Origin: Altererythrobacter sp. H2 | Lineage (GTDB): Bacteria > Pseudomonadota > Alphaproteobacteria > Sphingomonadales > Sphingomonadaceae | DNA length: 64,000 nucleotides | Direction: 5' to 3' | Assembly (NCBI RefSeq): GCF_035319885.1 | Contig: NZ_CP141285.1 | Coordinates: 1,364,001-1,428,000, forward strand | In this document: positions 1 to 64,000 of the stretch, piece after piece | Layout of the letters: every line of letters begins with the position of its first letter | Numbering within the stretch: the stretch's first letter is position 1 | Notes under the pieces: generated by a model | Told to the model about the DNA's origin: nothing | Database searches by the model: none | Seen by the model: the letters and a program-made list of their open reading frames with translations, nothing else | Position numbers and translations under genes: made by a program

Positions 1-1661
<1,661 letters not shown>

Positions 1662-1663
1662 GT

Positions 1664-1710
1664 CCTCCCCGGTACGGGGAGGGGGACCACCAAAGGTGGT
1701 GGAGGGGCAC
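1664..1710. repeat. Extragenic palindromic repeat after lepA
   Basis: Two back-to-back hairpins. CCTCCCC and GGGGAGG flank GGTAC at 1664-1682, and ACCACC and GGTGGT flank AAA at 1686-1700. Such CTCCCC/GGGGAGG palindromes followed by GTGGTGGAGGGGC are common between genes in Sphingomonadales. It may also serve as the lepA transcription end, but there is no clear T-run. Confidence 0.55.
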
Positions 1711-1837
1711 CCTCCGGCCAACGCGGCGCTGGTTTCGTTTCACGCGAAGACGCGAAAGACAAGGGCCCCACCCCGATACCTCCACCCCAGCCGCACCCGG
1801 CCTTGCAATTCCGCCGGTCTGCGATACCTTCCGTCGC

Positions 1838-2014
1838 ATGACCAAGCTCTCCCCCATCGTGTCCGAATTTGAGACCGAAGAGGAAGCCGCCTCCTATGAC
1901 GCTTGGCTGCGGGCCAAGGTCGCCGCGTCACTCGCTGACCCGCGCCCGCCGATCCCCCATGATGAGGCGATGGCTCGGGTCCAGAGCTTTATCGACGAGA
2001 GAAAATCGCGCTGA
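1838..2014 (+). CDS. Orphan stability-determinant/PaaA2-like antitoxin
   Basis: A 58-residue acidic protein starting MTKLSPIVSEFETEEEA and containing a DAWLRAKVAASLADPRPPIPHDE stretch (residues about 21-43). This resembles the small 'stability determinant' antitoxins (PaaA2/StbD type) that neutralise RelE/ParE toxins. In other genomes the toxin gene usually follows directly. Here the next bases hold no toxin reading frame, and a convergent foreign gene (DUF262-HNH) begins 65 bases on. The toxin may have been lost when that module arrived. The start is the only ATG that keeps the conserved KLSPIVSEF beginning. The family call is by memory of sequence pattern, so moderate. Confidence 0.6.
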   Translation: MTKLSPIVSEFETEEEAASYDAWLRAKVAASLADPRPPIPHDEAMARVQSFIDERKSR

Positions 2015-2079
2015 AGTTGGTGGCTTGCTTCTGAGCGATCCAATGTCGCCGCGATTTTTAATCGGCTACGCTTCAATCG

Positions 2080-3246
2080 CTATCGATTACCCTTTGCGCG
2101 ATTGTGGGTGACGCAGAGCATCTCGCAATTTGCGGCAGTGGTCGCACCACCTTTGCTCCATGCCTCGACATGGTCGGCATCCATTTCCTTGAACTCCCAA
2201 ATTTTCGCTTTGTTCGTGGAATTGCTAACGGCGCAGAGTGGGCAGTTGGACACACCGTCGGCTTTGGCCTTGGCAGTCTGCTTGGCATAAGCGGCTTGCG
2301 CGGTCGCCTTGTCGAACACGCGAACATCGAGGAATTTGGTATCTTGCTGTCCGCCGAGAATGAATTCGAAGACACCTTTGCGATTCTTCACATAGGGATC
2401 GCCGTAGAGCCTCTTCAGATGCTCTGACACCTTCGCAGGATCATAAGCCGTGTTGCGGTACGTCTCATAGAGGCGACCCCACTCGATCCCCTTCATCTCC
2501 GCTTCTACGTCACGGAACACGGTGGAAACCCAATCCAGAACAGAGTTGAAGTAGTTCTTGAGTTCGTCGATGCTGCCAGACTGCCGGTGGCTACTCATGT
2601 ATCCACCGATGTCTCCCTTGCTCACCCAATCCAGCGCGCACTCAAGAAATTCCTGCCGGTTTGCGCTGCCTTTGATGTAAGCGCTCCACTTGGCGATGTT
2701 GGCGTTCTGGCTGTTACTGAATTCAGCCTTTGCGGCTGTTACAAAGGGACCCGAGTAGATCGCATTGAGCAGTTCCTGCTCATTCAGGGGGACACCAGCT
2801 ATGTTGATGGTCTGAAACCATTGCTTGATCTCAGTCTCCGTTCCTTCACACTCGTAGATGAGCAGCCGGGTCTTCAGGATCAAATCCCGCTTATCGCTCG
2901 GCAGGCTATCAAAGTATTTGGGGTTGCCTCCGTCCATGATGGCAAATTTGTTGGTCACGAACCTGCCAACACTGGTTATGCGTTGCTGCCCATCCAGGAC
3001 CTCAAACTTGTCATCGGCTACCTTGTTGAAGTATATGAGACCAAGAGGGTAAGCCTTCAAAAGCGAGTCAATGACAGCCATTTCACGCTTCCCCCCTTGG
3101 TCAGCATAAATGAAATTTCGCTGATACTCAGGTTGGATCGTGAGCTTTCCCGACAGTCCATGAAGACCTTTGCCCTCGAATTGGTTGTAAACGAAGCCGT
3201 CGCAGATTTGCTCAACGTTGATTTCGGTCTGAAGCTTGGTCTTCAT
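2080..3246 (-). CDS. DUF262 (ParB-like) plus HNH endonuclease, restriction-like
   Basis: Putative DNA nuclease of the GmrSD-like DUF262 superfamily, about 388 residues. The N-terminal half has the ParB/sulfiredoxin-like core with the DGQQRITS motif (about residue 80). The C-terminus is an HNH domain: CPLC, then [19 protein letters not shown] and HNRAKG, giving the D-H, N and H residues of the active site. The start at 3246 is chosen because the longer frame (to 3399) runs into the neighbouring IS element. A GGGGGCG stretch lies upstream. On this strand it follows the interrupted EcoRI-family methyltransferase, so the two probably formed one operon. Base composition is visibly more AT-rich than the flanking genome, which suggests transfer. 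The DNA-defence role is inferred from domains and neighbour. Confidence 0.8.
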
Positions 3247-3364
3247 TTTTACGCGCCCCCTATTTTGCCCTGCGTATGAGGACTCGCTTGAACTTCTTTG
3301 ACGTGACCCCCTGATTTTCCTCCAAGTTGGATTAGAGTCCGGCCCTGACAGAAGGACGGACGAG

Positions 3365-3631
3365 ATGAAGAGAACGAGGTTTTCAGAAGAGCAGATCATT
3401 GGCGTGCTGAAGGAAGCTGAGGCGGGCGCGAAGACCGCCGACCTGGCTCGGCGGCACGGAGTGTCGGAAGCGACGATCTACAACTGGAAGTCGAAGTATG
3501 GCGGGCTGGAGGTGTCCGATGCCCGGCGGCTGAAGGAGCTGGAGAGCGAGAACGCGAAGCTCAAGCGGTTGCTGGCCGATGCGATGCTGGACAAGGCTGC
3601 GCTGAAGGATCTTCTGGCAAAAAAGTTCTGA
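3365..3631 (+). CDS. IS3-family transposase OrfA
   Basis: An 88-residue helix-turn-helix protein ([20 protein letters not shown], then [15 protein letters not shown]) followed by a short leucine-zipper-like coiled coil ending in [14 protein letters not shown]. It binds the IS ends and, fused to OrfB by frameshifting, forms the full transposase. The slippery heptamer AAAAAAG lies at 3619-3625, right before its TGA, so ribosomes slipping back one base enter the orfB frame. The start ATG is preceded by GGACGAG. Confidence 0.95.
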
Positions 3632-4536
3632 CGCCCGCCGCGCAGCGGGAAGCTGTTGCTCATCTCCAGGCCTGCCACGGGATGAGCGAACGGCGGGCGT
3701 GCCGTGTCATCGATGCTGATCGCAAGAGCGTGCGCTACCGTTCCACCCGGGACGATGACGTCGATCTGCGTGAGAAGCTGCGCGAGCTGGCCAACCAGCG
3801 TCGCCGGTTCGGCTATCGCCGTCTGCACATCCTGCTGCGCCGGGAGGGGATCATGATCAATCGGAAGAAAACCCAGCGGCTCTACAAGGAGGAAGGCCTC
3901 GCGGTCAGGCGACGACGCAGCCGCAAGCGTGCTGTAGGCACAAGGGCGCCTGCTCCTGTTCTGGCGTTGCCGAACCAGCGCTGGAGCTTGGACTTCGTGC
4001 ACGACCAGATGGCCTCAGGCAGGCGGTTCCGGGTGCTCAACGTGGTCGATGACGTGACCAGGGAGTGTCTGGCAGCGGTGCCGGACACCTCGATCTCCGG
4101 TCGCCGTGTCGTGCGTGAACTGACCGAGCTGATCGCACAGCGAGGCAAGCCGGGGATGATCGTCAGCGACAACGGAACCGAGCTCACCAGCAACGCCGTG
4201 CTGGCATGGTGCGGCGAGATCGGCGTCGAGTGGCATTATATCGCGCCCGGAAGGCCGATGCAGAATGGCTATGTCGAGAGCTTCAACGGTCGCATGCGGG
4301 ACGAACTGCTCAACGAGACGCTGTTCTTGAGCATGGCCCATGCCCGTGTCGAGATCGCCGCCTGGGTGGATGATTACAACCGGGAGCGACCGCACTCATC
4401 GCTTGGCTACGCAACACCGGCGGCGTTCGCCGCCGAACTGGATAAGCAATGGCCTGCTTCGCTACGCCCTACGGGCTCCGCTACGCAGCCCATTGCTTCA
4501 ACCGCGCTTATGCGCGAAACAACCGCCCGGCTCTAA
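3625..4536 (+). CDS. IS3-family transposase OrfB (DDE integrase), -1 frameshifted
   Basis: Catalytic part of the transposase. An HTH_21 region ([14 protein letters not shown]) is followed by an rve integrase core. The three DDE residues are visible in SLDFVHD (about position 115), VSDNGTE and the [14 protein letters not shown] block. Translation as the OrfAB fusion starts at the slippage site (3619-3625). A separate start at ATG 3682 would still retain the whole catalytic core. The frame is intact to its TAA near the right inverted repeat, so the element may still be active. Confidence 0.93.
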
Positions 4537-4570
4537 TCCCAGCTGGGGGAAAGCTGGGGGTCACGTCAAA

Positions 4571-5125
4571 CTTCTTATCGTGCTCGATCAGTTGCGCGAT
4601 ATATTCGCGGAACAGCGAGAACGGGGGATTGGTAACCACGATATCTGCCTGCTTCAGAAGCTCAATACACTCAGAGCTCCGAAAGTCGCCGCTATCTTTT
4701 AGGCGGATGCGCTTGTGGGGGTTTTGCTTGAGGAAAATTTTGACATCCTCAATGTCGGTTGCGCCGTCATTGTTGAGGTCGGTGACTTCCTCGATCTCGA
4801 TGGCAATTGCCTCTGCCTTGTGGGGTTTCTTTTCTGAGTCTTCGAATGTCAACTGCTGGCCAGCAATGGGTGACCCATCATAACTGGTTGAAATGAGCTT
4901 GCTCAGCCCGAGGCGATTGAAGTTCGCAGCGAAGAATTTGAAGAAGTTGCTCTCGAAGGGATCGTCACAGTTACAGTAGACTACCTTTCCTCGAAAGGTA
5001 TCGGGATTGAACTCTAGATAGGCCTCAATTTCTTTTTGGATGTCGATATATTGAGTGTAGAACTCATCATTTTTTCCAGCCTTCGCCGCACCAAGTCCTT
5101 CATTCATCGATCTGTTCATTGTCAT
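4571..5125 (-). pseudogene. EcoRI-family adenine-specific DNA methyltransferase, cut by IS
   Basis: N-terminal part, about 185 residues, of an adenine-N6 methyltransferase of the EcoRI methylase family. It has GKNDEFYTQYIDIQKEI, VVYCNCDDPFESNFFKFF and the catalytic NPPFSLFREY motif. The reading frame runs into the right end of the IS element after EHDKKF. If the IS and one CTTC copy are removed, the frame continues only for KRVLIRRAK and stops, so the target-recognition half of the usual roughly 330 residues was already gone or was deleted nearby. It is paired with the downstream DUF262-HNH gene. The enzyme is very unlikely to be functional. Confidence 0.85.
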
Positions 5126-5212
5126 ACCAGAGGCTTCGCAGCCATTATCTGACTGTCCGTTTCGTTAGGTTACAGACATTTAGCTAGCACCCTTCTCATT
5201 TCAGGCCAAGAG

Positions 5213-5291
5213 CCCCCTCTCCTTCCGCGCCTGCGGCGCTCCCTCCGCTGTGGCTGCGCCACGTCTGCGACTCCCCGCGAGGGGAGAGGGG
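5213..5291. repeat. 79-bp direct repeat, copy 1 (left of toxin-antitoxin pair)
   Basis: This stretch starts CCCCCTCTCCTTCCGCGCC and ends GGGGAGAGGGG. It is identical base for base, by eye, to 6061-6139. The unit has CCCCTCTCC/GGAGAGGGG terminal arms and inner GC-rich palindromes, so it looks like a non-autonomous palindromic element. A partial related stretch (CTCCCTCTCCCCTTGCGGGGG) follows near 5310. Confidence 0.85.
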
Positions 5292-5353
5292 TGGGGGGCG
5301 GGGCGCTCTGCTCCCTCTCCCCTTGCGGGGGAATTCCGGGGACAGTATACTAA

Positions 5354-5647
5354 TTAGCCCACCGCACGCTCAATCAAAGCCAGCGCCGCCTTCGGGTCTG
5401 CATCCACCATGCCCAGCAGCGTCCGCGCCGGCGCATCGGGCGAGCGGCGGTGCTGCTCCCAGTCACGCACGGTGCCGACGGGCACGCGCAGTTTGGCGGC
5501 GAACTTGGCTTGGCTGAGTTTGGTTTTGGCGCGGATGGCCTTAACGTCAGGGCCGGCGGCGATGCGGCCCTTGGTGGTGTCGCCCCGCACGAAGGCAATG
5601 GCGTCCTCCAGCCCGGCAACAATGCCCTTGAAATCGTCGTCCTTCAT
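5354..5647 (-). CDS. Helix-turn-helix antitoxin (HigA/NadS-like)
   Basis: A 97-residue XRE-type DNA-binding protein. The helix-turn-helix is in the middle (IRAKTKLSQAKFAAKLRVPVGTVRDWEQHRRSPDAPARTLL). The N-terminal MKDDDFKGIVAGLEDAIAFVRGD is typical of antitoxins that follow a RelE/HigB-type toxin. It overlaps the toxin stop by 4 bases, and the order toxin-then-antitoxin is the HigBA order. It likely represses its own operon and neutralises the toxin. Confidence 0.88.
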   Translation of the reverse strand: MKDDDFKGIVAGLEDAIAFVRGDTTKGRIAAGPDVKAIRAKTKLSQAKFAAKLRVPVGTVRDWEQHRRSPDAPARTLLGMVDADPKAALALIERAVG

Positions 5648-5994
5648 TTCCGCAATTCCTTCTTCAACAGTGCTGTCAGCTGTTTGAATGTCTTTGCCTG
5701 CTCGTCGGTCAGTGTGTCCTCGTCCGACTTGTCGAGCAGCCAGAGCAGGAAGACCGAATTTTCGCGATCAGCGAAAAAGCTGAAAACCCGATAGCCGCCG
5801 CTCTTGCCGCCCTGCGCCTTTGCCACGCGGCCCTTGCGCAGGCCGCCAGTCTTGCGGACAACTGCCCCGTAATGCGGTGCCGTTGCATAGACGTCATAGA
5901 CCGCAGCCAGTTCATCAGCCGTGAGCCCGAGCGCCTTGGTCCGGGCCGTGAACGCCGTGGTTTCGACCACGGTATGGATTGGCGCGTCGTTCAT
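5644..5994 (-). CDS. RelE/HigB-type toxin
   Basis: A basic RelE-superfamily mRNA-interferase-like toxin of about 116 residues. VVETTAFTARTKALGLTADEL leads into the beta-core GAVVRKTGGLRKGRVAKAQGGKSGGYRVFSFFADRENSVFLLWLLDKSDEDTLTDEQ, the usual HigB-2/RelE fold pattern. The frame can also begin at 6012 (MPYTLRMNDAP). I prefer 5994 because a TTGAAA-N17-TATACC promoter overlaps the first codons of the longer form. No frameshift is seen, so the pair looks functional. Confidence 0.85.
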   Translation of the reverse strand: MNDAPIHTVVETTAFTARTKALGLTADELAAVYDVYATAPHYGAVVRKTGGLRKGRVAKAQGGKSGGYRVFSFFADRENSVFLLWLLDKSDEDTLTDEQAKTFKQLTALLKKELRK

Positions 5995-6000
5995 CCGCAA

Positions 6001-6029
6001 GGTATACGGCATTGCTGTATATATTTCAA
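6001..6029 (-). promoter_or_regulatory. Putative promoter of toxin-antitoxin operon
   Basis: On the minus strand TTGAAA (6029-6024) is separated by 17 bases from TATACC (6006-6001). Initiation 6-7 bases on falls at the ATG at 5994, which implies a leaderless or nearly leaderless toxin mRNA. Inference from spacing only. Confidence 0.4.
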
Positions 6030-6060
6030 TTAAATTTGTGCAGCATTGCCGTAGCGCCGA

Positions 6061-6139
6061 CCCCCTCTCCTTCCGCGCCTGCGGCGCTCCCTCCGCTGTG
6101 GCTGCGCCACGTCTGCGACTCCCCGCGAGGGGAGAGGGG
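6061..6139. repeat. 79-bp direct repeat, copy 2 (right of toxin-antitoxin pair)
   Basis: Identical in all 79 positions to 5213-5291 and in the same orientation. Together the two copies bracket the toxin-antitoxin operon. Confidence 0.85.
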
Positions 6140-6174
6140 GGGGCTAGCCTGCCTCAATCAATCCTGTCGCCCCC

Positions 6175-7098
6175 TCACTCCCACCCCTCGTCCTTGGGCG
6201 AATGCCAGCGCGGGAACGGTTCCGGCTCCGGCGCTGGCTTGGGCTTGCGGCCCCAGCCCGGCGGGGGGGCTGAGGGGGCGTCGTCCTCGGCGGAGGCGGG
6301 GGTGCGGGCGGCGAGGTCGGCCAGCCGCGCGGCGCCTTCGGGGTGGTCCGGGTCGGTGAGCGCGCAATAGCCGCTGGCCTCGTCCTCGGCCTGGACCGCC
6401 AGGTAGTGGTCGTAGGCCGCCTGGGCGCGGGGGCTGCGTGGCCGGTGCGTGCGGCGGCGCATCTCGTCGATCAGCGCGTCGATCGAATCGAAGACCGCCT
6501 GTTCCTCGGCCGCAGATTCGGCCTCCCACTCGGCGCGCCACTGCTGCTTGAGGCGGGCGAGCTCCAGCTTGTCGAGCGCGTTGAGTGCCCGGGCGCGGCC
6601 GGCCGCGAACCGTTCCGGCGCGCGGTTGCGCAGGAGGAACATCAGCAGCCGGTCGTTGTAGACCGTGCGGCTGCCGAGCAGCTTGCCGTAGGAATAGACC
6701 GGCACCTCCACCCCGTTCAGCGCACGGTCCATCGCCACGTCCTCGATCCGGGCAATGCCGTGGTCGAGCGCGGCCTGCCACGCCGCGCGGAAGCCGGCCG
6801 CTTCGGGGTGGCGGCGCAGCTGGTAGGCGCCGTGCTCGCTGCGCCCGACGCGGCGGCAGGCGGCGCGGACGCTGCCGGTGTCGGCCAGCGCCTCGATGAA
6901 GGCCTGCTGCACCTGCGGCTTCCAGCCGTTGGAGCGGTCTTTCGCGCGCGGGACCGGGGTGAAGGCGGGGAGCCCCCTTGTTTGCGCACCCGCCTCCGCG
7001 GGCGCGGTGTCCTCGCTCACGATGCCTGCGGCATCATCGCTGCGGGCGGCCACTTGGCCTTGCCGCCCTGCGGGCGGTTGCGTCTGCTTGTCGTCCAT
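6175..7098 (-). CDS. Hypothetical HTH protein, terminase-small-subunit-like
   Basis: A protein of about 307 residues, not assigned to a named family. Residues about 45-130 contain WKPQVQQAFIEALADTGSVRAACRRVGRSEHGAYQLRRHP, a helix-turn-helix arrangement resembling phage small terminase subunits, followed by VYNDRLLMFLLRNRAPERF. The C-terminal third is low-complexity and Pro-rich (PPPGWGRKPKPAPEPEPFP). Start 7098 (MDDKQTQ) is chosen because the longer frame covers the divergent smpB promoter region and has no domain content. Divergent from smpB. The DNA-binding role is inferred. Confidence 0.65.
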   Translation of the reverse strand: MDDKQTQPPAGRQGQVAARSDDAAGIVSEDTAPAEAGAQTRGLPAFTPVPRAKDRSNGWKPQVQQAFIEALADTGSVRAACRRVGRSEHGAYQLRRHPEAAGFRAAWQAALDHGIARIEDVAMDRALNGVEVPVYSYGKLLGSRTVYNDRLLMFLLRNRAPERFAAGRARALNALDKLELARLKQQWRAEWEAESAAEEQAVFDSIDALIDEMRRRTHRPRSPRAQAAYDHYLAVQAEDEASGYCALTDPDHPEGAARLADLAARTPASAEDDAPSAPPPGWGRKPKPAPEPEPFPRWHSPKDEGWE

Positions 7099-7213
7099 CC
7101 GCCAGCGTAAAGCACAGGTCGGGGGCTGTAGGAAAATCGCGCCGCAGTAAATTGCCCGGGCGGGGCGGCGGGCCTTCCCTTGCGCGGCGCGAGGCCCTAC
7201 ATGGCGGCGCAGC

Positions 7214-7696
7214 ATGGCCCGCCCCAAACCCGAGACGTTCGACAAGCAGAAAACCGTCGCCGAGAACCGGCGCGCGCGGTTCGACTATGCGGTCGAGGCG
7301 AAGTTCGAGGCCGGGCTGATGCTGCAGGGGACCGAGGTCAAGGCGCTGCGCGCGGGCGAGGCGAGCATCGCCGAAAGCTATGCCGAGATCCGCAATGGCG
7401 AGGCCTGGCTGATCAACGCCAACATCCCCGAATTCAGCCACGGCAACCGCTTCAACCATGAACCGCGCCGCCCCCGCAAGCTGCTGCTCCACGAGCGCGA
7501 GATCGCCAAGCTCATGGGCGCGGTGGAGCGCAAGGGGATGACGCTGGTGCCGCTCAGCGTCTATTTCAACGGGCGCGGGCGGGCCAAGGTCGAGCTGGCG
7601 CTGGCCAAGGGGCGGCAGGCGCAGGACAAGCGCGAATACATGAAGGACCGCGACTGGGCGCGCGACAAGGCGCGCATCATGCGCGATCGCGGGTAG
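7214..7696 (+). CDS. smpB: SsrA-binding protein SmpB
   Basis: A 160-residue partner of tmRNA in trans-translation, which rescues stalled ribosomes. The conserved blocks are all present: the early [11 protein letters not shown] region, [59 protein letters not shown] and the basic tail [19 protein letters not shown]. Length is normal. The ATG at 7214 is in frame with these; the nearby ATG at 7201 is out of frame. Confidence 0.97.
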
Positions 7697-7740
7697 TTCA
7701 CGATGCGCTCATGGTCCGCATTGCAGGGTAGTCCGGGCTT

Positions 7741-8331
7741 ATGACCAGCCCGCGATCCAAGACCTTCCTGGCCGACCTGATCCGCAAGCACATGCCCTCG
7801 CGCGAGGACATGGCGCAGAACAAGTACCTGCGGCCGATCGCCCACCGCTTCCTCAGCCCGGAGCTGTGGCGCTTCACCCGCCGCTCGGTGCCGCGGGGGA
7901 TTGCGCTGGGGCTGTTCGCGGCGTTCATCATCCCGGTGGGGCAGATCTTCCTCGCCGCCTTTTTGGCCCTGCCGACCCGCGCCAACGTGCCGCTCTCGGC
8001 TCTGAGCACTTTCATCACCAACCCTTTCACCCTGCCGTTCTGGCTGATCGTGGCCAACAAGGTGGGCGCGTTCGTGCTCAAGGTGGATGCGGCGACGACC
8101 GAGGTGCTCAATGACGTGATGGTCCACGGCGGCTGGTCGATGGTGTTCGAGGCGGTCGAGGTGGCGGGGGTGACCGCGTTCGGTTTCATCGTGCTGGCGG
8201 TGCTGTCTGCCTCGATCGGCTACGTGCTGGCCAGCGTCGGCTGGCGGGTGATTGTCTCGGGCAAGTGGACCCGCCGCCTGAAGCGGATGGAGGCATCGCT
8301 CGACGCGCGACTGAAAGCGGGATCGGAATGA
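7741..8331 (+). CDS. DUF2062 domain membrane protein
   Basis: A 196-residue inner-membrane protein of the DUF2062 family. A cytoplasmic N-terminus with PSREDMAQNKYLRPIAHRFLSPELW is followed by the family signature around SVPRGIALGLFAAFIIPVGQ, the TNPFTLPFW motif and a second hydrophobic pair at residues about 140-170. The biochemical role of the family is not established. Its TGA overlaps the ATG of cckA (ATGA at 8328-8331), so the two are probably translationally coupled. Confidence 0.88.
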   Translation: MTSPRSKTFLADLIRKHMPSREDMAQNKYLRPIAHRFLSPELWRFTRRSVPRGIALGLFAAFIIPVGQIFLAAFLALPTRANVPLSALSTFITNPFTLPFWLIVANKVGAFVLKVDAATTEVLNDVMVHGGWSMVFEAVEVAGVTAFGFIVLAVLSASIGYVLASVGWRVIVSGKWTRRLKRMEASLDARLKAGSE

Positions 8332-10775
8332 TCGGGCAGGAGACGGAGCCGCGCGCTGCCCTGCCGCTGGCCGTGGTCGGTGCCGCGCTGTTGCTGACGG
8401 CGGCGCTGCTGTGGTGGATGAGCGAGAGCGCCGTGGTCGCCCTGGCCTATGCCGGGGCGCTGGCGGTAGTGGGCGCAGCCGCCGCCATGGCGGCGCGGTT
8501 CATGCCTGCGCATCAGGGCGAAGCCCCGGCCCAGCCGGACTGGTCGGTGACCGTGCAGGCGATCGAGCAGGAAGGCGTCGCGATGGCGATTACCGACCGC
8601 GCAAACCGGCTGGTTTGCGCCAATGCCGCCTATCAGAGCTGGTTCGGGATCGGCCATGCGCCGCCCAACCTGCCGCTGGACCGCGCTTCCCTCGAAGCCC
8701 TGGCCCGCGCCGCGCGGGAAGCCTGGCGTGACGGCACTGGCAAGGCGGAGCGGCTGGAAAGCAACACCGGCAAAGGCGTGTGGCGCGCCCGCGCCGCCCG
8801 CGCCGGACGGGGCGAGGACCACCTGGTCTGGCGGTTCGAGGCGCTGGTGGAAGAGAACCTTCCCGAAACCGTCGGAGGCTGGCTGACCGGGCTGTTCGGC
8901 GCGCTGCTCTCGCGCTCCGGGATCGAGGCTGCACTGGTCATGCCCGACGGCATGATCCGCGCCGTAACCCCCGGTTTCGCCGAACGGGCGGCCGGCGATG
9001 CAGCAGCCACTCTGGCCGGGCAGGAGTTCGTCACCCAGTTGCGGACCGACGATCGGGACCGGATCTTCTTTGCCCGCGAGGGGCGCCGCGGTGCGCCGCA
9101 GACCTTGCTGCAGGTTCCGCTCAACCGGCCGGACGAAAAACGGGGCGCGCCCGCTGATGAATCCCCTTCGCTGATGCTGCTGGTTGACAGCGGTGTCGGC
9201 CTCGGCGGCTGGGACGGGGGGGCGCAGGCCGGGACGCCGCAGCTTGAATCGCTGCTCGGTGCTCTGCCGCTGGGCCTCGCCATGACTGACCGTGACGGCC
9301 GCTTCCTGTTCGCCAACCCGCCCTTCCTGCGCGCGGCGGGGGCGGAAGGGCGCAGCCTGCCGCAATACCCGTCGGATCTGGTGGTGCGTGAAGACAAGAG
9401 CGCGCTGGCCGATGCCGTGCGGCGCTATGGCAAGGGCGCGGCGGCGAGTGGCGATGTGGCGGTGCGGCTGCGGAGCAACCCGGAAGAACCGGTCTCGCTC
9501 GGCATTGCCGGGGTGCGCGGGCTGGGCGAGGCGGCCGTGCTGCTCAGCCTGGTTGATTCAAGCGAGGAGACCCGGCTCAAGCGGCAGGTCGCCCAGGCCA
9601 CCAAGATGCAGGCGGTCGGCCAGCTGGCAGGCGGGGTCGCGCACGATTTCAACAACGTGCTGACGGCCATCCTGGGCTATTGCGATCTCATGCTTCTGCG
9701 CCACACGCCGGGGGACAGCGATTATGACGACATCCAGCAGATCCGCGCCAACAGCAACCGCGCGGCCAGCCTGACCCGGCAATTGCTGGCTTTCAGCCGC
9801 CAGCAGACCCTGCGGCCGCAAGTGCTGCAACTGCCCGACGTGGTCAGCGAAGTGACCCAGTTGCTCAAGCGGCTGCTCGGCGAGAAGATCGAGTTCCGCG
9901 TGCGGCACGATCGCGCGCTCGGCCCGGTCCGGGCGGACCCGCAGCAACTGGAACAGGTGATCGTCAACCTGGCGGTCAACGCGCGCGATGCGATCCAGTC
10001 CCGCAAGGATGGCAAGGGCCGGGTGACGCTCTCCACCCGCCGGGTCAGTTCAGCCGATGTGCGCAAGCTGGCGAGCGATATCCTGCCGGCTGACGATTAC
10101 ACCGTGCTGGTGGTGCAGGATAACGGCGGCGGCATCCCCCCTGAAGTGCTGGGCAAGATCTTCGAGCCGTTCTTTTCCACCAAGGAACAGGGCAAGGGCG
10201 GCTCCATGGGCGGCACCGGGCTGGGCCTTTCGACTGTCTATGGCATCATCAAGCAATCGGGCGGCTTCATCTTTGCCGACAATGTGGCGGGTCAGGGCGG
10301 CACGGCCGAAGGCGCGCGCTTCACGATCTATTTCCCGGTCCATCGCGGGGCCATGCCGGCGGCCCCGGCCAGGCCGGCAGAACGCCCCGCTTCGGAATGG
10401 GCGGGCGGCGGCCGCATCCTGCTGGTGGAAGACGAGGATATGGTCCGCGCCGTGGCCGAACGGGCGCTGACCCGGGCGGGCTTCAGTGTGACCACGGCCC
10501 CGGATGGCGAGGAAGGCCTGGCGGCGGTGGCGGGCGGCGGTTCGTTCGATCTGGTGGTGTCGGATGTCGTCATGCCCGGAATGGACGGGCCGGCCATGGC
10601 CAAGGCCATCCGCAAGCTCCATCCGGCCATGCCGATCCTGTTCATGTCAGGCTATGCCGAAGAGCAGCTGCGGGACGAGATCGATATGGAAAACATGCAT
10701 TTCCTGGCCAAACCGTTCAACGTGCAGCAGATTGGTGACACCGTGGCCATGGTCATGGCCGGCGGGAGGAAATGA
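8328..10775 (+). CDS. cckA: Hybrid sensor histidine kinase CckA
   Basis: An 815-residue cell-cycle hybrid kinase that feeds phosphate through ChpT to CtrA. Two transmembrane segments (about residues 12-60) are followed by two PAS-like regions. The HisKA box is [25 protein letters not shown] with the phospho-His, and the HATPase_c domain has [20 protein letters not shown] and [13 protein letters not shown]. The C-terminal receiver contains VEDEDMVR and the phospho-acceptor Asp in [13 protein letters not shown]. The start at 8328 overlaps the preceding stop and gives the typical short N-terminus. A longer frame from 8265 lies inside the DUF2062 gene. Confidence 0.95.
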
Positions 10776-10849
10776 CCCGGGGCAAGGTTCATCCGGGATA
10801 AACCTGGCTGGTCTGACAAGATGAGCCGGTGATTAAGGGGGAGGAACAG

Positions 10850-12371
10850 ATGGTGCGGTTCGGCTTGGGGAAACGCAGACTGGCCGGGCTGGCCCTGCTG
10901 ACGGTTGCAGCAGCGGGAGCGGGGCAGGCCCAATCCCAGTCCCGTTCCGCCGCCGATCCCGATCCCGGTTCCTCCCAGACGTCTCAGGGCGATGTGGCGG
11001 TTACCATCTACAACAACGGGCAGGCACTGGTGCAGGACGTGCGCCAGCTGGCCATCGGCCAGGGGCGCAGCCGGATCGAATTTCCCGACGTGTCGGCCCA
11101 GATCCGGCCCGAGACGCTCAGCTTCTTCGCCGATGACACCACGATTGCGGAACAGAACTTCGACTTCGACCTGCTGACGCCCACCAAGATGATGGAAAAG
11201 GCGATCGGGCAGACCGTCACCCTGCTGCGCACCAACCCGGCGACCGGCGTGGAGACGCGCGAACGTGCTACGGTGCTTTCGACCGCAGGCGGGGTGGTGG
11301 TGCAGATCGGCAACCGGATCGAAGTGCTGCGCGATGATGGCTTGCCGGTGCGGGTGATCTTTGACCGTGTGCCGCCCAACCTGCGCGCCCGGCCGACCCT
11401 TTCCGTCAATATCGAGAGCAGCCGTGCAGGTTCGCGCCCGGCTGCAATCCGTTACCTGACGCCGGGCCTTGGCTGGAACGCGGATTATGTGGCGCTCTAT
11501 GACGAGGCCAAGGGCACGATCGACATGCAGGGCTGGGTCACCCTGACCAACAATACCGGCACCACCTTTCATCGCGCCGAAACGCTGCTGGTGGCGGGCA
11601 GCCCCGGCGGCGGCGGGCGGCGCGGCAATCCCGGCATGATTCGCGCAGGCACGCAGAATTCGGGCCGCGAGCAGCTGGGCGACTTCTACCTCTATCCGAT
11701 CAGCGAACGGACCACGATCGCCAATGCCCAGACCAAGCAGGTCAGCTTCCTCGACGTGCAGGCAGTCCCGGCAAAGAAGGTCTATCGCCGCGACGTGTAC
11801 TGGATGAACAACGACGCCCAGCCGGTGCAGGCGAGCAGCGAGATCGCCTTTTCGACCGCGCGTGACCAGGGACTGGGCGATGCCCTGCCAGCGGGGACGG
11901 TTCGGTTCTACCAGCGCGACCGCCGGGGATCGCCCCAGTTCATCGGCGAGAACGGCATCGGCCACACCCCGATGGGCAGCGAGCTGAGCCTGCGGACCGG
12001 CGATGCGTTTGACGTGTTCGTCCAGGCCGAAGTCGAGAGCCGGCAGGAGATTACCGCGTCCGAATGGGAGAAATCGGCCCGATACCGCGTGATCCGCGAT
12101 GGCCAGGTGGTCGAACAGGTCGAGGTCGAGCGGGCCCAGGACGTTCTACCGCACCACCATGCGTTACAAGCTGACCAACGCCAAGGCGACGCCGGTGGAG
12201 GTCGACCTGGTCCAGGCAGGTCTTGGCCAGTACTGGTGGGGCTATGATTACCGGATCGTCAGCGAGGACGTGCCGGGTGAACAGATCAACTTCGACCGGC
12301 GCAAATGGATGGTGTCCGTGCCGGCAGAAGGCGAGCGGACGATCCGCGTAACCTACGAAACCCGGTACTGA
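10850..12371 (+). pseudogene. DUF4139 secreted protein, interrupted by a one-base frameshift
   Basis: A signal peptide (RRLAGLALLTVAAAGAGQAQ) precedes the DUF4139-type region (VAVTIYNNGQALVQDVRQL, then the LGWNADYVALYDEAKG core). The frame stays open to 12247, but family-like sequence switches frame at 12135-12137. One frame gives VEVERAQDVLPHH. The frame one base later gives RTFYRTTMRYKLTNAK and then a normal C-terminus ending RKWMVSVPAEGERTIRVTYETRY at 12371. Removing one C of the CCC run restores the frame exactly. The GTG at 10829 is rejected as start because GGGGGAGG lies just before ATG 10850. A real mutation and a sequencing error cannot be separated here. Confidence 0.8.
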
Positions 12372-12386
12372 CGGGGCGCGCGGGCC

Positions 12387-14024
12387 ATGCGCCTGATCAC
12401 TGCCGCCCTGGCCCTGCTGTCGCTGGCAAGCCCGTTGCAGGCGCGCGAGGTGGTGGACGCCTCCGCGCCGCAGGCCATGTCGGTCACGCTCTACCGCGAC
12501 CCGTCGCGCGGCACGGGCGAGGCGATGAACCGTGACTGGCCGCAAGGCTTCGCGATGATCAGTGAAACCCGCACTGTTACCCTGCCGCCGGGCGAATCGA
12601 CCGTGCGCTTCGAAGGCGTGGCTGAAGGCATGGTGGGGGTGACCGCGATCGTCACCGGCCTGCCGGGCGGCACGATCGAGATGAACCGCAACGCGGAGCT
12701 GCTTTCGCCCGCCGCGCTGGTCAACGGCGCGCTGGGCAACCGGGTCACCATTACCCGCACCAACCCTGCCACCGGCAAGGCGGTGAGCGAAGAGGCGGTC
12801 GTCCGCACCCGCGCCGATGGCGGGCTGGTGCTCCAGACCGGGGCCGGGTTCGAGGCGGTGCGCTGCGCCGGCTTGCCCGAGGGGCTGACTTTTGACCGCA
12901 TTCCCGCAGGGCTTTCCGCCAGCCCGGTGTTCAGCATCGATACCCGCGATGCAGGTGGGGGGACCTATACCGTCACCCTGACCTATCTCGCCTGGGGGTT
13001 TGACTGGCAGGCCAACTATGTCGCCACCCTGGCCGAGTCGCGCGACGACGCGAAGGGTGACGGCGAGTTTACGATGCGGCTGCTGAGCTGGCTGACCCTG
13101 CTCAACGACAACGGGCAATCATTTCCCGATGCCGAACTGATGGTGATCGCCGGCACGCTCAACGTCACCAGCAATTACCGGGATCTGGCCGAACCGCCGG
13201 TGGCCGATCCCCTGCGGCTGACCTGCTACCCGCTGGGGAGCACCGCCGAGGGGTCGGGCATGCCGTTCTACGGGTCCTATCCCCCTCCGCCGCCACCGCC
13301 GCCCCCAGCTCCTGCGATGATGGCGGATGCGGCGGAAATCATGGTTACCGGATCGCGGATGAACCGGATCGTCGTGACAGCTCAGAAGGTTCGCACGGCC
13401 GAGGAAGAGCAGCTGGGCGATCTCAAGCTTTACCGGGTGCCGTTCCCGGTCACCGTGGCGGCCAAGGGGCTCAAGCAGGTTGCCTTCCTGAGCAAGGACG
13501 CGGTGCGGGCGCGCTATCTCTACCGGATCGGGTGCGATCCGTGGGAAAGGTATGCCGCCACCGACGACGTGGGAGACCTGGAACAGGCCGAGGTCCTGCT
13601 GGTCACGCGCAACGAGATGAAGAAAGGGCTCGGCGTAGCTCTGCCGCAGGGCGCGATGGCGGTGTTCGAGCCGGGCGCGCTCGGCACCCAGCTGGTCGCC
13701 GAAACCGATCTGCGTGACTATCCCGTGGGCCAGGATGTCGAGCTGGAGCTGTCGGACAGTGCACAGGTGTTCAGCCAGTGCGCCTACAACGGGCCGGGTG
13801 ACCCGCCCGAAGACGGCGCGAAGTGGCGAAGGATGCGGGCCGAGATCAGCAATGCCAATAGCCATCCGGTGCGGGTGCGCGTGGTGCTGGGCGGGGCGGG
13901 CGAGATCGAGGCCCGCTGGCCGCGCCGCAAGACCGAGGTCAGGGACGGCGCGCTCGTGGTCGAGGTCACGGTGCCGGCGAACAGGACCGAGCAGTTCGAC
14001 TGGCAGCTGCGCGAAACCGGCTAG
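12387..14024 (+). CDS. DUF4139 domain secreted protein with TonB-box-like insert
   Basis: A 545-residue paralogue of the preceding gene, 15 bases downstream. Signal peptide MRLITAALALLSLASPLQAREV. It has the family's NRVTITRTNPATGKAV, LPEGLTFDRIPAGLSASPVFSI and LAWGFDWQANYVATLAESRDD blocks, and a C-terminal beta-rich region. In the middle (residues about 295-330) a poly-proline run is followed by AAEIMVTGSRMNRIVVTAQKV, which resembles TonB-box sequences of Sphingomonad receptors (see findings). Likely periplasmic or outer-membrane associated; function unknown. Confidence 0.82.
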   Translation: MRLITAALALLSLASPLQAREVVDASAPQAMSVTLYRDPSRGTGEAMNRDWPQGFAMISETRTVTLPPGESTVRFEGVAEGMVGVTAIVTGLPGGTIEMNRNAELLSPAALVNGALGNRVTITRTNPATGKAVSEEAVVRTRADGGLVLQTGAGFEAVRCAGLPEGLTFDRIPAGLSASPVFSIDTRDAGGGTYTVTLTYLAWGFDWQANYVATLAESRDDAKGDGEFTMRLLSWLTLLNDNGQSFPDAELMVIAGTLNVTSNYRDLAEPPVADPLRLTCYPLGSTAEGSGMPFYGSYPPPPPPPPPAPAMMADAAEIMVTGSRMNRIVVTAQKVRTAEEEQLGDLKLYRVPFPVTVAAKGLKQVAFLSKDAVRARYLYRIGCDPWERYAATDDVGDLEQAEVLLVTRNEMKKGLGVALPQGAMAVFEPGALGTQLVAETDLRDYPVGQDVELELSDSAQVFSQCAYNGPGDPPEDGAKWRRMRAEISNANSHPVRVRVVLGGAGEIEARWPRRKTEVRDGALVVEVTVPANRTEQFDWQLRETG

Positions 14025-14058
14025 GCAGGGCGCTGAAAGGCCTGTTTAAAAAAGTTCT

Positions 14059-14073
14059 GTTCCACTCTTGTTC
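14059..14073 (+). promoter_or_regulatory. LexA (SOS) box upstream of recA
   Basis: GTTC-N7-GTTC (GTTCCACTCTTGTTC) is the exact alphaproteobacterial LexA operator. Its right half is also part of an inverted repeat TTGTTC-N5-GAACAA (14068-14084). It lies 77 bases before the recA ATG. Confidence 0.88.
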
Positions 14074-14149
14074 TGCCGGAACAAATGCGATACATCGTCT
14101 TTCGTCGATAACGGGCACCAGGCCCTAGGCAAGCGAAGGAGGTCATGCG

Positions 14150-15211
14150 ATGGCTGCGCAACTCAAGCTGGTGGAAGGCAAGGAAGTGAACGCAGAACGG
14201 CAGAAGGCGCTCGATGCAGCGCTCGCGCAGATTGACCGTGCATTCGGCAAGGGCTCGGCGATGAAGCTGGGCAGCAAGGAAGCGATGCAGGTGGAGGTAA
14301 TCCCCACCGGTTCGCTCGGGCTCGACATTGCGCTTGGCGTGGGCGGCTTGCCCAAGGGCCGGGTGATCGAGGTCTATGGCCCGGAAAGCTCCGGCAAGAC
14401 GACGCTGGCCCTGCATGTGATTGCCGAGGCGCAGAAGGCTGGCGGCACCGCTGCCTTCGTCGATGCCGAGCACGCGCTCGACCCGGTCTATGCCAAGAAG
14501 CTGGGGGTCGACATTGACGAGCTGATCGTGTCGCAGCCCGATACCGGCGAACAGGCGCTGGAAATCGTGGATACCCTGGTCCGCTCCAACGCGATCGACG
14601 TGCTGGTGGTCGACTCGGTTGCCGCCCTGGTTCCGCGTGCGGAGATCGAGGGCGAAATGGGTGACAGCCATGTCGGCCTCCAGGCCCGCCTGATGAGCCA
14701 GAGCCTGCGCAAGCTGACCGGCTCGATCAGCCGCTCCAAGTGCATGGTGATCTTCATCAACCAGCTGCGGATGAAGATCGGCGTGATGTATGGCAACCCG
14801 GAAACCACCACCGGCGGCAATGCGCTCAAGTTCTATGCCAGTGTCCGGCTCGACATTCGCCGCACCGGGCAGATCAAGGATCGTGACGAGATCGTCGGCA
14901 ACGCGACCCGGGTGAAGGTGGTCAAGAACAAGGTGGCCCCTCCGTTCAAACAGGTCGAATTCGACATCATGTATGGTGAAGGCATTTCCAAGATCGGCGA
15001 GATCCTCGATCTCGGGGTCAAGGCCGGGGTGGTGGAGAAATCGGGCAGCTGGTTCAGCTACGATTCGATCCGGATCGGCCAGGGGCGCGAGAACGCCAAG
15101 CAGTTCCTCAAGGAAAATACCGAACTTTGCGACAAGCTGGAAGCCGCCATCCGCGGCCGAACCGACGTTGTCGCCGAGGAGATGATGGCCGGTCCTGACG
15201 CGGAGGACTGA
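14150..15211 (+). CDS. recA: Recombinase A
   Basis: A 353-residue DNA strand-exchange protein and LexA co-protease. Walker A is GPESSGKTT (about residue 78) and Walker B is [14 protein letters not shown]. Loop L1 [15 protein letters not shown] and loop L2 [34 protein letters not shown] are both canonical. The start is preceded by GAAGGAGGTC. SOS control is shown by the upstream LexA box, and a terminator hairpin follows at 15275. Confidence 0.99.
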
Positions 15212-15274
15212 ACCATCGCTGCTCAAGCGGGCGCATGATCCCCGTCGCACTGGCGGGCGCGCCCGGGAAAACGG

Positions 15275-15318
15275 AAAACCGGCGTGATGGCGAGCTTCGC
15301 CACGCGCCGGTTTTTCTT
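15275..15318 (+). terminator. Rho-independent terminator of recA
   Basis: AAAACCGGCG and CGCCGGTTTTT form the outer stem, around an inner stem TGGCGA/TCGCCA. It ends in TTTTTCTT. It lies 64 bases after the recA stop. Confidence 0.8.
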
Positions 15319-15574
15319 GTCCGGCGGGCCTGCCCCCGCCCCGCACGCCGTCCGCCCGGACATCTTCCGCCCCAGCCGCATGTCGTCTGCCCCTGAGATC
15401 TACCGCCCCCGACGTCATGCGCCTCGGCGGATCCCGTGCCGGGCGCCCCGTTGGTGAGCCGCATCCTTGCCTCCGCTTCGGACCATTGTCGACCCCCGTC
15501 GGCTTGCCAACCCCTTGATTGCCGGTATGCTTTGCCGCGAGAACGCCCCCGGGTTCGCAACAAAGGGCAAGGCA

Positions 15575-16402
15575 GTGACGGACAAGAACGAGTGGCAGGG
15601 CCGGGTCGGCCAGAACTGGGCGGCCGAGTGGCGCCGCACCGATCGCAGCTTCACCGGCCTGACCGATGTCCTGCTCAACCGCGCCAGCGCCCGCCCGTTT
15701 CGCCGGGCGCTCGATGTCGGCTGTGGTGCCGGCGAACTCTCGCTGGCCCTGGCCCGCGGCCATGCCGGCGCGGAAGTGGTCGGCCTCGACATCAGCCCTG
15801 ACCTGATCGCGGTCGCGCGGGAACGCAGCGGCTATCTCGGCAACGTGTTCTTCGACGAGGGCGATGCGTCGCACTGGCAACTGCCCGGCTATGCCCCTGA
15901 CCTGATTGCCTCCCGCCACGGTGTGATGTTCTTTGACCGGCCGGTCGCAGCCTTCGCCCATCTCCTGGCCATGGCCGCCCCCGGCGCGAGACTGGTCTAT
16001 TCCTGCTTCCGCGATGTGTCGGAGAATCCCTGGGCCGACCGGGTCATCTCGCTCCTCCCGCCCGAGGCGGTCGTTCCGATCGACCCGCTGACCCCCGGGC
16101 CGTTCGCAATGGCTGACCCGGTCCAGGTCGAAGGCATACTGGCCGAGGCTGGCTGGCAGGAGATCCGGCTGGAACCGGTCGACTTCGCTTTCATCCTGGG
16201 GGGCGGGGAGAACCCGCTGGAGGATGCGGTCTCCTACATGCTCACGATCGGGCCCGCCGCGCGCGCCGCCCGGATGCTGCCGGACGAGGATCGCGCCAAC
16301 TTCATCGGCCGTCTGCGCCGCTTCCTGGCCAACAATGTCGAGGGCGGGCTGATCGCCTTGCGAGCAGGGGCATGGATCGTTTCGGCACAAAAGGCGTTGT
16401 AA
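15575..16402 (+). CDS. Class I SAM-dependent methyltransferase
   Basis: About 275 residues. The SAM-binding motif I is ALDVGCGAGELSLALA (residues about 38-53), acidic motif II is VVGLDISPDLIAVAR, and DEGDASHWQLP marks the adenine-binding loop. The substrate is unknown; the fold resembles methyltransferases acting on small molecules. The GTG at 15575 is chosen because AAAGGGCAAGGCA precedes it. The longer frame back to 15467 has no methyltransferase-like sequence. Confidence 0.83.
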   Translation: MTDKNEWQGRVGQNWAAEWRRTDRSFTGLTDVLLNRASARPFRRALDVGCGAGELSLALARGHAGAEVVGLDISPDLIAVARERSGYLGNVFFDEGDASHWQLPGYAPDLIASRHGVMFFDRPVAAFAHLLAMAAPGARLVYSCFRDVSENPWADRVISLLPPEAVVPIDPLTPGPFAMADPVQVEGILAEAGWQEIRLEPVDFAFILGGGENPLEDAVSYMLTIGPAARAARMLPDEDRANFIGRLRRFLANNVEGGLIALRAGAWIVSAQKAL

Positions 16403-16474
16403 TCGGTTGCGCCGTTCTCAGACACCCGCTTAATCCGCTTGTCGCACGCGCGGCTTGTGCCTAATTCGCGGGGC

Positions 16475-19150
16475 ATGACGTCCACCAACGAAATCCGCCG
16501 CAGCTTCCTCGATTATTTCGGCAAGGCTGGCCATGCCGTGCGCCCGAGTGCGCCGCTGGTTCCCTACAGCGATCCCACGCTGATGTTCGTCAACGCGGGG
16601 ATGGTGCCGTTCAAGAACATGTTCACCGGGCTGGAAACCCCGCCCGCACCCACGGCCACCAGCAGCCAGAAGTGTGTCCGCGCCGGGGGCAAGCACAACG
16701 ATCTCGACAATGTCGGCTACACCGCCCGGCATCACACCTTCTTCGAGATGCTCGGCAACTTCTCGTTCGGGGACTATTTCAAGGAACAGGCGATCCTCCA
16801 TGCCTGGACCCTGCTGACCCGCGAATGGGGTCTGCCGGCCGACAAGCTCACCGCCACTGTCTATCACACCGATGACGAGGCGTTCGATCTGTGGCGCAAG
16901 ATTGCCGGGCTGCCGGAGGAGCGGATCATCCGCATCCCGACCAGCGACAACTTCTGGTCGATGGGCGATACCGGCCCCTGCGGCCCGTGCAGCGAGATTT
17001 TCTACGACCACGGCGACCATATCCCCGGCGGCCCTCCGGGCAGCCCGGACGAGGACGGCGACCGGTTCATCGAGATCTGGAACCTGGTGTTCATGCAGTT
17101 CGAGCAGGCCGCCGACGGCAGCCGCACCGACCTGCCCAAGCCCTCGATCGATACCGGCATGGGCCTCGAACGCATCGCCGCCGTGATGCAGGGCGTGCAC
17201 GACAACTATGATACCGACACCTTCCGCGCGCTGGTCGCTGCCAGCGAGAGCCTGACCGGTGTCGCCGCGCAGGGCGAGCAGCGCGCCAGCCACCGCGTGA
17301 TTGCCGACCACCTGCGCTCGACCAGCTTCCTGATGGCCGACGGGGTGCTGCCCTCCAACGAAGGGCGCGGCTATGTGCTGCGCCGGATCATGCGCCGCGC
17401 CATGCGCCACGCGCACCTGCTGGGGGCGAAGGATCCGCTGATGCACCGCCTGGTGCCGTCACTGGTGGCCGAGATGGGGCAGGCCTATCCTGAACTCCAG
17501 CGCGGGCAGGCCCTGATCGAGGAAGTGCTGGAGCGCGAGGAAACCCAGTTCCGCCGCACGCTGGAGAAGGGCCTCGGCCTGCTCGACGAGGCGACCGGCA
17601 CCATGGGCGGAGGCGACAGCCTCGACGGCGAAACCGCTTTCCGGCTCTATGACACCTACGGCTTCCCTTATGATCTGACCGAAGACGCGTTGCGGGCGCG
17701 CGGGATCGGGGTGGACAAGGCCGGGTTCGATGCGGCGATGGCGCGCCAGAAGGCGGCAGCGCGCGCAGCGTGGAAGGGCTCCGGCCAGGCGGCTGACAGC
17801 GAAGTCTGGTTCGATCTCGCCGAGCGTGAGGGCGGCACCGAGTTTACCGGATATGCCGCCACCGAAGGCGAAGGCCGGGTGGTGGCACTGGTGCGGGACG
17901 GCAGCGAGGTCCAGCAGGCCAGCGCGGGCGAGAGCGTGGTGGTGCTGACCAACCAGACCCCGTTCTACGGCGAAAGCGGCGGCCAGACCGGCGATGTCGG
18001 CGCGATTTCGAACAACGAAGGCCTGCGCCTGTCGGTCTCCGATACCTCCAAGCCATTGGGCCGCCTCCATGCGCATCATGCCACCGTGGAAGCGGGCACG
18101 ATCCGCGTGGGCGATACCGTGCGGCTGGTGGTCGACGTCGAACGGCGTGACCGGATCCGGGCGAACCATTCGGCCACCCACCTGGTCCATGCCGCGCTGC
18201 GGGGCCGCCTCGGCAGCCATGTGACGCAGAAGGGATCGCTGGTAGCGGAAGAACGCCTGCGGTTCGACTTCTCGCACCCCAAGCCGCTCTCGGCGGAGGA
18301 CATCGCCGCGATCGAGGCTGAAGTGAACGCGGAAATCCGCGCCAACGAGCAGGTCGTGACCCGCCTGATGAGCCCGGACGATGCGGTGGAAGCCGGCGCG
18401 CTGGCCCTGTTTGGCGAAAAATACGGCGAGGAAGTGCGCGTGCTGTCGATGGGCCGCAAGGGCACCCAGGCAGACGGGGCCGAGCGGACCTATTCGGTCG
18501 AGCTGTGCGGCGGCACACACGTGCGCGCCACCGGCGATATCGGCCTGTTCCGGATCGTTTCGGAAAGCGCGGTGTCCAGCGGCGTGCGCCGGATCGAGGC
18601 GCTGACCGGAGAGGCCGCGCGCCAGTGGCTGGTCGGCCGCGAAGAGGCTCTGAAGGCCGTGGCGGGGACGATCAAGGCCTCGCCTGACGAGGTCGAGGCC
18701 CGGGTTGCCGCGCTGGTGGAGGAACGCAAGCGGCTCGAACGCGAGCTGGCCGAGGCAAGGCGCGCGCTGGCGCTGGGCGGCGGCGGTGGCGCTGCTGGTG
18801 CGCCCGCTGAAGAGACAGTGGCCGGGGTCAGCTTCTCGGGCCAGGTCTATGACGGGCTGGACGCAAAGGAACTGCGCGGCCTGCTTGACGAGGCCAAGAA
18901 GCGGATCGGTTCGGGCGTGGCGGCGGCGGTGGCGGTGAATGACGGGCGCGCCGCCATTGCGGTGGCGGTGACGGACGACCTGACCGGGCGATTCGATGCG
19001 GTGGCGCTGGTGCGCGCCGGGGTCGAGGCGCTGGGCGGCAAGGGCGGCGGCGGGCGCGCGGACATGGCCCAGGGCGGCGGCCCCGAGGCGGGCAAGGCGG
19101 CCGAAGCCGTGGCTGCGGTCAAGGCGGCGATGGAGACCGTTGCCGCCTAA
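16475..19150 (+). CDS. alaS: Alanyl-tRNA synthetase
   Basis: An 891-residue enzyme that charges tRNA-Ala and edits mischarged Ser or Gly. The class II core has [22 protein letters not shown] and the motif 3 region [15 protein letters not shown]. The editing domain carries the zinc ligands in [15 protein letters not shown] and [13 protein letters not shown]. The C-terminal DHHA1 domain ends in [16 protein letters not shown], as usual. Start at 16475 ([15 protein letters not shown]) matches the family N-terminus. Its stop overlaps the convergent antiporter gene by 4 bases. Confidence 0.98.
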
Positions 19151-20922
19151 GGCGCAGCAGCGGGATCCGGCCTGACCGTGCCTGAGCGCAGCTTGGGGCG
19201 GTAATCGAGTTCGCCATCCCGCTCGATCTGGGCGCGGAATTCGTCACGCTTCTCGTGAATCGAGGCGATCACCGGGCCGACCGCCACCCCGATATCGGTG
19301 AGCACCGCTTCGGACAGTTGGAGCGAGCTTTCCAGCGTTTCCGGCACGGCATGGCTGGCCCCGGCGCGGTAGAGCGCGGCGGCGTGCTGCAGGTCGCGCG
19401 CGCGGGCCACGATCAGCAGGTCCGGATGCTCCTTGCGCAGTCTGGAGACCAGCCGCTGTGCCAGCACCGGTTCGTCCATGGTCAGGACCACCGCCTGCGC
19501 CTGCCCGATGCCGAGGCGGCTGAGTGTGTCGAGCCGGCTGGCATCGCCGAACTGCGCCCGGAACCCGTCCCGCCGCGCCCGTTCGGTGAGCTCCGGATTG
19601 GAATCGATCGCGAGGTAGGGGCGGTTGTGGGTGGCGAGCATCTCCGCCACCATCTGTCCGACCCGGCCGATTCCGAGGATGATGACGCGCTGCTCTTCCT
19701 CATCTAAGGCCAGATCGGGCGCTGCATCGATCCGTCTGGCAACGGACCGGCCCAGCCTGGCCAGCAGCGGGGTGACGGTCAGCCCGATCGCAGTGACGAT
19801 CTGCCAGAATTGTGCGGTGCCGGGCTGGATCAGTAAGGCGGCGCTGGCCGCAGCAAGGATAATCAGGGTGTCTTCTGAAGGACTGGCCATCAGGATGCCG
19901 GTCTCGGCGGCCGTGCTGCGCCGCGCGCCCATCATTCTGAGCAGGACCATGGTCACGACTGCCTTGAAAAACAGCACGAGGACGACAGCCACCAGGATCG
20001 AGTCAAGGTTGGCAATCACCACTGCAAGGTCGATGCTCATCCCTATCGTGATCAGGAATACGCCGAGGGCAAGCCCCTTGAACGGCTCCATGATTGCAGC
20101 GACTTCCGGCGAATAATCCGTCTCGGCGATCAGAACGCCAGCAATCAGTGCACCCACGATTGGCGACAGTCCTACCGCTGCGGTCGCCAAGCTGGCGCCG
20201 ATCACCACCAGAAGCGCAGCTGACAGGAAAAGCTCCGGGCTTTTGGTCCTGGCGGCGAGACCGAACAGCTTTGGCAGGCCTAGCCAGCCGATCAGCAGCA
20301 GGGCCGCGATCACGGCTCCGCCCATCCACAACGTTTCGATCAGCCCGCCCCACCCGTCGGCCTTAGCATGGGGCGCCATGGCGCCGAGGATGAAGATGAT
20401 CGGCACCAGCGCGATGCCTTCGAACAGCAGCATCGACAGGGCAGCACGGCCGACAGGGGAGGTAGTGCCGGAAATTGGCAGGACAATTGCGGTCGAAGAG
20501 AACGCCAGGGCAAACCCCAGCGCCAGCGCGCCGGTCCAGTACTGTCCCAGCATGGCCAGTACTGCCGCCAGAACGGTCCCGGCGACCAGCACCTCTAGCG
20601 CGCCGAGGCCGAAGACATAGCGCCGCAATTGCCATAGTCGGCTGAACGAGAGCTCCAGCCCGATCGCGAAAAGCAGCAGGATGATGCCAAAGTCGGCAAA
20701 GGGCTTCAGCCCGTCCGGGTCGGTTATCGTGATGTGGGTGAGCCAGGGGTGGTCGAACACCATCTTGCCGAGGCCATAGGGGCCGACCGCCACGCCGATC
20801 AGGATGAACCCGATCACCGGGGTGATGCGGAACCGCGCAAACAGCGGGATCACGATCCCCGCCGCGCCGAGAATCACCAGGGCGTCGGACAGCATCGGGG
20901 TGGGTGCGAGTTCTCCGGCCAT
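19147..20922 (-). CDS. CPA2-family monovalent cation/proton antiporter (Kef-type)
   Basis: A 591-residue inner-membrane potassium or sodium/proton antiporter. About 12 hydrophobic segments in the first 390 residues include [20 protein letters not shown] and the [24 protein letters not shown] motif. A cytoplasmic TrkA-N (RCK) domain follows, with the Rossmann signature [17 protein letters not shown]. It resembles KefB/KefC and YbaL. Convergent with alaS, the stop codons overlapping (19147-19150). Ion specificity cannot be read from the sequence. Confidence 0.92.
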
Positions 20923-20981
20923 GACCGGACCTTAGACGGCACTTCGCGGCGATGCCAACCGCTATACCCGCTTCAACGCAA

Positions 20982-21009
20982 AGCCCCCGGCAGATGGCTG
21001 CCGGGGGCT
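20982..21009 (-). terminator. Terminator hairpin downstream of icd
   Basis: AGCCCCCGGCAG and CTGCCGGGGGCT form a perfect 12-bp stem around a 4-base loop, located 27 bases past the icd stop. On the minus strand it is followed by TTTGCGTT, a weak T-run. Confidence 0.75.
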
Positions 21010-21035
21010 CTGGTATGCATCGCTGCAAAGGTCGG

Positions 21036-22259
21036 TCAGGCCTGGCTGGCCATTTCCTTTTCGAGGTTCTGCACGATTGCCTCGAAGAACTGTTCGGTGG
21101 TCATCCAGCTCTGTTCCGGGCCGATCAGCAGCGCGAGGTCCTTGGTCATGTGGCCGCGCTCGACCGTCTCGATGCAGACCCGCTCCAGCGTTTCGGCGAA
21201 GCGGACCACCTCGGGCGTCTCGTCGAACTTGCCGCGATACATCAGGCCGCGGGTCCAGGCGAAGATGCTGGCGATCGGGTTGGTGCTGGTTGCCTTGCCC
21301 TGCTGGTGCTGGCGATAGTGGCGGGTGACGGTGCCGTGCGCCGCTTCCGCCTCGATCGTCTTGCCGTCCGGGCTCATCAGGACCGAGGTCATCAGGCCGA
21401 GCGAGCCGAACCCTTGTGCGACGGTGTCCGACTGGACGTCGCCGTCGTAGTTCTTGCATGCCCACACGAACTTGCCGCTCCACTTGAGGGCGGAGGCGAC
21501 CATGTCGTCAATCAGGCGGTGTTCGTAGACAATCCCGGCGGCCTTGAACTTCTCGGCAAAGCCTTCGCTGTCGAACACTTCCTGGAACAGATCCTTGAAG
21601 CGTCCGTCATAGGCCTTGAGGATGGTGTTCTTGGTCGAAAGGTACACCGGCCAGCCGAGGTTGAGGCCGTAGTTGAAGCTGGCGCGGGCAAAATCGCGGA
21701 TCGAATCGTCCAGGTTGTACATCGCCATGGCGACGCCCGCGCTGGGGAAGTCGAACACGTCGAGGTCGATCTTGGTGCCGTCCTCGCCGTCGAACACCAG
21801 CCGCAGCTTGCCCGGGCCGGGAATCAGCGTGTCGGTGGCCTTGTACTGGTCACCGAAGGCATGGCGGCCGACGACAATGGGATCGGTCCAGCCCGGCACC
21901 AGCCGGGGCACGTTTTCGATCACGATCGGTTCGCGGAAGACCACGCCGCCCAGGATGTTGCGGATGGTCCCGTTGGGGCTCTTCCACATCTGCTTGAGGT
22001 TGAATTCCTCCACCCGCTGCTCGTCCGGGGTAATGGTCGCACACTTCACGCCCACGCCGTACTGCTTGATCGCATTGGCGGAATCGACGGTAATCTGGTC
22101 GTTCGTCTCGTCCCGCTTCTCGACCGAGAGGTCGTAGTACTTCAGGTCGATGTCGAGATAGGGCAGGATCAGCCGCTCGCGGATCCATTGCCAGATGATC
22201 CGCGTCATCTCGTCGCCGTCGAGTTCGACGACCGGGTTCTTGACCTTGATTTTCTGCAT
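21036..22259 (-). CDS. icd: NADP-dependent isocitrate dehydrogenase
   Basis: A 407-residue TCA-cycle enzyme of the eukaryote-like homodimeric class. It converts isocitrate to 2-oxoglutarate with NADP. Visible motifs are [15 protein letters not shown] at the N-terminus, [12 protein letters not shown], the substrate-binding [37 protein letters not shown] with the metal-binding Asp residues, and [13 protein letters not shown] 22259 is chosen because it gives the family N-terminus [15 protein letters not shown]; the frame extends to 22514 only through the SRP RNA region. Confidence 0.97.
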
Positions 22260-22359
22260 GGGTTCCCCGTTGCCTGCTGGAAATGGTTGGCGGCGCTTTA
22301 GCAGAGGAGGGCGGGCACGCAAGGGCACGCAAGGGAGGGCGCATTCGCCTTTCGCAGTC

Positions 22360-22388
22360 TTGCCAATCGGGACCGCCCGCGCCATATG
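22360..22388 (+). promoter_or_regulatory. Putative promoter of the SRP RNA gene
   Basis: TTGCCA (22360-22365), a 17-base spacer and CATATG (22383-22388). Initiation about 6-7 bases on matches the predicted 5' end of the SRP RNA. Confidence 0.5.
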
Positions 22389-22394
22389 CGCAGC

Positions 22395-22486
22395 GGGAGT
22401 CGGGTGGACGTTCGCGTCCGCCAACCTGGTCAGGTCCGGAAGGAAGCAGCCACAACGGATGGCAGCGGGTCGCCCGGCTCCTTTTT
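22395..22486 (+). ncRNA. ffs: Bacterial small SRP RNA (4.5S type)
   Basis: RNA of the signal recognition particle, which binds Ffh and targets nascent membrane proteins to the SecYEG pathway. The conserved apical core GGTCAGGTCCGGAAGGAAGC is at about 22429-22449. The terminal arms GGAGTCGGGTG and CGCCCGGCTCC pair with one G-U wobble, and the RNA ends in CTTTTTCTT, which also serves as terminator. The 5' end fits the upstream promoter. The ends are accurate to a few bases. Confidence 0.92.
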
Positions 22487-22514
22487 CTTGCAGCTTTCCG
22501 GGGGGAGGGCGCAC

Positions 22515-23675
22515 GTGTTTGCCAGAATGCGCCCGTTGATCGGCCAGACCGGCGTCGTGCTGGTTATCCTCACCCTGCTTGCCGCAATCGGCGCACTGGG
22601 CGCAGCGACCATTGGCGCGTCGCTGGTGATGATCCCGATCATCGGCCTGATCGGCGTGCTGCTGCCGTTCCCGACCTTGTTGTTATACCTGCTCGCGATC
22701 CTGGCGCTCTATCTCTTGCTGCTGCCGGTTCTGCGCAAACTGCTGCGGAGCCCGCGCGGCTGGCACCAGCCTGCTCTGGCCGGGTTCGCCACGATTGCCG
22801 TTTTCAGCGCGAGCTACGCGGTTGCCGCGCAATGGAACGCGGCGGCGGGGGTGGCAGACCTTGCCCCGGAACCTCCGCTCGCGCCATTGGAGATCGCTCC
22901 GGGTGGAACCCTGGCCCTGATCGGCCAGGCACCGATATTCCCGGATCGCCCCTGCAACACCGCCTGCCTGACGCTGCTGCTGGAAGGCGGAGTGGAAACG
23001 CTGCTGATTGCGGAAGCGAAGGCGCGCCCGTATCCGGAACAGCCCGTTCCCGGATATGCGCTGCGCTTCAACGAGCAGGGGCGCGAATGCCTGCGCGGCA
23101 AGTCCTACTATACGATGATGGTGGGTGCCAGCGATGCCGAGCGTCGGCGGGAATTTCGAAACGGTTTTGGCGGCAACCTTGAATACGAGCTGATCGAATG
23201 TCTGGTTATCGAGGAGGTCATGATTGACCCGCTCGCGCAGCCCACGGTCGTGAACTGGGAGCAGCCGGATTATGTCGAGCCCGCCAGTGACCGGCCCGGA
23301 ATGCTGGATTCCTCGCAGGTGCAGGCGGTGATTGCCGTGGGTGCCGACGGAAAGCCGCAGGTCACGTCGCGCCAGGGCAAGGACGGCAATCGCTATCTCG
23401 CGCCGCTGGCGATCTGGCCCTATGCCGGCAATGCCAGCGTGGGCGGGCGGTTCGAGCCGAGCCTGTGGCTGGAGCGGTTTCGCACCATCCCCTATACCGA
23501 GAGTCGGGGCGGCGGCTGGTGGCCCCTGATCGCAGGCAGCGAGGCGATGATCGACCGCACGGTGGCCTGGCTCGAGGAAGTGACCATCCGCGAAAACTAC
23601 ACCGAGTGGATGAAGCGGACGGGGCGCGACAAGGCGCAGCCCCGGCCAGGCGAAACCCCCGGTCCGGCGCAATAG
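22515..23675 (+). CDS. Hypothetical inner-membrane protein
   Basis: About 386 residues, family not recognised. The first roughly 100 residues contain three hydrophobic segments ([35 protein letters not shown] with [36 protein letters not shown]). A long soluble part follows, with [23 protein letters not shown] and [13 protein letters not shown], probably periplasmic. GTG 22515 is chosen because GGGGGAGGG lies about 7 bases upstream; ATG 22527 is the alternative. The gene starts about 30 bases after the SRP RNA. Confidence 0.72.
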
Positions 23676-23734
23676 CGGCGGACAACCGGCGCAAGTGTTC
23701 GACAGCGGGGCTTCGCGCTCCTAGATTGCGCTGC

Positions 23735-25600
23735 ATGGGTGATTCACCGGACAGCGATACCCCGCCCTGGCTTGAGGGCGCAGGGGAAGAGACGCCGAAG
23801 CCGACAGCCGCAGAGCTGGAGGCGGCGGGGCAGAGCGCCCTGTTCGGCGATCCGGCTCCTGCACCGCAGCCTGCTGCTGCGGCGGTACCGGCCACTGCGC
23901 CGGCCCCCACGCCGGCCCCCGCATCGGCTCCTGCGTCGCAACCCTATCGCGTTCTCGCCCGCAAGTACCGCCCGCAGACCTTCAGCCAGCTGATCGGGCA
24001 GGATGCCATGGTCCAGACTCTGGCCAATGCCATCCGGCGGGACCGGCTGGCCCACGCTTTCCTGATGACCGGTGTGCGCGGGGTCGGCAAGACCAGCACC
24101 GCGCGCCTGATAGCCAAGGCCCTGAACTGCATCGGTCCGGACGGGCAGGGCGGGCCGACAATCGATCCCTGCGGCCAGTGCGAGCCGTGCGTGGCGATTG
24201 CCGAAGGGCGCCATATCGATGTGATCGAGATGGATGCCGCCAGCCACACGGGTGTGGATGATGTGCGCGAAATCATCGAGGCCGTGCGCTATGCAGCGGT
24301 GAGCGCGCGCTACAAGATCTACATCATCGACGAAGTTCACATGCTCAGCCGCAATGCGTTCAATGCCTTGCTCAAGACACTTGAGGAACCGCCGCCGCAC
24401 GTGAAGTTCCTGTTTGCGACCACCGAGGTCGACAAGCTGCCGGTCACCGTGCTCAGCCGGACCCAGCGCTTCGACCTGCGCCGCATTCCTGCCGCACTGC
24501 TCCAGAGCCACTTTGCCTGGGTCTGCTCCGAGGAAGGCGTTGCGGCCGAAGACGAGGCGCTGGCGATGATCGCCGCCGCAGCCGAGGGTTCTGTGCGCGA
24601 CGGGCTCTCGATCCTCGACCAGGCCATTGCCCATGCCGACCTGGATGGCGGGAGCAACGATGGCGATGGCCCGGAAGGCACCGGAAAGGTAAGCGCGGCC
24701 AAAGTGCGCGACATGCTCGGGCTGGCTGACAAGGGCGCACAGCGCCGCCTGCTGGCACATGTGCTTGATGGCGAGGCACCTGCGCTGATCGCCGCACTGG
24801 ACGAACAGTATGCGCTCGGGGTCGAGCCGCTGGCGCTGATGCGCGGGCTGATGGACCTGATCCACCGCATCACCCTGGCCCGGGTCTCCGGGGCCGAGGG
24901 GCAAGGCGCGACTTCCGAGGAACGCGCTGAACTGACCGCCTGGGCGGAGCGATTGTCAGCCGGGCAGCTCCACCGGCTCTGGCAGCTGATGCTCAAGGGC
25001 TATGACGAGGTCCGCTCTGCCCCCGATCCGCTGGTTTCGGCCCGGATGGCATTGTTGCGGATCCTCCACGCAGCCGACCTGCCGGACCCGGGCACACTGG
25101 CGCGGCGGCTGGAAGAAATCGCTGCGAGCGGCGTGGCAAGCCAGTCGGCTGCACCGGTGGGCGACAGTGGGGGCGCGTCTGCCCGGTCGGAAGCCGGCCA
25201 GCGGGCCAACGGCGGTTCGATCGAATGGACCCAGCTGGTCGACCTGGTCGAGCAGGGCGGCAACCATCTCGCCGCCAGCCTGATGCGGATGCAGGTCCGC
25301 GTGGTCCAGCTGGGGCAGGGTCTGCTGCGTTTTTCCCGCGCGCCCCACTTCCGCGAGGATATTGCGCCGCAGCTGCGCGATGCGCTCTATTCGGCCACGG
25401 GGATGCGCTGGCAGGTGGAGGAATGCCAGACTGATGGTGTCCCTTCGTTGCTGGAGGCGGAACAGATGGCCCGCGAAGCCGCTGATGCGACAATGCGCCA
25501 GCATCCGCTGGTGCAGGCGGCGCTTGAGGCTTTCCCCGACGCCGAGTTCGTCACTGACCCTGTTTCCCCCGCTTCGGGCCGCACGGCCTGGGGCCGCTAA
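23735..25600 (+). CDS. dnaX: DNA polymerase III subunits gamma/tau
   Basis: A 621-residue clamp-loader ATPase. An Ala/Pro-rich N-terminal extension (residues about 40-70) is common in alphaproteobacteria. The motifs are YRVLARKYRPQTFSQLIGQ, Walker A GVRGVGKTSTARLIAKALNC, zinc-finger cysteines (ALNC, CGQCEPC), Walker B IIDEVHMLS, sensor 1 LFATTEVDKLPVTVLSR and SRC-like RFDLRRI. ATG 23735 is chosen because the longer frame lies inside the preceding gene. It is followed by ybaB 20 bases on, the usual dnaX-ybaB pairing. No slippery frameshift site was recognised. Confidence 0.96.
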   Translation: MGDSPDSDTPPWLEGAGEETPKPTAAELEAAGQSALFGDPAPAPQPAAAAVPATAPAPTPAPASAPASQPYRVLARKYRPQTFSQLIGQDAMVQTLANAIRRDRLAHAFLMTGVRGVGKTSTARLIAKALNCIGPDGQGGPTIDPCGQCEPCVAIAEGRHIDVIEMDAASHTGVDDVREIIEAVRYAAVSARYKIYIIDEVHMLSRNAFNALLKTLEEPPPHVKFLFATTEVDKLPVTVLSRTQRFDLRRIPAALLQSHFAWVCSEEGVAAEDEALAMIAAAAEGSVRDGLSILDQAIAHADLDGGSNDGDGPEGTGKVSAAKVRDMLGLADKGAQRRLLAHVLDGEAPALIAALDEQYALGVEPLALMRGLMDLIHRITLARVSGAEGQGATSEERAELTAWAERLSAGQLHRLWQLMLKGYDEVRSAPDPLVSARMALLRILHAADLPDPGTLARRLEEIAASGVASQSAAPVGDSGGASARSEAGQRANGGSIEWTQLVDLVEQGGNHLAASLMRMQVRVVQLGQGLLRFSRAPHFREDIAPQLRDALYSATGMRWQVEECQTDGVPSLLEAEQMAREAADATMRQHPLVQAALEAFPDAEFVTDPVSPASGRTAWGR

Positions 25601-25620
25601 ACCGCTGAGGATACCCCGCG

Positions 25621-25959
25621 ATGCAATCGATGGAAGAGATGATCAAGGCCGCGCAGAAGGCCGCCGAGACGATCCAGAGCCAGATGAACGAAATGCAGGC
25701 CAAGCTCGACGCGCTCGAGGTCGAAGGGCAGTCGGGCGGCGGACTGGTCAAGGTCCGCGCCACGGCCAAGGGCCGCATCCTGGGCGTGACGATCGACGAC
25801 AGCCTGATGAAGCCGGAAGAAAAGCAGATGGTCGAAGACCTCGTCACTGCTGCGTTCAACGATGCGCGCGACAAGGCAGACCGGGTTTCCGAACAGGAAA
25901 TGAAGGCGATGCAGGGCGGCCTGGCGCTGCCGCCGGGGTTCAACCTGCCGGGTATGTAA
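25621..25959 (+). CDS. ybaB: YbaB/EbfC nucleoid-associated protein
   Basis: A 112-residue DNA-binding dimer. It has the family pattern of an N-terminal helix rich in Met/Gln (MEEMIKAAQKAAETIQSQMNEMQAKLDALEVEGQSGGGLVKV), then ATAKGRILGVTIDDSL, and a C-terminal helix ending GGLALPPGFNLPGM. Located directly after dnaX, probably in the same operon. Confidence 0.94.
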   Translation: MQSMEEMIKAAQKAAETIQSQMNEMQAKLDALEVEGQSGGGLVKVRATAKGRILGVTIDDSLMKPEEKQMVEDLVTAAFNDARDKADRVSEQEMKAMQGGLALPPGFNLPGM

Positions 25960-26011
25960 AGCCCGGCAAACCGTGCTATCGGTGGCGCAAAGAAACTGAA
26001 GGAGAGGCGCA

Positions 26012-26806
26012 ATGGCCACGGTGATGAACGACAACGGGATCGGCAGCGACGATCATGTCCGCGCAAGTGTGAGCGAGGAAGAGTGGCAGGTCCGTGTCGA
26101 CCTGGCCGCTGCCTATCGCCTGGTGGCGCATTATGGCTGGGACGACCTGATCTTCACCCACCTGTCCGCGCGTGTGCCAGGGCCGGAACATCACTTCCTG
26201 ATCAATCCCTACGACATGATGTTCGAGGAAATCACCGCCTCCTCGCTGGTCAAGATCGATGTCGAGGGGATGCCGGTGATCCCCACCAGCCACCCGGTCA
26301 ACCCGGCCGGCTTCACCATCCATTCTGCGCTGCACATGAATTGCGAGGATGCTCACGCGGTGATGCACCTGCATACACCCGCCGGGCAGGCGGTCAGCGC
26401 GATGGAATTCGGCCTGCTGCCGCACACCCAGACTGCGATGATCGCGGGGTCAGACATTGCCTATCACGATTATGAAGGCATCGCGACCGACCTTGAGGAG
26501 CGGGACCGGCTGGTCGAGGACATGGGCGAGCGGCACGTGATGATCCTGCGCAACCACGGCACGCTGGCGATCGGCAAGACCGTGGGCGAATGCTTCCTGC
26601 GGCTCTATTTCCTGGAGCGCGCCTGCGATGCGCAGGTCAAGATGCTCTCGGCCGGGCTGGAGAGCCTCAACAATCCGCCCCAGGGCACCCCGGAAAAGGT
26701 CAAGGCGCAGACGCCCGCTGCAGGCATCGGTATGCTGGCCAACGGTCTCGCCTGGCCGGCGCTCCTGCGCAAGCTTGACCGGATGGATCCCAGCTTCCGC
26801 ACCTGA
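26012..26806 (+). CDS. Class II aldolase/adducin-family protein
   Basis: A 264-residue zinc-dependent aldolase-fold protein. The zinc ligands are in MHLHTPAGQAVSAM (HxH) and in RNHGTLAIGKTVGECF (NHG). DDLIFTHLSARVPG near residue 50 is the phosphate-binding region of the class. Substrate unknown; many members act on sugar phosphates and others are structural homologues. GAAGGAGAGGC precedes the ATG. Confidence 0.9.
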   Translation: MATVMNDNGIGSDDHVRASVSEEEWQVRVDLAAAYRLVAHYGWDDLIFTHLSARVPGPEHHFLINPYDMMFEEITASSLVKIDVEGMPVIPTSHPVNPAGFTIHSALHMNCEDAHAVMHLHTPAGQAVSAMEFGLLPHTQTAMIAGSDIAYHDYEGIATDLEERDRLVEDMGERHVMILRNHGTLAIGKTVGECFLRLYFLERACDAQVKMLSAGLESLNNPPQGTPEKVKAQTPAAGIGMLANGLAWPALLRKLDRMDPSFRT

Positions 26807-26853
26807 GCGGGGAGGCGCGCTGTGTTCTGTGCACAGCTTAGCGGGCGCAGGAC

Positions 26854-26882
26854 GTTGCAGGGGCGGGCGGGGGTTCCCATAT
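26854..26882 (+). promoter_or_regulatory. Putative heat-shock (RpoH) promoter of lon
   Basis: GTTGCAG (26854-26860), a 15-base spacer and CCCATAT (26876-26882). The -10 matches the alphaproteobacterial sigma-32 consensus CCCATNT well; the -35 matches TTG only. The predicted start site lies within about 2 bases of the lon ATG at 26890. Confidence 0.45.
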
Positions 26883-26889
26883 CCCCGCC

Positions 26890-29283
<2,394 letters not shown>

Positions 29284-29378
29284 CCGCCCGGCATCAGGGC
29301 AGGTCCGGAAGAGCACTAATCACGGCGGCAGCGCACTTGGTCGCTTGACATGCTGTCGGCGGATTTGCGCCGGAGCCT

Positions 29379-29450
29379 GGTGTCAAATCGCCCTTTGCCG
29401 TGAAAATGCGACCGATTGAACGTGATTGGTCCCATTTCGCTTTGACACCA
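29379..29450. repeat. 10-bp perfect inverted repeat in the HU promoter region
   Basis: TGGTGTCAAA (29379-29388) and TTTGACACCA (29441-29450) are exact inverted copies 52 bases apart. The right arm contains the likely -35 box (TTGACA) of the HU gene, so the repeat may be a regulator site or mark two divergent -35 elements. Confidence 0.7.
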
Positions 29451-29470
29451 GGGGCCCAAATGCGTTCTAG
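29442..29470 (+). promoter_or_regulatory. Putative promoter of the HU gene
   Basis: TTGACA (29442-29447), a 17-base spacer and TTCTAG (29465-29470). It is located 64 bases before the ATG at 29534. Confidence 0.5.
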
Positions 29471-29533
29471 TCTGCCCCCTTCGCGGTGACGATTCATCGT
29501 CGACCGGTCATCGTTGCACGAGGGGGTTCCATA

Positions 29534-29806
29534 ATGAACAAGAACGAGCTGATCAGCGCAGTCGCCGAGTCCAGCGGGCTGTCCAAGAGCGACGCGTCAA
29601 GCGCCGTCGAGGCGGTTTTCGATACCATTACCCGTGTGCTGGCCAAGGGTGACGAAGTGCGTCTGGTCGGCTTCGGCACCTTTGCTGTTGCCAAGCGCAG
29701 GGCGTCGATGGGCCGTAATCCGCGCACCGGTGAACCGATGCCGATCAAGGCCAGCAGCCAGCCCAAGTTCAAGTCCGGCAAGGGCCTGAAGGACGCGGTC
29801 AACTGA
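29534..29806 (+). CDS. hupB: HU-family DNA-binding protein
   Basis: A 90-residue nucleoid protein. It has MNKNELISAVAESSGLSKSDASSAVEAVFDTITRVLAKGDEV, then the invariant LVGFGTFAVAKRRASMGRNPRTGEPMPIKASSQPKFKSGKGLKDAVN with the DNA-binding arm around RNPRTGE. ATG 29534 gives the exact family start, and GGGGGTT precedes it. Followed by a strong terminator. Named hupB here for HU-beta; unrelated to the hydrogenase hup genes. Confidence 0.97.
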   Translation: MNKNELISAVAESSGLSKSDASSAVEAVFDTITRVLAKGDEVRLVGFGTFAVAKRRASMGRNPRTGEPMPIKASSQPKFKSGKGLKDAVN

Positions 29807-29837
29807 TCGCTCCGGCCGTCGGCCATCACAGAGCCTG

Positions 29838-29877
29838 AAAAAGCGCCGTCCCGGATAAAACCGGAACGGCGCTTTTT
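29838..29877 (+). terminator. Rho-independent terminator of the HU gene
   Basis: AAAAAGCGCCGT and ACGGCGCTTTTT form the stem, with an inner CCGG/CCGG pair and an ATAAAA loop. It ends in TTTTT. Confidence 0.88.
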
Positions 29878-29904
29878 CATTGTCGCGTCCTCAATTCAGG
29901 CAGT

Positions 29905-30762
29905 TCAGTTCAGGCGGATCAGCGCAGTCGGGGCCGATGGGGTCATGCGGTTGATGGCCCAGGTGAGCCGCTTGCCGCGCGGATCGGCCGAAGGTCCTTC
30001 GTCGGTGTTGTTGGCCAGGATCTCGCCATCGGTGACGATGGTGAAGGTGCCGTCCGGCGCGGGCATGCCGGGCGGCAGCTCGTTCCGTCCGCCGCCTTCG
30101 TTGACGCCGGTCATCATCGCCTGCATCGGATTGGCCGCGCCTTGCGCAGCAAACCCGGGCGCATCGATCCGCACGCTGCCGTCATCGCGGCGGGCGGTGT
30201 AGAGAAAGAAATTTCCGATCGGCAGCCGTTCGAAGGTCGGGAACACGAAATCATAGTCCATCGTTCCCGCAACGCGGAAGCTGACCTCGAACAGCCCGTC
30301 GCCCTTGTGCACGACGCGGTCGAATCCTGCCTGCCGCTCGATCCGGCGGGCCAGCTCTTCGCCGAAAGCCGGATCGCTCGGGTCGATTCCGCCGAACATC
30401 TGCTTCATCTGCTCCGCTTCCCGCGCTTCGTTCTGCGCCCGCCCTGCTCGGGACTGCTCGAAGTCGGCGCGTTGCTGCGCCAGTTCCTCGGCGGAGCATT
30501 CCTTTTCCTCAAAGGTCTCGTCGTCATAGCAAGTGCTGGCGGTGAACTCGCCCTGCTCCGCGGAAGAGCCCATCTTCATCAGCTTGCTCATCGACATCAG
30601 ATGGATTTCACCTTCGTAGGTATAGGCGAATGTCCCTTCGCGCAGCAGCGTGAGCTCGGACACGAACTTGCCGGGCACCAGCATGCAGCCCGTCAGCAGC
30701 ATCGCCATGCCGCCGGCAAGGACGCCGCGCAGCAGGGATTTCAGGTTCCGCTCTCTGATCAT
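29905..30762 (-). CDS. Putative lipoprotein, family unknown
   Basis: About 285 residues. Signal sequence MIRERNLKSLLRGVLAGGMAMLLTGCMLVPG with a lipobox LTGC (Cys about residue 26), so lipidated at the outer face of the inner membrane or in the outer membrane. The rest is soluble with FVSELTLLREGTFAYTYEGEIHLMS, a Glu/Gln-rich central helix (about residues 75-130) and a C-terminal domain with LPPGMPAPDGTFTIVTDGEILANNTDEGP. Start 30762 follows GGGGGGAATACG; the longer frame lacks a signal peptide. No family recognised. Confidence 0.8.
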   Translation of the reverse strand: MIRERNLKSLLRGVLAGGMAMLLTGCMLVPGKFVSELTLLREGTFAYTYEGEIHLMSMSKLMKMGSSAEQGEFTASTCYDDETFEEKECSAEELAQQRADFEQSRAGRAQNEAREAEQMKQMFGGIDPSDPAFGEELARRIERQAGFDRVVHKGDGLFEVSFRVAGTMDYDFVFPTFERLPIGNFFLYTARRDDGSVRIDAPGFAAQGAANPMQAMMTGVNEGGGRNELPPGMPAPDGTFTIVTDGEILANNTDEGPSADPRGKRLTWAINRMTPSAPTALIRLN

Positions 30763-30785
30763 CGTATTCCCCCCTCTGGCTTCGT

Positions 30786-31577
30786 TCAGGTCCGTGTGGC
30801 GACGGCGTAGAGCGCGACGGCAGCAGCATTGGAAACGTTGAGGCTCTCCATCGCTGCGCTGATCGGCAGCCGGGCGAGGGCATCGCAATGACCGGCAATA
30901 TTGTGCCGCATCCCGTCGCCTTCCGCGCCAAGCACGAGCGCCACGGGGCCTGTCGGGAGCGCCTCTGCCAGGGTCGCCTCGGCCTCGCCGGCCAAGCCGA
31001 TCCGCCAGTATCCGGCCTCGGCGATTTCTTCGAGCGCGCGGGCCAGATTTACCACCCGCACCCACGGCACGATTTCCAGCGCGCCGGATGCAGACTTGGC
31101 GATCACGCCGGATTCGGGCGGGGCATGACGGTCCTGCGTGATGATGGCAGCGGCATTGAAGGCAGCGGCCGAGCGCAGGATCGCACCGACATTGTGCGGG
31201 TCGGTGACCTGATCCAGCACCACCAGCGGGCGCGCCGGGTCATCTCCCATCACCTCGTCAAGAAACACGTCCTCCAGCGCCGCGCATTCCAGCACCAGCC
31301 CCTGGTGCGGCGCATCGCGGGCGACCAGCCGGGCCAGGTCAGCCACGTCGGCATATTCGACGGGGAAGCCCTCCGGCAGCTCGCCATCGAGCGAGTCTAT
31401 GCCTTCGCGGGTGGCCCACAGCTTGCGATGGCTCCGCGCAGGGTTCTTGAGCGCCGCCTCGACTGCGTGGCGGCCCCACAGGCGCACCTGGCCGGTGCTG
31501 GCCCGCCCGCTGCCGCGGCCGCCCTGCATCCGTCCCGCGCGGCCGCGCATGGCCCGTTTGCGCTCACCCTTGCTCAT
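30786..31577 (-). CDS. rlmB: 23S rRNA 2'-O-ribose methyltransferase (RlmB/TrmH family)
   Basis: A 263-residue SpoU-fold enzyme predicted to methylate G2251 of 23S rRNA. A basic Gly/Arg-rich N-terminal tail precedes the substrate-binding domain (LWGRHAVEAALKNPARSHRKLWATREG). The catalytic knot domain has LDQVTDPHNVGAILRSAAAFNAAAII (motif 1), LVLGAEGDGMRHNIAGHCD (motif 2) and ISAAMESLNVSNAAAVALY (motif 3). It lies head to head with the tRNA-Tyr gene. Confidence 0.9.
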   Translation of the reverse strand: MSKGERKRAMRGRAGRMQGGRGSGRASTGQVRLWGRHAVEAALKNPARSHRKLWATREGIDSLDGELPEGFPVEYADVADLARLVARDAPHQGLVLECAALEDVFLDEVMGDDPARPLVVLDQVTDPHNVGAILRSAAAFNAAAIITQDRHAPPESGVIAKSASGALEIVPWVRVVNLARALEEIAEAGYWRIGLAGEAEATLAEALPTGPVALVLGAEGDGMRHNIAGHCDALARLPISAAMESLNVSNAAAVALYAVATRT

Positions 31578-31715
31578 TCATGCTCCTGCCGGTTGCCTTG
31601 CTGCGGGCCATGCCAGTGGCCCCATTGACACGCAAGCGCCGCTTCGCCAAAGGGGCGCCTCTCGGCATAGGGGCCGCTTCCGGCGGCCTCGAATTACCCA
31701 GCTGACGTGGCGTGT

Positions 31716-31801
31716 GGACAGGTGGCCGAGTGGTTAAAGGCAGCAGACTGTAAATCTGCCCGCGCAAGCGTACGCTGGTTCGAATCCAGCCCTGTCCACC
31801 A
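31716..31801 (+). tRNA. tRNA-Tyr (GTA anticodon)
   Basis: The acceptor arms GGACAGG and CCTGTCC pair perfectly, followed by A and an encoded CCA. The D-arm contains GTGGCCGAGTGGTTAAAGGC, the anticodon loop is CTGTAAA (anticodon GTA), a long variable arm follows (CCCGCGCAAGCGTACG, class II) and the T-arm is CTGGTTCGAATCCAG. Length 86 with CCA. Its 3' half is the attachment site of the genomic island. Confidence 0.96.
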
Positions 31802-31806
31802 CCGCC
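31777..31806 (+). other. attL: tRNA-Tyr 3' end, island junction
   Basis: These 30 bases recur at 55303-55332 with two mismatches. The last 19 (AGCCCTGTCCACCACCGCC) are identical. Integration into a tRNA 3' end that leaves the gene whole is typical of P4-type integrases, whose remnant starts 190 bases on. Confidence 0.87.
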
Positions 31807-31914
31807 CGTTCTCGGAACATCCCCGAAAAGCCCTAGAAATCTCAGAAAACCAAGGGTATTCTGCCTTTCGATGGCCGCCCCTGTTCGCTGCTATTTGTCT
31901 ACAACCGACAGTGA

Positions 31915-31937
31915 GTGTGGGGAAGGTGTGGGGAAGG
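31915..31937 (+). repeat. Integrase arm-type repeats at left island end
   Basis: GTGTGGGGAAGG occurs twice, overlapping by one base (31915-31926, 31926-31937). An inverted CTTCCCCACA follows near 31945 and a further TGTGGGGAA near 31984. Matching repeats lie inside attR at 55231-55254. Confidence 0.55.
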
Positions 31938-31997
31938 AGGTGGGCTTCCCCACACTGCGGCTCTCTTAATTGACCTCCAGAAATGTGGGGAACGAGA

Positions 31998-32622
31998 ATG
32001 GGCAAACTTACGGCGGTGGCGGTCAAGGCCGCTTTGGCGAATCCGGGCACCTATCAGGACGGTGACGGACTTTTCCTGAAAGTTGGAAAAACTGGTGCGG
32101 CTTCCTGGCTTTTGCGACTCCAGCGCGATGGCAAACGACAGGATATTGGTCTGGGTAGTGCGAAGCTGGTGACGCTGGCGGAAGCGCGTGCGAAGGCTGC
32201 TGAACTCCGCAAGGCTGTAAAGGTCGAGAAACGCGACGTACTGACGGAGCGGAAGGACGAGGAAGCCGCCAAGGTCACTTTCCGCGAAGCCGCTACCCAA
32301 TATCATTCCGAGAACGAAGCTGGCTGGAAAAGCGATGTCTATGGTCGGCAATGGCTGGCCAGTCTGGAAAACTACGCCTTCCCGAAGCTTGGCGACATGA
32401 CGACTGGTGGAATCACTGCCGCCGATATCATCTCGGTCCTCACGCCGATCTGGCAGGAAATCCCCGAAACAGCCCGCCAGGTTCGGAATCGGATTTGCGC
32501 GGTGCTAGATTACTCCCATGCAAAGGGTTGGCGCTCTTCCGAAGCTCCATCAGGCAATAGCAGCCTCAAGGCAGGGCGAGGGCTGCCGCGACAGATCAAG
32601 AAACCGGCAAACCGCAAGGCGA
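31998..32622 (+). pseudogene. P4-type tyrosine integrase, 3' half deleted
   Basis: The first roughly 208 residues of a phage-P4-like integrase (usual length about 400). The DUF4102 arm-binding domain shows KLTAVAVKAALANPGTYQDGDGLFLKVGKTGAASWLLRLQRDGKRQDIGLG, and the core-binding domain runs to RQVRNRICAVLDYSHAKGWR. After KPANRKAMP (about 32622) the frame enters antisense relaxase sequence, and the catalytic R...H-R-Y half is absent. Start 31998 gives the family N-terminus (31983 is a possible alternative). Without the catalytic domain it cannot excise the island. Confidence 0.87.
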
Positions 32623-34629
32623 TGCCATGCCTTGCGCCTTGTGGATCGTGGCGGCGTAGCCATGATCGATGTGGGCGTAGTACTTGGTGTCGAAGGCAAC
32701 TTCCCGCCCATCGTCCGTGCGCACGGCCATGCGCTGCGGGCTGGACATCGCGACCGTGCCGAGCGTCCCGTTCTTCACCCCAAGTTCGCGTTCGTTGCGC
32801 AGGAAGATGATGCGGTCCCCCGATGCAAATTTCCGTTCGCCGCGTGCGGCCTTGATCGTGGCATCGGCACCTAGCGCGCCAGCCACGCGCATTTTCTCGC
32901 GCGCCATCTGGTTGAGCTCGCGGACCTCGTCATTGGTGTGGGTAAGGATGATCCGTCTTTCGTCTGGGCTGTCCTGCCGCTCGCGATCCCAACGCTCGAC
33001 AAGCTCTGTCCGTGCGACCTCGCGGGTGTCGGTGGCATAGACCATGCCGCGCTCTTCGTAGGTGCGGATCGCTTCGCCCGTGCGGCCCGTGGCGAGCTGC
33101 CTGGTCGTATCCTGCTGCCATGCCGATAGCTGACGGCGAACCTCGCTGATCTCGACCCCGCCGTGGCGCTCGTGGATTGCCCGGAATGCTGCACCTGCCT
33201 CGATGGCCTGGAGCTGTTGCTGGTCACCGACTAGGACAAGTTTCGCACTGGACTTTGCGGCATGGGACAGCACGCGCTCCATCTGGCGCGTGCCGACCAT
33301 ACCCGCTTCGTCAATGACGAGCACATCCTTGGCAGTCAGCTGCTCGCACCCTTTGCCCCATTGATGCTCAAGGCTGGCGATGGTGCGCGATGCGATGCCG
33401 GAGCCGTTTTCCAGACCCTCGGCGGTAATGCCGGACAGGGCTGCGCCACGCACATTGTAGCCCGCGCTTTCCCATGCCTCGCGCGCCACGCCCAGCATCG
33501 CGCTTTTGCCGGTCCCGGCATAGCCAACGATCACGGCAAGGCCACCCTTCTTGGTGACATACTCGAAGGCGGATTTCTGCTCGCCTGACAGCACCAGACC
33601 GCGCTTCGCGGCGCTTGCAAACGCGGCGTTCCGCTGCACATCATTTACGGCGTGACCAGCGCGTTGCGCCATCGCGTCGGCAGCGCAATGCAGGCGCTGT
33701 TCGGTCTCGATCATCGCCCGCGAAGTGAAGCGGTCTTGCCCGCGTCCATCCTTGCCCAATGCGATCAGCTCGGGCGCCGCGCGCACGGCATTGTAGGCGG
33801 CGTCAAACTGCTCCTTCCCGTCGCTATGCCGGTGAACAAAGGCGGCAAGGTCGCGCCTGGTGAAGGTGGCTTGCTGGTGCGTGATCGCATCCAAGGCCAG
33901 CGAGGGATTGGCGATTATGCGTTCGCCATTGCGCTGGGCGATGGCGCGGTGTTCCTCAATCCGCTCGGCTTCCAGACCGCGTCCGCCAATGCGCGAGGCG
34001 GCGGGACCGATCTTGTCCTGCGGTTCCAGCGCAATGCCCTGCGCTTCCAGGCTGCGATGATCGATCCGCGTATCGATGTCGCGTTCCGCCAGCGCGCGGT
34101 TGACATGATCGGCCCAGCGCTCGCGCCACTGCTCGATCAGCGCGGTCTTGTTCCAGTCGCGGACTTTTGCGCCAAAGCCATCCTTGGTAACCTCGCGCAT
34201 GGTCAGCATGACGTGGGCGTGCGGCTTGGCTTTGCCGTCCTCGCCAATATCCCAATGGACATTGAGATCGGCGATCATGCCTTTTTCGACGAATTCAGCC
34301 TTCACGAACTCGCGCGCCAGCCTGATGTTGTCTTTCTTCGACAGTTCGCGGGGCAGGGCGAACTCGACCTCGCGGGCAAGCTGCGCATCCTTGCGCTTCT
34401 CCGCAGCTTCGACCGCGTTCCACAAAGTGGCGCGGTCGGCGAGGGCTTCGGGTGCGCCTTTGGGCAGCATCACTTCGGAATGAAGAACGCCTGCCTTGTT
34501 GGTGAAATCGTGGGTTCTGTCGATCCGCTCATCGTGCAGTTGCTCGCCCGCACGATAGGCCGCAGCCGCCACGGCACTGCGTCCGCTCGACCTTCCGATG
34601 ACCTTCGCGCTGAAATGAAAGATTGCCAT
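32596..34629 (-). pseudogene. traA: Ti-type conjugative relaxase TraA, C-terminus truncated
   Basis: MOBQ relaxase-helicase. The N-terminal MobA/MobL domain starts MAIFHFSAKVIGRSSGRSAVAAAAYRAGE and has the metal-binding KPHAHVMLTMRE. A RecD2-like helicase follows with Walker A VGYAGTGKSAML, Walker B VLVIDEAGMVG and LVLVGDQQQLQAIEAG. The protein breaks off after ATIHKAQG, the start of the last helicase motif, where about a third of the usual 950-1100 residues is missing. Eight foreign residues then lead to a stop. The break coincides with the end of the integrase remnant. The nicking domain is intact, so some in trans activity is possible. Confidence 0.87.
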
Positions 34630-34658
34630 GTCGGCAATCCAGTTACACCGCAAACGCC

Positions 34659-34686
34659 ACGTCGGCACGACGTATAAGCGCGCCCT
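34659..34686 (+). other. oriT: oriT / nic region of the MOBQ (RSF1010/pTi) type
   Basis: A perfect inverted repeat ACGTCG-GCA-CGACGT (34659-34673) is followed directly by TATAAGCGCGCCCT. This fits the known nic core TAAGTGCGCCCT of RSF1010 and the ATAATTGCGCCCT of pTi. It lies between the divergent traA and traC genes, the usual position. Confidence 0.78.
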
Positions 34687-34802
34687 CTCATGATAAAATC
34701 CTGATCGGGACTAGGCGGTATCACACTGTCCCGGCGACCTTACTGCATTGAGATAGCTCACCGATTATCATGTCTCCATCACACCAACGATGGAGATATC
34801 CC

Positions 34803-35108
34803 ATGCGCAAACCCCGCGATTTTGATTCGGAGCTCAAGGCCCTCGCCGACAAGGCCAAGCAGATGAAGGAACGCCGCGTGCGCGACCTCGGCGCGCTGGT
34901 CACGGCAACCGGAGCCGACGCACTCGATGCGGATGTGCTGGCGGGCGCGCTGCTCGAGGCTGTCGACAACAACGACAAGGCTATAAGCGAGGGCTGGCGC
35001 AAGCGCGGCGCGGCCTTCTTTCAGGGCAAGCAACGCAACACTGCGAGCGGACCTCGGCAGCAGCCGGAAGGCACTCTCCCGCTCGATGGCGGCGCGGCAT
35101 CGGCTTGA
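34803..35108 (+). CDS. traC: Conjugal transfer protein TraC-like
   Basis: A 101-residue protein divergent from traA across oriT. It is charged and helical (RKPRDFDSELKALADKAKQMKERRVRDLGALVTATGADALDADVLAGALLEAV), then EGWRKRGAAFFQG, as seen in TraC-type accessory transfer proteins of Sphingomonad and Rhizobium plasmids. It probably assists the relaxosome. ATG 34803 is preceded by TGGAGATATCCC. It overlaps traD by 23 bases. Confidence 0.75.
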   Translation: MRKPRDFDSELKALADKAKQMKERRVRDLGALVTATGADALDADVLAGALLEAVDNNDKAISEGWRKRGAAFFQGKQRNTASGPRQQPEGTLPLDGGAASA

Positions 35109-35358
35109 GGCAGCAAAGGCACGAACCGACATGCGCGAATGGCAGGTCAAACGACGCGAACGAACCCGGCAACTGATCGAACTGGGCGGCTTGGTTGCCA
35201 AGGCCGATCTGGTAGAGCTGACCGATGATGATCGCGCCGCCCTCTACGGCGCATTCCTCACCGTCGCCGCCAAGCTGCGCGGGCCGGATGGTGCGCAGGC
35301 GCTGGTGCTGTTCCGGCGCAAGGGCAAGCGGGCGTTCGAGGCAGAGCAGTCTGACTGA
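35086..35358 (+). CDS. traD: Conjugal transfer protein TraD (Ti type)
   Basis: A 90-residue basic protein. The block MREWQVKRRERTRQLIELGGLVAKADLVELTDDDRAALYGAFLTVA is the TraD (pfam06412-like) signature of Ti/MOBQ elements; it is a relaxosome helper, not the VirD4-type coupling protein. The start may be 35086 or 35131 (MREWQVK). It ends the remaining transfer gene block. Confidence 0.8.
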   Translation: MAARHRLEAAKARTDMREWQVKRRERTRQLIELGGLVAKADLVELTDDDRAALYGAFLTVAAKLRGPDGAQALVLFRRKGKRAFEAEQSD

Positions 35359-35666
35359 GCGACAAAAGAAAGCGGCTCCGGTCCCTGTGAAATGGAGTTG
35401 ATTGCTCGCGTCAGCTTTGCGCCCCACATCCAGCCATCGAAGGTTCAACGACGATCGCCTGAAAGCGGACATCGGATCAGTAGGCTCGATCTGGCAGCAA
35501 CGTCGGACGGTCCGGAACGGCAGGTTTTGGGGAGTGAACGAGGGATAGCTGCCCTTCGTTGCGGCCATGTCCGATGGCAGCTAGCCGAGATCGATTTTAC
35601 CGGCATTGCGGCTTCGCGCTTGTTTGAATAGGTCTGGCCCGGAATCCACTGGCAGGGAATGAGGCT
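35359..35666. other. Intergenic stretch between transfer genes and hydrogenase cargo
   Basis: 308 bases with no convincing gene. It contains a TGGCAGGGAATGAGGC stretch near 35648 that resembles a sigma-54 -24 box, but the -12 GC is one base out of place, so no promoter is called. Confidence 0.4.
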
Positions 35667-36932
35667 ATGCGAGAACATGAGGTGCGGCGGCAAGTTGTCA
35701 GCGAAATGCATTTGCGTCGCTGGCCGCTGTTGCAACTGCCGGTCGCAGTGTTCCAGTGGGTGCTTGAGGTTGGGCCTGGCGAGCGTGAGGCGGAGCGCTC
35801 AGTCTTGTCCGCTCTGTGCGGAAGCCAATCGGATGAAGAGAATCCGCGCCACCTGTCAGGTGCACTCTCCGGCGACGTCTCCTTTACATGGGAGCGACAG
35901 AGCGAAGGTTCGACGCTGACAGTGTTTTGTCCGGGACGCGCCATCGAAGTTTTGCTCGCCCCCGGACTGGACTCTTCGGTGGGCGAGGCCATTGACTGGG
36001 CGGAAACCCTGCCGGGCGCAATCATTCGCGCGACATCGATCTGGGTTGGTGGCGACGAAGCCGAAGTCGAAAGGGCATTGCCCGCGGTTGATTTCAACCG
36101 CAGCGAGCTTGTGTCGTGCGGCCTCTCCGGGGGAGTGCGTATCTGGTCGGATTTTCGCATTCACCCCGATGGCCGGGGGCGCCTTGTGGTGTCAGCCGGG
36201 GAAGTCGACCGGAGTGATCTCACCCGGCAACTGCAGCAATTGCAGGAGCTTGGGAATTACCGCAACAAGGCGCTCTTGGGGCTGCCGGTGGCGCAAGAGG
36301 CCTGGCCAAGGCTGGACGCGGCCGAACGCGAATTGGCCGCACTGGCCAAGGCCGTCACTTCCTCGGCGGCCTCTGACGATGATTTGCTGGCGCAATTGTC
36401 TGACCTCAGCCTGGAACTTTCGACCATTGCCACGTCAATCGACTATCGCATGAACGCTACCGCAGCCTATTCGCGTCTGGTGGAAGAGAGGCTCGCACAA
36501 CTTGCTCCGGAACCGATCCGTGGGTTCGCTTCGCTCGTCGACTTCACTGAACGCCGCTTCCTGCCGGCAGCGCGCACCTGCGCCGCCTTGACTGAGCGCG
36601 AACGTCAGCTGACACGGCGTGCGCGCCAAATCTCCGAACTGCTGCGCGCCCGCATCGAGACGCGGATCGAGAACCAGAACGCGAAACTGCTTCGATCGAT
36701 GGAGCGCAGCACGACGATGCAAGTGCGCTTGCAGCAGATCGTCGAGGGCCTCTCCGTAGTGGCCGTGAGTTATTATGCCATCGGCCTGCTAGGGTATGCC
36801 ATAAAGGGTGCGTCCCATCACTTTGACTGGGTTGATCCGGAAGTTGCGATCGCTTTGCTGGTGCTGCCGGTCCTGGGATGCGTGTGGTTTGCGCTCCATT
36901 CGCTCAAAAAGCGGGTTCTGGGCGGCGATTAG
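35667..36932 (+). CDS. DUF3422 family membrane-anchored protein
   Basis: A 421-residue protein of the DUF3422 family. The C-terminal half carries the strong family pattern LLGLPVAQEAWPRLDAAERELAAL, YSRLVEERLAQL, FTERRFLPAARTCAALTERERQL, LRARIETRIENQNAKLLRSMERSTTMQVRLQQIVEGLSVVAVSYY, then two transmembrane segments (about residues 360-410). Molecular role unknown; the domain layout resembles a membrane-anchored coiled-coil adaptor. First cargo gene, co-directional with the sigma-54 regulator. A hydrogenase role is guilt by association only. Confidence 0.85.
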   Translation: MREHEVRRQVVSEMHLRRWPLLQLPVAVFQWVLEVGPGEREAERSVLSALCGSQSDEENPRHLSGALSGDVSFTWERQSEGSTLTVFCPGRAIEVLLAPGLDSSVGEAIDWAETLPGAIIRATSIWVGGDEAEVERALPAVDFNRSELVSCGLSGGVRIWSDFRIHPDGRGRLVVSAGEVDRSDLTRQLQQLQELGNYRNKALLGLPVAQEAWPRLDAAERELAALAKAVTSSAASDDDLLAQLSDLSLELSTIATSIDYRMNATAAYSRLVEERLAQLAPEPIRGFASLVDFTERRFLPAARTCAALTERERQLTRRARQISELLRARIETRIENQNAKLLRSMERSTTMQVRLQQIVEGLSVVAVSYYAIGLLGYAIKGASHHFDWVDPEVAIALLVLPVLGCVWFALHSLKKRVLGGD

Positions 36933-37003
36933 CTGCATTCACGCGGAAATTGCGCACGCGACAACGCCTGTGACCAGCCCACAAGCTCATCTCATTGTTA
37001 AGT

Positions 37004-37019
37004 TGGCAGGCGAAATGCA
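37004..37019 (+). promoter_or_regulatory. Sigma-54 type promoter before the regulator gene
   Basis: TGGCAGGCGAAATGCA. GG and GC are spaced as in TGGCACG-N4-TTGCW, with two mismatches. It lies about 70 bases before the TTG start of the NtrC-family regulator, and its -12 part overlaps a palindrome (37016-37032). Confidence 0.6.
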
Positions 37020-37032
37020 AACTTTCCTTGCA
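37016..37032. promoter_or_regulatory. Shared 17-bp palindrome, regulator copy
   Basis: TGCAAACTTTCCTTGCA matches 15 of 17 bases of the palindrome at 38857-38873 in front of hupS. The arms TGCAA/TTGCA are perfect. The overlap with the -12 region suggests autoregulation. Confidence 0.6.
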
Positions 37033-37087
37033 CATCGGGCGCGACTGGCGGTAGCAGTTGCGGTCCGCTGCATGTTGGGAGGTGCAT

Positions 37088-38530
37088 TTGGCCGGGGAAT
37101 TGACGATCCTTGTTGTTTCGCGCGACGATGCGCTGATCAGCGCGGCGCGAGCTGGGCTGAAGGAGCGGGCTGATTACCGGCTGGTCATAGCTGAGGACGG
37201 CAAGACCGCGCAGGAGCGGCTCAACGACATCGAAGTACACCTCTTGCTTTGCGATCTCGACACGGTGGACGATGCCCAGGACAACATACTGACACGCGCG
37301 CGCGTTTCACATCCGGGGGTTTGTCGAATTGCGGTCTCTTCGCAGAATCGCGACGATGCTGACAGCGAGGCAGTCCGTCGCTCTGCCGCCTATCTCTATC
37401 TGTTCAAGCCGCTAACACCTCATCAGATTGCGCTCATGGTAAAGCGCAGCCTGGAAATGAACGAACTTTCGCGACGGCATCGCCTTCTTTCGCGTGAACT
37501 GAAGATTTCGGTCGATGACCAGATCTTCGAGGAACGCGTGGATATGTCAGTCAAGGGCGGTTACTCGCAATTCGAGAAGCTCGTTTATGCCAGCGCCAAG
37601 ATGGCTGATTTGATCGTTGAAGCGCGCAAGGCGGCAGTCACCGATCTGCCAGTCCTCATCGAGGGCGACACCGGGACGGGCAAGGAACTGCTGGCGCGAG
37701 CGATCCATTTCAACTCTACACGTGTCGATTCTCCGATCCATGTACAGAATTGCGGCGGTATGCTGGATTCCACGCTCCATTCCGAATTGTTCGGACATGT
37801 GCGGGGGGCTTACACCGGAGCCACCGCAGACCGGCTTGGGCTGTTCCGTGCCGCAGATGGCGGAACGGTGTTCCTTGACGAAATTTCAGATGTTTCGCCG
37901 AGTTTCCAGGTCAGCCTGCTGCGCTTCCTTCAGAATGGCGAGGTTAAACCGCTAGGGTCGGACAAGTTGTTGCATGCCAATGTCCGGATCATTGCGGCGT
38001 CGAACCGGCCGCTTCTGGAAATGGTCGAAAAAGGCGAATTTCGGCGTGACCTGTATTATCGTCTCAAGGGCTTTTCGCTGAGCATCCCGGCGCTGCGGGA
38101 CAGGCGGGAGGATATTCCTGTTCTTACAGATTTCTTCATCGAGAAATATGCCGGAGTAGTCGGCCGCAGGGTAATTGGCATTACGCAGAGTGCGCTCGAC
38201 AGGCTGCAGGCTCATCAATACCCAGGCAATGTCCGGGAACTGGAAAGCGAGATCAGGCGCGCGGTGGCGCTGGCTGAAAATGGTGGTTACATTACAGAGC
38301 GTAACCTCTCGGCCGTGTTTGATAATCTCGTTGTTGCCCCGGATGTCGGCCAGCAGGCGGAAATGGAAGGCGGCACACTCAAGGAGATGGTCGAGCGTCT
38401 GGAGCAACGGGTCGTGGTAGGTGCACTCACCCGTTTTCGCTGGAACCAGAGCAAGGCTGCCGACGCGCTGGGGCTATCCCGCGTGGGCCTGGCCAACAAG
38501 ATCAAGCGCTACGGTCTGCATGATGGCTGA
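37088..38530 (+). CDS. NtrC-family sigma-54 activator (HoxA/HupR-like)
   Basis: About 480 residues. The N-terminal receiver has SRDD and a probable phospho-Asp 56 in LLLCDLDT, with the conserved Lys in LFKP. The AAA+ domain has Walker A EGDTGTGKELLARA, the sigma-54 contact loop GAYTGAT (GAFTGA variant), and Walker B GGTVFLDEIS. The C-terminal Fis-type helix-turn-helix is WNQSKAADALGLSRVGLANKIKRYGL. TTG 37088 is chosen because GGGAGG lies 5 bases upstream. No cognate kinase or sensing hydrogenase is in the window, so HoxA-like action without phosphorylation is possible. It likely activates the sigma-54 promoter before hupS. Confidence 0.9.
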   Translation: MAGELTILVVSRDDALISAARAGLKERADYRLVIAEDGKTAQERLNDIEVHLLLCDLDTVDDAQDNILTRARVSHPGVCRIAVSSQNRDDADSEAVRRSAAYLYLFKPLTPHQIALMVKRSLEMNELSRRHRLLSRELKISVDDQIFEERVDMSVKGGYSQFEKLVYASAKMADLIVEARKAAVTDLPVLIEGDTGTGKELLARAIHFNSTRVDSPIHVQNCGGMLDSTLHSELFGHVRGAYTGATADRLGLFRAADGGTVFLDEISDVSPSFQVSLLRFLQNGEVKPLGSDKLLHANVRIIAASNRPLLEMVEKGEFRRDLYYRLKGFSLSIPALRDRREDIPVLTDFFIEKYAGVVGRRVIGITQSALDRLQAHQYPGNVRELESEIRRAVALAENGGYITERNLSAVFDNLVVAPDVGQQAEMEGGTLKEMVERLEQRVVVGALTRFRWNQSKAADALGLSRVGLANKIKRYGLHDG

Positions 38531-38577
38531 CGGTGGTCTCATGCAGGAGCAGGAGCAGGAACGGGAGTGGCAGTGAA

Positions 38578-38793
38578 ATGGCAGACCGGGACAATGTTGT
38601 TCGCTTGCGTTTTTCCCGCATGCCCTATCCGGGGCAAGAGGCGCCACAAGACCTCGGCTCGACAAAGCTGACGCGAACAGCGGGTGCAGGACTTTCTGGT
38701 GCGCATGGCCATTGGTGCGGGCGCTGCAAAGGCATCTGGTATTCGGCGTTCGGCGAAGTTGAATGCCCGGTCTGCGGCAACCGGCACGGCTAG
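38578..38793 (+). CDS. Small zinc-ribbon protein upstream of hupS
   Basis: A 71-residue protein with C47-x2-C50 (WCGRCKG) and C63-x2-C66 (CPVCGNRHG), a zinc-ribbon or rubredoxin-like knuckle pair. Codon use and the Cys pattern support a real gene, but the family is not recognised. It starts 47 bases after the regulator, probably in its operon and outside the hupS transcript. It could bind zinc or iron and could serve as a maturation helper or a small electron carrier. Confidence 0.6.
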   Translation: MADRDNVVRLRFSRMPYPGQEAPQDLGSTKLTRTAGAGLSGAHGHWCGRCKGIWYSAFGEVECPVCGNRHG

Positions 38794-38856
38794 CCTGAAC
38801 GGTTGGCATACGCACCTCCTGCGGCTCCGACTGCAAAGAATGTTTCAAGGAGTGCG

Positions 38857-38873
38857 TGCAAAGTTTCTTTGCA
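38857..38873. promoter_or_regulatory. Shared 17-bp palindrome, hydrogenase copy
   Basis: TGCAAAGTTTCTTTGCA has perfect 7-bp arms. It lies about 60 bases upstream of the sigma-54 -24 element, where activator sites sit. A degenerate half copy (TGCAAAGAATGTTTCA) is at 38832-38847, 25 bases upstream. Confidence 0.65.
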
Positions 38874-38933
38874 TTTTCTTCGCCGAAAATAAGGGCTTCG
38901 CCATACGATATTGAAAATGCTTTAGTATTTTTC

Positions 38934-38949
38934 TGGCACGAATCATGCT
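38934..38949 (+). promoter_or_regulatory. Sigma-54 promoter of the hydrogenase operon
   Basis: TGGCACGAATCATGCT matches the consensus TGGCACG-N4-TTGCW at every fixed position but one. It lies 73 bases before the hupS ATG. Confidence 0.85.
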
Positions 38950-39021
38950 TAATGTCCTCCCATGGCCCGCAGGGGCATTTGGCCGGTCGGGCACTCCGCC
39001 GGGAAGTTGGGAGACTGAGAA

Positions 39022-39984
39022 ATGGCGAATCTGTTGTGGCTTCAAGGCGGTGCGTGCTCTGGCAACACCATGTCCTTCCTTAATGCCGAGGAGCCCAGCG
39101 CATGCGATCTGGTGACGGATTTTGGCATCAATGTCCTTTGGCATCCCTCGCTTGGCCTCGAGCTGGGTGAGAATGTCAAAGTCATGATGGAAAAGTGCCT
39201 TTCCGGCGAAATTCCGCTCGACATTTTCGTGTTCGAAGGCAGCGTCATCAATGCGCCCAACGGTACGGGCGAATGGAATCGCTTCTGCGGTCGTCCGATG
39301 AAAGACTGGGTGGCAGATCTTTCTGCCAAGGCGCAATTTGTTGTGGCTATTGGCGATTGCGCCACCTGGGGCGGCATCCCGGCAACGGCTCCCAATCCGT
39401 CTGAAAGCGAAGGCTTGCAGTTCCTCAAGCGGGCCAAGGGTGGAGCGCTGGGCGAAGGCTTCACGTCTCAGGCTGGCCTTCCGGTCATCAATATTCCCGG
39501 CTGCCCCGCTCACCCTGACTGGGTAACGCAGATCCTTGTCGCCGTTGCCACGGGCCGCGCGGGCGACCTGACGCTGGACGAATTCCATCGGCCAAAGACC
39601 TTCTTCTCCAGCTTCACGCAGACGGGCTGCACCCGCAACATGCACTTCGCCTACAAGGTCTCGACCACGGCCTTCGGTCAGCGCAAGGGCTGCCTCTATT
39701 ACGATCTGGGGTGCCGCGGCCCGATGACTCACAGCCCCTGCAACCGCATTCTGTGGAACCGCGTTTCGTCCAAGACCCGTGCTGGCATGCCCTGCCTTGG
39801 CTGTACGGAACCGGAATTCCCCTTCTTCGATCTCGCCCCAGGAACTGTCTTCAAGACCCAGACTGTGATGGGCGTGCCGAAGGATCTTCCGCTAGGGGTT
39901 GATCGTACCGGCTACGTCAAGCTCACAGCTGCCGCCAAGGGTGCGGCTCCGGCGTGGGCCGAAGAGGATATCTTCGTCGTCTGA
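39022..39984 (+). CDS. hupS: Group 2a [NiFe]-hydrogenase small subunit
   Basis: A 320-residue electron-transfer subunit with no Tat signal, hence cytoplasmic. It strongly resembles cyanobacterial HupS and mycobacterial HucS: LLWLQGGACSGNTMSFLNAEEPS, GDCATWGGIPA, NIPGCPAHPDW, KGCLYYDLGCRGPMTHSPCNRILWN, and SKTRAGMPCLGCTEPEFPFF. In the proximal-cluster motif the second Cys of the common CxxC is Asn (C12-S-G-N15), the group 2a feature linked to unusual [3Fe-4S] clusters in Huc. GTTGGGAGACTGAGAA precedes the ATG. First gene of the hydrogenase operon; H2 electrons leave through its clusters. Confidence 0.95.
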   Translation: MANLLWLQGGACSGNTMSFLNAEEPSACDLVTDFGINVLWHPSLGLELGENVKVMMEKCLSGEIPLDIFVFEGSVINAPNGTGEWNRFCGRPMKDWVADLSAKAQFVVAIGDCATWGGIPATAPNPSESEGLQFLKRAKGGALGEGFTSQAGLPVINIPGCPAHPDWVTQILVAVATGRAGDLTLDEFHRPKTFFSSFTQTGCTRNMHFAYKVSTTAFGQRKGCLYYDLGCRGPMTHSPCNRILWNRVSSKTRAGMPCLGCTEPEFPFFDLAPGTVFKTQTVMGVPKDLPLGVDRTGYVKLTAAAKGAAPAWAEEDIFVV

Positions 39985-40045
39985 TTCATGAGGGTTCATG
40001 GCGCGCAGCGAAGCGCGCCGCACACAGAATTTCGGGAGAATTACA

Positions 40046-41641
40046 ATGGCAGCTACACAAACCCTCGACATCTCGCCCGTTGGCCGGGTGGAGGGCGACC
40101 TTGATGTCCGTGTCGACATCGAGAACGGGATCGTCACCAATGCATGGACGCAAGCGGAAATGTTCCGCGGCTTCGAGGTCATCCTCAAGAACAAGGATCC
40201 ACAGGCCGGGCTTGTCGTTACGCCTCGTGCTTGCGGAATCTGCGGTGCCTCGCACCTTTCCTGTGCGGCATGGGCGCTTGACACTGCCTGGGGTACGACC
40301 GTTCCGCGCAACGCCATTCTCGCCCGCAACCTCGGGCAAATCGTCGAAACCATCCAGTCGATCCCGCGCCATCATTATGGCCTGTTCATGATCGACTACA
40401 CCAACCAGAACTATGCGAAGTCCAAGTTCTACGAAGAAGCGGTGAAGCGCTATGCGCCCTTCACAGGGACCTCCTATGAAGCGGGTGTGACCATTTCGGG
40501 CCGCCCGGTAGAAATCTATGCCCTGCTTGGCGGGCAGTGGCCGCATTCTTCCTTCATGGTTCCCGGCGGCGTGATGTGCGCCCCGACTCTGACCGACGTG
40601 ACCCGCGCATGGTCGATCCTGGAGCATTTCCGCCGCAACTGGATCGAACCGCTGTTCCTTGGATGCTCGATGGAGCGCTATGAGGAAATCAGGACTTATG
40701 ACGACCTGATGGCGTGGCTGGACGAAAAGCCCGAGCATGCCAATTCGGACCTTGGCATGTTCATCCGCATGTCGCTCGATATCGGGCTCGACAAATATGG
40801 CAAGGGCCACGGCAAGTTCATCTCCTGGGGCTATCTCCCCCATGAAGACCGTTACAACAATCCGACGATTGAAGGTCGCAATGGCGCGGTCATCATGAAG
40901 TCGGGCGTGTTCGATGGTGCCAGCGACACTTTCAAGCTCATGGATCAGGGCAACACCCGTGAGGACATGCAGCATGCCTGGTACGATGAAGGTGACGGCC
41001 TCCATCCGTTCGACCGGACAACCAATCCGGTAGCCAAGAACGACATCGACACAGACGGAAAGTACAGCTGGTCAACCGCTGTCCGCCACAGCGACAACGG
41101 ACGTCTTGAAGCAGGGCCGCTGGCTCGCCAGCTGATAGCAGGTGGCGATCACGGCGAGAGTTGGCAGCACAGTGATGGCCTGGTGCTCGACATGTATCGC
41201 AAGCTGGGCGGCGCTTCGATCTACCTGCGTCACTTCGCCCGTCTGCACGAACTGTGCAAACTCTATCGGGAATCCGAGCGAATTCTGCGCGAGTTCCGCC
41301 TCAATGACGAGTGGTACATCAAGCCGACCGAGCGCGATGGCCAGGGATGGGGCGCGACCGAGGCTGCGCGCGGTGCCTTGTGCCACTGGATCGACGTGCG
41401 CGATGGCAAAATCCACAACTACCAGATCATTGCTCCGACCACCTGGAACGTTGGTCCGCGGGCGAGCAATGGCGAGTTGGGGCCGATCGAGGAGGCACTC
41501 ATCGGCACCCCGATTGCAAATACTTCCGATCCGGTTGAAGTCGGGCATGTTTGCCGTTCCTACGACAGCTGCCTGGTTTGCACGGTCCACGCACACGATG
41601 CGAAAACGGGCGAGGAACTGGCCCGCTTCCGCACAGCTTGA
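40046..41641 (+). CDS. hupL: Group 2a [NiFe]-hydrogenase large subunit
   Basis: A 531-residue catalytic subunit holding the Ni-Fe(CN)2CO site. The N-terminal nickel ligands are in the L1 motif RACGICGASH (C63, C66). The C-terminal L2 motif is DSCLVCTVH (C509, C512, H515), followed by a 16-residue tail AHDAKTGEELARFRTA that a protease must remove after metal insertion. Start 40046 (MAATQTLDISPVGRVEGDLDV) is chosen with CGGGAGAATTACA upstream. 61 bases after hupS. Both metal motifs are intact, so an active enzyme is expected. Confidence 0.96.
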   Translation: MAATQTLDISPVGRVEGDLDVRVDIENGIVTNAWTQAEMFRGFEVILKNKDPQAGLVVTPRACGICGASHLSCAAWALDTAWGTTVPRNAILARNLGQIVETIQSIPRHHYGLFMIDYTNQNYAKSKFYEEAVKRYAPFTGTSYEAGVTISGRPVEIYALLGGQWPHSSFMVPGGVMCAPTLTDVTRAWSILEHFRRNWIEPLFLGCSMERYEEIRTYDDLMAWLDEKPEHANSDLGMFIRMSLDIGLDKYGKGHGKFISWGYLPHEDRYNNPTIEGRNGAVIMKSGVFDGASDTFKLMDQGNTREDMQHAWYDEGDGLHPFDRTTNPVAKNDIDTDGKYSWSTAVRHSDNGRLEAGPLARQLIAGGDHGESWQHSDGLVLDMYRKLGGASIYLRHFARLHELCKLYRESERILREFRLNDEWYIKPTERDGQGWGATEAARGALCHWIDVRDGKIHNYQIIAPTTWNVGPRASNGELGPIEEALIGTPIANTSDPVEVGHVCRSYDSCLVCTVHAHDAKTGEELARFRTA

Positions 41642-41730
41642 TATCGGGTCGCCGGGTGGGAGGACGCTGCAAGATGTCTCCCACCCGAGGCTGCGAATAG
41701 AATAACAACCCGTTGGGAGAATGCGCCGGA

Positions 41731-42111
41731 ATGACTGGCGACAACACCGAATTGCAGCGCCAGCGCGAATGGCTCTTGTCCCGGTATGGCGTGGTGCCTT
41801 CGGAGGCCGATCATGCGACACTTCTGCGCATGATCGAGGATTATCTCAACGAAGGGCTGGAAACGCAGGTAGAGCCATTCCCCGAAACGGACCGCGAATT
41901 TTCAGGTATTCTTGATGAGTTAAGGGCGCTCGACCCGGATGATCTAAGGGCCAAGCTCGACATTTCCGGCTGGTTGCTTCGCCCATACGGGGCAGACGAG
42001 ATGCGCTGTCAGGAATGCATGTATTATCTGGTCCACAGGCGCTGGTGTGACCTGCCGGAGCTAAGCTTGCCCGCCGAGCCCGAATGGTGGTGCCGCCTCT
42101 GGCGCATTTGA
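41731..42111 (+). CDS. 4-Cys protein with HiPIP-like motif, copy 1
   Basis: 126 residues. The helical, acidic N-terminal part is followed by C93-x2-C96-x9-C106-x14-C121 in CQECMYYLVHRRWCDLPE...EPEWWCRLWRI. The order CxxCxYY, CxxP and WWCxxW recalls high-potential iron-sulfur proteins (CxxCxxY...CPxFPG...GWCxAW) with a shorter loop. It may carry a [4Fe-4S] cluster. The last 30 residues are nearly the same in the next gene, which indicates tandem duplication. No signal peptide. ATG 41731 has a weak ribosome site; TTG 41713 is possible. Function inferred. Confidence 0.7.
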   Translation: MTGDNTELQRQREWLLSRYGVVPSEADHATLLRMIEDYLNEGLETQVEPFPETDREFSGILDELRALDPDDLRAKLDISGWLLRPYGADEMRCQECMYYLVHRRWCDLPELSLPAEPEWWCRLWRI

Positions 42112-42122
42112 AGGAGTTGCGC

Positions 42123-42440
42123 ATGGCCACTGATGCAGACGAAACCCTACGGCAGGAAATCGCGGGTCTTCTGGCTGGCGGCCTTGAAACCGAAGTCTTC
42201 CCCAGAGCCGAAGACTCTGCGCAGGTCAACGCGATCGTGTCCCGCCTGCAATCGGAAGGCAAGGATCTTGCTTCCAAGCTTGTGGTTGCTGGCTTTACAG
42301 ATCACACCATCACGGCTGATGAACTGGAACAGCCCTGCGAAACCTGCATGTATTACCTTATCAAGCGCCGCTTCTGTGATCTGCCTGAACTTATGCTGCC
42401 GGTTGAACCCGAGTGGTCGTGCCGCCTGTGGCGAATTTAG
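42123..42440 (+). CDS. 4-Cys protein with HiPIP-like motif, copy 2
   Basis: A 105-residue paralogue of the preceding gene, 11 bases downstream. C72-x2-C75-x9-C85-x14-C100 lies in CETCMYYLIKRRFCDLPE...EPEWSCRLWRI, and QEIAGLLAGGLETEVFP aligns with MIEDYLNEGLETQVEPFP of copy 1. GAAGGAGTTGCGC precedes the ATG. The strong conservation of the Cys tail against a diverged N-terminus suggests that the tail binds a cofactor. Possible electron acceptor of HupSL or assembly helper; not known to me from characterised systems. Confidence 0.72.
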   Translation: MATDADETLRQEIAGLLAGGLETEVFPRAEDSAQVNAIVSRLQSEGKDLASKLVVAGFTDHTITADELEQPCETCMYYLIKRRFCDLPELMLPVEPEWSCRLWRI

Positions 42441-42913
42441 ACGCACCTGCCACTGCGATCATTGGCTGCGGCAATATCAATCGCGGTGATGACGGGGCTG
42501 GTCCGGCCGTCATCGCCCGGCTTGCTGCTGAAGATTTGCCGTCTGATGTAGAGCTGCTGGATGCCGGCACTGATGGGATGGCAGTGATGTACCGTGCGCG
42601 CGGGGCGCAGCAGCTTATCGTGATCGATGCAAGGGAGCCCGAAGGCAAGCCGGGGGCTATCTACGAGGTTCCCGGCGATGTGCTGGCGGCAGAACCGGTC
42701 CATGGCGTGGGTCTTCACGCGTTCCGTTGGGACAACGCCCTGTTTGTGGGACGCAAGATCTTTGGCGATGACTTCCCTTCTGATGTGCAAGTCTATCTGA
42801 TCGAAGCGCAGACGCTGGACTATGCCACCGAGCTTTCCGGGCCGGTAGTTGCAGCGGTCGAGAAGGTGGCGGCCAAGATCGCGGCGCGGCTCGTCATCGC
42901 CCCCGAGGCTTAA
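42428..42913 (+). CDS. hupW: Hydrogenase maturation protease (HupW/HybD-like)
   Basis: About 161 residues of the HycI/HybD-type endopeptidase family. It removes the HupL C-terminal tail after nickel insertion. Signature IIGCGNINRGDDGAGPAVIARL with the metal-binding Asp, LLDAGTDGMAVMYRARGAQQLIVIDA, and VHGVGLHAFRWDNAL with the conserved His. GTG 42428 or 42413 are both possible starts and both overlap the previous gene by some bases. Its presence beside a tailed HupL fits. Confidence 0.9.
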   Translation: MANLDAPATAIIGCGNINRGDDGAGPAVIARLAAEDLPSDVELLDAGTDGMAVMYRARGAQQLIVIDAREPEGKPGAIYEVPGDVLAAEPVHGVGLHAFRWDNALFVGRKIFGDDFPSDVQVYLIEAQTLDYATELSGPVVAAVEKVAAKIAARLVIAPEA

Positions 42914-42916
42914 GTC

Positions 42917-43228
42917 ATGGAGCACACCATCTCCGTCGCGCGCGGGACGATCCGGTTTCCCGCAGGCCTGGTCGCTACCTATTTCTCGGGCATCGATGCA
43001 GTTGCGGTGCTGATCGATGGCGCGACCTTGCGGATTTTGCCGGTCTTTCACGCGGCGGCCGGAGGAGCGCTGTTGAAACAACGCAATGCTCAAGGCGATC
43101 GGGTGGTTGGCGCTTTCGATGTGTTCGAGGCGCATGGCCTCGCCGACTTCGAGGCGCAGGACGTCCCCGTAAGATGGTCAAGCGGAGACGCGGCGCTTCT
43201 TGCGGACCTTCCCGTAACTGATAACTAA
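42917..43228 (+). CDS. Hypothetical small protein of hydrogenase operon
   Basis: 103 residues, family not recognised. MEHTISVARGTIRFPAGLVATYFSGIDAVAVLIDGATLRILPVFHAAAGGALLKQRNAQGDRVVGAFDVFEAHG looks like a small beta-barrel with a GDRVV turn. No Cys, signal peptide or membrane segment. It lies 3 bases after the maturation protease and ends the hupSL transcript before a 97-base gap, so a role in HupL maturation is plausible but unproven. Confidence 0.65.
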   Translation: MEHTISVARGTIRFPAGLVATYFSGIDAVAVLIDGATLRILPVFHAAAGGALLKQRNAQGDRVVGAFDVFEAHGLADFEAQDVPVRWSSGDAALLADLPVTDN

Positions 43229-43325
43229 GTTTACATAACGAAAAACTGATAGACAATTCATCCGGCGCTCGTTTTAAGAGCTGCAAGGCCCGAATCCGAT
43301 CAAGGGGAGGCCGGGGAGAGTCGGG

Positions 43326-44324
43326 ATGGTTGCGCTCAGTCGCACAGAGGATCAGCTGGCGGCCGCCTTGAAGGTGGTGGAGGAAAGTGACGCTTCGGTT
43401 ATCGAGAAAGCCGAAATGCTCATGGAAATTGCCATGGGTCTTCAACAGCGGCCGAAGGAAGCCGACGACCTGCTGGCAGCCATCGAACTCTATGAACAGG
43501 CAATCCATCAGTGCGGAGACCAGGATGCACTGCTGACTGCCCGGATTCGTGCGCGAATGGCCACGGCGTTGATGGCAATACCCTCCGAAATTGCCGCACC
43601 GATCGAACAGGCTCGTGACCTGCTGAAACAGGCAATATCGGTTTTGGCAGAGGGCGGCAGCGGCGAAGAGCTGGCTGAAGCGGAAATGAACCTTGGCCTC
43701 GCCCTGCAGACGCTTGCAGGCGCAGGCATGGCGCGAATTACAGATGCAATATCCGCCTATCAGCGATCGCTGCGGACGTTCAACAAGCTGCGTCATCCAC
43801 GCGAATATGCCATTCTGAACAACAATCTGGCGACCGCCTTCCTCTCCGTTCCGATTACGAGCGATAGCGGCAAGATCAGCGAAGCGCTGGCGGTGCAATC
43901 ATTTGAAGAAGGACTTTCGGCGGTCAATCTGATCGATCAGCCGATGGAATATGCAATGCTTCAGAACAATCTGGGCAATGCGCTGCAATATGCATCATCG
44001 AGCCACCGGGTCGAGAACGGTTTCCGCGCGCTGGAAGCCTATGACGAGGCGTTGAAGGTGCGCCAGCGGGACAACACTCCGCTTGAATATGCCAACACCA
44101 TAGCGAACAAGGCCAATTGCCTTTGCAACCTCCCTGACGATCCGCAAGACGGAGAAGCGGGCAATCCACGCAACATCGCGCAGGCGATCAAGCTTCTGCG
44201 CGAAGCGCGCGAAATATTTGCCGCTGCCGGAGCGCAGGACCGGGCCGAGAGCGCGGCGCAAACAATCATCGAACTTGAAATGGCAGTGCGCGGCGAACCC
44301 TCGCGCGCCAACGGCGGATTTTAG
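43326..44324 (+). CDS. TPR-repeat protein of hydrogenase cluster
   Basis: A 332-residue all-helical protein with several tetratricopeptide-like repeats: LLAAIELYEQAIHQCGDQD, ARITDAISAYQRSLRTFNKLRHPREYAILNNNLATAFLSVP, and FRALEAYDEALKVRQRDNTPLEYANTIANKANCLCNLP. The last recalls repeats in which N-x-L-A or N-K-A-N follows each helix pair. No signal peptide; cytoplasmic scaffold. GGGGAGAGTCGGG precedes the ATG. It begins a second gene block in the cluster, preceded by an AT-rich 97-base gap that may hold a promoter. Confidence 0.82.
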   Translation: MVALSRTEDQLAAALKVVEESDASVIEKAEMLMEIAMGLQQRPKEADDLLAAIELYEQAIHQCGDQDALLTARIRARMATALMAIPSEIAAPIEQARDLLKQAISVLAEGGSGEELAEAEMNLGLALQTLAGAGMARITDAISAYQRSLRTFNKLRHPREYAILNNNLATAFLSVPITSDSGKISEALAVQSFEEGLSAVNLIDQPMEYAMLQNNLGNALQYASSSHRVENGFRALEAYDEALKVRQRDNTPLEYANTIANKANCLCNLPDDPQDGEAGNPRNIAQAIKLLREAREIFAAAGAQDRAESAAQTIIELEMAVRGEPSRANGGF

Positions 44325-44330
44325 AGAACA

Positions 44331-44543
44331 ATGGAGGTGAATTTGCTCGTAATTTTACTGCTGGCCCTGGTGGCCGGAATAGCAGGGGCTCTTGTCGGCG
44401 GCGCGCTCTCGGGCCTGAAGATTGGCGGGGCTGCGCTGGGCAAGCAACTGGCAGCCCAACTGGGCGGGCTATACGGCCTGCTCGCCGGAGTTCCCGGTGT
44501 AGTCATGGGACTCGCCGTGCTGTTTTTCATGCAATCGGCCTGA
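44331..44543 (+). CDS. Small Gly/Ala-rich membrane protein 1
   Basis: 70 residues with two transmembrane helices (LLVILLLALVAGIAGALVGGAL and LLAGVPGVVMGLAVLFFMQ) joined by a short KIGGAALGKQLAAQLGG linker. It overlaps no gene, and the gaps of 6 and 11 bases put it tightly in the operon. No family recognised. It may anchor the otherwise soluble HupSL complex to the membrane or form part of a quinone-access site. Confidence 0.65.
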   Translation: MEVNLLVILLLALVAGIAGALVGGALSGLKIGGAALGKQLAAQLGGLYGLLAGVPGVVMGLAVLFFMQSA

Positions 44544-44554
44544 GGGAGACTACC

Positions 44555-44776
44555 ATGTTTGATATGGTTTTCAGTTCAACCAAGTTGTTTTTTCAGGGCA
44601 AGCTGTTCCAGGATACGGCCCTCGCCATCCGTCTACTTGTGACCGGGGCTGCCGCAGCTACCGTTGCAACTGTATTGGTTGGCATGGTTGCACCACTTTG
44701 GGTAGCGGCGATTGCCGGGGGCCTGGTGGGCGGCTTGCTTCAGCCTTACCTCTACCGGAACATCAAGTACGCCTGA
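44555..44776 (+). CDS. Small Gly/Ala-rich membrane protein 2
   Basis: 73 residues with two hydrophobic stretches (LAIRLLVTGAAAATVATVLVGMV and WVAAIAGGLVGGLLQPYLY) and a short amphipathic N-terminus (MFDMVFSSTKLFFQGKLFQD). GAGGGAGACTACC precedes the ATG. It is paired with the previous membrane protein and probably works with it. Confidence 0.65.
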   Translation: MFDMVFSSTKLFFQGKLFQDTALAIRLLVTGAAAATVATVLVGMVAPLWVAAIAGGLVGGLLQPYLYRNIKYA

Positions 44777-44780
44777 TCCG

Positions 44781-45647
44781 ATGTCAGAGGCGGATCCCCA
44801 GCGGCCCGAGCCAACGCTTTCCCGCCTGCTGGGGGATCTGACCGCGCTGGAAGCGCTGGCAGAGAACTGGGAAGAAGGTGCACGTAATGGTGCGCAGGCA
44901 CGGGCAGCGGCGCTTGATGCGCTCAATGCCGAAGCCTTCCGTCGCCTGATCCGTTCGCTGCGTGAGCTGCCCGGCGCAGCCGAGGCCTTGCGTCAGGCGG
45001 CGGCGGACGAGGTGGTCTATTGCGTGCTCCGCCGCCATGGCATCCTCAAAGCCAGCCTGTTCGAGCGGGTCGATGCCGCGCTTGCCACGGTGCGCCCGAC
45101 GCTGGCCGGCCATGGCGGCGATGCCGAACTGGTCGAAGTATCTGGCGACAAGGCAGTGGTGCGTTTTCTGGGGGCCTGTGATGGATGTCCCGCTTCGGCG
45201 CTGACTTTCTATGCCGGGGTAAAGAAAGCAATCACAGAGCAAGTGCCCGAAATCCGCGAAGTCAAGCAGGCCAAGGGGCTGGGCGGCGGCGGTGGTGATA
45301 CGGTGCATTTCACTTCTCCCTTCGCCGCGCATGAGCATGAAGGCTGGCTCCATGCTCTGCAACTAACTGAATTGCCCGACGGGACGACTTCTGTCCTGGA
45401 GCTGGAAGGGCGTTCGCTGCTGCTTTCGCGATTCGGGGACAAGGTTACCTGTTTCGAGAACGCCTGTGCGCATCTTGGCATGCCGATGGACCAGGCGGAA
45501 ATTGCCGATGGCTTCATCACCTGCCCGCATCATGGTTTCCGTTATGCGCTCGAAAGCGGTGAATGCCTGACGGCACCAGAAGTGCAATTGCAACCCCATG
45601 CCGTACGCGTCCGAGGGGATGCCATCGAACTGAGGCTGACGCGATGA
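44781..45647 (+). CDS. Nfu/NifU-like plus Rieske ferredoxin fusion
   Basis: 288 residues. A helical N-terminal third is followed by a NifU C-terminal-like domain with the cluster-binding C133-x2-C136 (GACDGCPASALTFYAGVKKAI). A Rieske [2Fe-2S] domain then has ligands C229-A-H231 (ACAHLGMPM) and C248-P-H-H251 (CPHHGFRY). It is the likely redox link or cluster donor for the hydrogenase. Related Rieske, Nfu and NHL genes accompany group 2a hydrogenases in other bacteria. No signal peptide, hence cytoplasmic. ATG 44781 is 4 bases after the previous stop. Confidence 0.87.
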   Translation: MSEADPQRPEPTLSRLLGDLTALEALAENWEEGARNGAQARAAALDALNAEAFRRLIRSLRELPGAAEALRQAAADEVVYCVLRRHGILKASLFERVDAALATVRPTLAGHGGDAELVEVSGDKAVVRFLGACDGCPASALTFYAGVKKAITEQVPEIREVKQAKGLGGGGGDTVHFTSPFAAHEHEGWLHALQLTELPDGTTSVLELEGRSLLLSRFGDKVTCFENACAHLGMPMDQAEIADGFITCPHHGFRYALESGECLTAPEVQLQPHAVRVRGDAIELRLTR

Positions 45648-46822
45648 AAGTATCGCTCGCGCCCTCCTTCCGTCCGGTCAAAGCCGAAGGGACGCAAATC
45701 GCGGGGGCACCGCTGCTGGAAGAAGGCGGGCCGCGCGTGGTACTCGGCTGGTCGCCGGGCGACGTTGCAACGCCGCTATCTCCCGCCGCTGCAAGCCTGT
45801 TCGGGCCGCGCGGTGTCTGCCTGCATCCTGATGGAACATTGTGGGTCGCGGATACCGGGCATCATCGGCTGCTGGGATGGCGAAAGATCCCACAATCGGA
45901 CAATGAGCCTGCCGATATTCTGATCGGCCAACCGAGTTTCTGCCGCGAAGGCCGCAACGCCAAGGGGCCTCCCGGTCCTGCTACGCTCAATGTGCCGACT
46001 GGCCTGTGCGCATGGCGCGGCGGATTGGCCGTGGCTGATGCCTGGAACCACCGCGTGCTGATCTGGCGCGAAGTGCCAACAGGCAATGGCCAGCCAGCCG
46101 ATCTGGTGCTGGGTCAGGAGGATAGTGAATCCGTTCTGGCCAATCGCGGCGCTGACCGTCCAACCTCGGCCAGCCTGCACTGGCCCTATGGCGTGGCCGA
46201 AGTGGCCGGCAGACTGGTCGTATGCGACAGCGGCAACCGCCGCCTGCTCGTTTGGAGCGATCCTTCAGAAACCGGCCAGCCAGCCGATCTGGTGCTGGGC
46301 CAGCATGACTTCTCTACGCGCGACGAGAACGCGGGCGGCGAAGTCACGGCGATGTCGATGCGGTGGCCGCATGGAGCCTGCTGGTGGAATGGCCATCTCG
46401 CGCTGGCAGACAGCGGCAACAACCGTGTGATGCTGTGGCGTGGATTTCCAGAGCACAATGGCTCGCCTTGCGACGCAATTCTGGGACAGCGGGACACCGC
46501 ACATTGCGATCACAATATGTCCTCCTACTATCCCAGCGCGGCCAGTGTGAACATGCCCTATGCGACGGTTGAAGCCGGTGGCCAGCTGATTGTGGCCGAT
46601 ACCGCGAACTCGCGTCTGCTCGGCTGGGCAGACAGCGCCACCGGCATTGCGGCGAACCAGCTTTGTGGTCAGCCGGACTTCGCCAGCAAGGGCGACAATC
46701 GCTGGGGCATGCCCGAACGAGACAGCCTGTGCTGGCCCTATGGCCTGTCAGCGCTGGGTGATCTGGTGGCGGTTGCCGATAGCGGCAACAATCGCGTCCT
46801 TTTGTGGAATCTGGCGCGGTGA
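45644..46822 (+). CDS. NHL-repeat beta-propeller protein
   Basis: About 392 residues. At least five repeats of the type GPRGVCLHPDGTLWVADTGHHRLLGW, VPTGLCAWRGGLAVADAWNHRVLIW, WPYGVAEVAGRLVVCDSGNRRLLVW, WPHGACWWNGHLALADSGNNRVMLW and WPYGLSALGDLVAVADSGNNRVLLW are separated by ADLVLGQ-type linkers. A six-bladed propeller is predicted. No signal peptide. ATG 45644 overlaps the Rieske stop (ATGA), so the two are coupled and may form a complex. Confidence 0.88.
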   Translation: MKVSLAPSFRPVKAEGTQIAGAPLLEEGGPRVVLGWSPGDVATPLSPAAASLFGPRGVCLHPDGTLWVADTGHHRLLGWRKIPQSDNEPADILIGQPSFCREGRNAKGPPGPATLNVPTGLCAWRGGLAVADAWNHRVLIWREVPTGNGQPADLVLGQEDSESVLANRGADRPTSASLHWPYGVAEVAGRLVVCDSGNRRLLVWSDPSETGQPADLVLGQHDFSTRDENAGGEVTAMSMRWPHGACWWNGHLALADSGNNRVMLWRGFPEHNGSPCDAILGQRDTAHCDHNMSSYYPSAASVNMPYATVEAGGQLIVADTANSRLLGWADSATGIAANQLCGQPDFASKGDNRWGMPERDSLCWPYGLSALGDLVAVADSGNNRVLLWNLAR

Positions 46823-49185
46823 CCGGCGAACGCCTTTTGGTACGCGGCCAGGTGCAGGGCGTAGGCTTCCGGCCCACTGTATGGCGGGTTGCACGCGAGC
46901 TTGAGCTAACCGGTGATGTGCGCAACACCAGCAGCGGGGTTGAAATTCGCCTTTGGGGCGAAGCGGTGTCGCGCTTTGAAAGCGAACTGCGCGCGGCGCT
47001 GCCTGCATTGGCGCGGATTGATGCGATAGAACGCGTGGCAATTGATGCTGTGCGGCCCGAGAGCTTCGTTATCGGTGCATCGGAAGGTGACGGCATGCGC
47101 GGGGCTGTAACGCCCGATGCGGCAATCTGCTCCGCCTGCCTTGAAGAAGTGCGCGATCCTTTCGAGCGTCGCTATCGCTACCCCTTTACCAATTGTACCG
47201 AATGCGGGCCGCGTTTCTCGATTATCGAGACCGGCCCCTATGATCGTGCCCGCACGACCATGAGAGGTTTCGCGATGTGCCCGGAATGCGGAGAGCAATA
47301 TTCCGATCCGACAGACCGGCGCTTCCATGCCCAACCTATCGCGTGCCATGTTTGCGGACCGCGCGCATGGATCGAGCGCCTTGGCCCCGGTACTGTTAAT
47401 CACGAAGCCTTTTCGATGATGGACGACGTGGATGCCGCAGGCGGCATGCTGATGAACGGGCATATCGTCGCCATCAAGGGGCTTGGCGGCTTTCATCTCG
47501 CCTGTGATGCCACCCGCGCGGAGGTGGTGGCCGATCTGCGTATGCGAAAACGGCGCAGGGGCAAGGCCTTTGCCCTGATGGCGCGCGATCTGGACGTTAT
47601 CCGCCGTTATGCCGAATTCTCGGATCAGGAAGCCGAACTGCTGGCATCGCCTGAAGCGCCGATCGTGTTGCTGCGCGCATCGGGGGAGCCGCTGGCTGAA
47701 GCGGTGGCGCCGGGGCTGGACCGGATCGGCTTCATGCTGCCTCACACCCCGCTGCATCACCTGCTGTTGCGGCGGATGAAGCGCCCGGTGGTGATGACTT
47801 CGGGCAATCTCTCAGGCCGCCCGCAATGTACCTCTAACGAGCAGGCCCGTGCCGAACTGGAAGGCATTGCCGAATTTGCGCTGATGCACGACCGGCACAT
47901 TGCCAACCGGATCGACGACAGCGTTACGCGGGTCGATCTGGGCCGGGTCCGGCTGCTGCGCCGCGCGCGCGGCTACGCCCCCAGAGCTATCGACTTGCCC
48001 ACCGGCTTTCCGCGCGACCTCTCGCTGCTGGCCATGGGTGCGGAGCTCAAGAACAGCTTCTGTCTGGTGCGCGATGGCGAAGCTGTGCTGAGCCAGCACA
48101 TGGGCGATCTGGAGGATGCGGCCACCGAAGATGATGTGCGCCGCAACCTCGATCTTTATACCCAGCTCTACGACCATCAGCCAGCGGCAATCGCGGTGGA
48201 CGCGCATCCCGAATATCTTTCGACCAAGCATGGGCGCGAAATCGCGGATGGACGACCGGTGATCGCGGTACAGCATCACCACGCCCATATCGCCGCCTGT
48301 CTGGCCGAAAACGGCCGCTCGCTCGATGCCGCCCCTGCACTGGGAATTGCGCTTGACGGTCTGGGCCTGGGTGATGACGGCACGATCTGGGGCGGTGAGT
48401 TCCTGATCTGCGATTATCGCGGATACCGTCGTGCCGGGATGCTCAAGCCGGTCGCACTACCGGGTGGGACTGCGGCGATCCGCGAACCCTGGCGCAATGC
48501 CTATGCCCATTTGATGGCGCAGATGGGCTGGGCCGAATTCGCGATGAATTTCGCTGACCTGCCATTGTTTGCCCGCCTTTCCGCCATGCCGCGATCCACG
48601 ATCGATGCGATGATCGCCAGCGGCACCAATAGCCCACTTTCTTCCTCATGCGGGCGGTTGTTCGATGCCGCAGCGGCGATCTGCGGTCTCGCCTGGGATC
48701 GGCAGGAATATGAAGGACAGGCAGCCATGTTGCTGGAAGCAGCAATCGATCCGGCGGCGCTGAATGAGCCGGACGATCTGGCCTATCCTTTTTCCATTCC
48801 GTTGCTGGGCGGGCGTGGGCTTCCCTATGTTGAACCGCTCGCCGTGTGGCGGGCGATGCTGGGTGACCTGCTGCTGAATACGCCGGTTGGGGTGATGTGC
48901 GCGCGGTTCCATCGCGGCCTCGCACGGTCTGTTGTGGCCATGGCGCAGCGCCTGACCGCAGACGATGGCCCTGATACTGTGGCCCTGTCTGGCGGCTGTT
49001 TCCAGAACGCCACGCTGTTCCGCCTGGTCCATGAAGGATTGGAACAGCTGGGGCTCAACGTCCTCAGCCACTCGAGAGTGCCCGCCAATGATGGCGGTCT
49101 GGCTTTGGGGCAGGCCGCTGTGGCCATGGCCCATTTGCACGAAGCGACCGCGGAAACCGAAAATGGGAGAGAAGTATGTGCTTAG
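46819..49185 (+). CDS. hypF: Carbamoyltransferase HypF
   Basis: A 788-residue enzyme that turns carbamoyl phosphate into the thiocarboxamide on HypE, the source of the cyanide ligands. The N-terminal acylphosphatase domain has VRGQVQGVGFRPTVWRVA. Zinc fingers follow (CSACLEEV, CTECGPRFS, CPECGEQY, CHVCGPR), then a YrdC-like domain (IVAIKGLGGFHLACDA) and a Kae1-like domain (VQHHHAHIAACLAENG, SGGCFQNATLF). GTG 46819 overlaps the NHL stop (GTGA). Confidence 0.95.
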   Translation: MTGERLLVRGQVQGVGFRPTVWRVARELELTGDVRNTSSGVEIRLWGEAVSRFESELRAALPALARIDAIERVAIDAVRPESFVIGASEGDGMRGAVTPDAAICSACLEEVRDPFERRYRYPFTNCTECGPRFSIIETGPYDRARTTMRGFAMCPECGEQYSDPTDRRFHAQPIACHVCGPRAWIERLGPGTVNHEAFSMMDDVDAAGGMLMNGHIVAIKGLGGFHLACDATRAEVVADLRMRKRRRGKAFALMARDLDVIRRYAEFSDQEAELLASPEAPIVLLRASGEPLAEAVAPGLDRIGFMLPHTPLHHLLLRRMKRPVVMTSGNLSGRPQCTSNEQARAELEGIAEFALMHDRHIANRIDDSVTRVDLGRVRLLRRARGYAPRAIDLPTGFPRDLSLLAMGAELKNSFCLVRDGEAVLSQHMGDLEDAATEDDVRRNLDLYTQLYDHQPAAIAVDAHPEYLSTKHGREIADGRPVIAVQHHHAHIAACLAENGRSLDAAPALGIALDGLGLGDDGTIWGGEFLICDYRGYRRAGMLKPVALPGGTAAIREPWRNAYAHLMAQMGWAEFAMNFADLPLFARLSAMPRSTIDAMIASGTNSPLSSSCGRLFDAAAAICGLAWDRQEYEGQAAMLLEAAIDPAALNEPDDLAYPFSIPLLGGRGLPYVEPLAVWRAMLGDLLLNTPVGVMCARFHRGLARSVVAMAQRLTADDGPDTVALSGGCFQNATLFRLVHEGLEQLGLNVLSHSRVPANDGGLALGQAAVAMAHLHEATAETENGREVCA

Positions 49186-49472
49186 GTATTCCGGGGCAGA
49201 TCGTGGAGATCACCGATGCCGGGCGCAAGCTGGGCGTGGCCAATGTCTCCGGCGTGCGGCGCCCGGTCAACCTCGCCTGCGTTATTGGCGAAGGCAGTGT
49301 CGAAGACCTGATCGGCACATGGGTGCTGATCCATGTCGGATTTGCCATGAGCAAGATTGACGAGGATCAGGCGGCCGAAACACTGCGCATCCTGACCGAG
49401 CTGGGAGAGGCGCAGCAGGAACTTGCAGCCATGCGCGACGGCGATCGCGCGTTGGGAGACGCGCAGTGGTGA
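49176..49472 (+). CDS. hypC: Hydrogenase assembly chaperone HypC
   Basis: 98 residues. Canonical MCLGIPGQIVEI with the essential Cys2, then VNVSGVRRPVNLA-like and GTWVLIHVGFAMSKIDEDQAAETL. It works with HypD to build the Fe(CN)2CO unit and delivers it to HupL. It overlaps hypF by 10 bases. The 20-residue tail beyond the core (MRDGDRALGDAQW) is unusual but minor. Confidence 0.95.
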   Translation: MCLGIPGQIVEITDAGRKLGVANVSGVRRPVNLACVIGEGSVEDLIGTWVLIHVGFAMSKIDEDQAAETLRILTELGEAQQELAAMRDGDRALGDAQW

Positions 49473-50152
49473 CCACTGGCCCTGCCTTGAATGCGCTTTA
49501 TCCGCATATGCGCAGAGGTGGCGAACAGCTCCGTGCCTCGGCGCAAAGCCTGCGCCATTCGGTTGAAAGCAAGGCTCGGGACCACACTGAGGTGTTCGGC
49601 AAGTTTTTTGCAGAACAGGCAGACGAACTGGTCGCCGCCGCGACCACGCTGGCCGCAAGCTATCGCCAGGGCGGACGCCTGCTGGCCATGGGCAATGGCG
49701 GATCGAGCTGTGATGCCGCGCATGTCGCGGTGGAGTTTCTCCATCCAGTGACCGCCGGAAGGCCGGCGCTGGGTGCGATCAACCTCGCGGCCGATGTCGC
49801 GATGCTGACGGCAGTCGGTAATGATGTCGGACAGGACCATGTGTTCGTGCGTCCGCTGATTGCCCACGGGCGGCACGGTGATTGCCTGATCGGCTTTTCG
49901 ACCAGCGGCAATTCCGCAAACCTCATCCGGGCTTTTGCCAAGGCGCGGGAGATGGGCATTGCCACGATCGGCCTGGCGGGTGGTGACGGGGGCGAGATGG
50001 CCCGCGCCGGACTGGATCATCTGCTGGTGGTCCCAACAGGCTCGATCCACCGGGTGCAGGAATGCCACCTCGCGGCCTATCACATCCTCTGGGACCTGAC
50101 CCACACGCTGCTAGCCAATGACCGGGCCGCACCGCTGGAGGCAGGCGCATGA
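49469..50152 (+). CDS. SIS-domain (GmhA-like) protein inside hyp operon
   Basis: About 227 residues. Phosphosugar-binding SIS fold with LLAMGNGGSSCDAAHVAVEFLHP and LIGFSTSGNSANLIRAFAKAREMGIATIGLAGGDGGEMARAG, similar to sedoheptulose-7-phosphate isomerase GmhA. Such genes occur between hypC and hypD in several hydrogenase clusters, yet the role in maturation is not established. GTG 49469 overlaps the hypC stop; GTG 49466 is equally possible. Its own stop overlaps the hypD ATG, so expression is coupled to maturation. Confidence 0.85.
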   Translation: MTTGPALNALYPHMRRGGEQLRASAQSLRHSVESKARDHTEVFGKFFAEQADELVAAATTLAASYRQGGRLLAMGNGGSSCDAAHVAVEFLHPVTAGRPALGAINLAADVAMLTAVGNDVGQDHVFVRPLIAHGRHGDCLIGFSTSGNSANLIRAFAKAREMGIATIGLAGGDGGEMARAGLDHLLVVPTGSIHRVQECHLAAYHILWDLTHTLLANDRAAPLEAGA

Positions 50153-51282
50153 AGTATGTCGACGAATTCCGCGATCCGGTTCGCGCCGGTGTCCTGCTCA
50201 AGGAAATCGAGGCCCTGACTGCACAGATCATGGCCGGGCGCGATCGCCCGGTCGTCATCATGGAAGTGTGCGGCGGCCACACGCATTCGATCTTCCGATA
50301 CGGCATCGAGAAGATGCTTCCGCCGGAAATCGAGTTTGCCCATGGGCCGGGCTGTCCGGTTTGCGTGTTGCCGATGGGCCGGGTCGATGATTGCGTGGAA
50401 CTGGCTATGAAGCCGGAGGTGATCTTCACTACGTTTGGTGATGCCATGCGCGTGCCGGGATCGCGGCTCAGCCTGCTAGGCGCAAAGGCCGAAGGGGCCG
50501 ATGTGCGGATGGTCTATTCACCACTCGATGCCCTCGCGCTGGCCCGTGCGAACCCGGACCGCGAAGTGGTTTTCTTCGGCCTCGGCTTCGAGACGACGAT
50601 GCCCTCCACAGCCCTGACAATCCTGCAGGCCCAGGCAGAAGGGATCGGCAATTTCTCGCTGTTCTGCAACCACATCACCATCATCCCCACGATCAAGGCG
50701 ATCCTCGATTCACCCGATATGGGGATCGATGGCTTTCTCGGGCCGGGCCATGTCTCGATGGTCATCGGCACTGATCCCTATGACTTCATCGCACGCGACT
50801 ACCACCGTCCGCTGGTGGTCGCCGGCTTCGAACCGCTCGACGTATTGCATTCGGTTTGGATGGTGCTTCGGCAGATGGCCGAAGGCCGGGCGGAGATCGA
50901 AAACCAGTATGACCGGATTGTGCCACGCCATGGCAATGAAGCTTCGCTGGCTGCGGTTACGGAAGTATTCGAACTGCGGGAATTCTTCGAATGGCGCGGG
51001 CTGGGCTCGATTGACCATTCTGGCGTCCAGATTCGCGAGGCCTATGCGGCCTGGGATGCTGAGCGAAAATTTGCCGTTGCATCGCCTAGCATTCCGGATC
51101 CCAAGGCTTGCCAGTGCGGCGAAGTGCTGAAAGGCGCGATCAAGCCATGGCAGTGCAAGCTGTTCGGTCGGTCGTGCACACCGGAAACACCGATGGGTGC
51201 CCTGATGGTTTCGTCTGAAGGAGCATGTGCCGCCTATTATCAGTATGGCGGGATCGATGCGGTGCCGGAGCCAGCGCAATGA
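50149..51282 (+). CDS. hypD: Hydrogenase formation protein HypD
   Basis: A 377-residue iron-sulfur scaffold for the Fe(CN)2CO ligand set. Motifs: MEVCGGHTHSIFRYGIE (active-site Cys), GPGCPVCVLPMG, TFGDAMRVPG, GFETTMPSTA, GPGHVSMVIG, and the [4Fe-4S] cysteines in CQCGEVLKG, CKLFGRSCTPETP. Overlaps its neighbours by ATGA on both sides. Confidence 0.97.
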   Translation: MKYVDEFRDPVRAGVLLKEIEALTAQIMAGRDRPVVIMEVCGGHTHSIFRYGIEKMLPPEIEFAHGPGCPVCVLPMGRVDDCVELAMKPEVIFTTFGDAMRVPGSRLSLLGAKAEGADVRMVYSPLDALALARANPDREVVFFGLGFETTMPSTALTILQAQAEGIGNFSLFCNHITIIPTIKAILDSPDMGIDGFLGPGHVSMVIGTDPYDFIARDYHRPLVVAGFEPLDVLHSVWMVLRQMAEGRAEIENQYDRIVPRHGNEASLAAVTEVFELREFFEWRGLGSIDHSGVQIREAYAAWDAERKFAVASPSIPDPKACQCGEVLKGAIKPWQCKLFGRSCTPETPMGALMVSSEGACAAYYQYGGIDAVPEPAQ

Positions 51283-52328
51283 ACGCTGTAACTCCCACTG
51301 GCAACGGACGGCTGCGAGCGGAGCGGGTGACGCTGGCGCATGGCGGTGGCGGCAAGGCCATGCGGGATCTGATCGAGGATGTGTTTACCTCGGTTTTCGA
51401 ACCCGACGGGTTGGAAGACCAGGCGCGGTTGAGCCACGAAATGTTGGCCGTGGAGGGTGCCCGGCTGGCCTTCACCACGGACAGTTTCGTAGTGCAGCCG
51501 CTCGAGTTCCCCGGTGGCGATATCGGCAAGATTGCGGTTTGCGGCACAGTTAACGACCTTACCGTCGGCGGCGCGCAACCGCTGTGGCTGTCGGCGGCCT
51601 TTATCATTGAGGAAGGCACCGAAGTCGCCTTGCTACGCCGCGTGGCAGCGGCCATGCGTAGGGCGGCCGACGAGGCCGGTGTGCGGATCGTGACCGGCGA
51701 TACCAAGGTGGTTGAGCGCGGTGCTGCCGATACGCTTTTCGTCACCACTTCCGGAGTGGGAGTCATCCCTGCTGGACGCGAACTTGCCGCGGAGAAAGTT
51801 CGCGCGGGCGATGTCGCGCTGGTCAACGGTGTATTGGGTGATCATGGCGCCGCCATTCTGGCCGCGCGTGGAGACATGGCTTTCGAGGCGGATATTCGTT
51901 CGGATTGCCGCCCGCTCAATCACCTGATGGAAGCGGTGATCGAAGCCGCACCGGGTGTGCGCTGTGCGCGGGATGCCACCAGAGGAGGCCTGGCCAGCGC
52001 ACTCAACGAAATATCGCAAGCCTCGGCCATCGGGATCGAGATCGACGAGGCCAGATTGCCAATGAGGGCCGAGGTCAAGGGCGTGTGCGAACTGCTCGGG
52101 CTTGATCCACTCTATCTCGCCAATGAAGGGGCGCTGGTGCTGTTCGTTCCAGAGGAGCAGGCGGAAGCTGCGCTGGCAGCCATGCGCTCAACCGAGGCAG
52201 GGCGCGATGCAGCCATTATCGGGCGCGCGGCAGAGATGCGCAGCCCGCGCGTGGTCATGCATAGCCTGTTCGGCGGAAGCCGGATCGTCGACATGCTGGT
52301 CGGCGAGCAACTGCCGCGTATCTGCTGA
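51279..52328 (+). CDS. hypE: Hydrogenase maturation protein HypE
   Basis: A 349-residue ATP-dependent dehydratase that makes the thiocyanate on its C-terminal Cys. VTLAHGGGGKAMRDLIEDVF, the AIRS/PurM-type CGTVNDLTVGGAQPLWLSAAFIIEEG and GDTKVVERG are visible. The protein ends LPRIC, the invariant modified tail. ATG 51279 overlaps hypD. Confidence 0.97.
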   Translation: MNAVTPTGNGRLRAERVTLAHGGGGKAMRDLIEDVFTSVFEPDGLEDQARLSHEMLAVEGARLAFTTDSFVVQPLEFPGGDIGKIAVCGTVNDLTVGGAQPLWLSAAFIIEEGTEVALLRRVAAAMRRAADEAGVRIVTGDTKVVERGAADTLFVTTSGVGVIPAGRELAAEKVRAGDVALVNGVLGDHGAAILAARGDMAFEADIRSDCRPLNHLMEAVIEAAPGVRCARDATRGGLASALNEISQASAIGIEIDEARLPMRAEVKGVCELLGLDPLYLANEGALVLFVPEEQAEAALAAMRSTEAGRDAAIIGRAAEMRSPRVVMHSLFGGSRIVDMLVGEQLPRIC

Positions 52329-52343
52329 GGGAGAAGACCTGCC

Positions 52344-53063
52344 ATGCAACTCTCGTTGATCGCCCTGGGTTTCCTTGCCGGAATGGGCCATGCGCTCGAA
52401 CCCGATCACCTCGCCGCAGTCGGTGCCATGGCCACGGGACGGAATTCGCGCCGGTCGATGGTGCTGCGGGGTGCTGCGTGGGGGCTAGGGCATACGCTCA
52501 CCCTGCTCGCGATCTGTTCTGCAGTGATCCTGCTGGGCATGGCATTGACAGGCCGCACGGCAGCCCTTCTGGAGAGCGCCGTTGGCTTCATGCTGATTCT
52601 GCTGGGGGGTGATGTACTTTGGCGGATGCGCAAGGCACGGGTGCATTTCCACCTGCACGATCATTCCGATGGCGAACGTCATTTTCATGCTCACAGCCAT
52701 CTTGGCGAACGGGCGCCCCATGATGCGAGCCGCCACGAACACTCTCACCCCCACAAGTTTCCCTTGAAAGCGCTGGCTGTCGGGCTGGTGCATGGCGCGG
52801 CAGGATCGGCTGCCCTGCTTACCCTGGCAGTCGCTTCGGTTGGTGATCCTCTGCTGGCGGTTATCTATGTCCTGCTGTTCGGAGTTGGCTCAATTGCAGG
52901 AATGGCTGCGCTCAGCTTTATCGCCTCCTGGCCGCTTGGCTATGCAGAGCGTGTTGCCTTGCGACTTCATCGAGCGCTGAATCTGTCGTTGGCTGTGCTG
53001 GCACTTGGCCTGGGATTGCACACGATCTACGCCAACCTGTCTGGCGTGTTGGGGGCGGCCTGA
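52344..53063 (+). CDS. Nickel/cobalt transporter, NicO/UreH-like
   Basis: A 239-residue inner-membrane transporter with about six hydrophobic segments. The metal motif is GHALEPDHLAAV in the first helix. A cytoplasmic loop (residues about 100-135) is very His-rich (FHLHDHSDGERHFHAHSH, HEHSHPHKF). It probably imports nickel for HupL, given its place between hypE and hypA. Cobalt transport or efflux cannot be excluded by sequence alone. Confidence 0.87.
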   Translation: MQLSLIALGFLAGMGHALEPDHLAAVGAMATGRNSRRSMVLRGAAWGLGHTLTLLAICSAVILLGMALTGRTAALLESAVGFMLILLGGDVLWRMRKARVHFHLHDHSDGERHFHAHSHLGERAPHDASRHEHSHPHKFPLKALAVGLVHGAAGSAALLTLAVASVGDPLLAVIYVLLFGVGSIAGMAALSFIASWPLGYAERVALRLHRALNLSLAVLALGLGLHTIYANLSGVLGAA

Positions 53064-53305
53064 TGCACGAGCTGTCTCTTGCCCGGAATATTGTCGCCAT
53101 TGTTGGTGATCACGCGCAGGGTCGGCGGGTGTCGCGTGTGCGCCTGGCAGTCGGCCCCTATGCCTGCGTAGAGCGCGAGGCGATCCGATTTTCATTCGAG
53201 GTGGCGAGCGAAGGTACGCTGCTCGAGAAGGCTGCACTCGAATTTCTGGAAGGCGAGACCGACCAGTTCATCATCAAGGATTTCGATATGGAGGAAATGG
53301 CCTGA
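53063..53305 (+). CDS. hypA: HypA-like nickel chaperone lacking the zinc domain
   Basis: 80 residues (HypA is usually about 113). The N-terminal nickel-binding [14 protein letters not shown] and [39 protein letters not shown] align with normal HypA. The sequence then passes directly to [15 protein letters not shown], matching the HypA end (..LKVKSIEVE). The segment with the two CxxC zinc motifs is absent, and only one Cys remains in the protein. No frameshift explains this. It overlaps the transporter by one base and hypB by one base (TGATG). Confidence 0.85.
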
Positions 53306-54216
53306 TGTGCGGCACCTGCGGATGCACCGATCCTGACAACGAGATCGCGATGATTGACCCGGAAACCGGAAAGCGAGTGCTGCTTCGCAGCGGCGATGAC
53401 CATTCCCACGATCATGACCACTCCCACGATCATGACCACTCCCACGATCACACTCATTCACACGATCATGATCATTCACACGGGCACCATCATCACCACC
53501 ATCATGATCACGGGCATGACCATCACCACCACGGCGAACAAGCGGCGCGTGTATCACTGGAAACCGCCGTGCTTGACCGGAATGATCGCCAGGCGGCTCG
53601 CAACCGGGGCTGGTTCGAAGGGCGCGGTGTTGTCGCGCTCAATCTCGTCAGTTCGCCAGGGGCTGGCAAGACGACCTTGCTCGAAACCACGATCCGGGCG
53701 CTGGAAGGAAGTCTGCCGATTGCCGTTATCGAGGGTGATCAACAGACGGCCAATGACGCCACGCGCATTCGCGAAGCGGGGGCCCGTGCAATCCAGATCA
53801 ACACTGGGGCCGGCTGTCACCTCGAAGCCGATATGGTTGCCCGCGCTGTTGAAGAACTCGCACCGAAATCCGGCTCGTTGCTGCTGATCGAGAATGTCGG
53901 CAATCTTGTTTGTCCGGCGATGTTCGATCTGGGTGAACGGATGAAGGTCGCCGTTATCTCCACCCCGGAGGGCGAGGACAAGCCACTCAAATACCCGCAC
54001 ATGTTCCGCGCAGCAGAGCTGGTGTTGATCAACAAGATCGACCTCGCCCCGCATGTTGGATTCGACGAGGCCGCATGCCGTGCAAACATCTCCGCAGTAA
54101 ACCCCAATGCGCTCGTCTTGCTGGTTTCCGCCCGCACCGGTGAAGGGATGGACGCGTGGTACGATTTTCTGCGAGCAATGGCGTCAGCAGCCGCAGATGG
54201 CGGGTGCCTCATTTAG
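53305..54216 (+). CDS. hypB: Hydrogenase nickel GTPase HypB
   Basis: A 303-residue GTPase that loads nickel into HupL. The N-terminal MCGTCGC is the high-affinity nickel site. A histidine/aspartate-rich store (residues about 33-78) follows. The G-domain has Walker [34 protein letters not shown], and NKIDLAPHV. The C-terminus is complete. The His-rich stretch suggests nickel storage that may compensate for the reduced HypA. Confidence 0.97.
53398..53451 (+). repeat. 18-bp tandem repeats in the hypB His-rich region
   Basis: Three copies of GACCAYTCCCACGATCAT, differing by one or two bases, encode DHSHDH units. Degenerate copies continue to about 53490. Slippage here would change the number of His residues in frame (18 = 6 codons). 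Confidence 0.85.
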
Positions 54217-54700
54217 GCGGGACTGCCCACGGGATTAAGATCGTCATCTTGCCCTATCGAGGAATGGCGTCTTTCTTTAGTTTTAGCGCACAGACCGGAC
54301 GGTCCGAAACCGGCCCAGATTCGGCCATTTCGGGTGGCCAGGTTAGGCAGGAAATGAATTTCTCGCTTTATGCAAACTCGAAATCGGCAACGGTCGCCAT
54401 TGCGGCGGATTCTGAATTCGATTCGCGCGAAATCCGGCACCGGTGGCACAGGAATCCGTCGTCGCATGCGCTCATTCGCGCAAGGCTGGCTCAATATCAG
54501 GCCAACGCAGAATAATGTTCAGAACTGAAGCTGGCGATGTCGTTTATCCTACAAAGTCTTTAACCGTCCAGAATCCTTTCAAGTAACTCAAATCGCTAAG
54601 GATGCGTCTGAATTTCCGCTCGTTCGACCTCTTGCGTTACGTCGAAAAGTTCTCACTATGTTCCGTAGAGGGGCTGCCAATGTCAAAGTGAGAACGCCCA
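54217..54700. other. Gene-free stretch after hypB
   Basis: 484 bases. A frame at 54156-54515 has no recognisable content and starts inside hypB. No tRNA or terminator was recognised, so transcription end and any promoter for the following alpA gene are unresolved. Confidence 0.4.
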
Positions 54701-54907
54701 ATGTCCAATACCGAACGCATTATCCGACTGAAGACCGTGCTCGACCGAACCGGTCTCTCCCGCTCCACCATCTATCGCAAGATCGCAGAGGGCACTTTCC
54801 CGACGCAGGTGAAAATTAGTGTCCACGGCGCGGGCTGGCATGAGTCTGCTATAAATCGCTGGATCGCCGATCCCGTTCACTACCGCGAAGAAGATCTGGC
54901 TGAATGA
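54701..54907 (+). CDS. AlpA-family DNA-binding regulator
   Basis: 68 residues. IIRLKTVLDRTGLSRSTIYRKIAEGTFPTQVKISVHGAGWHESAINRWIADP is the AlpA/Xis-type winged helix-turn-helix found beside P4-type integrases. It probably controls excision or integrase expression. It overlaps the next gene by 4 bases (ATGA). Confidence 0.88.
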   Translation: MSNTERIIRLKTVLDRTGLSRSTIYRKIAEGTFPTQVKISVHGAGWHESAINRWIADPVHYREEDLAE

Positions 54908-55098
54908 GCGGTCAACGAACAGTCGAGCCGATCTGCGTCCGGGTCAATGATGCCGCACGCATGATCGGCGTCGGGCGCACAAAGCTCTACGAACTGATCT
55001 CCAGTGGCGAGCTCGAAACCATCAAGATTGGCAAGGCAACGCGCATCACGACAGCCAGTTTGCATAGGTTGGTGGAGCGGCATCGGGCATTGAACTGA
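54904..55098 (+). CDS. Excisionase-type helix-turn-helix protein
   Basis: 64 residues. VRVNDAARMIGVGRTKLYELISSGELETIKIGKATRITTASLHRLVERH is the MerR-like excisionase fold (HTH_17). Encoded within 235 bases of attR, which fits a recombination directionality factor of the island. Confidence 0.87.
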   Translation: MSGQRTVEPICVRVNDAARMIGVGRTKLYELISSGELETIKIGKATRITTASLHRLVERHRALN

Positions 55099-55230
55099 CC
55101 AGGCCGCTAACTCGCAATTGGACAGCGTCAGACCGTACCATTATGTTGCGATCAGGCGCAGCACGAACCACCCATTTATTCAGCTTTCCGGTCAAAACGC
55201 TGAACAGAACCACCGTTAAATGAACGAAAA

Positions 55231-55254
55231 TGTGGGGGAGAGTGTGGGGGAAGG
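55231..55254 (+). repeat. Integrase arm-type repeats at right island end
   Basis: TGTGGGGGAG then AGTGTGGGGGAAGG, close to the GTGTGGGGAAGG units at 31915-31937 just inside attL. Confidence 0.5.
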
Positions 55255-55302
55255 CCTGCGTTTGTTCCAAGAACAGGATTGATATCAAAAGGTTATTTTT
55301 TC

Positions 55303-55332
55303 GGTTCGATTCAAGCCCTGTCCACCACCGCC
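55303..55332 (+). other. attR: copy of tRNA-Tyr 3' end
   Basis: 28 of 30 bases are identical to 31777-31806, and the last 19 (AGCCCTGTCCACCACCGCC) are exact. No upstream tRNA half is present here. Confidence 0.87.
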
Positions 55333-55472
55333 GCGCCCACCAGCAGCTACTGACGGGACCTGGTTTTCTGCAGCAGGTCATGGTTTGACCGGCTGGCCGG
55401 GTTCAGCCTAAATGCGGCACATTCAGGCCGATTGAGCGGGTCAGCTTGACCGGCAAGCGAAGGGGGGCAAGC

Positions 55473-55958
55473 GTGCACAGGCTCAGGCGAGGGATTGCCG
55501 GTGTCGGCCTGACTGGCATGGCGCTCTGCCTTGCCGGTCCCGGGCTGGCTGCGCCGGACGACAGCGGACCAGCGCGCAAGGTGGGCTTTGCCGCCCCGGC
55601 TGTCGCCGACCCCCTGCTGACAAAGGTGGATGCGCAAGCGCGCCTCGCTCTTAGTGCACGGGGTTACGAGATAGACCCCGCCGCGCCGATCCGGATCGAG
55701 CTGGCACTCTCCCGCCGGCCGAATGACGTGGCGGTCCGGTCCGACGCGGGCGCCAGCGCGGCCCAGGTTGCCAGTACGCCCGGCAAACGACGGGTCGATT
55801 TGTGCAAGGATTCGATTTACCGGCTGGTGATCGCGCAGGTCGAAACGCAGACGGGAGCGGTTACCTATCGTGGCTCGGCCGAAGTAAAGCGGTGCGGATC
55901 GCCATCGGACAAGGACCTGGCTTCGCTCGTCACGCAGTCGCTCGCCGGCTTACGATAA
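55473..55958 (+). CDS. Secreted hypothetical protein
   Basis: About 161 residues with a signal peptide (RLRRGIAGVGLTGMALCLAGPGLAA). The mature part has KVDAQARLALSARGYEIDPAAPIRIELALSRRPNDVAV and CKDSIYRLVIAQVETQTGAVTYRGSAEVKRCG, with two Cys that could form a disulfide. GTG 55473 is chosen because AAGGGGGGCAAGC precedes it; TTG 55446 is less likely. Family not recognised. It overlaps the convergent kinase gene by 9 bases. Confidence 0.7.
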   Translation: MHRLRRGIAGVGLTGMALCLAGPGLAAPDDSGPARKVGFAAPAVADPLLTKVDAQARLALSARGYEIDPAAPIRIELALSRRPNDVAVRSDAGASAAQVASTPGKRRVDLCKDSIYRLVIAQVETQTGAVTYRGSAEVKRCGSPSDKDLASLVTQSLAGLR

Positions 55959-58133
55959 GGGGGGCTGGACCTCTGCGGGGAAGCGGAGCTCGAATGTTGT
56001 GCCGTCCGGCCCGGTGCGGCATTCAATCGCCGCGCCCATCGCATCGATCGCTTTCCTGACAAACACCAGGCCGAGCCCCGCGCTTGGCCCCCGTGTCCGA
56101 TCGACGGGTGCAAACCGCTCGAACAGGGATTGCTGTCGTTCGGCCGGGATTCCGGGTCCCTGATCGACGATGCTGCAGGTGATCGGGTGGCCGCAGGCGC
56201 CCGTGTCGACCTGCTGCGAGATCATGCAGGTGACCGTGCCCCCCGGCGGCGAGAATTTGACGGCATTGTCCAGCAGGTTGCCCAGCACGCGGATTACCAG
56301 CCATGGATCGGCCATCACCAGCGGGATTGCCTCCGGGCACATTACCTCGATTGAAACGGATTGCGCTTTGGCAGCCGCGTAGGCGCGATCAGCCGCTTCC
56401 TCCGCCAGGGCTGCCAGATCGACCGCCTCGAGATCGGGCGTGGCCGCGGAAAGGCGGGCGAGCTGAACGAAGTCGTCCGCCAGCTTCAGTGAGAACCGCG
56501 CATTGTCGGAAATCTGGCGTAGCAGGCTGGCCGAGACCGGCTCTTCGCGCGCGCCCTCGGCCAGGTTGACGATGGCCGCCTGGGGGGCCCGCATATCGTG
56601 CGACAGGAACTCGAGCATTTCCTCGCGGTCTCGCTCCGCGGTGCGGCGCGCGGTTATGTCGGCAAGGCGGATGATCCGGGCACCGTGTTCGTCGCCCGCC
56701 CCGGCCAGCGGAGCTGCCTTGAGCAGGTATGTCTTGCCTTCGCCGAGATTGAATTCCTCCGCGCCGGTCGAAGCCTCGGGCGAAAGGCCCATGAACAGCT
56801 CGGCTGACGCTGTCCCGACGACGTCTTCCCCCAGGATTTCCTTGGCAGTGCGGTTGGCCATCCGGACGATGCCGCCCTGGTCAACCACCGCCAGGGCATC
56901 GGGCGAGCTTTCGATCACGTCAGACAGGAACCGACGCCGGTCCTGCAATTCCCCGATGACGGAGTGAAGCCGGCTGGCCGCGAGCGCGATTGCATCGAAC
57001 CCGGCCAGTGATCGGGTGTGGGTGTAGCCCGGTTCCGCTTCCGCCGCCAAGGCGCGCGTTTCTCGGGTGATATAGCGGTTCAGGGCGCTCAGGCGCCGCC
57101 AGCTCCACAAGGGGTAGGCAGCAACCAGCCCGGCGGCGAGCGGGACGGGGCTCAGCCACACGTGCCAGACAGCGAGAGAGAGGGCCGAAAGCACAGCCAC
57201 CGCAACGCCGGTGCCGATGGTCACCCAGAACGCCGCCGACGGCGATGCCTGCCAGAAGACCAGCATCAGGGCCAGCAGCACGGCCACTGCCACAAGAGCG
57301 GCCGTGCCCGGTCCAAGATCGCGCAGCCGGTAGCCGCTGAGCAGGGCGTTCAGCACGTTGGCCTGGATTTCCACCCCTGGCATGATGCTGCCCGCAGGTC
57401 CCGGCACGGCCTGGCTATCCCCCAATCCTGCCGCGGTCGCCCCTACCAGCACGATGCGGCCCTCCAGGAGTGCTCCGGGCACCTCTCCCGCAAGCACGCT
57501 CGCCGCAGGGACCGCCGGAAAGGCCCCGGCAGGATTGTAGGGTATGGCGAGGTCGCCTCGGCTCGCAGGCCCGTCAGCCTTGATGGTGCGCAGCAGCGCG
57601 GCGGTGAAGTGCGCTTGTCCGCCAGCCATGAGCGCAACCCGCCGCACCAGGCCATCGTCATCGACCTCGATGTTGACATGGCCGACCGCGCGCGCTGCCT
57701 GCGCCAGTGCTCGCAGCGGTCCTTCCAGATCATACGCTCGGCCGTTGGCCCCCGGGGCCAGGAGATAGAGAGGCAGGGTCACGCGCCTGCTGCGGGCGAT
57801 GGCACCCGCGAGGGCGGTGTCGTCTGCAAGGGTGGTCGGTTCGTTGAACAGGACGTCGTAACCGATCGCGCGCGCCGGGCTGAGGCGGTCGATCAGTGCG
57901 GCGTGGACAGGTCTCGGCCAGGGCCAGTTGCCGACCCTTTCCAGACTGCGCTCGTCAATCGTGACCAGCAGGATGCGATCGTCGATCGCAGGCGCTGACC
58001 AGGCTGCCTGCTGGTCGAACAGCAGATTGCTCGCTTGCTGCCCGCCGGATGAAAATGCAGAGCCAAGCGCAAGCGAGGCCGCAATCAGGAAAACGGCGCA
58101 CAATTCCCCGACCAGTTGCCAGCGCGAGAGCAC
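55950..58133 (-). CDS. CHASE2-domain sensor histidine kinase
   Basis: About 727 residues. An N-terminal membrane segment is followed by an extracytoplasmic CHASE2 domain (DDRILLVTIDERSLERVGNWPWPRPVHAALIDRL, AIGYDVLFNEPT). Three more membrane helices (residues about 290-370) follow, then a PAS domain (VIESSPDALAVVDQGGIVRMANRTAKEILGEDVVG). The HisKA box is FLSHDMRAPQAAIVNLAEGA and the HATPase has NLLDNAVKFSPPGG, DQGPGIPAERQ, GPSAGLGLVFVRKAI. GTG 58133 lies 7 bases after the FecR stop. Last gene of a three-gene signalling operon. Confidence 0.92.
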   Translation of the reverse strand: MLSRWQLVGELCAVFLIAASLALGSAFSSGGQQASNLLFDQQAAWSAPAIDDRILLVTIDERSLERVGNWPWPRPVHAALIDRLSPARAIGYDVLFNEPTTLADDTALAGAIARSRRVTLPLYLLAPGANGRAYDLEGPLRALAQAARAVGHVNIEVDDDGLVRRVALMAGGQAHFTAALLRTIKADGPASRGDLAIPYNPAGAFPAVPAASVLAGEVPGALLEGRIVLVGATAAGLGDSQAVPGPAGSIMPGVEIQANVLNALLSGYRLRDLGPGTAALVAVAVLLALMLVFWQASPSAAFWVTIGTGVAVAVLSALSLAVWHVWLSPVPLAAGLVAAYPLWSWRRLSALNRYITRETRALAAEAEPGYTHTRSLAGFDAIALAASRLHSVIGELQDRRRFLSDVIESSPDALAVVDQGGIVRMANRTAKEILGEDVVGTASAELFMGLSPEASTGAEEFNLGEGKTYLLKAAPLAGAGDEHGARIIRLADITARRTAERDREEMLEFLSHDMRAPQAAIVNLAEGAREEPVSASLLRQISDNARFSLKLADDFVQLARLSAATPDLEAVDLAALAEEAADRAYAAAKAQSVSIEVMCPEAIPLVMADPWLVIRVLGNLLDNAVKFSPPGGTVTCMISQQVDTGACGHPITCSIVDQGPGIPAERQQSLFERFAPVDRTRGPSAGLGLVFVRKAIDAMGAAIECRTGPDGTTFELRFPAEVQPPLS

Positions 58134-58140
58134 GCCGCGG

Positions 58141-59481
58141 TCAGAAATCGATGCTGAAGCTTTCAAGCGGTGTCCAGTATTCCTCAGGCGTGCCGTCGAT
58201 AACCCTGACCTGGCCGACACGCCAAGTATATTTCCCGTTGGGAAGGGCGGTTACGGTCATTCCCGGTGCGGTAAGGCCCGGCTCGTCGACCACCGGAACG
58301 GCCTGGTTCTGAGCCGCGAAAATCTGCAGGCGGTAAGCGGGCGGGCCGGCGTCGCCCAGGTTCCAGTCGAAGCGGAAGGCGCGCTCGGGGCCGGGGAGGG
58401 CAGCGGCGCTGGCCGACTCCCGGTTGCGCAGGAAGGCGTGCGTTTCTGCCAGACCCACCAGGCCGCTCGGCGCGATCGCCATGGCGCGGAGGAAATAGGT
58501 GCCGTTGGGCAGGTCCGCGAAAGTGAGGGAAGGGGTGTTCGAGCGCCCTTCAGCCAGCACGTCAACAAACCCTGCGTCCCGCGCGATCTGGACCTGATAG
58601 CCGCGCGCCGCGTCACTCGGGACCAGCGCGAAGGTGAGCTCCGGGTCACGCTGCAGTTTGGCCGAACCCGCCAGCATTGGTGCGGGCAGCAGTTCTTCCC
58701 GCTCAAGCGCACCATCCTGCGAGGCGGCAGCGCCGAACCCGGTGGCAAGATCCACCTGTGCGGGCACGACGCTGTGATCGACCGACACCTTTCCTTCGAC
58801 CACTTCCGAAGTCGACGGCGCACCCGGCCCCGAATAGCCCACCCGGAAAACGGTGCCGCGCACGGCTGTGACCGCTACCGGGGTGCGGATCCGGAAGCGG
58901 CTGGCCGGGTTGTCCAGCGGTGCGGCCTTCGTCTCCACGCGGCCGCGTTCGACCTGGAAATCGAGGTCGGCGCCGCGATTGATCCGGTAAGTGCGCATCC
59001 GGGCGATGCGAAGCCGGGTATTTGACGGCATCGACATCCGCGATCCGTTGGCCAGCTGCAGGGTGACGAACCCGTCACTCCCGGTCTCGATCGTCGCGCC
59101 CTCGACCAGCCGCATCTGCAGTTGAACGGGCGCGGCCTGGCCCTTTTGCAGCACCTGCACGGTGCCCCTGAAGGCGACGACCTGGGCATCATGCAGGGTC
59201 GCCTTGAGGTACTGCACGGGAATGGCAAGCCGCGTTTGCGGCCTAAGACGCAACGGGTCCCGGATCGCATTGTGCCGCTGGACGGCGCGGTAAGCCTGAG
59301 GGGAGATGAGGTATTTCCGGCCGATATCAATCAGCGTGTCGCCCGGTTTGATCGTGTAGATCACGTCGTCACGCGATGATGCCCCGTCGCTTGCCTCAGC
59401 GGGCGCAAGCGAAAGACCGAGCGCGGCAGAGCCGATCAGGATAAGGTCAGACCGCAACCGGGTTCTCGTCACAGTGTGCAT
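58141..59481 (-). CDS. LysM plus FecR domain secreted protein
   Basis: About 446 residues. A signal peptide (LRSDLILIGSAALGLSLAPAEA) is followed by a LysM domain (VIYTIKPGDTLIDIGRKYLISPQAYRAVQRHNAIRDPLRLRPQTRLAIP), then a FecR beta domain (GTVQVLQKG, TIETGSDGFVTLQLANGSRMSMPSNTRLRI, TPVAVTAVRGTVFRVG). The C-terminus contains two fibronectin-like repeats (LPNGTYFLRAMAIAPSGLVG; LPNGKYTWRVGQVRVIDGTPEE). Probably periplasmic and peptidoglycan bound, possibly feeding signals to the CHASE2 kinase. ATG 59481 overlaps the upstream regulator by 35 bases; GTG 59472 is an alternative. Confidence 0.87.
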   Translation of the reverse strand: MHTVTRTRLRSDLILIGSAALGLSLAPAEASDGASSRDDVIYTIKPGDTLIDIGRKYLISPQAYRAVQRHNAIRDPLRLRPQTRLAIPVQYLKATLHDAQVVAFRGTVQVLQKGQAAPVQLQMRLVEGATIETGSDGFVTLQLANGSRMSMPSNTRLRIARMRTYRINRGADLDFQVERGRVETKAAPLDNPASRFRIRTPVAVTAVRGTVFRVGYSGPGAPSTSEVVEGKVSVDHSVVPAQVDLATGFGAAASQDGALEREELLPAPMLAGSAKLQRDPELTFALVPSDAARGYQVQIARDAGFVDVLAEGRSNTPSLTFADLPNGTYFLRAMAIAPSGLVGLAETHAFLRNRESASAAALPGPERAFRFDWNLGDAGPPAYRLQIFAAQNQAVPVVDEPGLTAPGMTVTALPNGKYTWRVGQVRVIDGTPEEYWTPLESFSIDF

Positions 59482-60154
59482 CAAGCCGGTAGCCATAGCC
59501 GAAGACTGTCTGAAGCTGGTAGCCGTTCTGAGGGCGCAGGCACAGCTTCGTGCGGAGCCTCGATACGTGCATGTCCAGAGTCCGCGTGGCGAGGTCCGCT
59601 GAATTGTTCCATATCCTCTGGAGAATGTAGGTGCGCGACAGGGGCCGCCGGAGATTGTCGAACAATAGCAGGGCCAGGGCAAATTCCTTGGCCGTCAGCT
59701 TGACGGTCTGGCCGTCGAAACGGGCAGTTTCTTCGAGCGCATCGAAGCAATACCGGCCGTAAACTGTCAGGCGGCCCTCGCCCTCGCCTGCGGCCGCTTT
59801 GCGAAGGTTGGCCGCAACCCGGGCCCGGATCACGCCTGGCCCAGAAGGCTTGGTGATAAAATCATCCGCGCCCCGATCCAGTGCCTCGATAATGTCCTGC
59901 TCGGCCGAGCGGCTGGTCAGGACGATGATTTTCGGCGGCTCGGCCATGGTCTGGCGGACCCAGTCGATCACGTCGATCGCGGTCATCCCGGGCATGTTCC
60001 AGTCCAGCAGCAGGAGGTCGTAGGTTTCGCGCCGCAGATGGGCGACAAGGTCCCGCCCGTCGGCAAAGCAGGCGCAGTTGTAACCCGCCCTGGTGAGCAG
60101 TCCGGAAACGAACTCCCGGGAATCACGGTCATCGTCTGCAACGGCAATGCGCAT
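59447..60154 (-). CDS. OmpR-family response regulator
   Basis: About 235 residues. The receiver has ADDDRDSREF, phospho-Asp in LLLLDWNMPGM, and ITKPSG for the conserved Lys. The winged-helix domain is VKLTAKEFALALLLFDNLRRPLSRTYILQRIWN..RTLDMHVSRLRTKL. ATG 60154 is preferred over 60166 because GGAAG lies 6 bases upstream. It heads the operon with the FecR protein and CHASE2 kinase, its probable partner. Confidence 0.93.
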   Translation of the reverse strand: MRIAVADDDRDSREFVSGLLTRAGYNCACFADGRDLVAHLRRETYDLLLLDWNMPGMTAIDVIDWVRQTMAEPPKIIVLTSRSAEQDIIEALDRGADDFITKPSGPGVIRARVAANLRKAAAGEGEGRLTVYGRYCFDALEETARFDGQTVKLTAKEFALALLLFDNLRRPLSRTYILQRIWNNSADLATRTLDMHVSRLRTKLCLRPQNGYQLQTVFGYGYRLDAHCDENPVAV

Positions 60155-60230
60155 ACTGACTTCCATTCCGCCGGTAGCCCTTTCACCGCCGTGCGCAATT
60201 GCACGACCGCGGTGCCATGCACGAGTGCGC

Positions 60231-60246
60231 TTTACATCAATTTACA
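60231..60246. promoter_or_regulatory. Possible OmpR-type direct repeat upstream of the regulator
   Basis: TTTACATCAATTTACA contains TTTACA twice at a 10-base period, the spacing bound by OmpR/PhoB-family dimers. It lies about 75 bases upstream of the regulator start, in the gap shared with the divergent ketosynthase gene. Confidence 0.4.
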
Positions 60247-60454
60247 AACGGATTGGCGGAAAACGGCTAGGGCGGCGGCCGGAAAGCGCTGGGGTCCTTC
60301 TGGTCGCACAGAGCGCGAGCGCTTCCCACAGGGTCGCAGGGCACATGGCGGCTTCACCGCCGTCATGTGCTTTGCCCCGCTGCCATGCTGAGACCGGCAC
60401 GGGCGCTCGCGAACAGCTTGCCCAAGTTTGGCGAGGCGACTAATCCCTCGCGCC

Positions 60455-61597
60455 ATGCACGATGACACTCCTCTGACCGGTCGCCCCGTCATTTCCTCCA
60501 CCGGGCTCTACACGCCTGAGGAAAGCATTTCCAATGCCGAGCTGGTTGCCAGCTTCAACGCCTATGTCGAGCGGTTCAACGCCGCCCATGCGGCCGAAAT
60601 CGAAGCGGGCGAGGTGGCCGCGCTCCAGCCCAGCTCGGTGGAATTCATTGAGAAAGCGAGCGGGATCAAGTCGCGCCACGTCATGGCAAAGGAACCCATC
60701 CTCGATCCCGAAATCATGGCGCCGCGCTGGCGTGAGCGGTCGAACGAGGAGATTTCGATCCTCGCCGAGATCGGCGTCGCTGCGGCGCGCGACGCGCTGG
60801 CAAGGGCGGGCCGCGATGCAGCCCAGGTGGACGCCGTGCTGTGTGCCGCATCGAACATGCAGCGCGCTTATCCGGCCATGGCAATCGAGATCCAGCAGGC
60901 GCTCGGCATCGACGGATTCGGCTTTGACATGAATGTCGCCTGCTCATCCGCGACCTTCGGTATCCAGACTGCGGCGGACTATATCCGGGCCGGCCATGCC
61001 CGTTCGGTGCTGGTGGTCAGCCCGGAAATCACCTCCGGCCACCTCAACTGGCGCGACCGGGACAGCCACTTCATCTTTGGTGACGTGGCCACCGCCGTGC
61101 TGGTGGAAGACGCGGCCATTGCGCCCGCGCAGCACTGGGACATTATCGGCACCAAGCTGAAGACGGTGTTCTCCAACAACATCCGCAACAACTTCGGCTT
61201 CCTCAACCGCGCCACGCCCGAGACCGAAGGCACGCCCGACAAGCTGTTCGTCCAGGAAGGGCGCAAGGTATTCAAGGAAGTGGTGCCGATGGTCGCGCAG
61301 ATGATCGTGGACGAGGCAGCACGGCTGGGTATCGAGCCGCACAGCCTGCGCCGCTTGTGGCTGCACCAGGCCAATGCGGGCATGAACCGGCTGATTTCGC
61401 ACCGGGTGCTGGGGCACGAGGCGAGCGAGGACGAAAGCCCGACCGTGCTCGATACCTACGGCAACACCTCAAGTGCGGGCTCGATCATTGCCTTCCACCA
61501 GCACAGCGCGGATCTGGCGGCCGGTGATACCGGCCTGATCTGCAGCTTCGGGGCGGGTTATTCGGCCGGTACGGTGTTCGTGCGCAAGGTGGCCTGA
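60455..61597 (+). CDS. Beta-ketoacyl-ACP synthase III-like protein
   Basis: A 380-residue thiolase-fold condensing enzyme of the FabH type. N-terminal VISSTGLYTPEESISNAELVASFNAYVERFN, GIKSRHVM, active-site Cys in FDMNVACSSATFGIQTA, catalytic His in RLWLHQANAGMNRLI and Asn in DTYGNTSSAGSIIAF. It is longer than housekeeping FabH (about 320), closer to FabH-like paralogues (such as FabY-type or secondary FabH forms). ATG 60455 is chosen. It overlaps the convergent PAP2 gene by 40 bases. Confidence 0.88.
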   Translation: MHDDTPLTGRPVISSTGLYTPEESISNAELVASFNAYVERFNAAHAAEIEAGEVAALQPSSVEFIEKASGIKSRHVMAKEPILDPEIMAPRWRERSNEEISILAEIGVAAARDALARAGRDAAQVDAVLCAASNMQRAYPAMAIEIQQALGIDGFGFDMNVACSSATFGIQTAADYIRAGHARSVLVVSPEITSGHLNWRDRDSHFIFGDVATAVLVEDAAIAPAQHWDIIGTKLKTVFSNNIRNNFGFLNRATPETEGTPDKLFVQEGRKVFKEVVPMVAQMIVDEAARLGIEPHSLRRLWLHQANAGMNRLISHRVLGHEASEDESPTVLDTYGNTSSAGSIIAFHQHSADLAAGDTGLICSFGAGYSAGTVFVRKVA

Positions 61598-62625
61598 CGC
61601 GCAAGGATGGCGTCCCAGGCAGTTATGACAACTGCTGAAAGGCGCCAGATGGCGGCCACGGCGATTACCGAGACCAGTCCGTCTACCGCGTAATGGTAAG
61701 CCAGGTGGACCGAGCTGATCCACGTCACCGCAAAGAACAGTCCGAACCAGCGTGCTGCGCGCGGGGCGGCGTGGCGGGTCGCCAGCCAGAACAGGAAGGC
61801 GATGGCCACGTGCATGCTGGGCATGGCGGTTATCCCGCTGCCAAGCCCGTTGGCATCGGCATGAAACCAGTCCAGCAGCATTCCCTGCACTTTCAGCGTC
61901 ATCACCGGCACCTGCTCGTTGGCGGCATTGAGGTAGGCCATCTGGGCATCAAACGTGCGGTCACCCAGCAGCGGCCCGATGAAGCAGGGGCCGACCGAGG
62001 CGAGCCAGGTCGCCATCGCGCCGCCGACCACGGTCCAGCTGAGCACATAGGACAGGAAGAACCGCCGCCGCACGGTCTCGTCCATTTGGCCATAAGCGAA
62101 CCACAGCACGCCGGGGTAGAGCAGCAGGAACCAGGCCTGGTAAAGAAAGGCGAGGGTGGCGGTCACCACCGGATAGCCCAGGACCGGCTGGAGCACTTCC
62201 CACGCATCGTACCCGAAGAACAGGCCCCGATCCCAGGCGATGAATGCCTCGTCCCACGTATAGCTGTTGAACAGCGGAATCGCGGCCTTCATTTTTGAAA
62301 AGTAGGGCATCAGCACCACGCAGAGCGCGAACATGAGCGCGCCGCCGGCGGCAAAGGCCCGCGCCTCGGGCGATGTATAGCGGCTCAGCAGGTGCGCGGT
62401 GGGGGAAGCGGGGCGTTGACGCAGGAGCGTGCGCGTGGCGTCCAGGCAGCCGATTGCCAGCACGCTGAGCAGGTAGAGCCGCAGATTACCGAGGATCGAG
62501 CCAGGATCGGGCCAGATGCCGTGGTTGGCCAGCAAGGCCGTGCACAGGGCGAACAGGCCGCCGGCCACCGCGATAACGGGCACCTCTCCCAACCAGCGCG
62601 GAAACGGAAAAAACGGCAGCTGCAT
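61558..62625 (-). CDS. PAP2-family membrane protein (inositolphosphotransferase-like)
   Basis: A 355-residue inner-membrane protein with about 8 to 10 hydrophobic segments. PAP2 motifs: [16 protein letters not shown] (SMH) and [20 protein letters not shown] (HxxxD). The CFIGP and WLASVGP stretch resembles the PAP2_3 (Aur1/inositolphosphotransferase-like) branch known from sphingolipid and inositol lipid synthesis. Sphingomonads make sphingolipids, so a lipid headgroup role is plausible, but this is inference. Confidence 0.85.
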
Positions 62626-62757
62626 GGGTTACGGCGATTAACCGGATATGGTCAGCAAAACCCTAACGCGACCGGCTATAACGGGACAATATCCGCAGTC
62701 CTACGCTTGTTTGGGCCGCTCCGAACGCCTAAGTCAGGCCGCATGGCAGGTGAACTG

Positions 62758-63492
62758 ATGGACAACAAGGGGCGGGGCGACGCCAGCTGGAGCTGGCCCG
62801 CGATACACCCCGAAGGGCGCAAGTTCGGATTGATCGCAGTGGCGATCAGTCTGGGCGCGGCATTCATGGCATGGGAAACCATTGCCTGGCCGATTGCATT
62901 TCTCTCGCTCGGCGTGTTTGCGTTCTTCCGCGACCCGGAACGCGTGGTTCCGCAGGATGACCGGGCGATTGTCTCCCCGGCAGACGGGCTCGTCTCGCTG
63001 ATCATGCAGGTTGAGCCGCCGGCCGAACTACAGGGACAGGACGCTTCGGGCGCGCCCGGGCTCGGCGCCGGACCGGTCACCCGCATCTCGATTTTCATGA
63101 GCGTGTTCGATGTCCACATCAACCGTTCGCCGATTGGCGGCGTGGTGCGGCGGCTGGTCTATATCCCCGGCAAGTTCATGAACGCCGACCTCGACAAGGC
63201 GAGCGAGGAGAACGAACGCCAGCATATCCTGGTTGAGCGGACCGACGGCGTGATGATCGGTTTCACTCAGATTGCCGGCCTGGTGGCGCGTCGCATTGTG
63301 CCGTTCGTCAAGCCGGGCGACCTGCTCGCGGTTGGCCAGCGGGTCGGGCTGATCCGGTTCGGCAGCCGGGTCGACGTTTACCTGCCCGCGGGCACCGATT
63401 CGCGGGTGCTGTTGGGCCAGAAGGTCATTGCCGGCGAAACGGTATTGGCGGAAATCGGCCAGCAGCGCCTGATTGAGGGCGTGTCGCAGTGA
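62758..63492 (+). CDS. psd: Phosphatidylserine decarboxylase
   Basis: About 244 residues, the short proteobacterial type with membrane helices near the N-terminus ([18 protein letters not shown] and [17 protein letters not shown]). [35 protein letters not shown], and [16 protein letters not shown] are family blocks. The self-processing site is the Gly-Ser of [12 protein letters not shown], where Ser becomes the pyruvoyl group. ATG 62758 has AGGTGA upstream; ATG 62743 is an alternative. Its stop overlaps the pssA start, so the two steps to phosphatidylethanolamine are coupled. Confidence 0.93.
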
Positions 63493-64000
63493 CGGATGAG
63501 GGGCCGCGGCTCGGTCCCAAGGCGGCCGAGGACGAGTTTCCCCAGTCCCGTGCCGGCGGACGCGGGCTGACCCTGCGGGCCGTCCTTCCCAACGCCATTA
63601 CTGCCGCTGCGCTCTGTTCCGGCCTGACCGGCATTCGCTTTGCGATTGGCGGCGAATGGAAGCTGGCGATCTTCGCAATCATCTTGGCCGGCTTGCTGGA
63701 CGGGATCGACGGACGGATTGCCCGGCTGCTCAAGGCCCAGTCGCGCTTCGGTGCGGAGCTGGACAGCCTGGCCGATTCGCTGTCCTTCGGGATGGCGCCG
63801 GCGCTGATTATCTATCTGTGGACTCTGCAGGACTTGCCCAGCATTGGCTGGTTCGCCGCGCTCGCCTTCGCGATCTGCTGTGCCTTGCGGCTGGCCCGCT
63901 TCAACGCGCAGATCGACGTGGACGAACAGCCGCACAAGTCGGCCGGGTTCCTGACCGGCATTCCGGCGCCGGTGGGGGCAGGGCTGGCCTTCCTGCCATT
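63489..64000 (+). CDS. pssA: CDP-diacylglycerol-serine O-phosphatidyltransferase (partial)
   Basis: The first 170 residues are visible and the gene continues beyond the window. It makes phosphatidylserine from CDP-diacylglycerol and serine in the inner membrane. The CDP-alcohol phosphotransferase motif is [32 protein letters not shown] (DG..AR........G...D...D). Membrane helices are [17 protein letters not shown] and [19 protein letters not shown] 63489 overlaps the psd stop (GTGA). Confidence 0.93.

Follow-up and report, generated by a model that had tools for sequence, protein, structure and literature searches.

The open reading frame at 12387–14024 on the plus strand of the window (the whole 64,000-nucleotide stretch of the Altererythrobacter sp. 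H2 genome analysed here) encodes a probably exported protein of 545 amino acids, which carries a conserved receptor-type TonB box in an internal proline-rich linker. Judged from its letters, the linker insert is a receptor-type TonB-box cassette, a reading that we adopt because of the conservation of the motif, the matches to a receptor profile, a DNA match to receptor genes in one genome and the pattern of VTA residues and basic pairs. We consider it fairly probable that the box serves docking on TonB, which would make the protein a resident, non-transporter client of TonB.

The protein, probably periplasmic, is delimited by its single reading frame, by 80 related loci and by a structure model. 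By eye, the N-terminus reads as a probable Sec signal peptide (MRLITAALALLSLASPLQA, 12387–12443, plus strand as for all features of the window given below) with no lipobox cysteine, and because of this signal peptide the protein would be placed in the periplasm, most likely in soluble form. The AlphaFold2 model (mean pLDDT 83.9) was computed from 81 aligned sequences, 17 of which were paralogues. Residues 2–12 are modelled as a helix, followed by an ordered beta-rich part (residues 21–261, 12447–13169, block means mostly 70–97), a proline-rich linker of low confidence (residues 262–338, 13170–13400, block means 42–68) that is strongly variable in orthologues, and a second, C-terminal ordered beta-rich part (residues 339–545, 13401–14021, block means mostly above 90). 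Stretches with pLDDT below 50 within the linker cover residues 282–295, 311–317 and 322–335. A poly-proline run (P299–P307, 13281–13307) is followed, in the same frame and as had been predicted originally, by EIMVTGSR (E317–R324, 13335–13358) and IVVTAQK (residues 328–334, 13368–13388). Read from their frames, the downstream neighbour is recA, and a histidine kinase gene precedes the tandem pair of which the 545-aa gene is the second member.

Assignment of the 545-aa protein as a TonB-dependent receptor was rejected, given its two ordered beta-rich parts and no Pfam match to Plug (PF07715) or barrel (PF00593) at E ≤ 1. The TonB box of a receptor stands at the N-terminus of the barrel, whereas the one described here lies in an internal loop (residues 317–324) of a beta-rich protein and is not N-terminal to a plug domain. 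Pfam and NCBIfam offered no useful name and no toxin-like match, sequence searches of solved structures gave no hit at E ≤ 1, and a Foldseek search of the model against the PDB gave none at E ≤ 0.001. Fold likeness from VIA-align (best Z 7.2, to parts of arabinofuranosidases, with aminopeptidases at about 6) was not used as a clue to function because a Z of 7.2 falls in the range that the tool calls common.

Among the orthologues the linker varies strongly, with the exception of one motif. The pattern [IV].VT[GA] is present in 128/138 distinct linkers, with R or K at position +2 in 123/138. Within a subset of 129 distinct linkers the pattern occurs in 120, against a mean of 0.64 and a maximum of 2 in 200 shuffles, and R or K two residues after the motif in 115 (shuffled mean 0.05). 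The full set adds four loci with a divergent anchor (L247, L250, L252 and L260, all with the motif), L248 and L298–L300, which likewise have it, and L222, which does not. Excluded before counting were L002–L011 (duplicates or fragments from genomes of the same genus), L071 and L073 (masked or truncated linker), L241, L244 and L245 (linker given as N), a short extra frame in L249 without a readable linker, and L242, in which the anchor was not recognised; L242 contains IVVTG, and its inclusion would give 129/139. Seven of the ten linkers lacking the motif hold near variants (ILTG, RVSA, SVTS, VVTS, IVSG, LVVTG and VVSA), and a recognisable box is absent from three linkers, those of L222, L239 and one tandem copy of genome G147 (L246). 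V320 and T321 are invariant across 26 aligned orthologues, and the codons for the valine and threonine of the motif vary among linkers. Outside the linker, [IV].VT[GA].[RK] was found in 0/79 orthologues. With VTG or VTA kept to this extent, the insert did not turn out to be a low-complexity stretch without conservation of these residues.

Genome G147 (L246 and L247) holds three copies of the gene, two of them in tandem. In that pair, one member carries the receptor-like cassette DIVVTAERIRQYNLTSPSPITAI and its neighbour only poly-proline. The third copy reads IIVTGSR, so these copies form a natural set for functional comparison.

A motif of this kind might also be an internal strand packing against the domains of the protein itself, its likeness to a TonB box being convergent, and the predicted model offers something for this reading: I318–M319 are assigned to a strand of two residues, and residues 318–321 exceed pLDDT 50 between flanks that fall below it (311–317 and 322–335). 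However, the block means around EIMVTGSR are 48 and 42, between 6 and 35 residues separate the motif from the next domain in different relatives, and the motif precedes the proline run in some relatives and follows it in others. Likeness to receptors moreover runs on beyond the strand, and we regard an internal strand as very unlikely.

Two TonB-box motifs had been proposed for this protein, and it is the first, EIMVTGSR, to which the conservation applies. IVVTAQK fits the receptor consensus but is not conserved, two motif matches being found in only 2/138 linkers, those of the window protein and of L253, and the extra match in L253 is a plug-strand-like VAVTA. Many orthologues show a plug-strand-like SVVTAEE roughly where IVVTAQK is located. 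Scored with the receptor profile described below, IVVTAQK obtained 6.4 bits and EIMVTGSR -0.2 bits, both non-significant. Because it fitted the receptor consensus, IVVTAQK may be an extra TonB box in this genome.

The upstream tandem paralogue (10850–12371) has no TonB box, and its frame is broken near 12145. In a genome of the same species (G001) this frame is open and encodes 517 aa, and the break is either a young pseudogene mutation or an assembly error. Paralogue and 545-aa protein share 31–35% identity in their aligned parts. Absence of the motif from the upstream copy, as stated in the original prediction, extends to the family, since [IV].VT[GA] occurs anywhere in 0/76 full-length upstream paralogues. 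The prediction had also labelled the 545-aa protein as DUF4139, a label that stands, weakly, for the paralogue only. DUF4139 (PF13598) matched the upstream paralogue with E 0.005, under the Pfam cut-off, and the paralogue of L012 with E 0.0013; it gave no match to the 545-aa protein at E ≤ 1, to any of nine tested orthologues at E ≤ 0.1, or in the window's own genome at E ≤ 0.001. Seventeen of the 81 alignment members matched DUF4139 at E ≤ 0.01, and the same alignment holds exactly 17 paralogues, the matching members not being itemised. From these comparisons the 545-aa protein is best described as the tandem sister, now diverged, of a DUF4139-like protein. Relative to the DUF4139/DUF4140 family (PF13598, PF13600), which the upstream paralogue matches weakly, the boxed proline-rich loop belongs to the second copy.

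The window's own genome contains 35 Plug matches, and most receptors that could be framed begin with a TonB-box-type segment. A hidden Markov model was made from 24 of these N-termini, comprising the TonB box and the start of the plug. It matched 22/81 orthologues at i-E ≤ 0.01, nine of them at ≤ 1e-4 and the best (L038) at 1.1e-9, and 21 of these 22 matches extended past the box to profile position 22–38. The remaining 59/81 orthologues, including the 545-aa protein of the window, did not reach i-E 0.01. No match was obtained in 395 shuffled controls or in 78 paralogue control rows, the latter consisting of the 76 full-length paralogues and two fragments, L083 and L071, with L071 in fact being the end of an orthologue. 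Profile-against-profile comparison gave a probability of 96% in local mode (P 3.8e-9, 27 columns) and 75% in global mode (P 3.2e-6, 38 columns). In L085 the insert reads DIVVTGIRASLANSVSIKRNSDSVV. With E < 1e-3 as the limit, its DNA matches six other sites of the same genome, the best of them at 79% over 77 bp with E 1.7e-12, and all six code for a Plug domain over the Pfam cut-off. Corresponding searches with L067 and L038 found nothing below E 0.01 in their genomes other than the query itself. Together with conservation inside a variable loop and with the unboxed paralogue, the plug-start likeness in 21 orthologues and the DNA match in one of three genomes lend good support to the original proposal of a receptor-type TonB box in an exported non-receptor.

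Further likeness to receptors lies in how residues of the insert go together. VTA was followed by x[RK][RK] in 10/22 inserts, compared with 3/53 (Fisher p 1.3e-4). When the association was examined in 15 independent pairs (starred branches), an average of 6.7 pairs changed the same way and 0.2 the opposite way (median p 0.031). In the receptors of the window's own genome VTA was likewise found with a basic pair, in 7/14 against 0/10 (p 0.019). With the linker left out of the tree, at least 19–20 changes between VTG and VTA are needed. A division of the cassettes into classes by regular expressions was abandoned, and the 17 class changes derived from it were not used because rows had been misplaced (L014 and L038 fell into 'GSR-SP', yet look like the VTA-xRR type). 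The linker of L213 reads MIVSGMRASLEVAK and looks like a receptor N-terminus of the GIRASL type.

Copying from a receptor gene can be recognised in one lineage; in the remaining lineages the cassette could be due either to repeated exchange or to shared selection. These data also bear on whether the insert is simply a piece of a receptor that recombination brought in and repeated exchange with the many receptor genes maintained, with no function in this protein. The insert of L085, which is such a fragment at the DNA level, the many VTG/VTA changes and a linker that tolerates much change all agree with capture. A functionless fragment would fit poorly, though, with a box that is kept nearly throughout the linkers when the remainder of the cassette is not, with the many inserts that are reduced to a few residues around IVVTGxR, and with two of three tested genomes having no nucleotide match to receptor genes. 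We judge capture without function to be distinctly unlikely.

TonB is regarded as the energiser of outer-membrane receptors, and in Bacteroidota plug-like segments are found on other periplasmic proteins. Docking on TonB is the reading that we find most likely for the 545-aa protein because its invariant valine and threonine are the same pair as in the receptor DdvT, because the window's own genome encodes two TonB C-terminal domains, and because the loop appears suited to the task. According to the accessible text of PMC6874591, receptors of Sphingobium SYK-6 have a TonB box of the form XXXT, growth on the substrate was reduced by each of the DdvT mutations V42A and T43A alone, and the V42A/T43A double mutant was at the level of the deletion. 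Compared with the sphingomonad receptor box given there (IIVT in DdvT, for example), the 545-aa family has the same core and valine-threonine pair, and some relatives continue into the start of the plug.

That continuation, seen in 21 orthologues, would also be compatible with a reader of receptor N-termini other than TonB, for instance a chaperone of the periplasm, a protease or an outer-membrane assembly route. The extension beyond the box is often missing, however, and what is invariant is the pair that matters in a sphingomonad receptor's TonB box, as far as the available part of PMC6874591 describes it; we therefore consider a different reader unlikely. Preferring TonB docking, we envisage the second tandem copy as a beta-rich exported protein whose long proline-rich loop carries the cassette, consisting of the box and, in certain lineages, of the plug start as well. 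Such a flexible loop would suit the presentation of a TonB-box strand. The protein may act as an adaptor or a regulator docked on TonB, possibly together with its tandem partner, and as a guess docking might tune the supply of TonB to receptors, receive a pulling force, or hold the tandem complex at TonB. Because nearly all of its relatives kept the box while the loop around it changed, the 545-aa protein is possibly a non-transporter partner of TonB; we infer that it binds TonB and that this binding is the reason for which the box was retained.

TonB boxes in non-receptors have a precedent. In the literature consulted, as far as its accessible text goes, those described belong to bacteriocins that exploit TonB, and colicin M and its relatives (ETLTV, PMC8469651) likewise carry the box in an unstructured stretch. 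Proteins of the colicin M type are, in the available part of that article, toxins that enter by way of the target cell's TonB. Unlike colicin M, the 545-aa gene is kept across a bacterial family, accompanied by a tandem partner, and its product has no recognised toxin domain. Within the accessible portions of the open-licence literature we found no study of the 545-aa protein family and no report of a TonB box in it or in TraB/GumN proteins, the latter being a weak negative.

In one scan 80 related loci were obtained, mostly from Erythrobacteraceae and relatives, with 52–87% identity; other related loci, from Sphingomonas, Novosphingobium and similar genera, had 36–44% identity. A family profile, which detects either paralogue, matched 137/296 genomes of the order and 41/240 genomes of the class. 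The class-wide search supplied 28 loci that were read. Three of them (L298, L299 and L300) had a boxed tandem second copy, L298 coming from the window's own family and L299 and L300 from families of the class other than this one. The remaining 25 loci had a family member without the motif, and one of these genomes (G405) has a second copy that also lacks it. L222 belongs to another family of the order and has a tandem pair without a box. On the simplest reading of these sequences, the box arrived with or after the duplication.

A search of the window's own genome at the DNA level used the pattern [VIM]VT[GA]x followed by a basic or similar residue. It found 95 places, and the reversed pattern 142, so there is no excess of the motif at the DNA level. 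Nine places directly upstream of Plug matches and the two of the window itself were left out, and the remaining 84 were read where the frame approximated the longest open reading frame, a procedure that a short exported frame under a longer antisense frame could escape. This left 30 rows that were judged by eye, among which the sole non-receptor with the motif in an exported part was a TraB/GumN-family protein (PF01963, E 9.3e-21; L191, 2478–3452, plus strand, corresponding to 3146977–3147951 of the genome).

Taken with the 545-aa family, this relative leads to a wider reading, which we put forward tentatively and rate at slightly below an even chance: that sphingomonads evolved resident non-transporter clients of TonB (the 545-aa family and a TraB/GumN subfamily), with cassettes copied from receptors in at least one lineage, and that the Ton motor works in the periplasm beyond nutrient import. 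If a resident protein does have a receptor-type TonB box, the Ton motor would have other customers, and the single valine-threonine pair makes testing direct. It would also give the 545-aa family its first testable role, and would mean that a short linear motif had moved into an unrelated protein and taken part of its original domain along.

In the TraB/GumN relative ANEIIVTAQRSGAPMW directly follows the signal peptide, and the mature N-terminus (EIIVTAQRSGAPMW) is TonB-box-like. The segment is kept in five close relatives from other genomes, one of which has lysine in place of threonine (IVVKAQRSGAPMW), and is found in 0/14 distant TraB/GumN relatives with a readable N-terminus. The subfamily reads LVGEI where these 14 distant relatives read L(F/L)GTxH.
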